DNA of 64,000 bases from Chloroflexota bacterium. Its GTDB lineage: Bacteria > Chloroflexota > Anaerolineae > UBA2200. Position numbers and translations under genes: made by a program. Location: the NCBI GenBank assembly GCA_014360905.1, contig JACIWW010000003.1:62001-126000 (forward strand). The letters are read 5' to 3'. The notes below the pieces were generated by a model. It did no database searches, was not told the DNA's origin, and saw nothing but the letters and a program-made list of their open reading frames with translations. Shown here piece after piece: positions 1-64,000 of this stretch. How positions within the stretch are numbered: position 1 is the stretch's first letter; each line of letters starts with the position of its first letter.

Positions 1-1
1 G

Positions 2-589
2 CGTGGCGGTGGCTCTGGATCGGAACACTATCGATTTGCTTCATCCGAGGCGTCAGATGCAAGCCGCAGGCCTGAGTTGCGGATTATTTACGCATTGCCT
101 ACACCTATGCCGACTAGTACGGCTACGCCGACACCAACTCCAACTCCTACTGCTACATTGACCTGTATCCTTCAGGGAAAAGTCTCTTTGCAACGTCCGA
201 CTAAACCTGCACCTGATCCAAGCTGGATTACTCAACTGAGTGTGATGGTCGGTAGCAATCGTTATCAGGTTCTCACAGATCAGTGGGGGAATTTCACCCT
301 CTCTAATTTGGTGCCAGGAATTTACGATATCCGAGTGAAAGGCAGTCATACCCTATCTAACGTTGTAAGGGGGGTGATCTTAAATACTGGCCTGAATGTA
401 GTTGATTTCGGCACTCTCAGGGAAGGCGATGCTAATGACGACGATTGTGTCAATATGCACGATTTTATTATCCTAAGGGTTACATTTAACAGCAGCTCCG
501 ATCTTCGTGCTGATTTCAACCAAGATGGCATGGTCAATATGCTTGATTTTGTGCTGTTGAGAGGAAACTTTGGATTATGTGGCCAGTAA
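2..589 (+). CDS. Dockerin-bearing secreted protein, C-terminal part (5' end outside window)
   Basis: The reading frame is open back to the first bases of the window, so this is the last 195 codons of a longer gene. A Ser/Gly-rich stretch is followed by a Thr-Pro linker (about 104-160), a carboxypeptidase-regulatory-like beta-sandwich (about 160-415) and a type I dockerin (about 424-580). The dockerin has two EF-hand-like loops, GDANDDDCVNMHD and ADFNQDGMVNMLD, with acidic or Asn ligands at positions 1, 3, 5, 9 and 12. Dockerins dock an enzyme or structural protein onto cohesin modules outside the cell. The same module ends the protein at 27618-30140, and a cohesin-like protein lies at 30301. 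The N-terminal activity cannot be known from this window. A TTG near base 77 could be misread as a start but has no ribosome-binding site. Confidence 0.85.
   Translation, partial: RGGGSGSEHYRFASSEASDASRRPELRIIYALPTPMPTSTATPTPTPTPTATLTCILQGKVSLQRPTKPAPDPSWITQLSVMVGSNRYQVLTDQWGNFTLSNLVPGIYDIRVKGSHTLSNVVRGVILNTGLNVVDFGTLREGDANDDDCVNMHDFIILRVTFNSSSDLRADFNQDGMVNMLDFVLLRGNFGLCGQ
104..160 (+). repeat. Thr-Pro linker repeat (ACN-CCN dipeptide codons)
   Basis: Low-complexity DNA encoding alternating Thr and Pro. It forms the flexible linker in front of the beta-sandwich and dockerin of the partial first gene. Similar tracts lie in the three secreted-protein genes at 27618-34603. Confidence 0.8.
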
Positions 590-658
590 TGCCTCATTGA
601 CCTTGCTCATCGAGCACGGGCTTGACCATGGCGATGATTCGTGCTGGAAGAAGATAAA

Positions 659-2140
659 ATGAAAGTTTGTTTGGTCTATTCAGATGTTGGCGGTGTGGCA
701 CGGTATGGTGCCCGCAAATATTACCATGGCCTGGGCTATCTTTCCAGTGTATTGAAGCAGGCAGGTCATCAAACTGCTTTGATCTACCTCTTGGCTGAGC
801 CTGTGAAAGGTGAGTTTCTGCAGCAAGTCGCTGCTATAGCGCCAGATATTATTGCTTTTTCTGCCACTACCCATCAATTTCCTTACGTGGAAAAATGCGC
901 CCGCTGGATCAAGGAATCCTTGCCAGAGATGCTATGCATAGCTGGCGGACCCCATCCCACACTTGTGCCAGAGGATGTGCTTGCTAACTCGAATTTTGAC
1001 CTGGTTTGCATCGGCGAAGGCGAGTACCCTTTGCTCGATCTAGTGACAGCTCTACAAGAAGGGCGAGAGATAACGAATATTCCTAACCTTTGGCTGCGCC
1101 GAGATGGGGCTTTGGTTAAGAATCCCTTGCGACCGTTGCTGGCCAATCTGGATGAGCTGCCCTTCGCCGATCGAGAACTGTTCGATTTTGAGCAGATTCT
1201 GGCAGCTAACGATGGATGGGTGGATATGATGGCCGGACGAGGTTGTCCATATGGATGTTCTTATTGCTGCAACCCCATCCTTCGCGAGAAATTCAAAGGA
1301 CTGGGCAGGTATGTCCGGTTCCGGAGCGTGGACAATGTGCTCTCTGAAATACGCTTCTTAACTGGTCGCTACAGGGTCAAAACGCTGAATTTCCAGGATG
1401 ATGTCTTTACCCTCGATCGGAACTGGACATTGCAATTCTGCCGGAAGTATGAAAGGGAATTTGACCTTCCATTCTGGATTAACACGCGAGTCGAACGCAT
1501 TAACGATGAAGAAATAGTAGCAGCATTAGCTCGTGCCGGATGTCGTGGAGTGCGTATCGGCATCGAATCGGGCAATGAAAAGCTGCGCGCTGAAATACTC
1601 AAGCGACGCATGTCCAACGATGAGATTCGGCATGCCTTCGCCCTGGCACGCCGGCATGGTTTGGATGTGTACACATGCAACATGCTTGGTATACCAGGAG
1701 AAACAGCGGAGATGATTCAGGAGACTGTTGACCTGAACCGCGAATTGCAGCCCGCAGATTTACAATTCTCAGTTTTTTATCCTTACCCTATGACTGAACT
1801 CTATGATTTGGCGGTGCGCGAAGGGTATCTGATAGAGGGTGAATCATTGCCTAGTTACTACGAGCGTAGAAGCATTCTCCGCTTGCCCACTTTGACCCCT
1901 GAGGAGTTGGAGCGGGGCTATGATCGGTTTCAGCAACTCAAGGATGAATTACGCCTGAAAAGGGAAAATCCGCGCAAGTACCGCGTTTATCAAGTGTTAC
2001 GGCGGATATTCTTTGGAGATGTGGGAAAAGCTCATGCGGCATTGCAGCTGCTTGGGCGTATCAAGAGGGGCGTTAGCCGTTTCTGGCGACGACGTCAGCC
2101 TGAGCGGAGCGAACGACAGACGGTGCAGGAGAAGGGATGA
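659..2140 (+). CDS. B12-binding-domain radical SAM protein
   Basis: About 493 residues. The N-terminal ~140 residues have the fold signature of a cobalamin-binding domain (IAGGPHPTLVPEDV, VCIGEGEYPLLDL). The radical SAM core follows with the cluster motif CPYGCSYC (Cx3Cx2C), then GIESGNEKLR and MLGIPGET. Such proteins bind a 4Fe-4S cluster, SAM and often cobalamin, and carry out radical methylations or other rearrangements; the substrate here is unknown. The ATG at 659 follows GGAAGAAG at good spacing, so it is preferred over a GTG at 641. The stop overlaps the start of the next methyltransferase gene (ATGA), which suggests a coupled pair. A paralogue lies at 55582-56976. The family call is firm; the reaction is not. 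Confidence 0.88.
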   Translation: MKVCLVYSDVGGVARYGARKYYHGLGYLSSVLKQAGHQTALIYLLAEPVKGEFLQQVAAIAPDIIAFSATTHQFPYVEKCARWIKESLPEMLCIAGGPHPTLVPEDVLANSNFDLVCIGEGEYPLLDLVTALQEGREITNIPNLWLRRDGALVKNPLRPLLANLDELPFADRELFDFEQILAANDGWVDMMAGRGCPYGCSYCCNPILREKFKGLGRYVRFRSVDNVLSEIRFLTGRYRVKTLNFQDDVFTLDRNWTLQFCRKYEREFDLPFWINTRVERINDEEIVAALARAGCRGVRIGIESGNEKLRAEILKRRMSNDEIRHAFALARRHGLDVYTCNMLGIPGETAEMIQETVDLNRELQPADLQFSVFYPYPMTELYDLAVREGYLIEGESLPSYYERRSILRLPTLTPEELERGYDRFQQLKDELRLKRENPRKYRVYQVLRRIFFGDVGKAHAALQLLGRIKRGVSRFWRRRQPERSERQTVQEKG

Positions 2141-2844
2141 ATCTGGTCGAGTTTTACGATGCATATTGGCGACAGGCTGATGATACGTTCGACATGGAAC
2201 GCCTGAATTTGATTGCCAGTCGTGTGTCTTCTGGCGAGAACGTATTGGAAGTGGATTGCGGCCCTGGCGTGTTGGCCAAGTTAATGCAGCAGCGCGGGGC
2301 CCGGGTGACAGGTACAGATTTGTCTATTGTCGCAGTCGAGCGAGCGCGCGCTAAGGGTATAGAGGCTTACCAAGTGGATGTGGATACAGAGCCTTTGCCA
2401 TTTGCCGATGCTTCCTTTGACACGGTGGTGTCGAATTCGATGATTGAGCACCGCTTTTTCCCTGAGAGATCCTTTGACGAATGCGTGCGTGTCTTGAAAC
2501 CAGGGGGTAAGTTCATCGTTTGTTTGCCTAACATCGCTCATTGGATATGCCGCTGGTGGATCATTACAGGCCGTTTCCCCTACGTGGAGAACTCACCCAC
2601 TGATATGCTGCACCTGCGTTTCTTCACCGTCTCTGAAGTAAAGAAACTATGCCATCAGCGCGGTTTGCGCATTTTGGAAATAGACGGAAGCCCCAGCCTC
2701 TGGGCGAAAGAGTTCTATCCAGCGCTGGTCAGGTCACGGTATATGCGCCGTACGTATTCCTGGCTGGCGCATCGCTGGCCCTCGCTGTTTGCCAGGGACT
2801 TTGTCGTTTTGTGCCGAAGGGAGGATAACTCTCGTGACGCTTAG
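2137..2844 (+). CDS. Class I SAM-dependent methyltransferase
   Basis: A 235-residue Methyltransf_11-type protein. Motif I is VLEVDCGPGVLAKL, followed by VTGTDLS (acidic residue for the ribose) and PFADASFDTVVSNSMIEH, typical of small-molecule or sugar methyltransferases. A post-core segment LKPGGKFIVCLPN is also present. It overlaps the upstream radical SAM gene by four bases and the downstream flippase by about eleven, so it belongs to the surface-polysaccharide operon. The acceptor is probably a glycan or glycan precursor, but this rests on context only. Confidence 0.85.
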   Translation: MNLVEFYDAYWRQADDTFDMERLNLIASRVSSGENVLEVDCGPGVLAKLMQQRGARVTGTDLSIVAVERARAKGIEAYQVDVDTEPLPFADASFDTVVSNSMIEHRFFPERSFDECVRVLKPGGKFIVCLPNIAHWICRWWIITGRFPYVENSPTDMLHLRFFTVSEVKKLCHQRGLRILEIDGSPSLWAKEFYPALVRSRYMRRTYSWLAHRWPSLFARDFVVLCRREDNSRDA

Positions 2845-4309
2845 ACGACAGGCTACGGCTGGCGTTTTCTGGGTTAGCATATCCACCGTGGTCAACAATT
2901 TGTTCGTGATGTTGACACGATACATCCTGGCTAGGATGTTGCTCCCTGCGGAGTTCGGGTTAGTTTCGATGGCCTACATAGCGATCGATTTCTTACAGAT
3001 GTTTCGTGAAATGGGGTTCTCTTCAGCACTGATTTACCGCAAGGGGGATATCCGTAAAGCAGCGGATACAATGTTTATCTCGGTGCTTATTATCGCCATA
3101 GTTCTTTTTATCCTGGCATTTATCTCTGCTCCTTATGTAGCCGTTTTCTTTCGCTCGCCTGAATTACAACTCGTGTTGCGCGCTCTTTCTGTGAACATCC
3201 TTATTTCGGCGCTTGGCCAGGTGCAATTCTCATTGCTGGCCAAAAGCCTATCTTTTCGTGAAAAACTGCTTCCTGATTTGGTGCCAACTGTGGCCTATGG
3301 AGTGGTATCCATTTCTTTGGCTCTAATGGGCTTTGGTGTATGGAGCCTGGTTATTGCTAGGATTGTGGATTCCATTTTGACCTCTGCGCTGGCATGGATG
3401 GTTGTTCCCTGGTGGCGGCCAAGCTTGCGTTTTGACCAGGAGGAAGCAAGAGCGCTTTTTGATTACGGGAAGCACATTGTAGGCAGCAGCGTATTGATTT
3501 ACTTTATCACGAACTTGGACAATACCTTTATCGGACGGGTGTTAGGAGAAGAACAACTCGGCTATTATGGCTTTGCCTATAATCAAGCGAACCTACCTGC
3601 TACGCAAATATCTCGTATCATTGGGCAGGTGCTTTTCCCTGCTTATTCCAAAATTCAGGGCGATATAGCGGCTTTGCGCGCGGCTTTCTTCAAGACATTG
3701 CACTATGTCTCATTGGTATCCATACCTGTATCGGTTGGCATGATCGCTTTTGCAGCGCCTTTTATTCAAACTCTTTACGGAGGACGGTGGGCCCCCGCGA
3801 TTTTGCCATTGCAGATACTGGGCATTTACGGTCTACTGCGTGCTGTAGCGGTCAATATGGGCAGCATTTTCAAGGCAGGGGGCAAGCCCAACTGGTTAAC
3901 CTATATTGCCCTATGGCGTCTTGCCACAATGGGTATTTTCTTGTATCCAGCCACCAAGTACTATGGCATTGTTGGAGTAAGCGTGCTTTCTGCTATTGTC
4001 TCTATCATTGATTTTATTATTTCCGCAGTCTTGACGAACAAGCTCATCTACGGTAAACTTTTGGATTACATACAGGCATTATGGTTGCCAAGTGCGCTTT
4101 CGGTGCTCTCGGCATTATTGGCCACGTGGTCGTACGGGCGTATGGCTGAAAGACATGCTTTTATCGCTCTGGTGATGGCTGGCGCATTGATGGTTATTGT
4201 TTATGGGTTATTTGTTCTTATCCTGGATAGAGAAGTGCGCCAGTTTATAGCGAACCTGTTGGTTGATGCAGAGGAAGCTCGGAAAAGATTGACAGGCAAT
4301 GCTGCATAA
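2834..4309 (+). CDS. Wzx-like lipid-linked oligosaccharide flippase (polysaccharide biosynthesis protein)
   Basis: An integral membrane protein of about 491 residues with roughly 12-14 hydrophobic segments. The start resembles the polysaccharide-synthase/MOP flippase family (QATAGVFWVSISTVVNNLF, then LARMLLPAEFGLVSMA and DFLQMFREMGFSSALI). It should move undecaprenyl-linked repeat units across the inner membrane. I chose the GTG at 2834 because GGGAGG lies just upstream and the protein then begins in the usual way (VTLRRQA); a longer frame starts at 2789. It overlaps its neighbours on both sides. This is the only flippase recognised in the window, so it probably serves the whole locus. Confidence 0.88.
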   Translation: MTLRRQATAGVFWVSISTVVNNLFVMLTRYILARMLLPAEFGLVSMAYIAIDFLQMFREMGFSSALIYRKGDIRKAADTMFISVLIIAIVLFILAFISAPYVAVFFRSPELQLVLRALSVNILISALGQVQFSLLAKSLSFREKLLPDLVPTVAYGVVSISLALMGFGVWSLVIARIVDSILTSALAWMVVPWWRPSLRFDQEEARALFDYGKHIVGSSVLIYFITNLDNTFIGRVLGEEQLGYYGFAYNQANLPATQISRIIGQVLFPAYSKIQGDIAALRAAFFKTLHYVSLVSIPVSVGMIAFAAPFIQTLYGGRWAPAILPLQILGIYGLLRAVAVNMGSIFKAGGKPNWLTYIALWRLATMGIFLYPATKYYGIVGVSVLSAIVSIIDFIISAVLTNKLIYGKLLDYIQALWLPSALSVLSALLATWSYGRMAERHAFIALVMAGALMVIVYGLFVLILDREVRQFIANLLVDAEEARKRLTGNAA

Positions 4310-5429
4310 TTGTCAGGACAGCCTGCAGGAGCGTGCAAGAGGGGTGGTCCCAAACTACCACGTGGTTCAGATCTCTAAAGTGCGCATGAATCCGTACGTA
4401 AGGCTTCTGCAAGGGGCTTTGCGTGAGGTGGGGATTTCTTGCTCAGTGGCGGATGGACTTTCCCCGCGTCTGGTACGCTCTTGGCGAGAAAAGCCGGCTG
4501 TGCTACATTTGCATTGGCTGGAATTATTGTATACTTCAACCAGTTCCGTCCGTAGCATCCGCTTGTTGGCTGCTGTTTTGTGGGGGCTTTTTGAAGCCAA
4601 AAATAATGGGTGCAAAATTGTCTATACTGTGCACAATTTGAATCCCCATGAACAACGCATGCCCTTTCTTGGCCGTATCGCTAATCCGATCCTCTTCGCC
4701 ATGGCTGATGCTTTGCATGTGCACGACGAGCAGGCTAGATTGGATGTAGCACGTGCTTATCCACATGTGATGAGATGGCGAGAAAAAAGTGGCAAGAAGA
4801 CCTACGTGGTGCCACATGGGAGCTACATTGGTGCCTATCCTAATCAGTGCACAAGAGAGGAAGCTAGAGCGCGGCTGGGATTGGATCAAGAAGCATTTGT
4901 ATACCTTTTTCTGGGGTTGATTCGACCTTATAAGGGCGTGGAGGACTTGATTACTGCATTTAGCCAATTGCGCGATGGCGTTTGCCAATTAGTGGTGGCT
5001 GGCCATGTGCATGATGCAGCATATGCGGAGACGTTGACACGGCTCATACAAGGACAGGCTAAGGTTCACGCCTGGTTTGAATATGTACCAGATTCTGATG
5101 TACAGTATTTCATGAATGCTAGTGATGTCTGTGTATTACCATACCGTGACGTGACGACATCAGGAGCAGCCATCCTAGCCTTTTCCTTTGGCAAGCCTGT
5201 TATAGCCCCAGCTCTTGGAGGGTTCCTGGAGTTGGTTTCTCGTGAGCGAGGGATTCTCTACGATCCGATGAAAGCGGATGGGCTCCTGCATGCATTGCAG
5301 CAGGCTCGCCTAGCGGACATGAAAAAGACAGGAGAGCGCGCTTTGGCCTGGGCAAGGGAGCATGAATGGCGTGCCTTGGTTCCCTATTTCGTTCGTATGT
5401 ACAATGGGGTCTGGGTTGCCCGAGAGTAG
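4299..5429 (+). CDS. GT4-type glycosyltransferase
   Basis: A 376-residue GT-B fold enzyme. The N-terminal half has VVQISKVRMNPYVRLL and VYTVHNLNPHE. The donor-binding half contains LGLIRPYKGVEDLI and the GKPVIAPALGGFLELV segment that replaces the classical EX7E region. It probably transfers a sugar from a nucleotide-sugar donor to the growing lipid-linked glycan on the cytoplasmic side. It overlaps the flippase gene by 11 bases and sits 6 bases before the next glycosyltransferase. Donor and linkage cannot be read from the sequence. Confidence 0.85.
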   Translation: MLHNCQDSLQERARGVVPNYHVVQISKVRMNPYVRLLQGALREVGISCSVADGLSPRLVRSWREKPAVLHLHWLELLYTSTSSVRSIRLLAAVLWGLFEAKNNGCKIVYTVHNLNPHEQRMPFLGRIANPILFAMADALHVHDEQARLDVARAYPHVMRWREKSGKKTYVVPHGSYIGAYPNQCTREEARARLGLDQEAFVYLFLGLIRPYKGVEDLITAFSQLRDGVCQLVVAGHVHDAAYAETLTRLIQGQAKVHAWFEYVPDSDVQYFMNASDVCVLPYRDVTTSGAAILAFSFGKPVIAPALGGFLELVSRERGILYDPMKADGLLHALQQARLADMKKTGERALAWAREHEWRALVPYFVRMYNGVWVARE

Positions 5430-5435
5430 TGCGTA

Positions 5436-6632
5436 ATGATTGAGGGGCATGATATTTTGTGTTTTGCGCCAGGGCCTTGGGATGATATTTGGCGCAATCG
5501 TCATCAAATCATGACCAGGTTAGCTCGCGCCAATAGGGTTTTGTATATCGAGCCATGGCCCGAGTTAAGGCCGGTGCTACGTCGCCTGCGGAGCGGTGAA
5601 CTCGCTCTCAGGGATATGAGAGGGCCATGTCTGAAACAAGTGCAGCAGAATCTCTATGTGTATCAGCCCCCACTGTGGGCGCCGCGTGCTGGGCGGTTTC
5701 CACTGAACGCGATTACGGAGACTCTCTACATGGCTCTTCTGCAGCGAACGCTAAGGCGCTTGCATGTTCAGCAACCCATTCTGTGGTTGTTTATGCCGGA
5801 TATGGAGGTTTTCATCGGACGTTTTAACGAGAAGCTGGTAATCTATCACATTGTAGATGAATACGCAGGATATAGTGGAATCAGTGCGAGCTGGCGCCCG
5901 GTCATGGAGCGGATGGAGCAACAGTTGGCGTGCAGAGTGGATTTGGTGTTTGTCACTTCACCAACGCTTCTCGAACGTAAGCGACAGTTGAATGAAAGGA
6001 TTTTTCTGGTTTCTAATGCTGCAGATTATGAGGCTTTCGCTTCCGTATTGGAGGGTCCCACACGCATACCATTCGATATGGCTAGTATATCCAGACCCAT
6101 TGCTGGCTACATCGGAGCAATCAATGAAAAGATCGATCTAAGTTTGCTAGCTCGAATAGCACAAAATTGCCTTGATTGGTCATTGGTTTTGGTGGGACCG
6201 ATTGCGATCAAAGATGAGGAAAGCCTTTGGGCCTTGAACGTGTTGCAGGCATTGCCCAATGTACACTTCTTGGATCGGAAGAAGGTGGAAGAGGTTCCTT
6301 ATTATATTGCTGCCTGTGATGTGTGCTTGTTACCTTATCGTATTAATGAATGGACTAAAAATATTGACTCTTTGAAGCTGTATGAGTACCTGGCGTGCGC
6401 TAAGCCAGTTGTTGCAACGGATGTGCCCGCTGCGCAGAGATTTTCTCAATTCGTGAAGATTGCAAGAAGTGATACTGAGTTCATCACGAGCATGAACTCA
6501 GCGCTTAAAGAGGATAGTCCGGCGTTGCGGATGGAGCGACGGCGCATTGCAGCTCAACATACCTGGGAGAAGCGCGTGAACGAACTTTCGGACGCTATTG
6601 AGGCTCGGCTGCAGGAGCGACAGCTTCGATGA
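5436..6632 (+). CDS. Glycosyltransferase, TuaH-like GT-B family
   Basis: A 398-residue protein starting with the pattern seen in TuaH-type glycosyltransferases: WDDIWRNRHQIMTRLA and NRVLYIEPWPELRPVLRR. The middle has IVDEYAGYSG and the late donor-binding part SLKLYEYLACAKPVVATDVP. It is expected to act in the cytoplasm on the lipid-linked glycan. It lies 6 bases after the previous glycosyltransferase and about 27 bases before the Wzz-like gene. The family call rests on these motifs; the sugar is unknown. Confidence 0.82.
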   Translation: MIEGHDILCFAPGPWDDIWRNRHQIMTRLARANRVLYIEPWPELRPVLRRLRSGELALRDMRGPCLKQVQQNLYVYQPPLWAPRAGRFPLNAITETLYMALLQRTLRRLHVQQPILWLFMPDMEVFIGRFNEKLVIYHIVDEYAGYSGISASWRPVMERMEQQLACRVDLVFVTSPTLLERKRQLNERIFLVSNAADYEAFASVLEGPTRIPFDMASISRPIAGYIGAINEKIDLSLLARIAQNCLDWSLVLVGPIAIKDEESLWALNVLQALPNVHFLDRKKVEEVPYYIAACDVCLLPYRINEWTKNIDSLKLYEYLACAKPVVATDVPAAQRFSQFVKIARSDTEFITSMNSALKEDSPALRMERRRIAAQHTWEKRVNELSDAIEARLQERQLR

Positions 6633-6659
6633 CGCAGAGATGTTTTGAAGGGAGGCATG

Positions 6660-7784
6660 ATGGCTGCTGAGATTTTGACCTATTTGAGGATTATTGGGAA
6701 GCGATGGTGGTTGATCACCTTGATTTTTGTTGTAACGAACTCCGTTATTCTGTTCAATGCAGTGAAAGCGAAGCCGGTGTATCAGGCCTATGTGAAGCTG
6801 CAAGTGATCGCGCCAGAACCACAGCAAGTTTCGCTGTTTTCGGCTACCCAGTCTGTAAGTAGCCGCGATGAAATTATCGCAGTTCAGGTTCAATTTGACG
6901 CGGCTTTGCACAGTCCCTATGTTGCTTGGCAGACTATTGCCGATCTCAATCTGGGTATTTCTGCTGCGGAACTTTTGAAAGGATTGACTGTGACTGGAGA
7001 AGAGGAATTTCTGCACGTAACCTTTGAAGCTGACAACCCGATGTTGGTTGAAGCGATTGCTACAACGCATGTGGAAAATGCGTTCAAGTATTATGCGCAA
7101 ATACGTGCCAAGTCTGCTACTGTTGCCCTGCAGTTTATCCAGCAACAGTTATCGGACGAGGAGAAAGCGCTTGCAACAGCCCAAAATGCTCTTCTTGAGT
7201 TCAAGCTGGCTCACAATATGGATTCGTTACCAAGGGAGATTCTTGCTATCCAGGATCAGTTGCGTAGCTTGCGCCTGGAACGTGCTAAACTCGTCGCAGA
7301 GCGCGAGGCGGCTCAGGCTATAGCGGATAAATACAAAGCGGAGGCAGCTCAAGCCGATCCAAAGAAAACCACGATAGATTACGCGACTTTGGCATTTAAC
7401 CAAGATGTTGCTGTGGCCAGCATTCTCGCGCGTGAGGCAGAGTATGACCGTCTTATCGCCCAGTTGGAGACCGAGCTGGAGCAGTTGCTAAAGTTCACAA
7501 CGGAATATGATAGTCTATTGCGAAATGTAACCCGTATCCAATCAAACTACAACTTTCTAGCTGACAAGGAGAACGAAGCAAGGCTCAAACAAAGCCAGGC
7601 CAACAATGTCAGCTTTATCCAGATTATCGAGCCTGCGCGAATGCCCGATCGCCCGGCGCCATCGCGTACTCCCAAGATGTTGGCTGTGGGAAGCATAGTG
7701 AGTATCCTCGCTGGGGTGATACTGGCCTTCATCCTGGAGTTCATTTCTACCTTGCGTGCGTCAGTGAAACAAGAAAGCGTCTAG
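6660..7784 (+). CDS. Wzz-like chain-length determinant (polysaccharide co-polymerase)
   Basis: About 374 residues: an N-terminal membrane segment (WWLITLIFVVTNSVILF), a long periplasmic coiled-coil-rich region with many Gln, Glu, Ala and Leu residues, a Pro-rich motif (PARMPDRPAPSRTP) and a C-terminal membrane segment (VSILAGVILAFILEF). This is the layout of Wzz and GumC-type proteins that set polymer length. No kinase domain is attached. AAGGGAGG at 6648-6655 sets the start at the ATG of 6660 or 6657. Two shorter members of the superfamily are at 58868-60381, so the window has three. Confidence 0.87.
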   Translation: MAAEILTYLRIIGKRWWLITLIFVVTNSVILFNAVKAKPVYQAYVKLQVIAPEPQQVSLFSATQSVSSRDEIIAVQVQFDAALHSPYVAWQTIADLNLGISAAELLKGLTVTGEEEFLHVTFEADNPMLVEAIATTHVENAFKYYAQIRAKSATVALQFIQQQLSDEEKALATAQNALLEFKLAHNMDSLPREILAIQDQLRSLRLERAKLVAEREAAQAIADKYKAEAAQADPKKTTIDYATLAFNQDVAVASILAREAEYDRLIAQLETELEQLLKFTTEYDSLLRNVTRIQSNYNFLADKENEARLKQSQANNVSFIQIIEPARMPDRPAPSRTPKMLAVGSIVSILAGVILAFILEFISTLRASVKQESV

Positions 7785-7974
7785 ACAGGTGACATTGAAA
7801 ATGCGATGCAGCCTGCACGCTGGTTTGAGATCGGTCGGGTAGACCTCATTGATGCAGTATGGCCGCCTTTCTCAGTCTACTGGTGTTGTTTTTGTCACTA
7901 CTTGCTTGCCAATCACCGTTGTAAAGGGTGGATGCAGTTGTTGCAGGCAGTCCAAATGAGTATAGGTATCAATA
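7785..7974 (+). other. 190-bp intergenic stretch inside the tightly packed glycan operon
   Basis: Most neighbouring genes overlap or are separated by fewer than 30 bases, so this gap stands out. I see no hairpin terminator, no convincing promoter and no small gene with a ribosome-binding site. It may hold an internal promoter or the remains of a lost gene; neither is shown by the sequence. Confidence 0.4.
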
Positions 7975-9207
7975 ATGCGTAAACACCGAGTGCTTTATCT
8001 GGATGCAGCACCAGACGTTGGAGGCTCTGTTGTCAGCCTGCACGAACTGCTCAAAGGTCTGGACCGGACGCGTTACGAACCTGTTGTTGTTACTTATGCG
8101 CCGCATAAATATGTGGACAGGTTTCGTGCGCTAGGAGCTGAAGTAGTAGTCTGGGATGTGTACAACATGCCAGATCATCGCCCTGAGTGGGTTAGCGGGG
8201 TGCGCCAATCGAAGTTTGCGCAGTGGTTACGAAAGAGCACCTGGGGCTCAAGCCTATATCATGGTTTGGGTTTTGGAATTCTGTTCGTACGCCGGCTTTG
8301 GCCTCGCGCTCGAGCACTGCAACGCATTATGAGCGAGAAAGAAGTTGACTTAGTGCACACGAATAGCCTGATGAGTCATGACCGCGAGGGTATAATGGCG
8401 GCCAGATTGGTAGGTCGGCCCTGTGTGTGTCATGTTCGGGATTTTGAACAGTGGGATTGGTTCGAAAAGCGGCTTGCTAAAATGGTCACTAGATTTATCT
8501 ATATCTCAGAGGCGGTGCAGAAACATTACGTAGAATCAGGAGTGCCTTTCTCAAAAGGTCGTGTTGTGTATAATGGTCTTGATGTGGCGGTTTTCGCCAG
8601 TGCACTGGATGCGGCAAAAGGTCGCCAGAGCCTCGGCATCGCTCAGGATGATCTGGCGGTAGGGATCGTAGGGCGCTTAGATAGCTGGAAGGGGCATCAG
8701 ATTTTTCTAGAAGCCATGGCACAAGTTAGGGAAGTTGTGCCGAATGCTAAAGGTGTTATTGTTGGTGATCCTCCTCCTCATAAGCCACAGTATCGCGATA
8801 CGCTCTTAGCACTGTGTGATGAACTGGGCCTGAAGGACCATACCATTTTCAGTGGGTTTCGTGTGGATGTGCCACTGGTTATGTCTGCGCTAGATGTAGT
8901 TGTTTTGGCATCCACCTCTCCTGAACCTTTTGGACGAGTGCTCATCGAAGCCATGGCTGCTGGAAAACCTGTTGTGGCCACAGATGGTGGTGCAGTGCGG
9001 GAGATCATCGAAGATGGAGTTCAAGGTCTTGTCGTTCCACCAAGGGATCCTGCTGCTCTAGCCCGCGCTATTACCTACCTCTTGACCCAGCGCGATCTGG
9101 CCAAGGCCATGGGCCAGAGGGGTCAAGCCAAAGTGCGTGAAAGGTTCAGTTTGCAGCAATACGTTGATGGTGTGCAGGCCGTCTATCGTGAGGTGTTAGT
9201 AGGATAG
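7975..9207 (+). CDS. GT4-type glycosyltransferase
   Basis: A 410-residue GT-B enzyme with a clear glycosyltransferase group 1 signature: GIVGRLDSWKGHQIFLEAM, then EPFGRVLIEAMAAGKPVVAT (EX7E motif) and GLVVPPRDPAALARAI. The N-terminal acceptor domain starts with LYLDAAPDVGGSVVSLHELLKGL. It begins after a 190-base gap and ends six bases before the O-antigen polymerase gene. The donor sugar is not predictable. Confidence 0.88.
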   Translation: MRKHRVLYLDAAPDVGGSVVSLHELLKGLDRTRYEPVVVTYAPHKYVDRFRALGAEVVVWDVYNMPDHRPEWVSGVRQSKFAQWLRKSTWGSSLYHGLGFGILFVRRLWPRARALQRIMSEKEVDLVHTNSLMSHDREGIMAARLVGRPCVCHVRDFEQWDWFEKRLAKMVTRFIYISEAVQKHYVESGVPFSKGRVVYNGLDVAVFASALDAAKGRQSLGIAQDDLAVGIVGRLDSWKGHQIFLEAMAQVREVVPNAKGVIVGDPPPHKPQYRDTLLALCDELGLKDHTIFSGFRVDVPLVMSALDVVVLASTSPEPFGRVLIEAMAAGKPVVATDGGAVREIIEDGVQGLVVPPRDPAALARAITYLLTQRDLAKAMGQRGQAKVRERFSLQQYVDGVQAVYREVLVG

Positions 9208-9212
9208 CGTTG

Positions 9213-10670
9213 ATGAACAAAGAACACGCGTTGAAAGGAATTCGGGCTGCAAAGCATGTGCTCATAGGGACGCTGTTGGTAGCCTTGACCGGAGCTGGTG
9301 GGTTCTTTTTGGGCAGTTTAGTCTGCTCGCCAAGCTGGACTAATGCTGTGCGTCTGGTAGGCATAGTCGGAGTGATCGCGGTTATCCTGGTTATCCTGAT
9401 TGACCTGCTCAACGGGCTGCTGTTGTGGATTGTTCTGGAACCATACCAGAATTTCTGGTATCTCAACATCAAAATGCCCAAGGGAGTTCCTGATCTTAGC
9501 TTGAGTCGGCTAGCGATCGCCTTTTTGTTCCTTATTTGGGTTGCGAAGATGGCCGTTGGGAAAAAGAAGTTGTGTCCTCCCAAAGGTGTAGAAATCTTCA
9601 TGTTGATGTTCTGCATCATGGCAGTGCCTTCCTTGCCTGCGTCGTGGCAGGGCATCTCTGCAACTATGCAGTTCTTTTTCGACAGGTTGGTTATTCCTTT
9701 TCTGGTTTTTATCTTGGCCAAGAATCTTTATGAAGACGGGATTGCGTTGGACAAGCTTATCGCGGCCTTGGCTGTGATTGACATCTATCTATGCTTTATG
9801 GTCTTCTATGAACACATCACTGGTCAGCCGCTCTTCTATGTAATAGGCAGGCAGACAGTCTATACACAGCACCTACGCAAGATCGTTAGCCTTCTTGGCA
9901 ATCCTGCTTACATAGCCACCGTGCTGGCGATGATTTTCCCAATGACTTTCTACAAGTTTATACGGGCATCTCTTCCATCTTCCAGAGCATTTTACGGTAT
10001 CTTGTCCATTCTGGCGGCGCTTGGCAATTTCTTCTGTTACAATCGCGGTGGGTGGCTAGCATTGGTTGTTGCAGTACTTATTCTCATGTTCTTTGAACGT
10101 AGGTATCGGCAGATTCTGTTACCCATCATTCTAATGGTTGCTGTTTTGGTACTAGTGCTCTGGCAACCAATTAGCAAGAGCGCAGTAGTTTCCGAGCGGC
10201 TGTTTGGCGAAACCTCGATTCGGTCGCGAATGCGCATGTTAGAAATGGGCCAGAAAATGGTTCGTGATCACTTGCTTTTCGGAGTGGGATTTGACAATTT
10301 TTCCCAGTACTATATCAAGTATGGTGGTTACTGGTCTAGCATTGCCGTTGTTCCCCCCACTCCGCATAATACTTATTTGCTCGTTCTAACGACCATGGGA
10401 CTCGTCTCTTTTATTCCCTACGTGATGCTCTTTGTTTCCATGTTTCTCGAAATAGTAAGCGCGCTGCGTCGTGCCTGCAAGGGTACGATAGACCGAGCAT
10501 TATTACTATCTGGTTGGGCAGTTATTGCTGCCTACACCGTATCGGCAATGTTTATTGACATCTACATAAGTACTTTTACTAGTCTTGTCTTCTTTTGTAT
10601 CACCGGGATGATCTTAGGTTATGTGAATCATCTTAGCTCATCGCCAGAAAAACAGCGAGAAAGGCCTTAG
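9213..10670 (+). CDS. O-antigen polymerase/ligase family membrane protein (Wzy/WaaL type)
   Basis: About 485 residues with roughly ten to twelve hydrophobic segments. The Wzy_C-type core is visible as FCYNRGGWLALVVAVLILM, then the periplasmic loop with VGFDNFSQYYIKYGG and PHNTYLLVLTTMGLVSFIPY. These proteins either polymerise lipid-linked repeat units or transfer finished glycan to an acceptor. The ATG at 9213 follows a TTG at 9210. A second family member ends the right arm (34652-36136), so one may polymerise and the other ligate; sequence alone does not say which. Confidence 0.85.
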   Translation: MNKEHALKGIRAAKHVLIGTLLVALTGAGGFFLGSLVCSPSWTNAVRLVGIVGVIAVILVILIDLLNGLLLWIVLEPYQNFWYLNIKMPKGVPDLSLSRLAIAFLFLIWVAKMAVGKKKLCPPKGVEIFMLMFCIMAVPSLPASWQGISATMQFFFDRLVIPFLVFILAKNLYEDGIALDKLIAALAVIDIYLCFMVFYEHITGQPLFYVIGRQTVYTQHLRKIVSLLGNPAYIATVLAMIFPMTFYKFIRASLPSSRAFYGILSILAALGNFFCYNRGGWLALVVAVLILMFFERRYRQILLPIILMVAVLVLVLWQPISKSAVVSERLFGETSIRSRMRMLEMGQKMVRDHLLFGVGFDNFSQYYIKYGGYWSSIAVVPPTPHNTYLLVLTTMGLVSFIPYVMLFVSMFLEIVSALRRACKGTIDRALLLSGWAVIAAYTVSAMFIDIYISTFTSLVFFCITGMILGYVNHLSSSPEKQRERP

Positions 10671-10675
10671 CGAGT

Positions 10676-11785
10676 ATGCGCGTTGCTATACTAGGTCAGT
10701 ATCCCCTCGATGAACAACGCATTGTAGGTGGGATTGAATCTGTCATGGTACCGCTCTCGCGTAGTCTAGCAGACTTTGATGATTTGGAGTTGCATGTGGT
10801 GACTTGTCAACCTGGCGTTGAAGAACAGCAGTGCGCTACGGGCTCTCATTTGCCATTGCACATCTTGAGGCGGAGGCGTCTGGGACGGCTCACCTTTCAC
10901 ATGCGAGATGCATTGCATATTCAGCGTACCGTTGCGCAGATAGCGCCCGATGTCGTGCATGCACAAGGCACAGGCATTTACGCTATGGCTGCTGTTCACT
11001 CCCCTTATGCTCATGTGATTACTATGCATGGCATTGTTTTGTCTACTCATCTAAGGGGCTTCATCGACCGCTTTTGCGAGTGGTACTCTATAGCTAGGGC
11101 GAAAAATCTGATTTGCATCAATCCTTATGTAGAACAAAAGCTAATGCGCATGGGAGTGTTTCACGGACGCTTGTACCGGATCGAAAATCCAGTAGATGAG
11201 AGATTCTTCACGGTGAATTGCCAAGGAGAGGAAGCGACCATACTATATGCAGGCCGGGTGATTCCCCAAAAAGGGCTCTTGAATTTGCTGCAAGTGCTAG
11301 CGGAAGTACGGAAAACTCACCCGCAGGTCTGTTTGCGCGTGGCTGGTGAAACCGAAAGCGCTCCGGCGTATTTGAAGATCTGCCGCGAGTTCATTGCCCA
11401 GCAGGATCTGGAGAAAGCAGTAAGTTTTTTAGGTTCCTTGACAGTCGAACAGATGGTACAGGAGTTTGCGCGATGCACGGTTTTTGCGTTGCCTTCACAG
11501 CAGGACACTGCTCCAGTAGTAGTAGCTGAGGCGATGGCTGCAGGTCGGCCAGTTGTCGCTACACGAGGCTATGGCATGCAGAGCATGGTGGAAGATGAGC
11601 AAAGCGGGTTATTGGTAGAGCACGGGGATATCGGGAGATGGACGCAAGCTTTAACCAGGCTACTTTCTGACTCTGCTCTGAGAACGCGCATGGGGCGTAA
11701 GGGGCGTGAGTTGGCTCAGGCACGCTTCCATCCGACCGTAGTGGCTAATGCCACAAGGGCTGTCTATTATGAGATAATTAGGTAG
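10676..11785 (+). CDS. GT4-type glycosyltransferase (paralogue of 14714-15877)
   Basis: A 369-residue GT-B enzyme. Visible motifs are ILYAGRVIPQKGLLNLL in the donor domain and PVVVAEAMAAGRPVVAT (EX7E-type) followed by GLLVEHGD. The N-terminal half (MRVAILGQYP, VGGIESVMVPLSRSL, DVVHAQGTGIYAMAAV, CINPYVEQKL, IENPVDERFF) closely follows the protein at 14714-15877, so the two are probably duplicates with different acceptor or donor use. It starts 5 bases after the polymerase gene. Confidence 0.87.
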   Translation: MRVAILGQYPLDEQRIVGGIESVMVPLSRSLADFDDLELHVVTCQPGVEEQQCATGSHLPLHILRRRRLGRLTFHMRDALHIQRTVAQIAPDVVHAQGTGIYAMAAVHSPYAHVITMHGIVLSTHLRGFIDRFCEWYSIARAKNLICINPYVEQKLMRMGVFHGRLYRIENPVDERFFTVNCQGEEATILYAGRVIPQKGLLNLLQVLAEVRKTHPQVCLRVAGETESAPAYLKICREFIAQQDLEKAVSFLGSLTVEQMVQEFARCTVFALPSQQDTAPVVVAEAMAAGRPVVATRGYGMQSMVEDEQSGLLVEHGDIGRWTQALTRLLSDSALRTRMGRKGRELAQARFHPTVVANATRAVYYEIIR

Positions 11786-11794
11786 TGGACGCTG

Positions 11795-12892
11795 ATGGGC
11801 ACTTTCAAGAAGTTGCTGACTGCTAATTGGCCGGCTGTGCTACGCGGTTTTTATGAATACAATATCCTGCGTCATTTTCGTACACTGCCTCTACGCCAGT
11901 TGGGAATAGATGTTACTTACCGCTGCAATTCGCGTTGCGTGATGTGCAACATTTGGAATGCGGAGAAAAGGCCCGAATTGAGCGTAGAGCAATTCGACCA
12001 GATTTTAGCCGATCCACTGTTCAAAAGCGTTGAGCGCTTGTTGATTTCCGGCGGAGAACCGACCTTAAGAACCGATTTGCCTGATCTCATCGAGGTCTGC
12101 TTTAGACGCATGCCTTCTGTGCGCTTGCTATCTCTGGTTACTAATGGGCTATGGCCAGAACGCATAGTATCCACCTGTGAGGATATCGCTAAGCGTTGTA
12201 CAGCACGGGGAGTTCGCATGAGCATATCCGTATCCTTGGATGGCCTGGCGGAAACACACGATACCATGCGTCATATTCCTGGAGCTTTTGCAAAAACTGT
12301 AGAGACAATTGACGGTCTGCGCAAACTACAAGAGCAATACGACTTTTATTTGGGCGTTGGCTGTGTTATCTGCCACTTGAATCTGCATCAACTGGATGCT
12401 TTCGCTGATTGGTGCAAGGAACGCAACCTTCCTATTGGTTTCCAACTCGTTGGTTTTCATGACTCTTATGTGGACAATCTGGCTCAGCGTACGATTCTAG
12501 ATTTCGATGATAGAGATCGTCCAGTATTGTATGCGTTGATGGAGAAATTGGCAGCGGAAAAATCACTTACCAACACAATGGCCTACTACTGGTCTGATAT
12601 GCTCCACCTCTACAGGGATGGGCGGGCGAGACAGAGCCCCTGTGTCTTCCTCGTAGATTCGCTCGTCCTGGATGCCTATGGCAATATTCGTTTTTGTGAG
12701 ACTGCAGACAACCTAGGAAACTGTCTAGTAGATGGTTCTTGTACTGAACTATATTACAGCGCTAGGGCGGCAGCCCTGCGGAAGGCTATGATGGAAAGTG
12801 TATGTCGCTCGTGTAATAGTGGCTGTTTGGTCAACGTTGCTTTGCGCAAGGACCTCCTGAGGTACATGCGCTTTCTCCTTTTTGGAACCTAG
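11795..12892 (+). CDS. Radical SAM protein with SPASM-like C-terminal region
   Basis: A 365-residue protein. The radical SAM motif is CNSRCVMC (Cx3Cx2C) near residue 45, followed by LLISGGEPTLRTDLPDLI and ISVSLDGLAETHD. The C-terminal part has the Cys pattern of a SPASM-type auxiliary cluster (CVFLVDSLVLDAYGNIRFCE, later CRSCNSGC). SPASM proteins modify peptides, or alcohols and sugars by dehydrogenation. Placed between GT4 genes in a glycan operon, a sugar-modifying role is possible, but no peptide substrate gene is seen nearby to settle it. The family is firm; the substrate is open. Confidence 0.85.
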   Translation: MGTFKKLLTANWPAVLRGFYEYNILRHFRTLPLRQLGIDVTYRCNSRCVMCNIWNAEKRPELSVEQFDQILADPLFKSVERLLISGGEPTLRTDLPDLIEVCFRRMPSVRLLSLVTNGLWPERIVSTCEDIAKRCTARGVRMSISVSLDGLAETHDTMRHIPGAFAKTVETIDGLRKLQEQYDFYLGVGCVICHLNLHQLDAFADWCKERNLPIGFQLVGFHDSYVDNLAQRTILDFDDRDRPVLYALMEKLAAEKSLTNTMAYYWSDMLHLYRDGRARQSPCVFLVDSLVLDAYGNIRFCETADNLGNCLVDGSCTELYYSARAAALRKAMMESVCRSCNSGCLVNVALRKDLLRYMRFLLFGT

Positions 12893-12944
12893 CCTCCTCT
12901 GAGGGAGGTTGTGTTGATTCTTGCGAAAAAGCAGGAGGCTAATT

Positions 12945-14717
12945 TTGGCTAGGGATAGGCTCGTAATGAGGCGCAGGGATTTGCGACGAGATTGGCTTTG
13001 GCTAAGCCTTGTTTTGTTGATTGGGTTGGCTTTGCGGGTATGGGGAGCGGATTTTGGCTTGCCAGGCCTTTATCATCCTGATGAAGGGCTTGTCATTCGT
13101 CAAGCGCTAGCTTTCGGAGCAGGCATTTTGCGCCCGTACTCTTATTCATACTCGCCCTTCTTAAGCTATATACTGACTGCGCTCTATGGAGTATATTTCC
13201 TGTTAGGGTTGCTGACTGGGCGTTTTCACAACCCATCAGATTTCGCCATTCTATTTTTTAATAACCCTACGCCTTTCTACTTGTTAGCTCGCCTGACCAG
13301 TGCTTTCTTTGGTGTAGCTTCTATACTAATGGCTTATGTTCTCTCAGTACGGGCTTATGGAGGAAAGGTACCAATTGCTGCACTGTTCGTTGCTCTCTCA
13401 CCAGCGCTTGTTCTTCAAGCGCATTATGGCCTGTGCGATGTGCCTACCTCCTTCTTGGTTCTTGTAGCGCTATATGCATTATGGCTTTTTACTGAGGAGC
13501 CTACTTTGCGGCGGTTGACTCTCGCTGGGATAGCAACTGGCTTGGCAATTGTGATGAAGTACTATGTTGCTTGGTCGCTGGCCTGTTCGTTGATCGCGGC
13601 AGTAGTTTGGGTAGCCAGGCAGAACCATTGGTCAATGAAACGCCTTTTAGGTCATGCAGTATGGGGAAGCCTGATGAGCGTTATTGCCTTTCTGGTAATC
13701 TCACCTTTCACTGTGCTGGATTTTCGGGCTTTTTGGACAGATGTGGTTCTTTTTGCACTAGGTATACAAGTGGGCTATGGTCTGAAATTCACTGAGATGC
13801 TATCCTATTATGCCACAGCTCTCACGATTGAGGGGTTAGGTCTGCCACTGATGATCGCTGCCTTGGTTGGTTTAGTGTATGCGCTGTATCGTCGGCGTTC
13901 TGCAGACATACTATTGACCTCTTTTGTCCTACCTTATCTCATTGTGCTTATCTTCCAAGGCCGGTATCAGCTCAATTGGATTATCACACCTCTGCCTGTA
14001 CTAAGTATTCTAGCTGCATTGGCTCTTGACAGATTGTGGCACAAGGTGATGGCCACACGGCAACAATGGTGGCCAGTCTCTTTGATTCTGTTAGCAATTC
14101 TTGTCTGGCCAATAGCATCCCGTGCTTATCAGACCAGTCAGCGGCTTTCCTGGCCTGATACCCGCAGCATAGCACGGGATTGGATTGAGGCCAATATTCC
14201 CTCAGGCGCCAAGATCCTCTCGGATGTACTCTGGACTGTGCCGCAATTGCGCCAGAACCGCGAAAGCCTCGTCCGTTATCTGGGCGAACGAGCTAATGCA
14301 AAGGATATAGAGCACCGCTCTGACAGCACTCAAGTAGCCTATGGGCAATACGCTCGCTATCAACTGGCTGCACTGGACAGGTATACCGGTCCTACCTACG
14401 ACATTGTATATATTCAGCATGAGTGGTGGAAAAGCGATGAGTACGCGGCCGATATCGAGTTCTATCCTGTATGGGGTTTTTTCGAAGGGCGAGTGTTCTC
14501 TCTCGATGAGTTGCGGGCGCAGGGTTTTCAGTACGCTGTAGTGAGCAGTTTGAAATACCATCAATATCTCACTGAGGAAGGCAAGAGGAAGTGGCCATCC
14601 TCTTATAGACTCTATTCTTCATTGGAAGAGGAATGCCGTTTGGTCAAAGTATTTGAGCCCGACGTAGGTATTGCCGGGCCAGTGATTAAGTTATATGACA
14701 TATGGAGTGAGCCATGA
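12945..14717 (+). CDS. GT-C membrane glycosyltransferase (PMT_2/GT39-like)
   Basis: About 590 residues with a polytopic N-terminal region and a soluble C-terminal domain. The first external loop has the catalytic-type acidic pair in GLYHPDEGLVIRQAL. The membrane region continues through SLSPALVLQAHYG, DVPTSFLVLVALY and later hydrophobic helices. Such enzymes use polyprenyl-phosphate sugars on the outer face of the membrane. I prefer the TTG at 12945 because AGGAGG (12933-12938) lies 6 bases before it; a TTG at 12921 is in frame but less well placed. The stop overlaps the next gene (ATGA). The GT2 enzyme at 18829 is a likely source of polyprenyl-linked donor. Confidence 0.85.
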   Translation: MARDRLVMRRRDLRRDWLWLSLVLLIGLALRVWGADFGLPGLYHPDEGLVIRQALAFGAGILRPYSYSYSPFLSYILTALYGVYFLLGLLTGRFHNPSDFAILFFNNPTPFYLLARLTSAFFGVASILMAYVLSVRAYGGKVPIAALFVALSPALVLQAHYGLCDVPTSFLVLVALYALWLFTEEPTLRRLTLAGIATGLAIVMKYYVAWSLACSLIAAVVWVARQNHWSMKRLLGHAVWGSLMSVIAFLVISPFTVLDFRAFWTDVVLFALGIQVGYGLKFTEMLSYYATALTIEGLGLPLMIAALVGLVYALYRRRSADILLTSFVLPYLIVLIFQGRYQLNWIITPLPVLSILAALALDRLWHKVMATRQQWWPVSLILLAILVWPIASRAYQTSQRLSWPDTRSIARDWIEANIPSGAKILSDVLWTVPQLRQNRESLVRYLGERANAKDIEHRSDSTQVAYGQYARYQLAALDRYTGPTYDIVYIQHEWWKSDEYAADIEFYPVWGFFEGRVFSLDELRAQGFQYAVVSSLKYHQYLTEEGKRKWPSSYRLYSSLEEECRLVKVFEPDVGIAGPVIKLYDIWSEP

Positions 14718-15877
14718 GGGTGGCCCTGGTTACGCCCTATCCTGTGGATCTCATGCGCATCCCAGGTGGGGTACGTAGCGTGGCTTATCACCTGGCACAA
14801 GGGCTGCGCCGCTTTCCTGATTTGGATATTCATGTCCTTCATTGCCACTCAGAGGTGCCGGAAAACCGGGTAGAGATCGATGGGAATCTGACGGTGCATT
14901 ATATGGCGATGTCCAAGCGACGGATAGTGCCTAATACCATCATGGCCGTTAGACGTGTAGCCAAAGCCTTGTGTCGCTTACAGCCAGACGTGGTCAATGC
15001 TCATGCGCCACACTATGCCGTCGCTGCGCTGCGGTCAGGTTATCCGACGATCTATACCATTCATGGTGTGACTCATCGTGAAGCCGCCATTTATAGGGAA
15101 CATCTTTTTGATCGGATGCGGTTTGCTGTGGAGTTATATTATGCCCGACGAGCTGTGCAAGGGGTGCAGCATCTCGTTGCGATCAGCCCTTATGTAATGG
15201 ATGAGTACAAAGACAGAACACGGGCACAGTGGCATCGTATAGATAATCCTTTGTCTGATGACTTCTTTGCCGTGGAAGGGCGGGAGGTATCCGGACGCAT
15301 CTTGTTCGTGGGCAGCATTACCGAGGTGAAAGATTTGCTCACGCTGCTGCAGGCGGTGGCCGTGATGCGTCACGAGCAACCTGCTCTTCCATTAAGTGTA
15401 CACCTGGCTGGCCGTACGACTAGTCCAAGATATGAGCAGAGGCTGAAAGATTATATCCTGGAGCACAACCTTGCAGCAGTGGTGACTTTTTCGGGCATGC
15501 TTGACATGAGGTCTTTACTTCAAGAGTACGCGGAATGTGCGGTTTTGGCGCTGCCCTCGCTGCAGGAAAACGCCCCGATGGCTATTATTGAGGCTATGGC
15601 GGCGGGCAAACCAGTTGTGGCTACTAAAGTAGGTGGCATTCCCGACTTAGTAGACGATGGGGAGACTGGATTCTTAGTTGAGGCTGGGGATTTTATGAAA
15701 ATGGCTCAGCGTTTGGCCATGCTGCTCACCGACGCTGCTTTGCGCCACTACATGGGCGATCTGGCACGGCGAAAGGCGACAGCACGTTTCCGTCTTCAGG
15801 AAGTAGCATGTAAATATCGTGAACTCTACTATTTTGTGGCCGGGCAAACCCTGCCTCCTTTTGATGGCAGCACATGA
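14714..15877 (+). CDS. GT4-type glycosyltransferase (paralogue of 10676-11785)
   Basis: A 387-residue GT-B enzyme. It has GGVRSVAYHLAQGLRRF, TIHGVTHREA and ISPYVMDEY in the N-terminal domain, then ILFVGSITEVKDLLTLL and APMAIIEAMAAGKPVVAT with GGIPDLVDDGETGFLVEAGD. It overlaps the preceding GT-C gene and the next GT gene by four bases each. The similarity to 10676-11785 runs over the whole length. Confidence 0.88.
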   Translation: MRVALVTPYPVDLMRIPGGVRSVAYHLAQGLRRFPDLDIHVLHCHSEVPENRVEIDGNLTVHYMAMSKRRIVPNTIMAVRRVAKALCRLQPDVVNAHAPHYAVAALRSGYPTIYTIHGVTHREAAIYREHLFDRMRFAVELYYARRAVQGVQHLVAISPYVMDEYKDRTRAQWHRIDNPLSDDFFAVEGREVSGRILFVGSITEVKDLLTLLQAVAVMRHEQPALPLSVHLAGRTTSPRYEQRLKDYILEHNLAAVVTFSGMLDMRSLLQEYAECAVLALPSLQENAPMAIIEAMAAGKPVVATKVGGIPDLVDDGETGFLVEAGDFMKMAQRLAMLLTDAALRHYMGDLARRKATARFRLQEVACKYRELYYFVAGQTLPPFDGST

Positions 15878-16920
15878 GAATATGCTTGTTTTCTGAGCGG
15901 CTGCGACGGCCCTATGACGAGGGTATCAAGAATGTGGCCGTGAGCTTGAGTCGGGCGCTGTCCACTGAACATACTGTATTGCTTCTCACTAGCGGCGGGC
16001 GCAATGATGCTGACTGTAAAGTGTACAACGTCAATGTGAACCGGCTTCTGCTTGATGTCAGGTTAGGTGCTATCGTCCGCCGTTTTCAACCACAGGCGAT
16101 TATCTATGTGCCAACAGCCTGTGGAACCGTGTTCAGTTTTGTCCGAGCCAAGGTGCTTCGTTTTTATGGGCACGGAGTGCCTACCAGTCTCATTACCTTG
16201 CAGCCGCGTCCTCATACAGCATGGGGAAAATGGCTTATTGCTCATTTAGCTCCCGATTGGGTGCTAGCACAATCTACGCGGACAGTCAGGGCGATGAATG
16301 CACTGGGATGTCGCACTGCTCTTCTGCCACCAGCAGTGGATACACAGCGTTTTCGCCCGGCTTCGACTGCGGAGAAGGCAATGCTCCGCCGCAAGTATGG
16401 CGTTCCTGATGCCGCTACGGTGGTGGCCCATGTGGGGCATTTGAAGAACAAACGCAATCTAGCATGTTTTCTGGCGTTACAGATGACAGGTTGTTATCAC
16501 ACGGTAGTAGTAACCAGCACCAGCACCAAACAGGATGAGTCTCTAAAGGAAGCTTTGCGCAGCGCGGGAGGTACAGTTATTGATACGTATGTCGCCAGCA
16601 TAGAAGATATCTATCGCCTAGCCGATGTGTATCTTTTCCTGGCGAAGGAAGATACAGCGGCGATTGAGTTGCCGCTCTCCGTGCTGGAAGCCATGTCCTG
16701 CAATTTGCCAGTCATTACTACACCCTTTGGGGGTTTGCCAGATTTCTTCGCAGAGGGACGTGGATTGCTTTACTGGAGTGGGGAGACAGCAATCGTTGAT
16801 ACGATTGAAGCGGTATTAGCCATGCCAACTGCGACAAGGACGTTAGTTGAGTCCTATACATGGGCGGCTGCTGCCCAGACTTTAGTGAGGCTGCTTCAAG
16901 GACACAAGGTGGTTGATTGA
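15874..16920 (+). CDS. Divergent GT4-type glycosyltransferase
   Basis: A 348-residue protein of the GT-B type. The donor half has VLEAMSCNLPVITTPFGGLPDF and an ELPLS element before it; the middle has VVAHVGHLKNKRNLACFLAL. The N-terminal domain is short (MRICLFSERLRRPYDEGIKN). The start overlaps the previous gene (ATGA), and the stop shares a base with the start of the next (TGATG), so it lies within a translationally coupled block. Donor and acceptor are unknown. Confidence 0.82.
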   Translation: MRICLFSERLRRPYDEGIKNVAVSLSRALSTEHTVLLLTSGGRNDADCKVYNVNVNRLLLDVRLGAIVRRFQPQAIIYVPTACGTVFSFVRAKVLRFYGHGVPTSLITLQPRPHTAWGKWLIAHLAPDWVLAQSTRTVRAMNALGCRTALLPPAVDTQRFRPASTAEKAMLRRKYGVPDAATVVAHVGHLKNKRNLACFLALQMTGCYHTVVVTSTSTKQDESLKEALRSAGGTVIDTYVASIEDIYRLADVYLFLAKEDTAAIELPLSVLEAMSCNLPVITTPFGGLPDFFAEGRGLLYWSGETAIVDTIEAVLAMPTATRTLVESYTWAAAAQTLVRLLQGHKVVD

Positions 16921-18764
16921 TGACTCATTCATTGGCACCGAAAGGAACATCCGACTCGCGGGTCAGTGAGGAAATTTGTGCAGCATATCTAGCTGACCCG
17001 CTGCGGATTCCCCAACAAGAGATACCCTGGGCAGCGTGTGACGTGGAAACCGTTCTGAAGGTCTTGCGCAAGAACAAGGTACCCTTATTAGCCGTGTCGG
17101 AGCAAGGTGACAGGGCAATTTTGGTCAAGGAACCACTTTTCCAAGCGGCCCGTCATGCAGAGGCTGCAGAGCTAGCCGGGCTGAGGGCAGAGTACCGCTT
17201 GGTGAAGAAGGAGCTAGACTCTCTGGGCATTAATGATGTGGCGATTAAATCCGTGGGTCTAGCGCCGTCTTTTCCCTACAAGAGTGATAACCTTGACTTG
17301 CTCTACAAGCCGCAGGATACCGAGAAGGTGAGAGCAACGCTGATCAAGATGGGCTATGTAGAGTTGAAGAATGTAGAGGAACCTCACAAATACCTTTTCC
17401 GCAAGTTCCATGCGGGGCGCTCCGTCTCTGCCATTCATCTGCATGAACATGTGGGCTGGATGGTATCTTTTCTGGATGAGGAGACGCTTTGGCAACGTTG
17501 TAGTACTGCTCCGGATGACCCTTTGGTTACAGTTCCGGCTGCCGAGGATGCTCTATTGATCACTCTTGCTCATTGCTTTTATGAGGATAAGCGCGTGACC
17601 TTGTTGGATATGCTCAAGTTTGCGCATTGTCTGCGGCAGGGCGTGGACTGGACTGAAGTGTATCGTGTGGCTACTTGGCGTGGCTGGCGCGATGGATTAA
17701 ATGTTGCCTTATTGTTTTTTGCTTACCAAGAGTGGGTATTGTATGGCGAATCCCTTGTACCTTTGCCGATATTGCAAAAAGCATGGCACGGGATCCCAGC
17801 CTGGGCGCAATGGTTTTTACAGCATTATCTGAGTGAGCAAGCCATAAGGGCTCTATGCAGCGGGCAGCAAGACAAACAAGTGGGACGCGTGCATGTGCCA
17901 TTGCGTATTCCCTTCTTGTTCAGCAAAAGCTTTTTCTATGCCAAACTGCTGCGCGATCCCACGCGCAGCGCGGCGCGCAAGTTCAAGGATGTAGCGTTGC
18001 ATACTGGCTATGGTATCAAGTTACGCTTGCGCATCCGCAGCCAAAAGGCTATGCTGGTCACGTTCAGTGGCATAGATGGCTGTGGCAAGACCACTCAGGC
18101 TAGGGCGCTGCAATCAGCTTTTGACACCTGCCATATTCGAGTTTACTATGTCTGGAATCGTGGAGGCTCTGCTTCGTGGCTGCGCTTTTTCACGAGATGG
18201 GCAAAACGCCGGTCGCAAGCGATGCTCGAAGGGGAATTCCCAGTACCAGAATCTAAGGTACGCATTAGGCAGAGGCAGTTTCAGTCTCCCTGGCTGAGGT
18301 GGGGATGGGCTTGGCTTACTACGGTTGAGCTGCTGCTCCGTTATATACGGCATGTTACCTTGCCTTTGGTATTTGGATGGGTGGTGATCTGTGATCGTTA
18401 TTTCTACGACACGCTGGCCGATTGGGCAGCATATTTCGATGACCCTGCGATCGCGAAACGCTGGACTGCTAGGGTACTATGTCTATTAAGCCCGCGTCCA
18501 CGGTTAGCTTATTGGCTTGATGTATCGCCGGAGATAGCGCGGACTCGTTCGAAGGATGAGAAGCCATTGGATTTCCTATTGGCTCAGCGTGCTTCTTATC
18601 AACGGCTGGCTCAGCTCTACAAACTGCACAAGCAGGAAAGCACGCATAGAACATGGCAAGAAATTAGCAATAGTATTGACCGTGAAGTTCTGGAGACCTA
18701 TTTTGCTGAATATCGTACCTTCATCAACGGCTTGTTTTTGAGGAACCCGGGACAATGGAGGTAA
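16920..18764 (+). CDS. Fusion of nucleotidyltransferase-fold domain and thymidylate kinase-like domain
   Basis: About 614 residues in two parts. Residues ~85-340 resemble the uncharacterised nucleotidyltransferase family (NTP_transf_5 type): IKSVGLAPSFPYKSDNLDLL carries the acidic residues expected of such a site, and HLHEHVGWM and LAHCFYEDKR follow. Residues ~378-600 are a thymidylate kinase-like P-loop domain with FSGIDGCGKTTQARAL (Walker A) and ICDRYFYDTLADW. The kinase part lacks an obvious match to the usual TMK lid, so dTMP may not be the substrate. The gene lies among glycosyltransferases. It may act on a phosphorylated sugar or lipid; that is inference. It starts at the ATG of 16920. 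Confidence 0.75.
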   Translation: MTHSLAPKGTSDSRVSEEICAAYLADPLRIPQQEIPWAACDVETVLKVLRKNKVPLLAVSEQGDRAILVKEPLFQAARHAEAAELAGLRAEYRLVKKELDSLGINDVAIKSVGLAPSFPYKSDNLDLLYKPQDTEKVRATLIKMGYVELKNVEEPHKYLFRKFHAGRSVSAIHLHEHVGWMVSFLDEETLWQRCSTAPDDPLVTVPAAEDALLITLAHCFYEDKRVTLLDMLKFAHCLRQGVDWTEVYRVATWRGWRDGLNVALLFFAYQEWVLYGESLVPLPILQKAWHGIPAWAQWFLQHYLSEQAIRALCSGQQDKQVGRVHVPLRIPFLFSKSFFYAKLLRDPTRSAARKFKDVALHTGYGIKLRLRIRSQKAMLVTFSGIDGCGKTTQARALQSAFDTCHIRVYYVWNRGGSASWLRFFTRWAKRRSQAMLEGEFPVPESKVRIRQRQFQSPWLRWGWAWLTTVELLLRYIRHVTLPLVFGWVVICDRYFYDTLADWAAYFDDPAIAKRWTARVLCLLSPRPRLAYWLDVSPEIARTRSKDEKPLDFLLAQRASYQRLAQLYKLHKQESTHRTWQEISNSIDREVLETYFAEYRTFINGLFLRNPGQWR

Positions 18765-18828
18765 TGGCCACGGGTGCATAGGCTTTAGCACCTCAGGCCT
18801 GGAATAGAGAATATGAAGGAGGGCAAAT

Positions 18829-19752
18829 ATGTGGCAATGTTCCGTAATCATCCCTGTTTATAACGGAGCGTCGACTTTGCCCGCCCTGTTAGAGAGGCTA
18901 GCTAATGTACTGCCCACAGTATGTACGCAGTTTGAGGTGATTCTAGTAGATGACGGTAGCTATGACAACAGTTGGCAGGTTATCTGCCAGCTTGCATCGG
19001 AATATGATTGGGTGCAAGGCATTGCTCTGACGCGCAACTATGGACAGCACAATGCGCTGTTGTGTGGCATTCGAGCTGCCCGCTATGACATTATAGTGAC
19101 CATGGATGATGACCTGCAACACCCTCCAGAAGAAATCCCCCAGTTGCTGACCAGGTTGGCTGAAGGGTACGATGTAGTCTATGGCACGCCACATCAGGAG
19201 CAACACGGCTTTTGGCGCAATATCGCCTCACAAGTGACCAAGCTAGCTATGCAAAACATGATGGGTGCTGAAATAGCGCGCAAGGTCAGTGCATTCCGCG
19301 CTTTTCGCGCTGAATTGAGAAGAGCTTTTGCCGATTATCAGGGTCCCTTTGTATCTATCGATGTATTGTTGACTTGGGGTACCAGGAGTTTTACAGCCAT
19401 TACCGTGCGTCATGATCCAAGTCCACTGGGAGTATCTAATTATACCTTTGGCAAGCTGGTTACCCATGCTGTCAATATGATGACGGGGTTCAGTACCATG
19501 CCGCTGCAAGTTGCCAGTATGAGTGGTTTCGCCTTTACTCTCTTTGGTGTGGCAGTGTTGATTTATGTAGTTGGCCGATACCTGATCCAGGGAGGCGTGG
19601 TGCCTGGCTTCTCCTTCCTGGCTTCGGTCATTGCCATCTTCTCTGGTGTGCAGCTTTTCGCTTTAGGAGTTATAGGTGAGTATCTGGCGCGAATGTATTT
19701 TCGGACTATGAATAGACCAGCTTATACTATCCGCAGCCAAACGAATCCATAG
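18829..19752 (+). CDS. GT2 polyprenyl-phosphate glycosyltransferase (GtrB/ArnC/DPM1-like)
   Basis: A 307-residue enzyme. The GT-A domain shows IIPVYNGASTLPALLERL, VDDGSYDNSW and TMDDDLQHPPEEIPQL. Two C-terminal membrane helices follow, ending in GVIGEYLARMYFRTMNRPAY, a typical ending of GtrB and ArnC. These enzymes make polyprenyl-phosphate sugars on the cytoplasmic face, which GT-C enzymes then use outside. The window has three GT-C candidates (12945, 36215, 39006). A GAAGGAGGG site precedes the ATG. A gap of 64 bases follows the fusion gene. Confidence 0.87.
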   Translation: MWQCSVIIPVYNGASTLPALLERLANVLPTVCTQFEVILVDDGSYDNSWQVICQLASEYDWVQGIALTRNYGQHNALLCGIRAARYDIIVTMDDDLQHPPEEIPQLLTRLAEGYDVVYGTPHQEQHGFWRNIASQVTKLAMQNMMGAEIARKVSAFRAFRAELRRAFADYQGPFVSIDVLLTWGTRSFTAITVRHDPSPLGVSNYTFGKLVTHAVNMMTGFSTMPLQVASMSGFAFTLFGVAVLIYVVGRYLIQGGVVPGFSFLASVIAIFSGVQLFALGVIGEYLARMYFRTMNRPAYTIRSQTNP

Positions 19753-19759
19753 AGGCTAT

Positions 19760-20515
19760 ATGGACGCCAACAATATCTGTCAGTATCTGGATTGGGATTC
19801 CAATTTTTTCCACCATCGTATCGCCCAGGTCATAGTGAGGCGATTGACCACCGAGAGCATAGCTTGGATCATGGCATGGTGCAAGAACCATGCCATAGAT
19901 TGTCTGTATTTTCTAGCAGATTCCAATGATGTTACTACGGTGAGGTTGGCCGAAGATCATGGTTTTCGCCTAGTCGACATCCGTGTTACCCTGGAGAGAG
20001 ATTTGACAGAGCCAGTCAAGGAGCTAGAGGAAACAGCGGTGATCGTTCGCCTGAGCAATCTAGAGGACATTCCTGCTCTGCGTGCTATTGCCCGCACAAG
20101 TTATCGGTACACTCGTTTCTACTATGACACACATTTTCCAGTAGCGCTTTGTGATGCTCTTTACGAGACCTGGATTGAGCGGAGTTGTCGTGGATATGCT
20201 GATGCGGTTTGGGTCGCCGACAGCCAAGAGGACGTAGTAGGTTATGTTTCATGCCACCTAAATGGTGCTGAAGGGCGGATTGGTCTAGTGGGTGTCCACA
20301 TTGCTTGGCAGGGTCAGGGCATAGCTCGTCTGTTGATTTTGGCTGCTCTGCAGTGGTTCGCTGCGCAAGGTGTAAAGAAGGTGAGCGTTGTCACACAGGG
20401 GAGGAATTGCAAGGCACAGCGGCTATACCAAAGATGTGGATTCCTGACGCGCTCTGTAGAGCTTTGGTATCATCGTTGGTTCATAGAACTACCTGAGGAA
20501 AGTCAAAATGACTGA
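19760..20515 (+). CDS. wecD: dTDP-4-amino-4,6-dideoxygalactose N-acetyltransferase-like (GNAT fold)
   Basis: A 251-residue protein. The N-terminal part (YLDWDSNFFHHRIAQVIV, CLYFLADSNDVTTVRLAEDHGF) matches the pattern of WecD/RffC. The C-terminal GNAT core has the acetyl-CoA loop VGVHIAWQGQGIARLLILAA and then AQRLYQRCGF. It is expected to acetylate dTDP-Fuc4N to dTDP-Fuc4NAc. The next gene, overlapping by 8 bases, encodes the WecE transaminase that makes this substrate, which supports the call strongly. RfbA and RfbB are at 54486-58037. Confidence 0.82.
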   Translation: MDANNICQYLDWDSNFFHHRIAQVIVRRLTTESIAWIMAWCKNHAIDCLYFLADSNDVTTVRLAEDHGFRLVDIRVTLERDLTEPVKELEETAVIVRLSNLEDIPALRAIARTSYRYTRFYYDTHFPVALCDALYETWIERSCRGYADAVWVADSQEDVVGYVSCHLNGAEGRIGLVGVHIAWQGQGIARLLILAALQWFAAQGVKKVSVVTQGRNCKAQRLYQRCGFLTRSVELWYHRWFIELPEESQND

Positions 20516-21650
20516 TTACCGCATACCTTTTAATCGGGCAAGTCTAATGGGCAATGAGCTCCGCTACATTGCTACAGCTATTCAACAAGGCCATATCTCT
20601 GGTGACGGGGCATACACCAAGAGATGCCAGGCTTTGCTCGAGCAAGTGTTATCAGTGCCCAAGGTACTATTGACTACTTCCTGTACCCACGCTCTGGATA
20701 TGGCTGCGCTGTTGCTGGATATTCAGCCTGGGGACGAGGTGATTGTTCCGTCATTCACCTTCGTTTCCACCGTTAACGCCTTTGTTCTGCGTGGAGCGCG
20801 CCCAGTGTTTGTGGATATTCGTCCTGATACCCTCAACTTGGATGAAACGCAGTTAGAGCGCCTCATCACGCCTCGAACTAGGGCCATCGCGCCAGTTCAT
20901 TACGCTGGAGTAGGCTGCGAAATGGATGCCATTATGCAGGTCGCCGCACGTCATGGCCTTGCTGTGGTTGAGGATAACGCCCACGGTCTGTTTGGAAGGT
21001 ATAAGGGCAAATATCTGGGCACTTTTGGCTGCTTGGCTACATTGAGTTTCCATGAAACCAAGAATTTCACCTGCGGCGAAGGCGGTGCCTTGCTGATTAA
21101 TGAACCGCGCTATATCGAACGAGCTGAGATTATCCGAGAAAAAGGGACCAATCGCAGCCGTTTCTTCCGTGGTCAGGTGGATAAGTACACCTGGGTGGAT
21201 GTGGGTTCCAGTTATTTGCCCTCGGATATCCTTGCTGCATTTTTATATGCCCAGCTCGAAGCACGAGGGGAAATTCAGGCTAGGCGCAAGAGGGTGTGGC
21301 AATATTACAATACCCATCTGCAGAGTTGGGCAGAGGATCATGGAGTGCGGTTGCCTGTTGTGCCAGCGCATTGCGAGCAGCCTTATCACCTGTTTTACTT
21401 GCTCATGCCCTCGTTGGAACAACGCCAGGCGTTAATAGAACATTTAAAGGCCCGAGGCATCCTCAGCGTTTTCCACTACTTGCCATTGCACCTCTCGGAG
21501 ATGGGGCAGCGCTTTGGTGGCCAGAAAGGGGATTGCCCGGTAACCGAGGATGTCAGCGACCGCTTGCTGCGTTTGCCGTTCTACAATGATCTGACCGAAG
21601 CGGATCAGGAATGTATCGTGCAAGCCATATATGAATTCAATGGCTGTTGA
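20508..21650 (+). CDS. wecE: dTDP-4-amino-4,6-dideoxygalactose transaminase
   Basis: A 380-residue PLP enzyme of the DegT/DnrJ/EryC1/StrS family. It closely follows the WecE/RffA pattern: IPFNRASLMGNELRYI, ISGDGAYTKRCQALLEQ, DIQPGDEVIVPSFTFVSTVN, the PLP lysine in SFHETKNFTCGEGGA, and EKGTNRSRFFRGQVDKYTW. It converts dTDP-4-keto-6-deoxyglucose and glutamate to dTDP-Fuc4N in the cytoplasm. It overlaps the WecD-like gene by 8 bases. The keto-sugar comes from RfbB, encoded far away in the window at 54486-55517. Confidence 0.92.
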   Translation: MTDYRIPFNRASLMGNELRYIATAIQQGHISGDGAYTKRCQALLEQVLSVPKVLLTTSCTHALDMAALLLDIQPGDEVIVPSFTFVSTVNAFVLRGARPVFVDIRPDTLNLDETQLERLITPRTRAIAPVHYAGVGCEMDAIMQVAARHGLAVVEDNAHGLFGRYKGKYLGTFGCLATLSFHETKNFTCGEGGALLINEPRYIERAEIIREKGTNRSRFFRGQVDKYTWVDVGSSYLPSDILAAFLYAQLEARGEIQARRKRVWQYYNTHLQSWAEDHGVRLPVVPAHCEQPYHLFYLLMPSLEQRQALIEHLKARGILSVFHYLPLHLSEMGQRFGGQKGDCPVTEDVSDRLLRLPFYNDLTEADQECIVQAIYEFNGC

Positions 21651-21750
21651 CCAGCACCCTTAAAGCAAAAGAACCTGATGCAGAAGCCGAGCGAGGCTGT
21701 TACTATATCGGAAAGCGGTATAGCCTGAAAAACGTAACTTGGTCTAACGC

Positions 21751-22722
21751 GTGAGAATCATGGAAACTCAGGGAAATCAGACAATAGTTGGGCGGCGCGT
21801 GCTTGTCGTCACGAATATGTATCCCGATGAGCAAAATCCCGACTTTGGCACATTCGTGCAAGAACAGGTCGAGGGATTGCGCGCACGGGGTTTGAGCGTG
21901 GATGTTCTGGTCGTAGGCGGCAAAAGACGTAAATGGAGCTACCTAGAAGGGTTGCGACGTTTTCGTCGTTGCCTGCGTGAGCATCGCTATGATCTGATTC
22001 ATGCACATTATGTATTCTCAGGAATCATCGCTCGTCTGCAGTGTACGTGTCCTTTGCTAGTAAGTTTCCATGGAGCCGCCGAGATGGTTGGCTGGGTGGG
22101 CTTGTTGTGTAAAATACTGGCACCGCTAGCTGATGCGGTTACCGTTACGTCGCTACAACATAAGGCTGAGTTAGGACGCAAGGATGCGTACGTGATCCCC
22201 TGTGGAGTAGATTTGCAACTTTTTGTCCCTATGCCAAAAGAAGAGGCCAGGCAACGCTTGGGTCTGCCATTGGGAAAGAAGCTCGTGCTCTTTGCCGGCA
22301 TTGTGCGTCCAGAAAAGCGCTTGGATATCATCCAAGAAGCGGTAGAGATGCTGCGTAGCCATGATGAGAGCGTTGAATTGGTCATCGCTACGGGTCAGCC
22401 ACATGAGCACATGCCGTTGTACATGAATGCCTGTGATGTGTTGGCATTGGCATCCGATTACGAAGGCTCACCAGTAGTGATCAAAGAAGCGATGGCCTGT
22501 AATTTGCCCATTGTCTCTGTAGATGTGGGCGATGTGGCTCAAGTGATCAACGAAACGGAGGGTTGTTACATCTGCGAGCGCAACCCCGCCGATATGGCGC
22601 AGAAGCTCAGATTGGCATTAGAGAGGGATCAGCGCACCAATGGCCGGCATGCGATTCAACATTTGGGGCTGAACGCCACTGTGGATAGCCTGCTGCAGGT
22701 TTACGCAGAGCTTTGGAGGTAA
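21751..22722 (+). CDS. GT4-type glycosyltransferase
   Basis: A 323-residue GT-B enzyme. The N-terminal domain has VLVVTNMYPDEQNPDFGTFV and LIHAHYVFSG. The donor domain has VLFAGIVRPEKRLDIIQEAV and SPVVIKEAMACNLPIVSVDVG. It begins with GTG at 21751 or, three codons later, ATG at 21760; neither has a strong ribosome-binding site. About 100 bases separate it from wecE, with no clear signal in them. The next methyltransferase gene follows after 3 bases. Confidence 0.85.
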   Translation: MRIMETQGNQTIVGRRVLVVTNMYPDEQNPDFGTFVQEQVEGLRARGLSVDVLVVGGKRRKWSYLEGLRRFRRCLREHRYDLIHAHYVFSGIIARLQCTCPLLVSFHGAAEMVGWVGLLCKILAPLADAVTVTSLQHKAELGRKDAYVIPCGVDLQLFVPMPKEEARQRLGLPLGKKLVLFAGIVRPEKRLDIIQEAVEMLRSHDESVELVIATGQPHEHMPLYMNACDVLALASDYEGSPVVIKEAMACNLPIVSVDVGDVAQVINETEGCYICERNPADMAQKLRLALERDQRTNGRHAIQHLGLNATVDSLLQVYAELWR

Positions 22723-22725
22723 AGC

Positions 22726-23445
22726 ATGCTTGATGCTGAAGCAAAGTTGAGCCTGCAGCGAAGATATTTCCCTCGCCTGTATGAACGGACTTTTGAACCG
22801 ATACAGGTATTGCTGCAAAACCTTGTAAAGGATAGCGTGGTGCTGGATGCTGGATGCAGTGGCGGTACGTGGCTCCTGCAGCCCTATCGAACGCAATTAC
22901 GATTGCTGGTGGGTACAGATATTTGTGTACCGACCAAACTGCCTGATATGCCTTTTGTGCTTTCTGATTTGAACCATGCTCCTTTTGCGGATGATACTTT
23001 TGACCTAATTGTCTGTTATAATGTCATCGAACACTTGTCTCAGCCACAGCAGGTCTTTGCCGAATTCAGACGGATTCTGAGGGTCGGCGGCGCGCTGGTT
23101 TTCAAGACCTCATCGCTTTTTGCCCCAGTGATTGCGCTATCCAGATTCACGCCGCATCGTCTCCATCAAAGGGTGAAAAAAGCCCTCGTTGGAGCTACGG
23201 AGACGGAGGTGTTCCCTACTCATTATCGTTGTAATACGCCAGCCGCGTTGGAGCAGTGTCTTCGTAAGATGGGATTTTGTTGTAAACGATTATTGGTGGT
23301 TGATCAGACATATGAGTACTTAGCTTTCTCTAGATTGTCCTATATCTTGGGGTTGTTATACAGCCGTGCCATTCAGGCCGGACCTTTCCGCGTGCTTGGT
23401 ACAGGTATTGCTGGTGTCTATATGAAATCTGCTTCCTGTGAGTAG
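22726..23445 (+). CDS. Class I SAM-dependent methyltransferase
   Basis: A 239-residue Methyltransf_11-type protein. Motif I is VVLDAGCSGGTWLL, the post-motif acidic region VGTDICV, and PFADDTFDLIVCYNVIEHLSQP follows. A GGAGGTAAAGC site precedes the ATG. Its position between a glycosyltransferase and the Alg14/Alg13-like pair suggests methylation of a glycan or lipid-linked intermediate. The target is not shown by the sequence. Confidence 0.85.
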   Translation: MLDAEAKLSLQRRYFPRLYERTFEPIQVLLQNLVKDSVVLDAGCSGGTWLLQPYRTQLRLLVGTDICVPTKLPDMPFVLSDLNHAPFADDTFDLIVCYNVIEHLSQPQQVFAEFRRILRVGGALVFKTSSLFAPVIALSRFTPHRLHQRVKKALVGATETEVFPTHYRCNTPAALEQCLRKMGFCCKRLLVVDQTYEYLAFSRLSYILGLLYSRAIQAGPFRVLGTGIAGVYMKSASCE

Positions 23446-23454
23446 GAAGACTCT

Positions 23455-23931
23455 ATGAAGTTGATGATTGTGCTAGGTTCGGGTGGTCATACAGCAGAAA
23501 TGATTCGGCTTGTGGATTTGTTGGGGGCCAGGTATGAGTACTGTTATCTGGTCGCTGCAGACGATGAATTATCGGTGCAGAAGATCAAAGTGCCGGGTGC
23601 GGTTTATCGGGTGATGCGTCCGCGTTGGAAGAAGAACACCTTGCTCGAGGTATTTGGCCGCACATTGCTATCTGCCATGCAGGCTTTGTTGGCGCTCATA
23701 CGCGCGCGCCCGCGGGCTATCATGAGCACTGGTCCTGGCCCTGCTGTGCCAGCCTCTCTACTGGCGAAATTGCTGGGCGTGAAAGTGATTTATATCGAGA
23801 CTGGCTCGCGCGTGTTCGAGTTATCCACCAGTGGGCGCATTCTGTACCAATGGGCGGACCTCTTCTTTGTACAGTGGCCCGAGTTGCAGCGCAAGTATCC
23901 AAAAGCGATTTATGCTGGGCGATTGTGCTGA
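23455..23931 (+). CDS. Alg14/PssD-like glycosyltransferase subunit (membrane anchor half)
   Basis: A 158-residue protein with the Alg14 start MKLMIVLGSGGHTAEMIRLV, then MSTGPGPAVPASLLAKLLGV and VIYIETGSRVFELSTSG. In Alg13/Alg14-type enzymes this subunit anchors the complex to the membrane and binds the acceptor, while the partner provides the nucleotide-sugar site. The partner-like gene is at 23991-24440. Together they form a split GT28-type glycosyltransferase, as in PssD/PssE of exopolysaccharide loci. The donor could be UDP-GlcNAc or UDP-glucuronate. Confidence 0.85.
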   Translation: MKLMIVLGSGGHTAEMIRLVDLLGARYEYCYLVAADDELSVQKIKVPGAVYRVMRPRWKKNTLLEVFGRTLLSAMQALLALIRARPRAIMSTGPGPAVPASLLAKLLGVKVIYIETGSRVFELSTSGRILYQWADLFFVQWPELQRKYPKAIYAGRLC

Positions 23932-23990
23932 CCAGGATAGTGGCTCAGCATGGCTGATGATGAATTTCCCGTCTGCTGGAGAGCGATGCG

Positions 23991-24440
23991 GTGATCTTTG
24001 TCACGGTTGGTTCGACCGATTTTGATTTGCTGATAAAAAAGATGGATGAACTGATTCCCCACCTGGGCGAAGAAGTGGTCATGCAAATTGGCTTGGGGAA
24101 GTATAAGCCCCAACATGGCCGTTTCTTTGCCTTTGCTCCGTCTCTGGAGAGCTATTATGAGCACGCTGACCTCATTGTCGCGCATGGGGGGCTAGGAACG
24201 ATTGTCGAAGCACTGGAACGAGGCAAGAAACTGATCTGCGTGGTCAATCCAACTACTTACGATCAGCATCAAGAGCATCTGCTGCGCGTTTTTGCGGCTC
24301 ACAATTACCTGTTATGGTGCAAAAATGTGGAGAATTTGGCAGAAGCAATCCAACAAGCCAGAGCAACCCAGTTCACTCCATATCAACCACCCGAGTGCCA
24401 TATTCATAAAGTCATTGTGGCGTATCTGGACAAAATCTGA
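23991..24440 (+). CDS. Alg13/PssE-like glycosyltransferase subunit (donor-binding half)
   Basis: A 149-residue protein corresponding to the C-terminal half of GT28 enzymes: MIFVTVGSTDFDLLIKKMDEL, then DLIVAHGGLGTIVEALERGK and NPTTYDQHQEHLLRVFA. It starts with GTG at 23991 after a GGAGAG site. It should join with the Alg14-like protein encoded 59 bases upstream to form the active transferase at the membrane. It ends the first dense block; a gap of 159 bases follows. Confidence 0.87.
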   Translation: MIFVTVGSTDFDLLIKKMDELIPHLGEEVVMQIGLGKYKPQHGRFFAFAPSLESYYEHADLIVAHGGLGTIVEALERGKKLICVVNPTTYDQHQEHLLRVFAAHNYLLWCKNVENLAEAIQQARATQFTPYQPPECHIHKVIVAYLDKI

Positions 24441-24493
24441 CGTACGATACATAGTGCGGCGTTTGTAGGCACATAAAAGTGGTTCGCATGCTT

Positions 24494-24522
24494 TTGAAAG
24501 TTGCAAAATTGTAAGATATTGT
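24494..24522 (+). promoter_or_regulatory. Candidate sigma70-type promoter before the aminotransferase/oxidoreductase genes
   Basis: TTGAAA at 24494-24499 and TATTGT at 24517-24522 are 17 bases apart, in the 159-bp gap before 24600. The match is 5 of 6 and 4 of 6 to consensus. This is by eye only. Confidence 0.35.
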
Positions 24523-24599
24523 GGAAGGTCATTTTCATCTACAGTTCATTATGATGTTCTAAACTTGGTCAATGAGTAAGAATAAGGTCAGATAAGGCT

Positions 24600-25670
24600 A
24601 TGATTTCATTATCAGTGCCGTTATTGGGCGAGGAAGAAAAAAAGGCAGTTCTAGAAGTGCTCGAATCCGGCCAACTTGCCCAAGCGGAAAGGGTAAGAGC
24701 ATTTGAAGAAGCCTTTGCGGCTTTCTGTGGCACAAAGTATGCTATTGCGACGTCCTCTGGTACGACCGCATTGCAAACGGCCATTCTCGCACATGGCATC
24801 GGCCCAGGCGATGAGGTCATTACGACTCCATTCACCTTTGTTGCCTCGGCTAATGCGATCCTCTTCGCTGGTGCCAGACCGGTATTTGTGGATATTGATG
24901 AACGCACTTATAATATAGATACAAGCTGCATCGAAGCAGCCATTACACCGCGCACGAAAGCTATCCTTCCTGTTCATCTCTTTGGTCATCCCTGTGATAT
25001 GGAAGCAATCATGGACATCGCCATGCGATACAGGCTTGTGGTCATTGAGGATGCTTGCCAGGCTCACGGGGCTATGGTGGGAGGGCGAAAAGTAGGAAGC
25101 TTTGGCACGGGGTGTTTTTCTTTCTATCCAACTAAGAACATTACCACTGCTGAAGGAGGTATAATCACTACAAACAGTGATGAGATAGCCGACCAGGCTC
25201 GACTGATTCGCAATCACGGCCAACGGAAGCGTTATTATCATGAGATAATTGGTTATAACTTCCGCATGACGGAAATACAAGCAGCGATTGGCCTAGTGCA
25301 GTTAGGGAAGTTGGAGCAATTCATCGCAAAACGCCGGGCAAATGCAGGATACTTAACCCAAAGGCTGAGAGGTGTTATTACTCCTATCGAATCGCCTGGA
25401 TGTCGGCATGTTTATCACCAGTACACGATTCGTGTACCGCATGGCCGTGATCAGCTGGCAAAACACTTGCAAGAACTCGGTATTGCCACTGCTGTCTACT
25501 ATCCATTGCCTGTGCATAAGCAGATTGCGTATCAGCGCTTAGGCTATGTGGATCATCTGCCAAGAGCGGAAGTGGTCAGCCACGAGGTCCTGGCCTTACC
25601 TGTCCATCCTGCTTTGACCTATGAAGACTTGGATAGAATTGTGGAAGGAGTGAATAGCCGATGGTCTTGA
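24600..25670 (+). CDS. DegT/DnrJ/EryC1/StrS aminotransferase (probably UDP-3-keto-sugar aminotransferase)
   Basis: A 356-residue PLP enzyme. It has EFGTKYAIATSSGT-like FCGTKYAIATSSGTTALQTA, GDEVITTPFTFVASANAI, VEDACQAHGA in the variant VIEDACQAHGAMV, and the PLP lysine in FYPTKNITTAEGG. The next gene, overlapping by 10 bases, is a Gfo/Idh/MocA oxidoreductase. In such pairs (for example GnnA/GnnB and WlbA/WlbC), the oxidoreductase makes a 3-keto UDP-sugar and the aminotransferase aminates C3. I therefore expect a 3-amino UDP-sugar such as UDP-GlcNAc3N. The exact sugar is inference. Confidence 0.85.
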   Translation: MISLSVPLLGEEEKKAVLEVLESGQLAQAERVRAFEEAFAAFCGTKYAIATSSGTTALQTAILAHGIGPGDEVITTPFTFVASANAILFAGARPVFVDIDERTYNIDTSCIEAAITPRTKAILPVHLFGHPCDMEAIMDIAMRYRLVVIEDACQAHGAMVGGRKVGSFGTGCFSFYPTKNITTAEGGIITTNSDEIADQARLIRNHGQRKRYYHEIIGYNFRMTEIQAAIGLVQLGKLEQFIAKRRANAGYLTQRLRGVITPIESPGCRHVYHQYTIRVPHGRDQLAKHLQELGIATAVYYPLPVHKQIAYQRLGYVDHLPRAEVVSHEVLALPVHPALTYEDLDRIVEGVNSRWS

Positions 25671-26653
25671 GAGCAGCAGTAATTGGCGTAGGCATGATGG
25701 GACGCAACCATGCCCGAGTCTATGCCCAGATGGAGAATGTAACTCTTGTAGCAGCAGCTGACCCTGATGCTACGGCATTGGAGCTCATTGCGCGCACTTA
25801 TAAATCAAGGGTTTATACTGACTACATAGAGATGTTGGATGCGGAGAAGCCCGACTTAGTCTCCATTGCTGTTCCCACACGTCTGCATCGTGAGGTTGCT
25901 ATCGCCGTGATGAGGCGGGGCATCCACGTCTTCCTGGAAAAACCCATTTCTGCGAGCGTTGAGGAAGGACAGGAAATCGTGGACTGTGTTAAACAAAAGG
26001 GAGTCAAGTTTGCAGTCGGACACATTGAGCGCTTTAACCCTGCGATAATCGAATTGAAGAAACAATTGGATGCTGGGCAGTTGGGGCGTATTTTTCAAAT
26101 TCATGCGCGTCGGGTAGGGCCATTTCCCCCTCGCGTTGAAGACGTTGGTGTGGTCATTGACCTGGCGACCCATGAGTTGAATCTGCTGGAATACCTCACT
26201 GGCTCACAGGTGGAAAGCGTTTACGCAGAGATTGAGCGCGAGATCCATGCCAAGCACGAAGATTTGCTAACCGGGATTTTGAAGTTCAAAGATGGCACAG
26301 TTGGTATCTTGGACATCAACTGGTTGACACCTACTAAAATTAGAGAGCTCTCTTTGATAGGCGAACGGGGTATGTTTTCTGTTAACTATTTGACGCAGGA
26401 CCTCTATTTCTACGAGAACGATTACCTCAACGGCCATTGGGAGGGTCTGGCCATTATGGGCGTAAGTGAAGGACGGAGAATACGTCACAATATTAAACGG
26501 AAGGAACCGCTTGTAGCAGAACTGGAATCCTTTGTCGAGGCTATCGAGCATAACACTGACCCGCAGATTGGTGGGGAAGAAGCCTTGCGCGCTGTGCACT
26601 TGGCGCAACGGCTATTGGAATCAGGTCAGAAACACGAAGTAGTATGGGTTTAG
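25661..26653 (+). CDS. Gfo/Idh/MocA oxidoreductase (probable UDP-N-acetylglucosamine 3-dehydrogenase)
   Basis: A 330-residue NAD-dependent enzyme. The Rossmann motif is AVIGVGMMGRNHARVYAQM. SIAVPTRLHREVAIAVM, VFLEKPISASVEEG (the catalytic EKP) and FAVGHIERFNPAI follow. This pattern resembles the UDP-GlcNAc 3-dehydrogenase group of the family. It overlaps the aminotransferase gene, which fits a two-step conversion of a UDP-sugar. The family assignment is firm; the substrate is not proven. A methyltransferase gene follows after 7 bases. Confidence 0.83.
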   Translation: MVLRAAVIGVGMMGRNHARVYAQMENVTLVAAADPDATALELIARTYKSRVYTDYIEMLDAEKPDLVSIAVPTRLHREVAIAVMRRGIHVFLEKPISASVEEGQEIVDCVKQKGVKFAVGHIERFNPAIIELKKQLDAGQLGRIFQIHARRVGPFPPRVEDVGVVIDLATHELNLLEYLTGSQVESVYAEIEREIHAKHEDLLTGILKFKDGTVGILDINWLTPTKIRELSLIGERGMFSVNYLTQDLYFYENDYLNGHWEGLAIMGVSEGRRIRHNIKRKEPLVAELESFVEAIEHNTDPQIGGEEALRAVHLAQRLLESGQKHEVVWV

Positions 26654-26660
26654 GTTATTG

Positions 26661-27479
26661 ATGCAGGATCACCGCACTAAATCGGAACTAGAACTGGAGA
26701 TAGAACGCAGATGGCGTGAGAAGCTGCTACGTGTAGCCACTGCGGAGGAATTTCAGCAAGCCTATGATGAGTTGCACGCACTGTTCCTGAAGGAGCAGGA
26801 ATGCCCCGGCCAAATCTACGCTCAGGTGAACCCACGGGGCATGGATCGGGCTCGACGCTTGATCTTGCGTAAGGTTGGCCAAGGACAGCGTGTGCTGGAA
26901 GTGGGTTCAGGTGATGGCGAGACCTCACGCTTGCTGGCGAGACAAGGGAATGCCGTGGTGTCCATTGACATTTCTCGCGTGGCTTTGGAAACAGCAAGGA
27001 AACGGGTAGCAGGTGAGGGTCTGGACTTGAGGTATGAATATGGGGATGCACGTGCATTGAATTTCGCCAGCGACACGTTCGACTATGTCGTGAGCGAGCA
27101 TTTCGTTGAACATTTATCGCCGTCGGATTTGTTGGTGCACCTGACTGAGGTGCAGCGCGTGCTCAGAAAAGGGGGTTGCTATTTGATCTCGACCCCTTCT
27201 CGCTTGTGGAATGGACGACGCTCGGTTGGGTTCCACTTGCGCGTCTATACATTGGAGGAGCTCTGCCAGGTGGTAGAACAAGCTGGGTTCGCAGTCACTT
27301 GGCTGGAGCCTCGCTTTTTGCGTCGTTTGGGGTTTGTCATTGCGCTGAAGAAGCCACTTCTATGGCCGGTTTTCCTGTGGGAACGTTTGCTGGATGCCAT
27401 ACGTATCTACAAGTGGCCTCCAGGGATTAGGAGCAGATTGATTCCTTCGGTCATTGTGTGTGCGTCCAAAAGGAACTGA
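26661..27479 (+). CDS. Class I SAM-dependent methyltransferase
   Basis: About 272 residues. A charged helical N-terminal region of some 70 residues precedes motif I, VLEVGSGDGETSRLL. VVSIDISRVALETARKRV, YGDARALNFASDTFDYVVSEH and LRKGGCYLISTPSRLWN then complete a Methyltransf_11 core. The start is the ATG at 26661. It closes the biosynthetic run of the left arm; the following secreted-protein genes are separately spaced. The acceptor is unknown. Confidence 0.83.
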   Translation: MQDHRTKSELELEIERRWREKLLRVATAEEFQQAYDELHALFLKEQECPGQIYAQVNPRGMDRARRLILRKVGQGQRVLEVGSGDGETSRLLARQGNAVVSIDISRVALETARKRVAGEGLDLRYEYGDARALNFASDTFDYVVSEHFVEHLSPSDLLVHLTEVQRVLRKGGCYLISTPSRLWNGRRSVGFHLRVYTLEELCQVVEQAGFAVTWLEPRFLRRLGFVIALKKPLLWPVFLWERLLDAIRIYKWPPGIRSRLIPSVIVCASKRN

Positions 27480-27561
27480 TTGAGCGTATCTTGTTGTGTC
27501 TTTGTGCGTCATCATAATGAATATTGTTGTTAGTTGAAAATGCACCTTCATCGTGGCAAAT

Positions 27562-27567
27562 TATAAT
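27562..27567 (+). promoter_or_regulatory. Possible -10 element upstream of the secreted-protein genes
   Basis: A perfect TATAAT lies 51 bases before the start at 27618. The best upstream hexamer is TTGAAA, but the spacing of 22 bases is too long for a standard promoter. Confidence 0.25.
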
Positions 27568-27617
27568 GGGTTGGTGCATAGCAGGAATCTGGGATCGAGA
27601 AGAGGGTAAAGGTAGTG

Positions 27618-30140
27618 ATGAAGAAGTATTTCATAGTGAGTCTGTTGCTCAGTTTGTCTTTGGTATTGGGGGTAGCCATCGTCGTACGTGCGAAGGTACC
27701 TTCAGGATATGGCCATACTCGTGGCCTGTACCTGCTTTTTGATGTCCCTGAGTACGAACTGAACCCGCCACAGGTACCCCTCGTAGGCGGACATTGGCGC
27801 TATAAATGGTCTGAACTGGAGCCGGGAAATGCTACCTACAACTGGGGGAAAATAGATAACTGGATATTGAAGGAGCAGGAACGGGGTAAGTTAGTGGCGA
27901 TAGGTTTTACCTTCTTTGGACATTATGGAAATGTTGCGGCAGGGGATGGTTTGCAAATCCCTTCCTGGTTGCCGAGCATCGATCCCAATGTACGATGGCA
28001 GAACCCGCGACGGCTGCCAGAAGTCTGGTATGTTCCCAACTATTGGAATCAGACTTTCCGTAATTACTATCAGCGTTTTATCAACGCTTTCGCGCAGCAC
28101 TTGGCAGAAAACCCTGCCCTACGCAACCGCGTGGCATGGGTGTCAATGGGAGTGGGCGTAGACGGTGAGACTTATCCTGCTCCCAAGTATGGGGCCGAGT
28201 TGGATAGATTAGACCATTACTATTATCTTTACGATCGAGGCATAACCGTAGACCAATGGGTCGAGTACGTGAACTGGTGCTCTAGCATGTATAAGCAAGC
28301 ATTTCAGAACTATGGCTTGAGCATCCCGATCTTCATTGATATTGGCCCTACTTACCGTGGAGGCGATACAGAGCGCAATACTGTCTCTGCATATGCGGCG
28401 AGCCTCGGCATAGGCATGCGCCACAATGGGTTGGTCGCAGATCACGACAATGCAGTGAATGCTTACGCTCCTATAAATAACTACTGGAACACGGTGCCTG
28501 TAGCTTGGGAAACCTATGCCACTACCTATTTGTCTACCAAGTCTGACGTGTTCTGGGCACTTATGTGCGGGCTTTCCAAGCGTGCAGACAACATTGCTAT
28601 CGACAAAAAACTATGGCTCAAGGAGGAAAACCAGCCATTGCTTCGCTTCGCTGCCCGCTACCTTGGCGTAACAGTTTCAGATACGCCAGGTGCATGGGTC
28701 GCCTTGCGTGAGACCAAGTACGCCGGGGGAGACAAAGGAAACTTTAGCTTGTTCCTGACACAGAAGGATGATGCACTGTATGGTGGCAAGACCGTGGCCG
28801 TTTGGGACATAGGCCAAAGTAGAGGCTATCTTTTCGATGTGCCAAACGGCAGTTATCAAGTGAAATTACATTTTGCCGAGATCTATGCCAATATCCCTAA
28901 TGCGCGGGTCTTTGACATCAAGATCGAAAACGTCGTTGTGAGATCCAATCTCGATATCTGGACTGCCGCCGGTGGCAAGAACCGGGCTCTCGTTTTGACT
29001 TTCTCTACCACCGTTTCAGATGGGCGGCTAGAGATTGATTTTGTGCAGAAAACGGATATGGAGCCTGTGATTAATGCGATTGAGGTGATTGGGCCAGGCT
29101 ACACAAGAAGAATCAACTGTGGCGGGTTGAGATACACCGATAGCGTTGGCAATGTCTGGGTTGGGGATCAGGAGTACGAACCAGGAAGTTTTGGTTATAT
29201 TGGTGGTGGCCCTTGGTCCTGGGAAGATGATATTCTCAACACTGATGATGACTACCTATACCAGACTCTGCGCATAGTATACACGGGAGCACCCACCTTT
29301 GGACGCTTCACTAGGCGAACGGATCAGAGCACAGGCAACAGATACATGCGTTTTGATATTGACAATGGCTACATGTACCCTGGGAACTTTAGTACTGCTA
29401 CTATCACAGTAACTTACCTCCTTACTGGTACTGACCGTTGGGAACTTAGGTACGATGCACTTGGTGACTCAAACAAGGCTGCTATCCCAGTCGGTTCTAC
29501 CAATCCATGGGTGCAGAAAGACAATTCCGGTGTCTGGACGCAGGCGGTATTCTTCCTCACGGATGCACGCTTTGCGAATGGTCAGCCTGGCGGTACTGAT
29601 TTCTCCATAGATTGTTTGGGCGACGGTGATGAGTACATCTCTTTTGTCGAGGTGACTAAAGATGGCGGCAGTGGCCCTACAATTACTCCTACACCGACCA
29701 CAATACCTTGCACACTCCAGGGCAAGGTTACCTTGCAGGGCCGTCCGACTCCTCCAAATGTGCGCTGGGTGACTCCGTTGACGGTGACAGTAGGCAGCAC
29801 CGAATATGCCGTTACCACAGATACCTCAGGCTACTTCACTGTGACAGGGTTGACCCCTGGTACCTACGATATCCGCGTGAAACATGCGCATACTTTGCGC
29901 AATGTGAAAAGAGGAGTGACCTTGGTCGCTGGGCAGAACAACATTGACTTTGGTACGCTTCTGGAGGGCGATGCCAACAATAATAACTGTGTTGATATGC
30001 TCGATTTCGTTATCCTGAGATCCAAATTCGGCAGCACGACCGATCTGCGGGCTGATTTCAATCAGGACGGCGTCGTGGATATGTTGGATTTCGTCCGGCT
30101 CAGAGCGAATTTCGGGCGCTGCGGGGATATCGAGGTGTGA
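27618..30140 (+). CDS. Secreted multidomain protein: TIM-barrel-like domain, malectin pieces, dockerin
   Basis: 840 residues. Residues 1-25 are a signal peptide (KKYFIVSLLLSLSLVLGVAI). Residues ~30-350 look like a glycoside-hydrolase-type TIM barrel (WRYKWSELEPGNATYNWGKI); Glu in VDGETYP (~184) and AWETY (~298) could be the acid/base and nucleophile. Residues ~385-493 match the later part of a malectin domain (FDVPNGSYQVKLHFAEIY); residues ~498-556 match the beginning of one (RRINCGGLRYTDSVGNVW). A further beta-domain (~560-682), a short Thr-Pro linker, a carboxypeptidase-like beta-sandwich (~699-783) and a type I dockerin (~785-835) follow. It should act outside the cell, possibly on the glycan made by the locus. 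The sugar-cleaving role is inferred. Confidence 0.8.
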   Translation: MKKYFIVSLLLSLSLVLGVAIVVRAKVPSGYGHTRGLYLLFDVPEYELNPPQVPLVGGHWRYKWSELEPGNATYNWGKIDNWILKEQERGKLVAIGFTFFGHYGNVAAGDGLQIPSWLPSIDPNVRWQNPRRLPEVWYVPNYWNQTFRNYYQRFINAFAQHLAENPALRNRVAWVSMGVGVDGETYPAPKYGAELDRLDHYYYLYDRGITVDQWVEYVNWCSSMYKQAFQNYGLSIPIFIDIGPTYRGGDTERNTVSAYAASLGIGMRHNGLVADHDNAVNAYAPINNYWNTVPVAWETYATTYLSTKSDVFWALMCGLSKRADNIAIDKKLWLKEENQPLLRFAARYLGVTVSDTPGAWVALRETKYAGGDKGNFSLFLTQKDDALYGGKTVAVWDIGQSRGYLFDVPNGSYQVKLHFAEIYANIPNARVFDIKIENVVVRSNLDIWTAAGGKNRALVLTFSTTVSDGRLEIDFVQKTDMEPVINAIEVIGPGYTRRINCGGLRYTDSVGNVWVGDQEYEPGSFGYIGGGPWSWEDDILNTDDDYLYQTLRIVYTGAPTFGRFTRRTDQSTGNRYMRFDIDNGYMYPGNFSTATITVTYLLTGTDRWELRYDALGDSNKAAIPVGSTNPWVQKDNSGVWTQAVFFLTDARFANGQPGGTDFSIDCLGDGDEYISFVEVTKDGGSGPTITPTPTTIPCTLQGKVTLQGRPTPPNVRWVTPLTVTVGSTEYAVTTDTSGYFTVTGLTPGTYDIRVKHAHTLRNVKRGVTLVAGQNNIDFGTLLEGDANNNNCVDMLDFVILRSKFGSTTDLRADFNQDGVVDMLDFVRLRANFGRCGDIEV

Positions 30141-30300
30141 ACGCCACAATGGTTAGTGGGATGCGAGAGATGGCTAGCGGTACCAGATGGTACAAGTACT
30201 GTACAGGCCAATGTTGTTCCCGCTTTTGAGGAGAGTAGCTTTAGGAAAAACAAGTAGACAACCTCTATTATAAAGTAAGGTCCTTTATTAAGGAGCTGGT

Positions 30301-32250
30301 ATGGAATTGCCTAACAAAAATCATAGAAGGATCCAATCGTGCCGCCTTTGTATAGGGTTGCTGATTGCGCTTGCATGCGTTGGCCTTTTTTTGTTGTTTG
30401 GTGTTGGCTCATCCAATACAGCGGTGGCTGAGGATGCCCCAGGAATCCATCCCGATTCTGGTGCTGGCGTAGTATCTGTCGTGGAACAGATTGATGCCAG
30501 GCTACAAGGTATGGCGGCAGGGACTGTGGTGATGAGGATTTCGCCGCCTTCTGTCTCAGTGGCGAAGGATGACATTTTCACCGTAGATATCATGGTGGAT
30601 GCCGGGGATGAAGATATCATCGCGGTATTCATGTACCTCGACTTCAATCCCCTGTATCTGCGAGTGGTGGACGCTAGCGGGAATCCTACCAGCACGATTG
30701 AAGTGAACGGAGCTCTCTTTGATTTTGTTACGAAGAATACGGTGGACAATGCCACTGGCCAGATAGATTTATGGGCGGGTGTTGCTCCTGGGACTCCTGA
30801 GCCGAGTGGCACCTTTCGTGTGGCAACGATACGGTTCAAGGCGCTATGGGGTACGGGTGGGGCAAGCACGCCGTTGGTCTTTGTTTCACGGGGTGGTGAC
30901 CCAACGGCAGTATATAATCTTGAAGGCAATGAGGTACTAGCGGGTGTACAAAATGGCCATATCACCATTAGCGGGGATACACCGCCTGCTACACCAACTC
31001 CTTCTCCCACTCCGACACGCACGCATACCAGCACGCCAACGCTCACGCCAACGCGCACTGCTACTAGCACGCCAACGGTCACGCCAACTCGTACCAATAC
31101 ACCAACGATTACACCGACTCCGGTAGGTACGCCACGCACCATTGTATTCCAGAACGGGGTATGGCCTAATTCATTGTACTCTGGAATACAAGATACGTAT
31201 TTGGACTCCTGGTACCCTAATGTGCCAAGAGGAAGTGAGATTGACTTGCGTCTGATCACTGATGGCGCAAGACGGCCTTTGGTCAAGTTCGAATTTTCGC
31301 CTTATCTCCCTTATGGAGCGCGTGTAGTCGGAGCCAAACTGTATGTATATGCGTATTATGCCTCGCACAATGAAGCGTCCACAGATGTCGAGTTGTATCG
31401 CGTCAATCGCCATTGGGAAGAAGACACAGCTACCTGGAACAGCCCTTGGCTCCTTCCAGGTTGTGCGAAGATTCCTGAGGACCACGAGTTGATGCCCGCT
31501 GCGATAGCAAGAGTGGGAAGGGTGGAATCTGCAGGGGTTTGGGTAGAGTGGGATATTACGCCCTTGGTGCAGGAGTGGGTATCTGGATCAGTAGCAAACG
31601 AGGGTGTCATCCTGATTGCTCCGTACCAGTATCATCGGCATCTGTATTTCCGTTCTTCCAATGTCGTAGACAAAGCACGACGTCCGAGGGTGGAAGTGCA
31701 ATACTATGAACCTCTGCCAACGCCGACTCCAACCCCTACGACTACTCCTACGAGCACTCCTACGCCAACAATGACGCTTACACCCACGCCAGTGCCAGGC
31801 AGAATCGAGGGAGTGGTCTGGAACGATCTGAACGGTAATGGAGTGAAGGACGCTGGAGAGCCAGGATTGGCTGGGGCTATTGTCTGCTTGTATGATTCTG
31901 CACATCCTGACCCAGAACCACCTATCCGAGACCCTATCTTGACCGGAGGGTATGGGTCGTTTTCCTTTGAGGAATTGCCACCACGCTCTTATCTATTGGT
32001 CGTGACTGCTCCTGCGAATTACATTCCCACCACCCCAGAAAGGATGAATATCCTGATCTCCAGTGGGGTCACTGTACGGGTTAGTTTCGGTGCTTGGATA
32101 CCTACGACAGCAACGCCCACGGCAAGCCCTTCACCAACAGCTACCAGCACCCCCACACCAACTGTTACGCCATCGCCTATCCCTTCATTGACCCCCACGC
32201 ACACTACCAGGCGGCAGCGGATCTTTCTCCCCATTATTTTTACTTACTAG
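30301..32250 (+). CDS. Secreted cohesin-like / DNRLRE / SdrD-B-like protein
   Basis: 649 residues. A hydrophobic segment (~15-37) is the signal or anchor. Residues ~76-224 resemble a cohesin: MRISPPSVSVAKDDIFTVDI, AVFMYLDFNPLYLRVVD and FRVATIRFKAL. A Thr-Pro linker (~227-278) leads to a DNRLRE domain (~281-470: DTYLDSWYPN, RPLVKFEFS, WEEDTATWNSP, WDITPLVQEWVSG). A second linker leads to an SdrD-B-like domain (~500-600: IEGVVWNDLNGNGVKDAGE, GSFSFEELPPRSY). A third linker ends with RIFLPIIF. The cohesin may bind the dockerins of the proteins at 2-589 and 27618-30140. TCCTT-TATT-AAGGA just before the start could fold over the ribosome-binding site. Confidence 0.8.
   Translation: MELPNKNHRRIQSCRLCIGLLIALACVGLFLLFGVGSSNTAVAEDAPGIHPDSGAGVVSVVEQIDARLQGMAAGTVVMRISPPSVSVAKDDIFTVDIMVDAGDEDIIAVFMYLDFNPLYLRVVDASGNPTSTIEVNGALFDFVTKNTVDNATGQIDLWAGVAPGTPEPSGTFRVATIRFKALWGTGGASTPLVFVSRGGDPTAVYNLEGNEVLAGVQNGHITISGDTPPATPTPSPTPTRTHTSTPTLTPTRTATSTPTVTPTRTNTPTITPTPVGTPRTIVFQNGVWPNSLYSGIQDTYLDSWYPNVPRGSEIDLRLITDGARRPLVKFEFSPYLPYGARVVGAKLYVYAYYASHNEASTDVELYRVNRHWEEDTATWNSPWLLPGCAKIPEDHELMPAAIARVGRVESAGVWVEWDITPLVQEWVSGSVANEGVILIAPYQYHRHLYFRSSNVVDKARRPRVEVQYYEPLPTPTPTPTTTPTSTPTPTMTLTPTPVPGRIEGVVWNDLNGNGVKDAGEPGLAGAIVCLYDSAHPDPEPPIRDPILTGGYGSFSFEELPPRSYLLVVTAPANYIPTTPERMNILISSGVTVRVSFGAWIPTTATPTASPSPTATSTPTPTVTPSPIPSLTPTHTTRRQRIFLPIIFTY
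30986..31133 (+). repeat. Thr-Pro linker with a 36-bp tandem unit
   Basis: Within this linker two adjacent 36-base units encode TSTPTLTPTRTA and TSTPTVTPTRTN. A third, degenerate unit follows. It joins the cohesin-like and DNRLRE domains. Confidence 0.7.
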
Positions 32251-32305
32251 GGGAGTTGCAAAAGAGATGTTCACTAGTCCGAGTTGGCCTTAAGGAAGGT
32301 GAGCA

Positions 32306-34603
32306 ATGAAAAAACTAGTGATGGCTATTGCAATAGGTTTCTTTTCTGGTTTGGCATGTTTTATCTGCTTAGCACTGCCGGGGGTAGCGCAGAACCACTT
32401 GCTTCCCTCAGAGGTCAGTGGTAGAAAGGCAGTTCTAGCTCTCTCCGCTCCTGAGGCCATCACTTTTCAGCAGGGCGTCTCCCCTACACTCTCATATGCA
32501 GGGGTAACCGATACATATATCTATGCCTATAGGCCTAGCGATAATTATGGCGGGTACATTAACTTAACGCTTAGTTATGATTATAGTTATAGGGTATTGC
32601 TGCGCTTTGACCTGTCTGAATACATTCCTACCACTGCGGTGGTGACCCGGGCCCGGTTGGAACTCTATGTCTACAATGCGATCAATACAGGAGTCACGAA
32701 CTATATAGATGCCTATGAGATCCTCCGGCCGTGGGAGGAAATGCAGGCTACCTGGAACAATGCGACATCCAGCCAGGCTTGGGAAAAACCTGGATGCGAT
32801 GGAGCGAGTGATCGGTCTTTAGATCGTGTTGCACAGGCCCAATTTCGTTCTTGGCCAGGGTGGCAGGTATGGGAAAATGATCCATTGAAGAACCTCGTGC
32901 AACGCTGGGTTTCCAATCCATCTACCAACCATGGGGTGATTCTGATTGGGGTTGGTGAGCCCCTTAATGACCGACAATTTTGGTATCTAACATCGTCGCA
33001 GAATGCTGCTCCTTTATCCCGCCCCAAATTGGAGGTGGTCTATTATGTACCAATACCGACTGCCACGCCTACGCGCTCCCCAACTCCTACTCCATCAAGC
33101 ACTCCCACTCCTTCTAGGACGCCTACGCCAACCGAGATTATCACGGGAGGCGAAGTGGCCGGGATGGCATGGAGGGATGAGAATGGCAATCGCGTGTGCG
33201 ATCCGGATGAGTTACCCCTATCTGATGTTACCATTTTGCTTAAGAATGCAGATCATATAGAAATTGAAAGGCAAACAACATTGTGGGATGGGAGCTACCG
33301 GTTCGTTGATCTGGAAAGTGGCAGCTATATCGTGACTAGGGAAGATCCCGCAGGGCACATTTGCACCTGGCCAATAGCAGGCTCGTATGCGTTTTATCTG
33401 GCCTTTGGACAACGGCTTACCGGCCTAGATTTTGGCTTTTCCCCATTGCCAACGGTCACTCCGACGCCCACGCAGTCCCCTATGCCTACACCCACTTTTA
33501 CGCCAACCTATACACCTACCTTCACGCCGACACAAACGAAGACGCCTACTGCTACGCCAACGGATACGCCCTCAGGCATGCCAACGCAGACACCAACGGC
33601 ATCGCCCACTATTACGCTTACACCAACTCCTTTTGACACACCTAGTGGAACGATTCACGATCCCATTCCCATCGTTTGTGAAGCAATGTACCATGGCAAT
33701 ACGGCTGGTCACCTTGCATTTATCCAGGATTATGGAACTTGTGGAGCTGGGGTTATAGGGCCAGAAGTCGTTTATGTTTTTCAGGCTAGTTACGCGATGA
33801 ATTACCTTAGTATCAACTTGGATACTGAAGCGGACCTGACCCTGTTTCTATTAGCCAGTGCCAACCCTCGAGATTGTATGAGTACAGGGGGATCCGTTAC
33901 GGTAGTGGATGTTGTCCCTGGAACTGTGTATTACATCGTGGTAGACGGTTTCGAGGTTGGCAGTTATACTTTGGAAGTGCATTGCCATCCTCCGCCGGTT
34001 CACACCCCCACACCTACCTTGACACCCACTTTCACGCCAACGTCAGGGCCTTCTCCAACACCCACATGTACTCCTACACTGGGTGGGCCTTCTGTTATCT
34101 ATTTGCCCCTCATACACAAGCCCCGCATAGAAATCCTGGTAAACTGTGGTTCGGAGAGCAACTACATTGACTCTGTGGGGCAATTCTGGTCTGCTGATCA
34201 GCCATACGCTGTTGGCAAGTGGGGCTATGTAGGTGAATCTTCTGATTTCTCTGTCCCTGTCTTTAAGAACATAAACAACACAAGCGATCCAACTTTGTAT
34301 CAGACAGCGCGTTGGGGATTGGATTTCGGCTATCAGTTCGATGTGCCGAATGGCATTTATCAGGTAGAGCTGCACTTTGCCGAGCTTTACTTTCGTAGTG
34401 CTGGCAGGCGACTCTTTGAGATTATCATCGAAGGACAGACCAAGCTCAGAGAATTCGATATCTTTGCTGCTGCGGGGGGAGCCTTTACCGCGCATGTCAG
34501 AACATTCGAGGTAATAGTGAGCGATGGACATCTCAATGTAGATCTTGTGCATGGGTCGGCTGACTATCCCATGATTAATGCACTGAAAGTTACCAGACAG
34601 TAA
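32306..34603 (+). CDS. Secreted DNRLRE / SdrD-B-like / PPC / malectin protein
   Basis: 765 residues. A signal peptide (~1-29, ending near GVAQN) is followed by a DNRLRE domain (~52-248: [50 protein letters not shown]). A Thr-Pro linker, an SdrD-B-like domain (~282-378), a long Thr-Pro linker (~381-447) and a PPC-type domain (~448-562: [17 protein letters not shown]) come next. Another linker ends in [10 protein letters not shown] (~597-606), and a complete malectin domain closes the protein (~609-764: [46 protein letters not shown]). It carries only binding and adhesion-type modules. It is probably a surface glycan-binding protein. A perfect terminator hairpin begins at its stop codon. Confidence 0.82.
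33450..33640 (+). repeat. Long Thr-Pro linker repeat
   Basis: The longest Thr-Pro coding tract in the window. It joins the SdrD-B-like and PPC domains of the preceding protein. Confidence 0.75.
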
Positions 34604-34640
34604 ACCAAAAAGCCGCCGGGATACGGCGGCTTTTTGGTTT
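34602..34640. terminator. Perfect bidirectional intrinsic terminator between convergent genes
   Basis: A 17-bp perfect stem (34602-34618 and 34624-34640) with the 5-base loop GGATA. The GC core GCCGCCG is flanked by A-rich and T-rich arms on both sides, so it can stop transcription from either direction. The stem begins inside the stop codon of the left gene. The right gene ends 12 bases beyond it. Confidence 0.93.
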
Positions 34641-34651
34641 ATGAGAGGAAC

Positions 34652-36136
34652 TCATTGCCTATCGGGCAGTAGTGTGGTAGCAATGCTTAGCCCAACACAA
34701 AGCCAGAACAGGGTCACCGCGTGCTGGAAATTGAGGTTAAAAAAGTAATGGTCGAATATCCCCGTGAACAGTGCACCCAGAAGCGCAGTGAACAGTCCCA
34801 ATAACACAGACTCCAGTCTAGGGAAAGCGGTGATCTTCTGCAAGCTGCGCAGAATTTGGATCATCACGAGTGCCATGATAAACAGAAACATGGCCAATCC
34901 TATCAGGCCCATTTCCTCTGCTATCAGCAGATAAACACAGGAAACGCCGATATACGTATCAATGTCAGGAGCCCCGGCAAATCCCACCCCAAACCACGGG
35001 TAACGTGAGATGAGGATCAAAGCGTCTTTGTATTCGCCAAAGCGCATTTGCGTCGCCAGATCTTCACCACGCAATCCTGCCAAAAAGCGTTGTACATACC
35101 ACTGTGTCTGTGGCAACAGCAGGATGAGCAACCCCACCACCAGGACAAATCCCAGCAATTTCCGATAGCGGAGCAGCGCCAAGATGCAGAGGGCAGCGCC
35201 TAGTCCTGCCATTGCTCCGCGTGAGAACGTCAAAAGGAGGCATAACAGCATGACTGCTAGCACAGGCATCACCAGCCAATTGATGCCTTTCCAGCGTAGC
35301 CATCGTCCAAATAAGGGTAGGGGATCGTGTGCTAGAAACTGGGGTACCGTAACCCCCGCTACAATCACTAGCAGTCCTCCCAAAACGTTCGGGTCTATCG
35401 AGGTAGACGTAGCGCGCAGGGGCAGATCGGGGTTGTCTTCTACAAAGCGCAGTACATCGCTCCCAGCGGGGTAACGGAAGACGCGCAAAGTCGAAAGCAG
35501 GCGGATGGTCAAGTTCTGAGGTAGGAAGTATAGTACTACACCGATCAATGAGGCTGCAAAGCCAGCCAGAATGAGGATGGTGATGATGTGCTCTAGGTGC
35601 TTTGGACTTTGCACAGTGTTGATGACCACGAAAAAGAGGAAAATACTCAGCAGCAATTCAACAAAGTGGCGTAATAGATTGGTAGTGAGGGGAGCATAGG
35701 ATAGGCCGATAATGAATGACGCGCAGGCCAGAGCCATAAAAAGGACGATGGGTAAGGCTAATGCAGAACCAATGACTTGTTTTTGTTTCTTGCGGGCTAC
35801 CTGGAACAGCCAGTTGACCAACAAGACTAGAAGAACCAAGTCCAGTAGCGTGGGTGAGAAGCCAATGTTAGGGACGGGTAGAGCGGCGAAAGGCAGCAGA
35901 CAAATCACCCCAACGATGGCGAAAAATGTGAGCTGTGTGCTGCGCAGCATGAGCAAGCCGCCTGCTACTGCTACCAACAAGGCGATAGCGAGTATAGGGC
36001 CAAGGAAAGCAAACAGTGCTCCACCAGACACGCCAACGATTAAACAAAGGATGAAAGTTGCAATAGCTTGTTGTGTTTTGCTGCCCGTAATCAGCCAGGA
36101 CTGCAACCGTCTGCGCAGAGTTTCTTGAAGTGTCAT
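34652..36136 (-). CDS. O-antigen ligase/polymerase family membrane protein
   Basis: About 494 residues with about ten or more membrane helices. The Wzy_C core contains LTFSRGAMAGLGAALCILALL, and VGFAGAPDIDTYIGVSCVYLL lies in the external loop region. I chose the ATG at 36136; a longer frame starts at a TTG of 36196. It is the last gene of the right arm and follows two GT-C genes. A second family member is at 9213-10670. It could join the finished polymer to a carrier or polymerise repeat units. Confidence 0.83.
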   Translation of the reverse strand: MTLQETLRRRLQSWLITGSKTQQAIATFILCLIVGVSGGALFAFLGPILAIALLVAVAGGLLMLRSTQLTFFAIVGVICLLPFAALPVPNIGFSPTLLDLVLLVLLVNWLFQVARKKQKQVIGSALALPIVLFMALACASFIIGLSYAPLTTNLLRHFVELLLSIFLFFVVINTVQSPKHLEHIITILILAGFAASLIGVVLYFLPQNLTIRLLSTLRVFRYPAGSDVLRFVEDNPDLPLRATSTSIDPNVLGGLLVIVAGVTVPQFLAHDPLPLFGRWLRWKGINWLVMPVLAVMLLCLLLTFSRGAMAGLGAALCILALLRYRKLLGFVLVVGLLILLLPQTQWYVQRFLAGLRGEDLATQMRFGEYKDALILISRYPWFGVGFAGAPDIDTYIGVSCVYLLIAEEMGLIGLAMFLFIMALVMIQILRSLQKITAFPRLESVLLGLFTALLGALFTGIFDHYFFNLNFQHAVTLFWLCVGLSIATTLLPDRQ

Positions 36137-36214
36137 GTATCTTGCCCCATGTGTGCTGCCTGCACTGATATTAGCACAAGAATGGCGTGCAAGCAACTGA
36201 GATGTGCGAAGATG

Positions 36215-38998
36215 CTATGGCGAGCTTTGTAGCGTAGTGAGGATCGCATGGTCTCTGGTCTGTCCACTCTGTTGAACACTAAGGCGTTGTGCACCCCGTT
36301 CATCGTAGAGCACAGTGATCAATGTGTAGTGGCCAGGACTCGCTGCTGGAGCAATGGTCAAAGCGTGCTCATCCGCGATGATTTCTCCTGGCAGCCAAGC
36401 TGTGGTTGGGTAGCTCCAGCGAGCTGGGATGCTGTCGTCCTGTGCGGTGAGGCGTAGATCGGCGGATAACATTTGCACGCTCACTTTGTAGCTAGTTGTA
36501 ATGGGTTGCGTGGCCTGCCAATAAAGCGTGACGGTAATGGTCCTTCCCGGTTGAACAGCAGGAGCTTGCAAGTCATAGCCCAGCAAGGTAATGCCCTGTT
36601 CGAATTGTGCATTGAGCGTTTGCTGCATGGTAGGCATGTTGTAGCGATGTTCGCGAGGCGCAATATGCAGTGCTGTCAAGGCGATGAGCCTCTCTTCGGT
36701 ACCAACTTGCAAGCTATATTCTCCTCCTGACAAATCGGAAGGGATTCCCAGATGATAGATTGCACGATTGACTTCTCCTGGTCGCCAGTGTGTGGTGAGG
36801 TGCCCAGGCACGATGGGTTTTTCCATTTCCCAGGCCACCCTTCCCCGGCTATCCAACAGACGAAACACAGCCGTGTGATCCGCGCGTGGCGTATCCGTGC
36901 ATTGCCACCATAAGGTCAAGGAAAGAGTATCTCCATGGCTATACGTTATCCTTGGTGGGTCGAAGCCCAATAGTTGCAGATTATCGCCTAAATCGGCCTG
37001 GAGAGGATTTCTGACTTCAGCAGGGGATGGGGTCACATCTGCCTTGGATAAAGCGAATTCTTCCAAAAACAGGGACTGCCCCAACGGTGTGCCATTGGCA
37101 TCTACCAAATCCAGGTTGCGTTTGGATTCTGGGTCCAGGACTTTCAAATATACTCGGTAGGTGAGTGGCGGTAGATCGTTGAGGAGAGTGACATCAATGC
37201 GGCCACGGATAGGCGTATGCAAGGGCCACACAGGCGGCAGGAAATAGGGGGTACTCAGTGCTTGATCTCGCCGCAAATATTCAGTGCCATCCTGATCCTG
37301 AAAGCTCAAGGTCACGCTGTAGTTACGCTCCAAAGGTTGTGTTGCTTGCCAATAGATGACATAATGAAGCCTTCCGCCATCTCGTTTGAAACGATCAAAG
37401 CCAAGACAGGCAAGACCAGGTGCAAAGCCAGCATCCGTGTGGATTTGTGGTTGAGGATAGGCGACAATGGGTTGGTCATAATCCAGGATGTCGAAAGCAC
37501 GCAGCCAATAACCGAAGAATTGTTTCCCGACACTGACCTCGCGGCCAACTCGAAGCAATTCTGTAACAACCATATCCGTAGGGTCGGCAAACTCGTGGTG
37601 CCAAAGGATAAGCCAGATTCGCCTCGGACGAGTCTGCAGGATTCTATTGAGGACTTCTGCGGCTCCGGCAAAGTCTTGACCAACGTGCAAGCCATACCAG
37701 GGAGCGGTTCCACGATAATAATATTGCAGTGCATAAGGAGCGTATTCAACCAGCAGCAAAGCATCGTTGGGTTGCGCATGCTCGGTGAGGTAAGCAGCCA
37801 ATCCGCGTACATCGTCGCGCGGGTTTTCGCGCGCCTCGGTGACAGCGATTGCAGAGCGTAAGGACAGGATGATTGTAGCGAGAGCCAGCACGGCAAAGAG
37901 CGCACGTGCGAGAGGCGATTTTTGAACCAGCAAAACATGGAGAACGAGAGCAGAGCAGATATAGAGCGGTGCCGCGGCGACAATGGCATAGCGTGTGGCG
38001 AACTTGGGTACAATGGCAACAGCCGCATAGGTGAGCAGCAAAGGGATAAGGAAGGTTAGAAATACCAAGGTACTGCGGCGTACAGTTTCTGAAAGATGGA
38101 ACCCACTTCGTCGCACCAACCGTGCTAGAAAAATAATACCCAGGATCGCGATCAATAACCCCCAACGCAGCGAAACGCAGGGCAAGAACATGCTCCAGGC
38201 GCCTTGTAAGAACTGCATTGGGCGGATGCGCGTGGTAACCCAGTAGTCGGGCGAAAGCAATAGGCGCCCCATTTGCAGATACGCCGGGCGAAGCCAAGGT
38301 AAGTATAAGAGGCCAGCTAGGAGAGTGCATAATCCTGTTTGCTGTAACGCTTTGCGTTCGAGGAATAAAGCGTAGAGAATGAACGAGGATACGGTGAACA
38401 CGGAGAAGTACTGCGTGTAGAAACTTGCCCCCAATAAACAAGCAAATGTCAGCCACCATCTGGTGGAAGCGGCGCGCGTGGCCCTCAGGAATGCCCAGGT
38501 TGTGGCCAGGGCTAGGGTAGCAGCGAGGCTGTACATGCGCGTTTCTTGTGCGTAAAAGGCGATGAATGGTGAAAAACCAACGATGGCAGCAGCGAACGCA
38601 CCTGCAATAGTCCATGCGATAGTTTTGTTCTCCCGGCCTTGTATTTCCTGGACTACAGCGAAGGCGAGGGGTATCAGGAGCACCGCAGCCAACATCGAGG
38701 GCATGCGCACGGCAAACTCGCTCTTTCCGGCCAACTTCATCCAAGCATGGAGCAATAGATAATACAACGGAGGGTGCAGGTCTTCGTAAATTAAGGTGTG
38801 TATCAACTGAGGCACGGGCTTGGCCGCGAAAAAAACACTGAGTCCCTCGTCGAACCAGAGGCTTTGTTTGCTCAGCGTGCGCGCATACAGGGCGAAAACG
38901 CACAGAATCAGAGCAATAACAATGAAAGCTCTGAACAGTTTGTTTGCTGTACTTGTTTTGTTTCGTTTGCAGTCTTTTTGCTCTTTGTTTAATTCCAT
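36215..38998 (-). CDS. Large GT-C membrane glycosyltransferase with three C-terminal beta-repeats
   Basis: About 927 residues. The N-terminal ~480 residues are a polytopic PMT_2/ArnT-like enzyme: LWFDEGLSVFFAAKP carries the acidic site, and EDLHPPLYYLLLHAWMKLAG and FAVRMPSMLAAV follow. The C-terminal ~430 residues hold three related beta-sandwich units of about 120 residues, each with an LxGYD or LxGFD-like start, a TLYWQ or LTLWWQ strand and a WxPGE turn. It should use polyprenyl-linked sugar outside the membrane; the repeats may bind glycan. The ATG at 38998 avoids a long overlap with the previous gene; a longer frame starts at 39040. Confidence 0.83.
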   Translation of the reverse strand: MELNKEQKDCKRNKTSTANKLFRAFIVIALILCVFALYARTLSKQSLWFDEGLSVFFAAKPVPQLIHTLIYEDLHPPLYYLLLHAWMKLAGKSEFAVRMPSMLAAVLLIPLAFAVVQEIQGRENKTIAWTIAGAFAAAIVGFSPFIAFYAQETRMYSLAATLALATTWAFLRATRAASTRWWLTFACLLGASFYTQYFSVFTVSSFILYALFLERKALQQTGLCTLLAGLLYLPWLRPAYLQMGRLLLSPDYWVTTRIRPMQFLQGAWSMFLPCVSLRWGLLIAILGIIFLARLVRRSGFHLSETVRRSTLVFLTFLIPLLLTYAAVAIVPKFATRYAIVAAAPLYICSALVLHVLLVQKSPLARALFAVLALATIILSLRSAIAVTEARENPRDDVRGLAAYLTEHAQPNDALLLVEYAPYALQYYYRGTAPWYGLHVGQDFAGAAEVLNRILQTRPRRIWLILWHHEFADPTDMVVTELLRVGREVSVGKQFFGYWLRAFDILDYDQPIVAYPQPQIHTDAGFAPGLACLGFDRFKRDGGRLHYVIYWQATQPLERNYSVTLSFQDQDGTEYLRRDQALSTPYFLPPVWPLHTPIRGRIDVTLLNDLPPLTYRVYLKVLDPESKRNLDLVDANGTPLGQSLFLEEFALSKADVTPSPAEVRNPLQADLGDNLQLLGFDPPRITYSHGDTLSLTLWWQCTDTPRADHTAVFRLLDSRGRVAWEMEKPIVPGHLTTHWRPGEVNRAIYHLGIPSDLSGGEYSLQVGTEERLIALTALHIAPREHRYNMPTMQQTLNAQFEQGITLLGYDLQAPAVQPGRTITVTLYWQATQPITTSYKVSVQMLSADLRLTAQDDSIPARWSYPTTAWLPGEIIADEHALTIAPAASPGHYTLITVLYDERGAQRLSVQQSGQTRDHAILTTLQSSP

Positions 38999-39005
38999 GT
39001 CAAGG

Positions 39006-41423
39006 CTATGGCACCACACGTACCTGCGTGAGGACAACATGGTCAGTCAATAGCTGCCCGACGTTGTCCAATACCCATAATCTCTGCAGGGTTTCAGCCA
39101 AATAGAGGCCAACGTGGATAGAGTATACTCCATGTGAGCCATCCACGGGTATATTCAATTCATAGTCATCTTTAATGACGGCTTTGGGTTGCCAAGATGA
39201 TGTCGGAGCATTCCCATGTTGTGGCCAACCGTCCACCTGCGCCACGCGCTCTCCGCTCTCCGAGAGAAGGTGAATGAAGACGCTGTAATTCTCTCGTATG
39301 CTCTGCAATGCTTGCCAGTATAAAGTGAGGTGAAGGGTTTCGCCGGGTTTGACCGCTCTTGGGTCGAGGTGATAGCCAACCAGAGCGATTTGGTCGCCAA
39401 AATTGATCTGCATTGGATTGGGTATTGCCCCTTCCCAGGCGGGCAGTATGGTCAGAGTGTGAAAGCGCGCACTGTCACCCAGAACTTGCCCCTGGGCTGT
39501 TTGGGCGGTCAAGCGTTGCTGCGAAGCGTGCTCGTACAGCCCGATTTCTAACTGTGCTTCATCTGGTGTAAAAGCAGTGACAGGCACGCCCAGTATGTAC
39601 GGATCAGCGAATTGCTCACCGGGTTTCCAGTGAGTCGTAGGACACATTCCCAGGCACGGATACGCATCTCGCTGGGCTACGATCAGGTCGTGCTGCCCGA
39701 GCAAATGGACAAAAACGGTATAGTCTTGAGACAAGGGCTTCAGGCACTGCCAGTAGAGGGTGACATGGAGCACATCACTGGGACGCAATACGTCTTTATC
39801 AACCATGTATGCCAATAGTTCAACTTGGCTACCAAAGCGGATATGGAGTGGCACTGCTTCTGGTGGAGGCTCACTGCTTTGCGGCTGGGCATACCGCGCG
39901 ACCCGGCGCTGATAAACGGTCACTGGGCTACCCCAGAAGCGCTTGTCTTCGAAAATCTGCACTGGCGTGTAGGCAGCCTTGAACCATTCGTCGGCGCGCA
40001 GGTCATAAGAATAGAGCGGGTTCACACGCGTTAACACGACATAATCTGGCTGGTAGTACAGCAGGGCCCACTGGATGTTGCCACTTTGGAGCGCTTGTGC
40101 TACATCAGGGCGAAGCAAACCTAGAAAATCCACCATGGTGCGCTCTGCGTAATACCCGATTACTCCTACTTCAGTTACGCCAATGACCGCATCCTCTGGC
40201 GTGTGCTTCTTTAGCCATTCCCCGACTTGCCGATACACCTCGATTTTGGCCTCTGGCAATATTTTATAGACTTTGGATTCAGGTGGCACAAGGCCGGGGT
40301 TCTGCAGTGCATGATATATCTGCGTGTTGGATGTGAATTGTGGCAGAAGCAATAGCAATGCCAGAACAATTGTTACAGCCACTTGGAGGGGCCGTGTATC
40401 ATTAACTACCAGTCCAATCCGCATAGCTATCGCTACCAAGCCAAGCGCTGCCAAAAGGGTGAGAGTAGGCACTAGAGGGGTGTAGTACCAGTGATATGGC
40501 GCAACTCCCAGCAAGACATAGCCAGCAAAGTAGAGCACAGCCCAGAATAGCATCGGCCAAAGCCATTTTTCGCGTCGTATAGCCGTGAGGAGTCCTACAC
40601 ATATGCAAAAAGCGAAGACAAGGTACAACTTGCTTTGTAACAGATGGGCCTCACCTAGAATCCGTGCTCCTTCTGGGAAAGTGGTATGGGCGTAGAATCC
40701 GGTGACGCCCAGCTTGGTTTGCGCAGACTTGGCAGCCAATGTTACGGGAAAGGGAGAACCAAAGGATGATGTTAGATAGATGAGCAATGGAGCGCTGAGG
40801 AGCAGATAGATGACCAGAGGACGCCAAGGAACGTAGCGTTTGGTGACGATATGATGCAATCCCAAGGCAATAGCGGGTAAAATCCCATCTCCGCGAGTAA
40901 GCAGAGCCAGTGCCAATAGCGCAGCGCAAACGGCCAAGCGGTTTTCAAAGTAGAAGTAAAAAGCACCCAAAATCAGAGCCAGATAGAAGGCTGTCTCAAA
41001 ACCGAGACTAAGCCATTGCAGAGGCGCGGTAATGTACAGGACGGCTGCTACGATTCCGGCCCAACCTACTCCGCGCGATTTGCATAGCAAGTAAATGAAG
41101 CACGCACCGACAAAAAGAGCAGTGACGCTAATCCAATTGCTCAGCGCAGGGATATTGTCTGTGAACAATGCCCCACCTGCCAGTAGCAAGGCGTAAAGCG
41201 GAGCAGTGGTGCTCAGCACACGCTCGTGTGGGTTGTACACCAGACCCAGGCCGGAACGCAGGTTGCGTGCATAGCGATAGGTGACAAAGGGGTCATCGAA
41301 GGCAACCTGACCTAGGCAAAGCCCAAGAACCAGAGCCAGTGCCAGCAAACAGAGAATAACCCTACAGTTTTTTGCCTTTGGTAGCCAATTAGGTGTCAAC
41401 CTATGTCCCAACCAGTTTCTCAT
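39006..41423 (-). CDS. Large GT-C membrane glycosyltransferase with two C-terminal beta-repeats
   Basis: About 805 residues. The first external loop has FDDPFVTYRYARNLRSGLGL and YNPHERVLSTTAPLYALLL, a pattern common to predicted GT-C enzymes. About ten membrane helices follow, then a soluble domain with VIGVTEVGVIGYYAERTMVDF. Two ~130-residue beta-repeats close the protein (HVTLYWQCLKPLSQDYTVFV and HLTLYWQALQSIRENYSVFI, with HWKPGE and SWQPKA turns). They are the same type as the repeats in the next gene. I use the ATG at 41423, which overlaps the preceding GT4 gene by 23 bases. The substrate is unknown. Confidence 0.8.
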   Translation of the reverse strand: MRNWLGHRLTPNWLPKAKNCRVILCLLALALVLGLCLGQVAFDDPFVTYRYARNLRSGLGLVYNPHERVLSTTAPLYALLLAGGALFTDNIPALSNWISVTALFVGACFIYLLCKSRGVGWAGIVAAVLYITAPLQWLSLGFETAFYLALILGAFYFYFENRLAVCAALLALALLTRGDGILPAIALGLHHIVTKRYVPWRPLVIYLLLSAPLLIYLTSSFGSPFPVTLAAKSAQTKLGVTGFYAHTTFPEGARILGEAHLLQSKLYLVFAFCICVGLLTAIRREKWLWPMLFWAVLYFAGYVLLGVAPYHWYYTPLVPTLTLLAALGLVAIAMRIGLVVNDTRPLQVAVTIVLALLLLLPQFTSNTQIYHALQNPGLVPPESKVYKILPEAKIEVYRQVGEWLKKHTPEDAVIGVTEVGVIGYYAERTMVDFLGLLRPDVAQALQSGNIQWALLYYQPDYVVLTRVNPLYSYDLRADEWFKAAYTPVQIFEDKRFWGSPVTVYQRRVARYAQPQSSEPPPEAVPLHIRFGSQVELLAYMVDKDVLRPSDVLHVTLYWQCLKPLSQDYTVFVHLLGQHDLIVAQRDAYPCLGMCPTTHWKPGEQFADPYILGVPVTAFTPDEAQLEIGLYEHASQQRLTAQTAQGQVLGDSARFHTLTILPAWEGAIPNPMQINFGDQIALVGYHLDPRAVKPGETLHLTLYWQALQSIRENYSVFIHLLSESGERVAQVDGWPQHGNAPTSSWQPKAVIKDDYELNIPVDGSHGVYSIHVGLYLAETLQRLWVLDNVGQLLTDHVVLTQVRVVP

Positions 41424-42594
41424 ATACTTGCGCTGTTTGGGTAGCAATGCGTTCCCAGGTGAATTCTCTGGCCAGTTCCCGTGCACCATGAGCCAACTGG
41501 GCACGCCAATCTGGATTTGCGATCAGTCTTTCGATGGCCTCGGCTGTTGCCGCCACGTCGTCCGAAGGAACGAGGAGGATATTCTCCCCATCAACCAAGG
41601 TGGTAACGGGCACTCTGGGCCATGTGCTGATAATGGGCAGTCCATGTGCCAGCGCAGCCATGAAACTGCCCCGGCGGTAGGAAGCGCCATCTCGATATGG
41701 CAACACACAGATGTCCGCCGCCAGGAAGTTAGCAGAGACTTGCTCGGGCGGTGTGTAGCCCGTCCACAAGATATGGTGCTGCAATCCTAGTTCCTGGCTG
41801 AGCGCTTTCACGTGCTCGAAGTAAGCCACGTTCGTTGGATCGCTGTCGCCAACCTGTCCGCCAATCATCAAGAGTTTTGCTTTGTGACCCCGGCGCAGCA
41901 ACTCAGCCAATGAACGAAACAGCACTTCGCCTCCCTTGCTTTCGTTGAGGAAGCCAAAGTAGCAAAGCAGGGTTTCATCGTCCGCTACACCCAGGCGATG
42001 ACGCCAAGCAGTGCGGTCATATCCTGGCGGTGGTTGCGGATGGATGTTGCTGCCGATTGGTATCAGATAGAGTTTCTTCGCTTCTCTCGGGATGACAGAG
42101 TGAGTGTGCGTGAGTTGTTCGTAGTCCTCGATATTCGTCGCAATAACCGCATCGCTCCAGCGCGCAAGCCATAGATTCACCCATTTCCTCACCACCCCGG
42201 CCTTGGGGAAGAGGTATGGCTCACGCAGGTCATGGAAGGTAACTACCACGCGAGGACGTTTCTTGCTCAGATGCAGGCGCAAGGGCAAGAAATTGATCGC
42301 CGGGTGCATGGCATAGGCTGCCGTCTGGTATTGAATGTTCAAAATATCGCTGTCAAAAACGCGCGCAATATGCAAGATGTGTCTCCAACTGGTCCAGTTC
42401 CATCTGTGAATAATAGGGTACACCACCGGTTCCGTAGTTTCCGAAGCCGCTGGGGTCTGGAGCTGTGCTTTGCGCGACGTAACGACGGCTACCCGATGAC
42501 CTTGTTCCATCAATGCGCAGCCCAACTGGCGTGTGAAATCGCCTACTCCTCCCTGCATGGGCGGGTACTCACCGCTGACAAAGCAGACCCTCAT
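41401..42594 (-). CDS. GT4-type glycosyltransferase
   Basis: A 397-residue GT-B enzyme. It starts MRVCFVSGEYPPMQGGVGDF, a common opening of GT4 enzymes. The donor domain has CYFGFLNESKGGEVLFRSL and FMAALAHGLPIISTWP with DGENILLVPSDDVAATAEAI. It overlaps the GT2 gene upstream by four bases (ATGA) and the GT-C gene downstream. The sugar donor is unknown. Confidence 0.87.
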   Translation of the reverse strand: MRVCFVSGEYPPMQGGVGDFTRQLGCALMEQGHRVAVVTSRKAQLQTPAASETTEPVVYPIIHRWNWTSWRHILHIARVFDSDILNIQYQTAAYAMHPAINFLPLRLHLSKKRPRVVVTFHDLREPYLFPKAGVVRKWVNLWLARWSDAVIATNIEDYEQLTHTHSVIPREAKKLYLIPIGSNIHPQPPPGYDRTAWRHRLGVADDETLLCYFGFLNESKGGEVLFRSLAELLRRGHKAKLLMIGGQVGDSDPTNVAYFEHVKALSQELGLQHHILWTGYTPPEQVSANFLAADICVLPYRDGASYRRGSFMAALAHGLPIISTWPRVPVTTLVDGENILLVPSDDVAATAEAIERLIANPDWRAQLAHGARELAREFTWERIATQTAQVYEKLVGT

Positions 42595-43571
42595 CCTTGC
42601 ACCTCGCCTTGTGCGCGCAAGCCGGAGCGCAGAACCCGCAAATAAGCAGCGATGCGCTCACGGCGAAGAGGACGCTTGTGTCCTACTAGCCACTTGAACC
42701 CTTCCAGACATAGCTGGTAGACATAAGTTGCTAGGAGGAAGAAGCGCAGTCCTTCGCCAGCGAGCACACCGTGGTGCTTGCGGAAGTAGCGCACTTTGCT
42801 GCTTTGGAAATAAATGTGGCGCGCGGGTACTACCTGGCTGCTGCTTTGCCCCTCATGGTGAACTACCTTCGCCCACGGGGTATAGACCACACGCCATCCT
42901 GCCGCTTTCAGGCGGCGGCACCAATCGAGTTCCTCGGAGTACATGAAAAAGCCTTCGTCCAGTGGCCCTACCTGCTCCCATGCCTGACGTCGGATAAGCA
43001 GGCACGCACCAATTACCCAATCCACCTCTTGTTCCTCATCATCGCTGCGATCCTGGATGTAGTAGCGAGCAAGGACTCGGTTACGTGGAAACCATTGTTG
43101 CACTACAGTGCTTTCCAGAAACGCTGTGGCGAGTGTGGGGAAACGCCGGCGTGAGGATTGGACAGATCCATCTGGGAAGAGCAGTTTTGGACCCAAGGCG
43201 CCCACTTCTGGATGATGGTCCATGTAGTTGACCATGATAGCCAGAGCATCGCCGAGGATTTCGGTATCGGGATTAAGCAGTAAGATGTATCGTCCGCTGC
43301 TATGGGCAATACCGATATTGTTTGCCTTGGTAAAGCCCAGGTTCGATTCATTGACGATCAACTTCGCCGTTGGAAAGCGTTGTCGCACCATGACCGGGCT
43401 GCCATCGGTCGAAGCGTTGTCCACGATGATGACTTCGCACTGCAGTGCGTTCTGCCTCTCTGTACCCAGGGTATCTGGCTGTTCTATTAGGGAAGTATAG
43501 ATTGAGTACAGACAACGCTCTAGCAGCGTCCTAACGTTCCAACTGACAATGACAATGGACAGGTCGGTCAT
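42591..43571 (-). CDS. GT2-type glycosyltransferase (rhamnosyltransferase-like)
   Basis: About 326 residues. The GT-A fold shows LSIVIVSWNVRTLLERCLYSI, CEVIIVDNASTDGSPVMV, LLLNPDTEIL and GALGPKLLFPDGSVQSSRRRF. EELDWCRRLKAAGWRVVYTPW and HHEGQS follow. This arrangement is typical of WbbL-type and rhamnosyltransferase-like GT2 enzymes. GDP-D-rhamnose genes lie just upstream in the same operon, so a rhamnosyl donor is reasonable but unproven. The ATG at 43571 is preferred to a TTG at 43601. Confidence 0.85.
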   Translation of the reverse strand: MTDLSIVIVSWNVRTLLERCLYSIYTSLIEQPDTLGTERQNALQCEVIIVDNASTDGSPVMVRQRFPTAKLIVNESNLGFTKANNIGIAHSSGRYILLLNPDTEILGDALAIMVNYMDHHPEVGALGPKLLFPDGSVQSSRRRFPTLATAFLESTVVQQWFPRNRVLARYYIQDRSDDEEQEVDWVIGACLLIRRQAWEQVGPLDEGFFMYSEELDWCRRLKAAGWRVVYTPWAKVVHHEGQSSSQVVPARHIYFQSSKVRYFRKHHGVLAGEGLRFFLLATYVYQLCLEGFKWLVGHKRPLRRERIAAYLRVLRSGLRAQGEVQG

Positions 43572-43616
43572 GGTTGGACTTGGCTCTCTCCTATCATACA
43601 ATAGCCTGGCCCTGAT

Positions 43617-44381
43617 TCATTCTAAGGCAAAAAGGCGTCTGGCATTTTCCGTTGTGATTTGCGCTACGTGTTCAACAGGGATTGCTTTCAGTGCAGCGAT
43701 TTTGGCTGCGATGAAGCGCACGTAAGCAGGCTCATTGCGCTGGCCACGATAGGGATGCGGTGCCAGGTAAGGGCAATCTGTCTCTATCAGCGTGCATTCG
43801 AGAGGCAATTCACGTACCAGGGCCTGCAACCGATGCGCATTTTGAAACGTTACTGGCCCCGCAAGTGATATGTAAAAACCCATTTTCATTGCCTGCAAAG
43901 CCATGGTTAGATCGCCGGAAAAGCAATGCAGCACGCCATGCAAATGCTTTGCCTTGTCGCGCAAGATGGACATTGTTTCTACATGGGCTTGCCGGTCATG
44001 GATGATGACAGGTTTCCCAACCTGCTGTGCTAGTTCTAACTGGGCGATGAAAATCTCCCTTTGTTTGTCGGCGGGCGATAGGTTGCGGTAAAAATCTAGA
44101 CCTATTTCGCCAATAGCGACCACTTTTTCGTACGTACTTAATTGTAACAGTCCCACCAGGTCATCCGCTTGGACTTGAGCTGCTTCATGCGGATGTATGC
44201 CGATCGCGGCAAAGACGGAGGGATACTGCTGTGCCAACATCACGGCCTGGCGGCTTGAGTCCAAATCAGTGCCCACCGTTACTATAGCGTTCACTCTTGC
44301 TGCTAACGATCGCGAGATTACCTGCTCGCGGTCATCTGTGAACTCGCTAGAATCGAGGTGCGCGTGCGTATCTACCAGCAT
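43617..44381 (-). CDS. tatD: TatD family metal-dependent hydrolase
   Basis: About 254 residues. It has the TatD metal motifs VDTHAHLDS near the start, IGEIGLDFYRN, PVIIHDRQAH and GVLHCFSGDL, and ends with ETDCPYLAPHPYRG and the TTENARRLF tail. TatD proteins are Mg-dependent nucleases or quality-control hydrolases. It is probably a housekeeping gene carried in the operon. Its start shares a base with the stop of the phosphohexomutase gene. Confidence 0.9.
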   Translation of the reverse strand: MLVDTHAHLDSSEFTDDREQVISRSLAARVNAIVTVGTDLDSSRQAVMLAQQYPSVFAAIGIHPHEAAQVQADDLVGLLQLSTYEKVVAIGEIGLDFYRNLSPADKQREIFIAQLELAQQVGKPVIIHDRQAHVETMSILRDKAKHLHGVLHCFSGDLTMALQAMKMGFYISLAGPVTFQNAHRLQALVRELPLECTLIETDCPYLAPHPYRGQRNEPAYVRFIAAKIAALKAIPVEHVAQITTENARRLFALE

Positions 44382-45808
44382 CACAGCCCCACGAGCTTCC
44401 TGCCATCGGCCAGTATGGCTTGCACTCTTGCTTTGTCCGTCGTTTCAGTGTAGATGCGAATGAGCGGCTCTGTTCCAGAGAAGCGGATGAGCAACCAGCC
44501 GCCATCTTCCAGCATATAGCGGAAGCCATCCATCGTATCTATCCCGGTTACTTTTAGGCCGCCAATTGTGGTTGGTTTGCTATCCTTTACCCGTGCTATT
44601 GTGGCAGCGCGTTGCTCTTCGAGCATCGGGATGTCAATTCGGTCGTAGTAGTGGGCACCTACTAAGGAATAGAGGTACTCGATAAGCTGTGAAGGCGATT
44701 TCTGTAGTTTAATCATCAGATCAAGCAGGAACAAGCCTGCCAATATGCCGTCCCGCTCTGGGATATGGCCGGCGAATCCAAAGCCGCCGCTCTCTTCACC
44801 ACCCATGATGGCTCCTGTTTCCATCATCTTGGGTCCCACGTATTTAAAACCTACTGGTGTCTCATACACGGGGATGTTGTACAGCTTTGCGAGTTTGCGC
44901 GCCATTGCCGTGGTCGTGACAGTTTTGACGATGGGCCCTCGTTTGCCACGCACTTCCAAGAGGTAGAGCAGAAGCAATGCATAGACTTGCAACTGGTTGA
45001 TGAACTGGCCATTCTCATCCACGAGGCCTACGCGGTCTGCGTCACCATCCGTGGCTAAACCGACATCCGCCTGGTATTGGGCAACGCCTGCCACCAAAGC
45101 CGCTAGGTTGTAAGCGATGGGTTCGGGATTGTGCATGCCAGGGAAGAGGGGATTGCGCACGTTGTTGATCTCGATGACTCGCGTGTTGCCCCCGGCCAGA
45201 ATGGCAGGGAAGTAGCCTATGCCTGCTCCGTACATAGCATCTACTACCACGGTGATGCCAGCAGCTTTGATCCCCTCTACATCCACCAATGAGGCAATGT
45301 GTTTCAAATAGCCGGGTGCGGGATTGAACTTGAGAACCAACTTTTGTTGCAGCGCTTCTTCTAATGGCATACGTTGCACTTGCACCTTGCCGGCCTGGAT
45401 GTTGGCGATGTTTTCCTCCAGAATGGCAATGACCTCTGGAGAAGCACTCCCGGCGTATTCTGGTTTGACTTTGAATCCATTCCACTGCGCTGGGTTGTGG
45501 CTGGAGGTAATGACCACTGCCCCGCCTGCTTTTTTCTCGAGGATGGCATAGGAGATCGTGGGCGTTGGAGCGGCGCGGTCACAGAGGTAAGCACGGATGC
45601 CATTGCCAGCCATCACTTCTGCGGTCGCTGCAGCGAAATCCTCCGATGCAAAACGCGTATCATACCCGATAACGATGCCTTTTTCTGCTGCCTCGCTATC
45701 TATCAGGTACTTGGCCATCGCCTGGGCACATATGCGCACATTCGCAAATGTATAATCCTCAGCGATGATCGCTCGCCAGCCATCAGTACCGAACTTGATC
45801 GTTGTCAT
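44381..45808 (-). CDS. Phosphoglucomutase/phosphomannomutase family enzyme
   Basis: About 475 residues. It starts MTTIKFGTDGWRAIIAEDYT. The phosphoserine loop is VITSSHNPAQWNGFK, the metal loop DGDADRVGLVD and the sugar-binding loop GGEESGGFGF. A C-terminal phosphate-binding segment RFSGTEPLIRIYTET is present. It interconverts hexose 6-phosphate and 1-phosphate. Next to gmd and rmd it probably makes mannose 1-phosphate for GDP-mannose; it could also feed RfbA with glucose 1-phosphate. No GDP-mannose pyrophosphorylase gene was seen here. The ATG at 45808 is used in place of an upstream start at 45865. Confidence 0.9.
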   Translation of the reverse strand: MTTIKFGTDGWRAIIAEDYTFANVRICAQAMAKYLIDSEAAEKGIVIGYDTRFASEDFAAATAEVMAGNGIRAYLCDRAAPTPTISYAILEKKAGGAVVITSSHNPAQWNGFKVKPEYAGSASPEVIAILEENIANIQAGKVQVQRMPLEEALQQKLVLKFNPAPGYLKHIASLVDVEGIKAAGITVVVDAMYGAGIGYFPAILAGGNTRVIEINNVRNPLFPGMHNPEPIAYNLAALVAGVAQYQADVGLATDGDADRVGLVDENGQFINQLQVYALLLLYLLEVRGKRGPIVKTVTTTAMARKLAKLYNIPVYETPVGFKYVGPKMMETGAIMGGEESGGFGFAGHIPERDGILAGLFLLDLMIKLQKSPSQLIEYLYSLVGAHYYDRIDIPMLEEQRAATIARVKDSKPTTIGGLKVTGIDTMDGFRYMLEDGGWLLIRFSGTEPLIRIYTETTDKARVQAILADGRKLVGL

Positions 45809-45900
45809 CTTGCATACTCCTGTTTCTGAGGTGTTTCTGCTTGCGTAAGCGGAGAATGAGCACAAGACCTCATGCTGCGTAATCGCTTGGCTGTTCCTGT

Positions 45901-46908
<1,008 letters not shown>

Positions 46909-46967
46909 TCAAGTAATGAGTGAAAAGCGATCAGCAGTATATACGGCTTTATTCTCGCTGTTACTCG

Positions 46968-47954
46968 CTATTTGGCGCTCACATTGTTGCGCCAATAGTC
47001 CAGTATGTCTTTCAAGCTGCGCTCCAATGGGATCTCTGCGCGCCAGCCTGTTCTGGTTCGGAATTTGGTGCAATCGGCGACAATTTCGGGCGTATCGGAA
47101 GGGCGCAGGCGCGCAGGGTCTACTTCTATGGTGAGAGGAATCTTGCTGAGTGCGACCAGGTTATTCAGCACCTCTCCGATGGCATAGGAGTGTTCTGCCC
47201 CAAGGTTGTAAACCTCACCTGGCTCACCTTTGGAGAGAGCCAGGTAGTAGCCACGCACGATGTCGCGCACGTCGCTAAAGTCACGGCGGGCTTCGAGATT
47301 GCCAACGCGTACCACGGGCTCACGCCGTCCCGCTTCAGCCTCGGCGATTTGCTTGGCAAAGTCGGAAGTGACGAAGGCAGGACTTTGCCCAGGACCGATG
47401 TGGTTGAAGGGACGCACGCGCACAACCGGAAGCCTGTGACTCACAAAATATTGGTAACCCAGCATGTCTTGAGTTACTTTGCTGACCGCATAAGGGCTAT
47501 TGGGGCGCAGGGGATTGCTCTCACGTATGGGCAATTCCTCTGGTTTTACCAGACCATATTCGTCGGCTGAGCCCACCACCAAAACGCGTGGAAAAGTGCC
47601 CAACGCAATAGCGGCCAGCAGTACGTTCAATTGCCCTCGAATGTTGTTCTCCAGCGTGCTCCATGGATCAGCCCATGAAGCTGGCACAAAGGCCTGTGCG
47701 GCGAGGTGAAAGACATAATCGGGCTTTGCCTCGCCAAATAGGGCGGTCAGTTTGGGCAAATCCAGAAGGATATCGCCGATATGCAGTGTCAAGCGCCTTT
47801 GAGCATCGCCACCGATTTGCGTACGCAACTGGCTTGCTCGGCCTTCCACCAAATCAAGTCCCCATATTTCCAGGTTGGTGTGTTGCAGCAAATAGGCTGC
47901 CAGATGGCTGCCGGCAAATCCGCCGATTCCTGTAATGAGTGCTCTTAGAGCCAT
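46968..47954 (-). CDS. rmd: GDP-4-keto-6-deoxy-D-mannose reductase (GDP-D-rhamnose forming)
   Basis: A 328-residue SDR enzyme. It shows RALITGIGGFAGSHLAAYLL, FHLAAQAFVPASWADPWSTL, VVGSADEYGLVKPEELPI and the catalytic YAVSKVTQDML. RPFNHIGPGQSPAFVTSDFA matches the RMD group. It reduces the Gmd product at C4 to GDP-D-rhamnose. It is the first gene after the promoter at 48032-48060 and has an AAGGGAGG ribosome-binding site. A GDP-6-deoxytalose product is a less likely alternative. Confidence 0.92.
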   Translation of the reverse strand: MALRALITGIGGFAGSHLAAYLLQHTNLEIWGLDLVEGRASQLRTQIGGDAQRRLTLHIGDILLDLPKLTALFGEAKPDYVFHLAAQAFVPASWADPWSTLENNIRGQLNVLLAAIALGTFPRVLVVGSADEYGLVKPEELPIRESNPLRPNSPYAVSKVTQDMLGYQYFVSHRLPVVRVRPFNHIGPGQSPAFVTSDFAKQIAEAEAGRREPVVRVGNLEARRDFSDVRDIVRGYYLALSKGEPGEVYNLGAEHSYAIGEVLNNLVALSKIPLTIEVDPARLRPSDTPEIVADCTKFRTRTGWRAEIPLERSLKDILDYWRNNVSAK

Positions 47955-48031
47955 TCGCCTCCCTTAGGCCATGGATCAGAGGCCGTGAACCAGCGACCTC
48001 CTGTGTCTATTCCTGGGCTACATGTCTGGGA

Positions 48032-48060
48032 ATTATAGCGCAGCTTTGCTCCAAAGTAAA
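48032..48060 (-). promoter_or_regulatory. Promoter for the rmd-gmd operon
   Basis: On the - strand TTTACT (48060-48055) and a perfect TATAAT (48037-48032) are 17 bases apart. The -35 overlaps the T-rich tail of the preceding terminator. It lies about 80 bases before the rmd start. Confidence 0.6.
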
Positions 48061-48092
48061 ACCGCCCGGCGAAACTGCCTCCGAGCGGTTTT
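48058..48092 (-). terminator. Intrinsic terminator of the methionine-cycle operon
   Basis: On the - strand AAAACCGC and GCGGTTTT form an 8-bp stem, with three further pairs inside after a mismatch and a larger loop. It lies 77 bases after the ahcY stop and ends in T residues. Confidence 0.65.
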
Positions 48093-48169
48093 CAAAGGCC
48101 CTTGTAAAGCGCGTACATGCCTTGCGCTACGAGTTCTTAACAGAGGCCATCCCAGCGGCTATTGTTGGT

Positions 48170-50672
<2,503 letters not shown>

Positions 50673-50722
50673 TTTTTCCTCCCTTAATTTGTTAGCTTAT
50701 ATCATGCCTGCTATGTGCGTGC

Positions 50723-51691
50723 TCAGTTCTGCTTAGCATGCAGGTGTTCACAATGGTCAGACCAGGGGCAGGTAGGCTCAAAGTTGGTAAAATCTTTGAA
50801 CTCGCGGTAGCGTGCCTGGATCTCATCCATGGTAAGAGTCCGTAGCCTGCCCACACCAAAATCCTCTACGGTAAAAGAAGCTACTACGCTGCCATGGATA
50901 ATGGCACGTTTGATGTCTTCTTGGCGGATGCAGCCCTGCTGGGCTAGATAGCCAATGAATCCACCAGCGAAGGAATCTCCGGCCCCGGTAGGGTCTTGGA
51001 TTTTTTCTAAGGGATAGGCCGGGGCAAAGAAAAACGATTTTCTTGGTTCATCGCCATTGGCGAATAGAGTTGCACCGTATTCACCTTTCTTGATCACGAG
51101 TGCTTTCGGCCCTAGGCTGAGGATCTTGCGCGCGGCACGGACGAGGCTGAAGGTATTGGCATATTGACGGGCTTCTGCTTCGTTCATTAGTACAATGTCC
51201 GCTACTGAAATTGCTTGGCTGAGGACATCTTTGCGATAGTTGATCCAATAATTCATGGTGTCAAGCACAGTCAACTTAGGACTTCGGATTTGTGAGAGTA
51301 CCTCCAATTGCAACACCGGGTCAATGTTGGCCAGGAAGACGTACTCCGAATTCCGATATGCCTCGGGTAAGTCTGGATGAAATGTGGCAAAAACGTTCAG
51401 TTGTGTATCCAAGGTCTCGACAGTGTTCATGTCATAACTGTAGCGTCCAGACCAACGGAATGTCTTGCCTTCTACCACTTGCAGGCCATCCAGGTTAACG
51501 CCTCGTTGCCTGAGGAAGTCAATGTGTTCCTTGGGAAAGTCTGTGCCCACTACAGCGACCAGGTTGACCTGAGCGTAGAGTTGGGCGGCCGCTGAAAAAT
51601 AGGTGGCTGAGCCACCCAGGGTATCTTTTACCTTACCAAAGGGTGTTTGGATGGAATCCAATGCAACCGAACCAACGACCAATATGCTCAC
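50723..51691 (-). CDS. PfkB family sugar/nucleoside kinase (possible adenosine kinase)
   Basis: A 322-residue ribokinase-type enzyme. It has VGSVALDSIQTPFG, DTLGGSATYFSAAAQLYA and the C-terminal signature IQDPTGAGDSFAGGFIGYLA, with the catalytic Asp in GAGD. The family phosphorylates sugars or nucleosides. It lies in an operon between a MetE-like gene and metK-ahcY, where the adenosine released by AhcY would need to be removed. Adenosine kinase is therefore the best guess, but the sequence does not settle it. Confidence 0.85.
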   Translation of the reverse strand: MSILVVGSVALDSIQTPFGKVKDTLGGSATYFSAAAQLYAQVNLVAVVGTDFPKEHIDFLRQRGVNLDGLQVVEGKTFRWSGRYSYDMNTVETLDTQLNVFATFHPDLPEAYRNSEYVFLANIDPVLQLEVLSQIRSPKLTVLDTMNYWINYRKDVLSQAISVADIVLMNEAEARQYANTFSLVRAARKILSLGPKALVIKKGEYGATLFANGDEPRKSFFFAPAYPLEKIQDPTGAGDSFAGGFIGYLAQQGCIRQEDIKRAIIHGSVVASFTVEDFGVGRLRTLTMDEIQARYREFKDFTNFEPTCPWSDHCEHLHAKQN

Positions 51692-51729
51692 TGTGCTTGC
51701 TCCTCCGTTAAAAAATGGTAGATTGACAT

Positions 51730-52776
51730 TCAGGCCGTGACGTATCTGGCACGCATCTGCGCCGATACCTCAGCGGTCAATTCCAAAACACGTTCAGCCG
51801 TATGACGATCCAAAGAACCAGTGCCGCAGGAGGGCGTGACCAGTCCAGCAGCTAGGAGTTTGTCCTGCGCAAGACCTTTTCTCACTAATAGATCCATTGC
51901 TTGGTGCAAGCGCTCCAGCAAGCTTTCGGTTGTTTCCCCCTCCACAGCCGAGCTCGCAGGGACAATGCCCCAAGCAATTATCCCCCCGCGCTCCAGGAAT
52001 GCGGCCACTGCGTCGGGATACAGCGAAAGGGATTCCGCATAGGTGTATGCATCGAGGCTAAGAATATCTACCGAAGTATCCAGTAGAACTGACCAATCCG
52101 TATTACCGCAGCAATGGACACCTTTTAAGCCACTGATGCCTGCAAAGACTTCTTCGAGCAGCAACACTACCTGATCACGGCTCAGCGAGACAAAGGCTGA
52201 TCCGAAGGAACTCATGTAAGGTTCATCCACGAAGATGATCGTTTGCGGTGCGAAGGCGCGGAGTTTTTGTTCCTGCCAGGCAGCTTTCAGGCGCAGATGC
52301 TTGGCTATGGCATCAGCCATGACTTCATCGTAGAGCAATGGGCGGCGGTTTTGATCGGTGACTACCAGCCCCCAACTGATAGGCCCGGTAACCTGCCCTT
52401 TGAGCGCAACCAGCGGCGTGGGCAGCAGACCCTCGGTGTTGAGCAGATGATATAGCCCTGCGGCATACTGCGGACTTAGCTCACCGTACTCTAGGTCATT
52501 CTGCAGATAGGCAAGGTACAGGCGTTCTAGGTCGCGATCCAGATCGTGGGTACGATCTACATAGATGCGTTCTGCTTCCAAGTCCACTACGATGCCCGGG
52601 AAGTTTTCGGAGAACTGTGCATACATGTTCTCCTGGTAGGAACGCTTGGGCAATTGGGGCCAGACTGGTATCTGGGGCAAATACTTCAGTGTCCAATCCC
52701 AGGCCTGTGCCACATCGTGCAATGGCAGACTGCCCAGGGCGGCAGGTAACCATGCGGATTGGAATGTATTGGGCAT
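51730..52776 (-). CDS. Core-MetE/UROD-like methionine synthase family protein
   Basis: A 348-residue protein of the UROD/MetE-like superfamily, the length of the catalytic half of MetE. Candidate zinc ligands are in GVHCCGNTDWSVLL (His and Cys) and VTPSCGTGSLD (late Cys). ALKGQVTGPISWGL is also typical of the fold. It probably moves a methyl group to homocysteine, but the methyl donor (methylcobalamin protein or other) is unknown. It lies 17 bases after mtnA with an AAGGAGAAAG-type site. Its place in a SAM-controlled operon supports a methionine role. Confidence 0.8.
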   Translation of the reverse strand: MPNTFQSAWLPAALGSLPLHDVAQAWDWTLKYLPQIPVWPQLPKRSYQENMYAQFSENFPGIVVDLEAERIYVDRTHDLDRDLERLYLAYLQNDLEYGELSPQYAAGLYHLLNTEGLLPTPLVALKGQVTGPISWGLVVTDQNRRPLLYDEVMADAIAKHLRLKAAWQEQKLRAFAPQTIIFVDEPYMSSFGSAFVSLSRDQVVLLLEEVFAGISGLKGVHCCGNTDWSVLLDTSVDILSLDAYTYAESLSLYPDAVAAFLERGGIIAWGIVPASSAVEGETTESLLERLHQAMDLLVRKGLAQDKLLAAGLVTPSCGTGSLDRHTAERVLELTAEVSAQMRARYVTA

Positions 52777-52793
52777 GTTCGCTTTCTCCTTCC

Positions 52794-53873
52794 TTAATAT
52801 TTCTCGTCGCTTTGCTCGGTGGAAGGTGGAGGCTGTTCAGAGATGCCTTTCACTTTCTTCAGACCTAGGGTAAAAGGAGGGTAAACGATGCCATTCTCGG
52901 TCACAATGCCCGTGACGTAGCGGTGCGGAGTGACATCGAAAGCAGGATGAGCAGCCTTGATCCCTTCTGCACAGATAGGCATTCCGCGGATATGCGTTAC
53001 TTCACGCGGATCACGTTCTTCGATGGGAATATCTGCACCATAAGCAATGCTCAGGTCTATGGTCGAGGTGGGCGCGACGGAGTAGAAGGGGATGCCATTC
53101 TCTTTGGCCAGCACTGCCAAGGAATAGGTGCCGATCTTGTTGGCGACGTCGCCATTGGCTGCAATGCGGTCTGCACCGACCAACACGATATCCACCTTGC
53201 CGCGGGACATGAAGTGGCCAGCCATGTTATCGGTGATCAGGGTACAGGGGATGCCTGCCTGTTGCAACTCCCACGCCGTTAGCCTTGCTCCTTGCAGGAA
53301 CGGACGTGTTTCGTCTACCCAGACGTGAATGCGTTTGCCTTGTTCATGGGCGGTGCGCACTACGCCTAGGGCTGTGCCATAGTCCACGACGGCCAACGCA
53401 CCGGTGTTGCAGTGCGTCAGGATGTTATCGCCATCCTGGATCAGGGTTGCGCCATGCTCTCCCATGCGCCTATTAATCTCGACATCTTCATCGGCGATGC
53501 GCTGCGCTTCTTGTACGACTGCGTGGATGACCTGCTCCGCCGTTTTCCATTGTGGGCTATTCGCCACCTCGCTCATGCGCCGAATGGCCCAGAAGAGGTT
53601 GACCGCCGTAGGGCGGGTCTGTGCAAGGAGATCCGCAGCGCGCTCAAACTCTGCGAGCACTTGCGGGCGTGAACAGGAATGGCAATGCACGACCGCCAGA
53701 GCTAGGCCAAAAGCTGCAGCCGCACCAATCGCTGGTGCACCGCGGATCTTCATCGTCTTGATTGCTTCGGCGACATCGCGGTAATCCGTGTATTCCAGGA
53801 CAACGAACTCGTGTGGCAGTCGTTGTTGGTCAATGAGCCTGACTTTACCGTCGTGCCATTCGATGGTACGCAC
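52794..53873 (-). CDS. mtnA: S-methyl-5-thioribose-1-phosphate isomerase
   Basis: A 359-residue member of the eIF2B-related family. It has MKIRGAPAIGAAAAFGLALA, NILTHCNTGALAVVDYG, DETRPFLQGARLTAWEL and VGADRIAANGDVANKIGTYS, with the catalytic Cys in THCNTG and Asp in GADR. It converts methylthioribose 1-phosphate to methylthioribulose 1-phosphate in methionine salvage. It begins with GTG after AAGGAGG. It is the first gene behind the SAM-I riboswitch and terminator. No other mtn gene is in the window. Confidence 0.95.
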   Translation of the reverse strand: MRTIEWHDGKVRLIDQQRLPHEFVVLEYTDYRDVAEAIKTMKIRGAPAIGAAAAFGLALAVVHCHSCSRPQVLAEFERAADLLAQTRPTAVNLFWAIRRMSEVANSPQWKTAEQVIHAVVQEAQRIADEDVEINRRMGEHGATLIQDGDNILTHCNTGALAVVDYGTALGVVRTAHEQGKRIHVWVDETRPFLQGARLTAWELQQAGIPCTLITDNMAGHFMSRGKVDIVLVGADRIAANGDVANKIGTYSLAVLAKENGIPFYSVAPTSTIDLSIAYGADIPIEERDPREVTHIRGMPICAEGIKAAHPAFDVTPHRYVTGIVTENGIVYPPFTLGLKKVKGISEQPPPSTEQSDEKY

Positions 53874-53893
53874 TCATCCTCCTTGTTTCGGGC

Positions 53894-53921
53894 AAAAAAA
53901 TTCTCTCCCGATGGGAGAGAA
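53894..53921 (-). terminator. Riboswitch-controlled intrinsic terminator before mtnA
   Basis: On the - strand, TTCTCTCCC and GGGAGAGAA form a 9-bp stem with loop ATC, followed by seven T. The left arm can instead pair with the 3' end of the riboswitch P1 helix (53930-53942 with 53910-53922, 12 of 13 positions including one G-U), making an antiterminator. SAM binding would free the terminator and stop mtnA operon expression. Confidence 0.92.
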
Positions 53922-53933
53922 GATCCAAACTTC

Positions 53934-54140
53934 CCTCTCATCTTTCAGTCCCTGCTGCTCCTAGAAGAAACAGCAGGGCTGCCGGAATTGGCACCATGAA
54001 TAGCCACTTAGTCTAAATTTTTAATCCTATAGTCATATCGTCGGGCTTCTATCCTCGGATTATTTGATTAAAGACTATCGGACTATTCTGGTTGCCGGGG
54101 TTTCACCGGGCCGGTCCCTCCACCCCTCTAGATAAGAGTG
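53934..54140 (-). ncRNA. SAM-I riboswitch (S-box) with an extended P3 arm
   Basis: On the - strand, conserved SAM-I blocks are in order: the 5' P1 side with CTTATC, GGTGGAGGGACCGGCCC, GGTGAAACCCCGGCAACC, GGTGCCAATTCC, a P4 hairpin (CAGCCCTGCTG to CAGCAGGGACTG) and AGATGAGAGG. These form P1, the kink-turn in P2, P3 and P4 of the class. About 94 bases lie between GGCAACC and GGTGCC (53996-54089), making P3 much longer than usual; GAATAGTC and GGCTATTC pair at its base. It controls the methionine-cycle operon mtnA to ahcY by transcription termination. Confidence 0.95.
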
Positions 54141-54171
54141 AGCATATATTATTCAGTTTGTGAACGCGGCT

Positions 54172-54200
54172 ATCCTAGCACAGAAGCGTGGATTTGTCAA
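54172..54200 (-). promoter_or_regulatory. Promoter of the SAM riboswitch operon
   Basis: On the - strand a perfect TTGACA (54200-54195) and TAGGAT (54177-54172) are 17 bases apart. Transcription would start about 54165, some 25 bases before the riboswitch. Confidence 0.75.
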
Positions 54201-54485
54201 ACTTTACAAAACCGTAATAGTAGTTTGTAGTGAGCGCTTCAGCGCTCATAGCGCATCAAAGCGCCAGGGAATTCATTCCCTGGCTTAAACTGAAAAAGTG
54301 CCCGCAGGCACTAGCATCTGCAGGGCTTTTGGCCGTGGCGTGGGCAACAGCCCACACCACGCATTCGCTTCCCACGCTCACAGCGGACAACAGTCCGCCG
54401 TGCCACTCACCGCTGAGAACGCTGAAAACGCAGAGAAACTCAGGCACCAACCCCTGCGGGATTTTTCGCTTTCAGCCAGGGATTT
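54201..54485. repeat. Palindrome-rich noncoding element with a chain of short hairpins
   Basis: Between the rfbB stop and the riboswitch promoter. It holds at least five perfect or near-perfect hairpins in a row: 54231-54248 (TGAGCGC/GCGCTCA, loop TTCA), 54263-54284 (GCCAGGGAAT/ATTCCCTGGC), 54297-54312 (AGTGCC/GGCACT, loop CGCA), 54340-54355 (GTGGGC/GCCCAC, loop AACA, with further pairing outside) and 54383-54398 (GCGGAC/GTCCGC, loop AACA). A further GCCAGGGA copy lies near 54474-54481. No gene is convincing here. It may be a repeated palindromic element, or it may stop transcription from rfbB. Confidence 0.7.
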
Positions 54486-55517
54486 TCAATCTCTGACGCT
54501 CAGTACCTGGCGCTGAGCGTAATTTTTCTCGTAATATTCCCGGTAATGCTGCCCCGATTTGATCTTGCGCCACCACCATTCATTGTCCACATACCAGCGC
54601 ACGGTCTTTTCCAATGCCTGCTCAAAGGTATGGGCAGAACGCCAGCCCAGCGCCTTCAGTTTATCGCAGTTGAGGGAGTAGCGGCGGTCGTGGCCTGGGC
54701 GGTCGGTTACGTGCTGAATGAGGCTCTCCGGCTTGTTGAGCAATTGGAGGATCATGCGTGCCATATCTATATTGCAGGTTTCCACGCCCGTGCCCACATT
54801 GTAGATCTCGCCGGGTTTGCCTTTGTGCAGCACGATGTCAATGGCTTCGCAATGATCCCACACGTACTGGTAATCGCGCATCTGCCGGCCATCGCCGTAC
54901 AGCGGCAGTGGGAGGTCATCGAGAGCATTGGTGATGAACAGCGGCACGACCTTCTCCGGGTATTGGTACGGCCCAATGTTGTTGGAGCCGCGGGTTATCG
55001 TAGCGGGCACACCAAAACTGATGAAGTAAGCATTTACCATGAGGTCAGCGCCGGCTTTGCTGGCGGCATAGGGGCTGCGCGCAGCCAGCGCATCGCTCTC
55101 CCGCGAAGACCCCTGAAGCACTTCGCCATATACCTCATCGGTCGAAACCTGGTGATAGCGTTCGACGCCGAACTGCTTTGCCGCTTCCAACAATACATAG
55201 GTTCCGTATATGTCGGTCTGGATGAAACTGCCCGGCGACATGAGAGAGCGGTCCACATGGCTTTCTGCGGCGAAGTTGACTATGGCATCAATCTTATGCT
55301 GGCGCATGGTCTCTGCGACTTTGTCGGCATCGCAGATGTCGCCGTGCACAAAAGTGTAGCGTGGATCGTGCTCCAGCCCCTTGAGGTTATCCAGGTTGCC
55401 GGCGTAGGTCAACTTGTCATAGACAACTACGCGATAGTTGGGATATTTCTCCAGGATATAGTGCACAAAGTTGCTGCCAATGAACCCGGCTCCGCCGGCG
55501 ATGAGTAGGTTGCGCAA
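54486..55517 (-). CDS. rfbB: dTDP-glucose 4,6-dehydratase
   Basis: About 343 residues. It has the NAD loop LIAGGAGFIGSNFVHYILE, DKLTYAGNLDNLK, NFAAESHVDRSLMSPGSFI, HQVSTDEVYGEV, the catalytic YAASKAGADLMV and GSNNIGPYQYPEK, all diagnostic of RmlB/RfbB. It dehydrates dTDP-glucose to dTDP-4-keto-6-deoxyglucose. The start is a TTG at 55517 after AAAGGAG; the frame continues upstream to 55712 but without family similarity. RfbA is encoded upstream with a radical SAM gene in between. No rfbC or rfbD is nearby, which points to WecE as the consumer. Confidence 0.95.
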   Translation of the reverse strand: MRNLLIAGGAGFIGSNFVHYILEKYPNYRVVVYDKLTYAGNLDNLKGLEHDPRYTFVHGDICDADKVAETMRQHKIDAIVNFAAESHVDRSLMSPGSFIQTDIYGTYVLLEAAKQFGVERYHQVSTDEVYGEVLQGSSRESDALAARSPYAASKAGADLMVNAYFISFGVPATITRGSNNIGPYQYPEKVVPLFITNALDDLPLPLYGDGRQMRDYQYVWDHCEAIDIVLHKGKPGEIYNVGTGVETCNIDMARMILQLLNKPESLIQHVTDRPGHDRRYSLNCDKLKALGWRSAHTFEQALEKTVRWYVDNEWWWRKIKSGQHYREYYEKNYAQRQVLSVRD

Positions 55518-55581
55518 TGTGTGGTTACTCCTTTCGACGTCTATAGTGCAAAACAGTGAAAAGCCCGCCACTAATGCCTGG

Positions 55582-56976
55582 CTAGGCGCTACTTCCGACG
55601 ATGAGTTGACGCAGTTTGCGTGCGATTTTTTTGGGCTGAGCGTAGCGCTTCCAGTAATACCGCGCCTGGCGCCGCAGTTGATTGGGCCAGGTGCGGCGCT
55701 GTGATTCGGCAAGCGCCCACTGCAGCCACTGATAATCTATCCCCTTGATTTTCGGTTCATTGGGATTGCGACGGTAACTATCGTGGCTTTTGATCAGGGA
55801 AAGGTCATGCTCAATGCAGTACGTGTACAAGTCGCTGCCTGGATGGGGTGTGTAGAACGCTGGGCTGTAGTAATCGGGGTCAATTTGCTTCAGCATGCTG
55901 ATGGTCTCCATGACCTCTTCTTGGGTCTCGGTAGGCAAGCCCAGCATGTAATTGGCCCAGATAGAGATGCCATATTTCTTGCAGATACGCGCCGCTTCCA
56001 GGTTCTGCCAGCGTTTGGTTCCCTTGCGGATGAACTTGAGCACGCGGTCGCTGCCGCTCTCGAAGCCGATTAGATAGCCACGCAAGCCCACTTCCGCCAT
56101 CATTTTCACCATGTCTTCGTTTTTGACGATGATGTCCGCACGGCTCTGGCAGAAGAAGGGCTGCGTGAACCCGGCAGCGCGGTAGGCTTGGCAGAACTCG
56201 ATGACCCAATCGCGATCTTCGGTCAGGCAGTCATCGTGGAACATGAAACTGTTAAAGTGGTAGTGCTCGCGCAGTTCCTTCAGTTCGGCGATGACGTTGG
56301 CTACGCTGCGCGTCCGCACTTGGCGCCCAAAGATGAGGCGCTCAGCAGGCTGGCAATAACTGCAGTTGTACATGCAGCCACGCCCGGCGATGATCGTGAC
56401 AAAAGGTGGCGGCAACTCGGGCACGAAAGGTGCCTCGGGCGAATCCAGATTGTAGCCCCATTTGCGCCATTCTTGCAGGAAGAACTCATGGTCGGCAAAG
56501 GGAAGAGCATCTAGGTCTGGGTGTATTGAAGGGATGATGCGCTCCGATGGTTCTCCGCGCTGATGACGGGCTAGGAACTCAGGAAAGGTGATCTCGGACT
56601 CGCCTAGGAAGATGTGGTCTATGCTAGGGTCATCTTTGACTTCATCCAGCATCAGCGTGGGATGAGGACCGCCCACGATGGTGGTTGCTTCTGGGAGCAC
56701 TTGGCGCACGATCTGCAAGCTCTGCATGGCAGGGTTATAGTCCACGCTCATCATGCTCACGCCTACCACGTCTGGGCGACGCGCAAGCAATTCGTCTCGG
56801 TAGTGATCCCAGTCGCGCATGGCGCGCAGGTCGAGCAAGTTCACTTCAAAGCCCTTTTGCTTGGCACAAGCGGCAAGCATGGCCAAGCCATGGCAGATCC
56901 AACCCGAGTCCATGCCCTGCCCCAGGCTGTTAAAGCCCTTGCCCGTGATGCCAGGATATACTAGTGTTGTCTTCAT
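55582..56976 (-). CDS. B12-binding-domain radical SAM protein (between rfbA and rfbB)
   Basis: A 464-residue protein. The N-terminal cobalamin-type domain shows VVGVSMMSVDYNPAMQSL and IVGGPHPTLMLDEV. The radical SAM cluster motif is CMYNCSYC, with GFESGSDRVLKFI and MLGLPTETQEEV later. It is a distant paralogue of 659-2140. It overlaps rfbA by four bases (ATGA) and sits 64 bases before rfbB. Its place within the dTDP-sugar operon suggests action on a sugar nucleotide or glycan, such as methylation or dehydration, but the substrate is unproven. Confidence 0.87.
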   Translation of the reverse strand: MKTTLVYPGITGKGFNSLGQGMDSGWICHGLAMLAACAKQKGFEVNLLDLRAMRDWDHYRDELLARRPDVVGVSMMSVDYNPAMQSLQIVRQVLPEATTIVGGPHPTLMLDEVKDDPSIDHIFLGESEITFPEFLARHQRGEPSERIIPSIHPDLDALPFADHEFFLQEWRKWGYNLDSPEAPFVPELPPPFVTIIAGRGCMYNCSYCQPAERLIFGRQVRTRSVANVIAELKELREHYHFNSFMFHDDCLTEDRDWVIEFCQAYRAAGFTQPFFCQSRADIIVKNEDMVKMMAEVGLRGYLIGFESGSDRVLKFIRKGTKRWQNLEAARICKKYGISIWANYMLGLPTETQEEVMETISMLKQIDPDYYSPAFYTPHPGSDLYTYCIEHDLSLIKSHDSYRRNPNEPKIKGIDYQWLQWALAESQRRTWPNQLRRQARYYWKRYAQPKKIARKLRQLIVGSSA

Positions 56977-58037
56977 AGCAATCCCACTTTGCTGTGATCA
57001 CCCAAGGTCATCTTATAAGCCTTGGGGAGCAGTGGTGAGCGAACGATCTCCACATTGCGTCCAATGAGGCTGTTTTCAATGCGTTGCGGAATGTCTATGA
57101 TACGGCTGTGTTCCAAAACGATGGAATGCTCGATTTCGCTCTTTTCCACCACGACGTGGTGATAAATGGAAGTGAATGGGCCGATGTAGGAGTTTACAAT
57201 GCGCGTTTCTTCACCGATGATCGCTGGTCCGCGGATGACGCTGCCGATGATTTCGGCTCCCTTCTGAATGGTTACCTTGCCAATCAATTTCGAGTCGCGG
57301 TCAACATAGCCTTCTATCTTGGGCACTAGGTCATCCAGTACCAGGCGATTGGCATCCAGCATATCCCCAGGAGCGCCTGTGTCAATCCACCATCCTTCGT
57401 GGATATACGGATACACCTTGTAATCATGGTCCACCAGGTATTGGATGGCGTCGGTGATTTCCAGTTCATTACGCCAGGAGGGCCTGATGTTGTTGACCGC
57501 CTCGAAGACGTGATGGTCGAACATATAGATGCCCACCAGTGCCAGATTGCTGGGTGGATCACGCGGTTTTTCCACGAGACGGACGACGGCGCCGTTTTTC
57601 AGCACCGCTACACCGTATTGTTGAGGGTGGGCAACGCGTGTCAGGACAATCTGGCAATTGTAGTCACTTGACACAAACTGCTTGACCAGGCCCGCGATGC
57701 CACCTTGGATTACATTGTCTCCCAGGAACATCACGAAACGCTCGTCACCAATGAAATCCTGGGCGATTTTTACAGCATGAGCCAGCCCAAGTGGGGCTTC
57801 TTGGTGGATATAGGTGATGTTCACGTCCCAGCGCGAGCCATCCCCTACAGCTTCCTTGATTTCCGCCGCCGTATCGCCAACCACGATGCCGATGTTGGTG
57901 ATGCCCGCTTCTTTGATTGCCTCAATGACACGAAACAAGACGGGTTTGTTAGCCACGGGCACCAATTGCTTGGCACAGGTGTAAGTAAGAGGGTACAAGC
58001 GTGTACCTTTGCCTCCGCTGAGAATCAGACCTTTCAT
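56973..58037 (-). CDS. rfbA: Glucose-1-phosphate thymidylyltransferase, long form with beta-helix
   Basis: About 354 residues. The N-terminal nucleotidyltransferase has MKGLILSGGKGTRLYPLTYT, KQLVPVANKPVLFRVIEAI and VMFLGDNVIQGG. The C-terminal ~110 residues form a hexapeptide left-handed beta-helix (IIGSVIRGPAIIGEETRIVN). This is the long form seen in StrD and in many archaea, while enteric RfbA is shorter. It makes dTDP-glucose from dTTP and glucose 1-phosphate. I chose the ATG at 58037 because AGGGGAG lies just upstream. A longer frame would overlap the Wzc-like gene. Confidence 0.9.
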   Translation of the reverse strand: MKGLILSGGKGTRLYPLTYTCAKQLVPVANKPVLFRVIEAIKEAGITNIGIVVGDTAAEIKEAVGDGSRWDVNITYIHQEAPLGLAHAVKIAQDFIGDERFVMFLGDNVIQGGIAGLVKQFVSSDYNCQIVLTRVAHPQQYGVAVLKNGAVVRLVEKPRDPPSNLALVGIYMFDHHVFEAVNNIRPSWRNELEITDAIQYLVDHDYKVYPYIHEGWWIDTGAPGDMLDANRLVLDDLVPKIEGYVDRDSKLIGKVTIQKGAEIIGSVIRGPAIIGEETRIVNSYIGPFTSIYHHVVVEKSEIEHSIVLEHSRIIDIPQRIENSLIGRNVEIVRSPLLPKAYKMTLGDHSKVGLL

Positions 58038-58092
58038 TCCCATCTCCCCTTTTATAGGATAGGCCTTTTCTATTTCTACTTTGATAGGCCTT

Positions 58093-58800
58093 TTATTCTT
58101 CCTCTCGTCGGGCATAGTAATACCGTTGCAGGCTCATATCCAAAGGCACGTTCATCAGTACAGCCCCGATGAGATGAGCGTTCACCTTTTCCAGCCTGGT
58201 TTTGGCTGCTTGCACGCTGTCCCGTCTGGTTTGTCCGGCGCTAACGACAAGCAGCACACCGTCAACCTTGGTCGCCAGTATGGCGGCATCGCTCACAGCT
58301 ACCACAGGGGGAGCATCGAGAAGCACAATGTCCGCCCGCTCCTTCAGTACAGCGAGCACGCGGTCCATGCGCTGCGAACCCAGAAGGTCTGGTGGGCTTG
58401 GCGGAAGGGGGCCGCTGGCCAGCAATTGCAGACCGGGCACGCCAGTTTCCTGCAATGGGGGGTCCAGCATCGCTTTGTCATCCACCATCATGGTCGTCAG
58501 CCCTCTCTGGTGGCTAAGCCCGAATAGTTTGTGCAAGTTAGGACGCCGCAGATCGCAATCCACCATGATCGCTCTTTTCTCCCCCTGAGCGAGAGCAATA
58601 GCCAGGTTGGCTAGCATGGTGGATTTGCCTTCCTCAGGCCCTGGCGAGGTGATGAGCAGGGTCTGCAGGGGTTTGTCCAGGCTGACGAACTGCAGGTTCG
58701 TGCGCAGCGTGCGATAGGACTCGCTAATTGGTGAGCGAGGGCTGGACAAGGTAACCAGCAAGTCGCTTGGTGTTGCCGTTCGGTTTTCGGTCATGTCCAT
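58093..58800 (-). CDS. CpsD/Wzc-type bacterial tyrosine kinase (BY-kinase)
   Basis: About 235 residues. The BY-kinase motifs are visible: Walker A ITSPGPEEGKSTMLANLAIA, Walker A' IMVDCDLRRPNLHKLF and Walker B DIVLLDAPPVVAVSDAAIL. Before these SPISESYRTLRTNLQF is typical of the family. Only three adjacent Tyr residues near the C-terminus (RYYYARREEE) could serve as autophosphorylation sites. It pairs with the separate membrane activator encoded at 58868-59533, as in CpsC/CpsD systems, and should control polymer export. The ATG at 58800 follows GGAG. Confidence 0.88.
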   Translation of the reverse strand: MDMTENRTATPSDLLVTLSSPRSPISESYRTLRTNLQFVSLDKPLQTLLITSPGPEEGKSTMLANLAIALAQGEKRAIMVDCDLRRPNLHKLFGLSHQRGLTTMMVDDKAMLDPPLQETGVPGLQLLASGPLPPSPPDLLGSQRMDRVLAVLKERADIVLLDAPPVVAVSDAAILATKVDGVLLVVSAGQTRRDSVQAAKTRLEKVNAHLIGAVLMNVPLDMSLQRYYYARREEE

Positions 58801-58867
58801 CGTTCTCCGCGAATTAAAAGTCCGATGACCCAATCCCAGGAGTCTAGATTGAGCCATGGGTCATTTC

Positions 58868-59533
58868 TCATTGGGATTTCACCATTTTGGGTATGGATCC
58901 TAACACAGGCAGGCCTGCATAGCGTTCAACATCCCGGCTACTGCGAACAATGTCCGCAGCTAGCCATTCTAATCCAACGGTAACTAACGCTCCGGCGAAC
59001 AGGCCAAAAAGTCCTCCAGCCACGACAAGCAAGCCAGTCTTGGGTGAGAAGACGCGCGCAGGTGTGGCGTTGTCTCGTATAAAGACATCCACGCGATCGC
59101 GTTTATCTTGCTCCAGCATGTACACCCGGATGGTCTCGACAAACACCTCCGCCGCAGTTTGAGCGATCACTTGGGCACGTTGTGGGTCTATATCGTCCAC
59201 GTCAATCTGGATAAGGAAGTCAGATTCGATGGGGCTGACCGTCATCTTATCCAGTACCTCATCCACAGTCAGGTCAAGGTGCTGGCGATCAATAACAGCC
59301 TGAGCGGTGGTGCGCGATTTAATCTGGCCGCTGTAGTTGCGCATCAATCCCTTGATCGTCTGTTGCAGTCCCCAATCCGGTCGACCTGGCCAGACATTCA
59401 GCTGGATGGTCGAGCGATAGACTACTGTTTGCATTTTACTAAAGACAAAGGCACTGCTTGCCGTGATTAGCGCAACGAGTAGGATAATCCAACCTCGCTT
59501 GATTAGGGCATTGAGATAGTTTTTTAGCTCCAT
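58868..59533 (-). CDS. Wzz/YveK-like membrane activator of the tyrosine kinase
   Basis: About 221 residues. A membrane segment (WIILLVALITASSAFVF) lies near the N-terminus, a periplasmic domain follows and a second segment (LLVVAGGLFGLFAGALVTVGLE) lies near the C-terminus. The end GLPVLGSIPKMVKSQ resembles YveK/CapA proteins that bind the separate kinase. GAGGAGG precedes the ATG at 59533. It lies 67 bases before the kinase gene and should act with it in chain-length control. Confidence 0.85.
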   Translation of the reverse strand: MELKNYLNALIKRGWIILLVALITASSAFVFSKMQTVVYRSTIQLNVWPGRPDWGLQQTIKGLMRNYSGQIKSRTTAQAVIDRQHLDLTVDEVLDKMTVSPIESDFLIQIDVDDIDPQRAQVIAQTAAEVFVETIRVYMLEQDKRDRVDVFIRDNATPARVFSPKTGLLVVAGGLFGLFAGALVTVGLEWLAADIVRSSRDVERYAGLPVLGSIPKMVKSQ

Positions 59534-59622
59534 ACCATCCTCCTCAAGAATCAATCCAATCCCACTCGTCCAAAACCTAGTCTGTTCTCACGATTGGGAA
59601 AAAATCATTTTCTTGTCTTTCT

Positions 59623-59651
59623 ATTTTAGCATAATCCGCCTTTTCATACAA
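59623..59651 (-). promoter_or_regulatory. Candidate promoter for the chain-length/kinase/dTDP-sugar operon
   Basis: On the - strand TTGTAT (59651-59646) and TAAAAT (59628-59623) are 17 bases apart, in the gap between the two Wzz-like genes. The -35 match is weak. Confidence 0.35.
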
Positions 59652-59661
59652 AGGCAGTTGG

Positions 59662-60381
59662 TCAGGGCAACCGTTCGCGTAGGAATCCTAGCCACCTTGC
59701 CTTGACAGGCGGAATTTCTGCCAGAACCTCCAACCCACTTTGCTCTAGTTCCACCCTATCACGTACTGAGTTATCGAGATAGTCTAGTACAAAAGCCAAG
59801 GCCAGTCCCATCACCAAGGCCAAGAAGAGCCGAATAGGCAAATCTAACTTCTCTCTCAGGCTTGGTCCCACGGCGCTAATCGTTGGCGGGTCAATCAAGC
59901 TGGCATGTACACCGCTGGTGCCCACCTGGGCAAAGTGCCGGGCAATTTCCGCAGGCAGGGCAGAGGCGATGGCATTAGCAATGTTGGCCAGTTGCTCCGA
60001 GTCCCCCCAGATTACGGTGACAGTGAGGATGCGGTGCAGCGTGCCTGCTTGTGTGGCACCGTTGATTGCTCCAGCAGGCACACGAATGCCGGCGCTGGTC
60101 AGATGCTCGCTCACCGCTTGGGCAAAGACAGCGCTGCGCACCAATTCAGAGACATCATCCACCAAATACTCGGCGGTGAGCCAGGTATAATACTTGTCAT
60201 AAGTATAATACTCTCCATTACTGGCTTCTGGTTCTAGACCCATCATAAAACGCATCGTGGCGACATAGGTTGGAGGGCGGGTGCGATGCGTCAACAAGCT
60301 GATCAGCAGGACGATGAAAAGCAGAGAAAGCACGATCCACAGCCTGCGGCGAGCGATTTGCCAGTATTGGCGTAATTCCAT
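59662..60381 (-). CDS. Wzz-like chain-length/activator protein
   Basis: A 239-residue membrane protein with a start similar to the next gene (MELRQYWQIARRRLWIVLS). Two membrane helices flank a periplasmic region: one near residues 15-32, one near 190-205 (LFLALVMGLALAFVLDYLD). The C-terminal LEVLAEIPPVKARW matches the kinase-contact end of YveK-like proteins. A GGAGGATAGATT site precedes the ATG. It is the third Wzz-like protein in the window; how the roles differ is not known. Confidence 0.83.
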   Translation of the reverse strand: MELRQYWQIARRRLWIVLSLLFIVLLISLLTHRTRPPTYVATMRFMMGLEPEASNGEYYTYDKYYTWLTAEYLVDDVSELVRSAVFAQAVSEHLTSAGIRVPAGAINGATQAGTLHRILTVTVIWGDSEQLANIANAIASALPAEIARHFAQVGTSGVHASLIDPPTISAVGPSLREKLDLPIRLFLALVMGLALAFVLDYLDNSVRDRVELEQSGLEVLAEIPPVKARWLGFLRERLP

Positions 60382-60393
60382 AATCTATCCTCC

Positions 60394-61491
60394 TTATGCG
60401 GATTCGCCTTTGGCGCATTGCATATACACAAAGTCGGCCAATTTGCGCTGGAACGCTTTGCGATCAAAGCGCAAAGCGTGCACCCGAATTGCATCGGAAT
60501 CGAAACAGGTTTCATCGAAACGCTGTACTGCTTCAGCCAACGCTTCGGGTGTTTGCTCGTAGAAGAATAGGCCTGTCTTTCCATCTACTACAGTTTCTAG
60601 AGCACCCCCTCCAGCGTAGGCAATCACAGGACGGCCAGCGGCCTGAGCTTCCAAAGGAGCGATGCCAAAGTCCTCCTCGCCAGGGAAGATGAAAGCACGG
60701 CATTTGCTCAGATATTGTGCAATTGCCTCATCGTCAACACGTCCTAGAAAACGCACATTAGGGGCAGCCATGGCTTCGAGGGTATTGCGGTCTCGTCCAT
60801 CTCCGATAATATACAAGGGTAAGCCAAGCTGGCTGAACGCCTGCACAGCTAGATCAATGCGTTTGTAAGGCACCAATCTAGAGATGATCAGAAAATAATC
60901 GCCATGTTCGGAGGAGGGAGAAAAACGCCGGACATCAACCGGTGGATGAATGATTTCTGCGTTTCGCCCGTAGAACTTGAGGATACGTTGCTGAACAGTT
61001 CGAGAAATGGCCAAAAAATGATCCACGCGGTCTGCTGCTAGGCGATCCCATAGCCGCAAATTGTAGAGGAACAGGGGCAAAATCATGCGCACCAGATAGC
61101 CAATATTTTCACGTGCTATGTAGGCGTGATAGTCCCAGAGGAAACGCGCAGGGTTCAGGCAGTAACAAATATGCAAGGTCTTGGGACTGGTGATGATGCC
61201 ATGCGCGAAGGCACTGGTGATGCTCAGCACCAAGTCGTACTCAGAGAAATCAAACCCTTCGAAGGCGTATGGGTAGAGAGGCAGATACCACTGGTGATGG
61301 CGGTGGATAAAGGGGAAACGATTCAGAAAGGAAGTCCGTATGTCCCAATCCTGATAGGCAGGCGGCAAAGCCTCTGGCCAAAAGATAGACGTGTAAATGG
61401 GGGCTTCGGGGAATATCTCATGCACAGCCTCTAGCACTCGTTCGGCTCCCCCGTATTGGTTTAACCATGAGCAAACGATCGCAACTTTCAA
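60394..61491 (-). CDS. GT4-type glycosyltransferase (WbaZ/mannosyltransferase-like)
   Basis: About 365 residues. It opens KVAIVCSWLNQYGGAERVLE and includes SEYDLVLSITSAFAHGI, CYCLNPARFLWDYHAYIA and YFLIISRLVPYKRIDLAVQAF. The donor site has EEDFGIAPLEAQAAGRPVIAY. This matches the WbaZ-like mannosyltransferase group. The best family start is a TTG at 61491; an ATG-less extension runs to 61566. GDP-mannose is plausible as donor because gmd indicates its presence. It lies between mnmE and the Wzz-like gene. Confidence 0.84.
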   Translation of the reverse strand: MKVAIVCSWLNQYGGAERVLEAVHEIFPEAPIYTSIFWPEALPPAYQDWDIRTSFLNRFPFIHRHHQWYLPLYPYAFEGFDFSEYDLVLSITSAFAHGIITSPKTLHICYCLNPARFLWDYHAYIARENIGYLVRMILPLFLYNLRLWDRLAADRVDHFLAISRTVQQRILKFYGRNAEIIHPPVDVRRFSPSSEHGDYFLIISRLVPYKRIDLAVQAFSQLGLPLYIIGDGRDRNTLEAMAAPNVRFLGRVDDEAIAQYLSKCRAFIFPGEEDFGIAPLEAQAAGRPVIAYAGGGALETVVDGKTGLFFYEQTPEALAEAVQRFDETCFDSDAIRVHALRFDRKAFQRKLADFVYMQCAKGESA

Positions 61492-61572
61492 AGCCAAAAC
61501 CCCAATTGATGCATGGCTAGCAGGTTGGTTCCTCCGCAGTATAAACGTAAGAGCGCATTCGGGCAAGCGACA

Positions 61573-62949
61573 TCACTTGCCAAGACAAAAGTTGCTGAAA
61601 ATAACTTCCAACACATCCTCACTGGCAGTTTCACCGGTGATTTCCCCCAGGGCATTCACGGCAGCGGTGAGGTCTATAGCGGTCAAATCTGCAGCGCATT
61701 CGGCTTGATAGCTCTTCTCGGCATCAGCCACATGGGCCAGGACGCGGTTCAGAATTGCGCAATGCCTGGGGTTGCTGATAGTGGGCACATCTGGCGTTTG
61801 CACCTGGCCGCAGAATATTGTCTCGACAATCACATCCTCTAGTGTATTCACCCCCTCACCTGTAAGGGCAGAGAGGTGGACATGCCTGGCCTCAGGCAAG
61901 AGCGAGTCCGCGTCTGCTACCGCAGGCAAGTCTAGTTTGTTGACGACCACGATCACACTCTTGTTCCGCACCGCAGCAGCGAGTTCAAAGTCTTCTGCTC
62001 GAAGTGGTTCGCTTCCATCTATCACAAACAAGACCAAATCGGCTTGTTGCAAAGCCTGGCGGCTGCGCTCGATGCCCAGCTTTTCGATGAGGTTGGTGCT
62101 TTTGGTGATGCCGGCTGTGTCCACGAGACACAGTGGAATACCGCGCAAGTTCAAGGTCTCTTCCAGGGTGTCGCGCGTCGTTCCTGGGATGGGAGTAACA
62201 ATAGCACGACTAGTGCGGAGCAAGGCATTGAGCAAACTTGATTTGCCTACATTGGGCCGACCCACAATGGCCGTGCGCACACCCTGACGATAGATCATGC
62301 CCTGATTAGCCTGGGCTAGCAATGCTTTGATCTGCTCCTTAGCCTGTGTCAAGATTGAGCTCAGATCCAGAGGGGGAATCTCATCCTCGGGGAAATCGAG
62401 CGACGCTTCCAGATAGGCAAGTGCTTCTACCAGCATGGAACGTATCTTGCGCACTTGGTCTGAAATGTGACCGTCGAGTTGCTCCATGGCCACGCGCAGG
62501 CTGACTTCGGTTTTGGCGCGCACGATATCCAAAACTGCCTCGGCTTGGGCCAGGTCAATGCGTCCATTGAGAAAAGCACGTAGCGTGAACTCGCCGGGTT
62601 GGGCAAGCCGTGCTCCGTGGCGCAGCACAAGTTCAAGGGCGCGTCGTAGAGGGACAATGCCCCCATGGCAATGGATCTCGGCCACATCCTGCCGAGTGTA
62701 GGTGCGTGGTGCGCGCATGAGCACGGCCAGCACTTCATCCACTACGACGCCAGTGTCGGGGTCTATCACGTGGCCGTAGTACAAGCGGTGCGACTCCGGT
62801 TCGAAAGAGCAGGGGCTTTCCCTGCCAGCGGGTAGGAAGACTTTGCAGAGGATTGCCCTTGCATCTGGCCCGCTCAAGCGGATAATGCCGATGCCACCTT
62901 CGCCAATGGGAGTAGAAATGGCTGCGATGGTATCATCTAGAGTCCACAT
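61573..62949 (-). CDS. mnmE: tRNA modification GTPase MnmE
   Basis: About 458 residues. The N-terminal tetrahydrofolate-binding domain shows DTIAAISTPIGEGGIGIIRLSG. The G domain has GRPNVGKSSLLNALL, PGTTRDTLEE and NKLD. The C-terminal FCLGK carries the conserved Cys of the family. Together with MnmG it modifies the wobble uridine of certain tRNAs. The ATG at 62949 follows AAAAGGAAG. It is a housekeeping gene next to the glycan cluster; no mnmG or rnpA was seen nearby. Confidence 0.96.
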   Translation of the reverse strand: MWTLDDTIAAISTPIGEGGIGIIRLSGPDARAILCKVFLPAGRESPCSFEPESHRLYYGHVIDPDTGVVVDEVLAVLMRAPRTYTRQDVAEIHCHGGIVPLRRALELVLRHGARLAQPGEFTLRAFLNGRIDLAQAEAVLDIVRAKTEVSLRVAMEQLDGHISDQVRKIRSMLVEALAYLEASLDFPEDEIPPLDLSSILTQAKEQIKALLAQANQGMIYRQGVRTAIVGRPNVGKSSLLNALLRTSRAIVTPIPGTTRDTLEETLNLRGIPLCLVDTAGITKSTNLIEKLGIERSRQALQQADLVLFVIDGSEPLRAEDFELAAAVRNKSVIVVVNKLDLPAVADADSLLPEARHVHLSALTGEGVNTLEDVIVETIFCGQVQTPDVPTISNPRHCAILNRVLAHVADAEKSYQAECAADLTAIDLTAAVNALGEITGETASEDVLEVIFSNFCLGK

Positions 62950-64000
62950 AGGGAAGCTTCCTTTTGGGCTTGTAGCCAAAGCGCAAACTGAGCAATGCGC
63001 TGGCAATGACCAGAGTAGCAAGTCCCATCAAGACAGTGGGAATACCGATAAAGTCGGCTAGACCGCTGATGACCAGCATGGGCAGAAGACCAACCACGTT
63101 GGCAAACAGGAACTCGGCCGTGATCACCCGTCCTCGCAGCGCGATTGGTGAGCGCTCCTGTACAATGGTCTGGGCCGCTACTATGGCCAGCGTGCCTCCT
63201 GCGCCCAGTGCCAAGGCCATCACAATGACTAACGTAATTACCTGTTGGGTGGGTTTGGCCAGCGTGCTTGCGGCAGTCTCGCTGGTCCAGGCCACAATGG
63301 TGAAGCCCAGTAGGGCGAGGCCTGTGATGAGCAGGCCAGCAATGACCAACATCTCACGACGGAAGCGATGACCCAGATGTCCTGTCCACATAGTAACGAG
63401 GAACATGCCCAATCCAGCCGAGAAGAAGATATAGATAGCATCAGTTGGCTGCATGCCAAGCACGCGGGCGGCAAAGCCTGGGGCGAGTACAGCGATAATC
63501 ATAGTGAGCATGGTGATAAGGGCGTGTTGGCAAATAGCAATTAGGACCGATTTCTGAGCGATGACGAATTGCCATCCCGCTTTTAGTTCGTTCCAAAGGT
63601 TGGGCAATACATTTTGGACTAGCCGAGGATCAGGAAGCGGCTCGTGGGCGGATATGGGCCAAAGGAGCAACGCAGTGATCAAATAGGTCAGAGAAATCGT
63701 GGCAAAAGCACCTTCAACCCCGCCCAGCTTCAGCGCCAAAGGTGCCAGGAAGAGCAATCCCAAGACCTGAGCGACATTGAAGAGGAGGTGGAAGACCGAA
63801 TTTGCCGTTAGCAGTTGTTGCGGTGGAACTAACAGAGGCACCATGGCTGACTCAGCCGGGTCAGATAATTGCCCGATTGTGGAGAGGATGAAAGTCAAGG
63901 CATATACGGCGCTTAGCATTCCCGTTCCCTGGGCATAGCGGTATAAGAGGATAAAGGTAGCAACGACAAAGACGCGTGATATGTTACAGAACAAGAGGAT
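62933..64000 (-). CDS. MFS transporter, N-terminal part outside the window
   Basis: The frame runs to the end of the window, so the start is missing. About 350 residues are visible with about ten membrane segments. SDPAESAMVPLLVPPQQLLTAN and TANSVFHLLFNVAQVLGLL resemble MFS_3-type exporters such as EntS. The stop overlaps the mnmE start by 17 bases. The transported compound is unknown. Confidence 0.82.
   Translation of the reverse strand: MLLFCNISRVFVVATFILLYRYAQGTGMLSAVYALTFILSTIGQLSDPAESAMVPLLVPPQQLLTANSVFHLLFNVAQVLGLLFLAPLALKLGGVEGAFATISLTYLITALLLWPISAHEPLPDPRLVQNVLPNLWNELKAGWQFVIAQKSVLIAICQHALITMLTMIIAVLAPGFAARVLGMQPTDAIYIFFSAGLGMFLVTMWTGHLGHRFRREMLVIAGLLITGLALLGFTIVAWTSETAASTLAKPTQQVITLVIVMALALGAGGTLAIVAAQTIVQERSPIALRGRVITAEFLFANVVGLLPMLVISGLADFIGIPTVLMGLATLVIASALLSLRFGYKPKRKLPYVDSR

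Follow-up and report, generated by a model that had tools for sequence, protein, structure and literature searches.

A SAM-I riboswitch upstream of mtnA in a Chloroflexota bacterium carries a P3 arm of inverted octad repeats like those around the S23 gene of the same genome

SAM-I riboswitches are well known, and riboswitches tolerate long nonconserved stem-loop insertions (PMC2258182). Variable arms of this kind are usually regarded as filler. In Coxiella, the intervening sequence (IVS) is a stem-loop of 23S rRNA that carries tandem heptamers (GACAGAT) and an ORF for S23, the 23S rRNA intervening-sequence protein; RNase III cleaves its stem, at the first repeat (PMC4990558). Intergenic heptanucleotide repeats are also already known (PMC4679880, PMC2700814). 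They are frequent in the genomes of bacteria, and slippage has been suggested for them (PMC4679880). A survey of the open-access literature on repeat sequences, heptamers and S23 found the Coxiella paper (PMC4990558) as the only direct precedent; no paper was found there that connects repeats of this kind with the arms of riboswitches or that reports inverted S23-flanking arrays in general.

The window, which is the complete 64-kb stretch of DNA that was analysed, contains on its minus strand a genuine SAM-I riboswitch with a standard core, located ahead of methionine-recycling genes. In a covariance search, RF00162 matches at 54138-53935 with 78.1 bits (gathering score 44.4; E = 1.2e-16). The alignment spans positions 1-108 of the 108 model positions, so that this is a full-length aptamer, and it is the only RF00162 match found in the genome. 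The four-way junction of P1, P2, P3 and P4 is present both in the minimum-energy fold and in the Rfam alignment (which place the P4 arm at 53946-53983, limits approximate), and the fold of the whole riboswitch leader has a z-score of -4.39. A sequence-only reading of this DNA had proposed a SAM-I element with intact conserved blocks and had named the covariance search as a check. The covariance score, the gene context and the folding all bear this identity out, with GGCAACC at 54096-54090 and GGTGCC starting at 53995. A candidate sigma-70-like promoter (TTGACA, 17-nt spacing, TAGGAT; 54172-54200, minus strand; 10/12 matches in a consensus scan) sits 5' of the riboswitch.

Directly 3' of the riboswitch lies mtnA (52794-53873, GTG start), which codes for S-methyl-5-thioribose-1-phosphate isomerase (TIGR00512, 462 bits, cut-off 279). 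Judged by MtnA, the closest named relatives are uncultured Chloroflexota MAGs (91%, 85%), followed by Anaerolineales MAGs, which makes Anaerolineae the probable class. The gene run continues on the same strand with an ORF of 348 aa (51730-52776), a PfkB-family kinase (50723-51691; PF00294, 100 bits) and, at its end, methionine adenosyltransferase (SAM synthetase; 49467-50672; NF003363, 658 bits, cut-off 557; PF01941). The 348-aa ORF has no match in Pfam or NCBIfam and only a non-significant one in PDB. It contains the motif VHCCGNTDW, which we take to resemble that of MetE/UroD-type methyltransferases.

The platform downstream of the aptamer has the expected parts. The 3' strand of P1 (GATGAGAGGGAAG, 53942-53930) doubles as the antiterminator strand. 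It can pair with the left arm of the terminator (CTTCTCTCCCATC, 53922-53910) at 12 of 13 positions, including one G-U pair and leaving one A-C mismatch, with a duplex energy of -14.7 kcal/mol; the sequence-only reading had given the same count. The intrinsic terminator hairpin is at 53901-53921 (its left arm, in the antiterminator pairing, from 53922) and is directly followed on its 3' side by a run of seven T (53894-53900). When the unliganded leader is folded up to the terminator left arm, the minimum-energy structure holds the antiterminator, its energy of -88.4 being equal to the enforced value. Once the terminator is completed, P1 plus terminator reaches -99.6, compared to -92.7 for the antiterminator state. 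Computed folding thus agrees with the clear switch that had been proposed, the antiterminator being favoured until the right arm of the terminator is made. The antiterminator and terminator sequences are largely alike in the relatives; in genus g3 (L004, L006), an additional GC-rich hairpin between both arms makes the terminator loop larger. Judging from its family, the element is probably an ordinary transcriptional OFF switch of the standard SAM-I type. At low SAM, P1 would remain unformed, its 3' strand would pair with the terminator left arm, and transcription would proceed; at high SAM, P1 would close, the terminator would form, and transcription would halt. The switch would control the whole run of genes that starts with mtnA and ends with SAM synthetase.

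The unusual part of the element, which the sequence-only reading had missed, is a set of inverted octad repeats in P3. This reading had noted about 94 bases between GGCAACC and GGTGCC, and the insert is exactly 94 nt long (53996-54089). The helices that it listed (GAATAGTC/GGCTATTC, TAGTCT/AGACTA and TTAATC/GATTAA) are all recovered by structure prediction. For the 113-nt P3 region, the folding energy is -32.1 kcal/mol (z = -4.15), and none of 200 shuffles is equally stable. Degenerate octads (TAGTC-NNN) form an array along the 5' side of the arm, and the 3' side holds the inverted array. On the minus strand, 54085-54058 contains four units of the TAGTC type at a spacing of 7-8 nt, and the inverted units TAATC/TAGTC/TCGTC (as read on the plus strand) are at 54022-54042. 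The periodicity is significant at lag 8 (autocorrelation, p = 0.002) and also per arm (p = 0.005). Beyond a 15-nt match, the genome contains no near copy of the arm.

The P3 arm shares its architecture and its repeat unit with the inverted arrays around the S23 gene of this genome. G000:C13 holds the genome's largest array, which flanks a gene for an S23 protein (PF05635, 106 bits); this gene lies between inverted octad/heptad arrays (L064, 1450-1650 and 2050-2145). A further hairpin array is located upstream of this S23 gene, which adjoins a trpD-like gene (named by eye). A matrix counted only from the S23-flanking arrays of this genome was scanned over the 64-kb window; a slight circularity is left in it, as the units had been located with the earlier TRGYC motif. 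On the minus strand, the best match is the 5' side of the P3 arm (54085-54058) with 20.3 bits, while the next site has 12.9 bits and the maximum from 40 shuffled windows is 17.3 bits. On the plus strand, the best match is the 3' side (54022-54042) with 14.5 bits, the next having 13.4. The 14.5 bits of the 3' side alone are within the shuffled maxima, and it is its position that constitutes evidence: the best match on each strand of the window falls in the P3 arm, one on either side of it. A pattern of four TRGYC units occurs six times in the genome of the window (G000), twice in G001, 12 times in G002 and not at all in G003-G006, with a single control match across all genomes scanned. Long P3 arms and TRGYC arrays elsewhere in the genome co-occur, both being present in G000, G001 and G002 and neither in G003-G006. 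The further array sites are mostly intergenic and often just upstream of genes, some of them as inverted pairs. At what seems to be the same place in two genera (L066, 1000-1080, G000:C7; L095, 1984-2060, G002:C52), a TRGYC-type array lies just upstream of a radical-SAM-like gene (named by eye), so that such arrays appear to be inheritable in place.

Within the same family, the P3 insert has 93 nt in G001, 96 nt in G002, 41 nt in both G003 and G004, and 55 and 26 nt in the two elements of G005; it has 50 nt in G006, which belongs to the same order. The second element of G005 (L007, G005:C82), the one with the short P3, is located 5' of a Cys/Met-metabolism PLP-enzyme-like gene (named by eye). 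In the long arms of G000, G001 and G002, TRGYC units are mostly 7-8 nt apart on the 5' side, with the inverse on the 3' side. Seven consecutive units (42 bits) are found on the 3' side in G002. The arm of G001 is more decayed: its autocorrelation is not significant, and its chain score is, in a test that is partly circular because the TRGYC motif was first taken from the P3 arms themselves. The three arms are 53-56% identical to each other (shuffled 47-48%), compared to 70-90% in the flanking aptamer. They fold with z-scores of -2.9 to -4.1, so that the pairing is kept while the sequence is not.

The arm had been called unusually long. This holds against the Rfam consensus, but the length is not unique: when 396 genomes of the class were searched with exact patterns, inserts of 80-110 nt were found in 41 genomes and inserts of 49-79 nt in 50. 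The 40 long-P3 loci checked besides the window all match RF00162 with 63-91 bits; one of them (L005) is from the sister species. For the 56 distinct inserts of at least 75 nt, the pooled self-match has z-scores of 20.7 at lag 7, 17.0 at lag 8, 13.9 at lag 14 and 12.2 at lag 21, values that overstate the significance since related genomes are not independent, and it is near background at most other lags. Taken individually, 41 of these 56 inserts are 7/8-nt periodic at p < 0.01. The flanking P2/P4 regions have no comparable lag-7 excess (z = -3.1 upstream, 2.1 downstream); the upstream z-score of 5.7 at lag 8, as at several other lags, is due to the pooling of conserved aptamer sequence. The repeat cores vary (TAGTC/TAGTT, TTGGA/TTAGA, CAGTA/GGTAA, TTGGTA and others), and genus mates may bear different ones (G075, G206, G246). 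As a control, P3 of the TPP riboswitch yielded one exact-pattern match (n = 1), which is not visibly 7/8-periodic.

S23 genes are common in the class, with PF05635 being present in 58 of 90 genomes. At 29 of 37 S23 loci, inverted 7/8-nt arrays flank the gene on both sides, each locus having its own unit (L288-L317, L178-L185); the background array density elsewhere in the same loci is about 0.155 per 500 bp. The arrays on the two sides have an identity of 0.855 when compared in inverted and of 0.50 in direct orientation, the null maximum being 0.63 over 500 reshufflings. A G-rich left and a C-rich right arm are common to the S23 arrays and the P3 arms. Genomes with a long P3 have a median of four S23 genes, versus one (p = 0.002, uncorrected for relatedness). 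Two genomes go against it: in G028 the P3 is long but S23 matches are absent, and G006 has S23 matches, yet its 50-nt P3 lacks a TRGYC array. Among the S23 loci read, exact SAM-I half-motifs revealed no S23 gene within or beside a SAM-I element.

We consider it probable (roughly 0.7) that this is a normal SAM-I OFF switch in which P3 hosts a repeat hairpin of the S23/IVS type that lacks the S23 gene and is a passenger, leaving the switching intact. P3, a site tolerant of variable insertions in SAM-I, would have been filled by a long hairpin of inward-running 7/8-nt repeats. This arm, which has no S23 gene, would derive from repeat hairpins of the S23/IVS type or would grow by the same process. 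The shared unit and architecture suggest that the P3 arm and the termini of S23 elements arose from a common source. Since near copies of the arm are absent from the genome, there is no sign of recent transposition. This last point also fits the main rival, which is quite plausible if short of probable: long hairpins of these genomes, those in P3 included, may grow in place by duplication of 7-8-nt units and template switching between the arms, so that S23 elements and P3 arms would share a mutational process rather than an ancestor, with no insertion at all. Slippage has been suggested for the heptanucleotide repeats that are common in bacteria (PMC4679880). It would also be consistent with the different cores within one genus or family (G075, G206, G246) and with the fast divergence of the three related arms relative to their aptamers. 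What it explains less easily is the sharing of one unit between sites, as slippage at separate sites does not by itself predict that P3, the flanks of the S23 gene and further intergenic sites have one unit in common.

The arm is probably neutral for switching. It might instead be functional, binding a protein (e.g., S23 or RNase III) or slowing folding or transcription and thereby tuning the switch. The pairing that is kept in the three related arms despite sequence change, and the cleavage of the Coxiella IVS stem by RNase III (PMC4990558), would agree with such a role; we nevertheless regard it as unlikely, given that sister genera with arms of 41-55 nt keep both the aptamer core and the terminator unchanged and that freely varying repeat cores speak against sequence-specific binding. 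Disfavoured, and highly improbable, is an ordinary variable insertion with 7/8-nt periodicity by chance. Riboswitches do tolerate long nonconserved stem-loops (PMC2258182), and the copy in the window is degenerate, but chance would have to account for the lag-8 and per-arm p-values in the window, for the top matrix match on both strands and for class-wide z-scores of at least 17 at lags 7 and 8.

Of the long P3 arms sampled in this bacterial class, some three quarters have the architecture that is also seen at the termini of S23 elements. It is tempting to speculate, although we find it rather doubtful, that S23/IVS-type elements are mobile repeat hairpins that enter loops of structured RNAs beyond rRNA, with SAM-I P3 as a recurrent landing site for members without S23, and that the arm is a target of RNase III or S23. 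The P3 arms provide a concrete set of sites, in an RNA of measurable function, for asking if hairpins of this type are mobile, undergo RNase III cleavage or ride along neutrally.

Compared to other SAM-I (S box) elements of RF00162, the one in the window is alike in its full-length match, conserved core, SAM/methionine gene context and terminator/antiterminator platform, and it differs by the 94-nt P3 insert of inverted octad repeats. As in other variable riboswitch insertions (PMC2258182), the arm is a nonconserved stem-loop that lies away from the ligand core, where insertions are tolerated; its 7/8-nt inverted tandem repeats, however, are common to the S23-flanking arrays and not arbitrary. 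The intergenic heptanucleotide repeats of Beggiatoaceae (PMC4679880) and Geobacter (PMC2700814) likewise consist of short 7-nt tandem units in many copies and, like the arrays described here, are mostly intergenic and often upstream of genes; in the available parts of these two sources, they are not placed in a riboswitch or around S23 genes. The IVS of 23S rRNA is located in an rRNA helix and has, in some cases, an S23 ORF in its loop, whereas the insert in the window sits in the P3 arm of a riboswitch in an mRNA leader, has only 94 nt and lacks an S23 ORF. The long IVS stem of terminal inverted repeats is matched by the extended helix of the arm (z = -4.15). In the IVS of Coxiella burnetii (PMC4990558), as here, a long hairpin made of terminal inverted repeats, with tandem 7-nt units, occupies the loop of a structured RNA; the counterpart in the window of the tandem 7/8-nt stem units of this IVS is the degenerate octads on both sides of P3.
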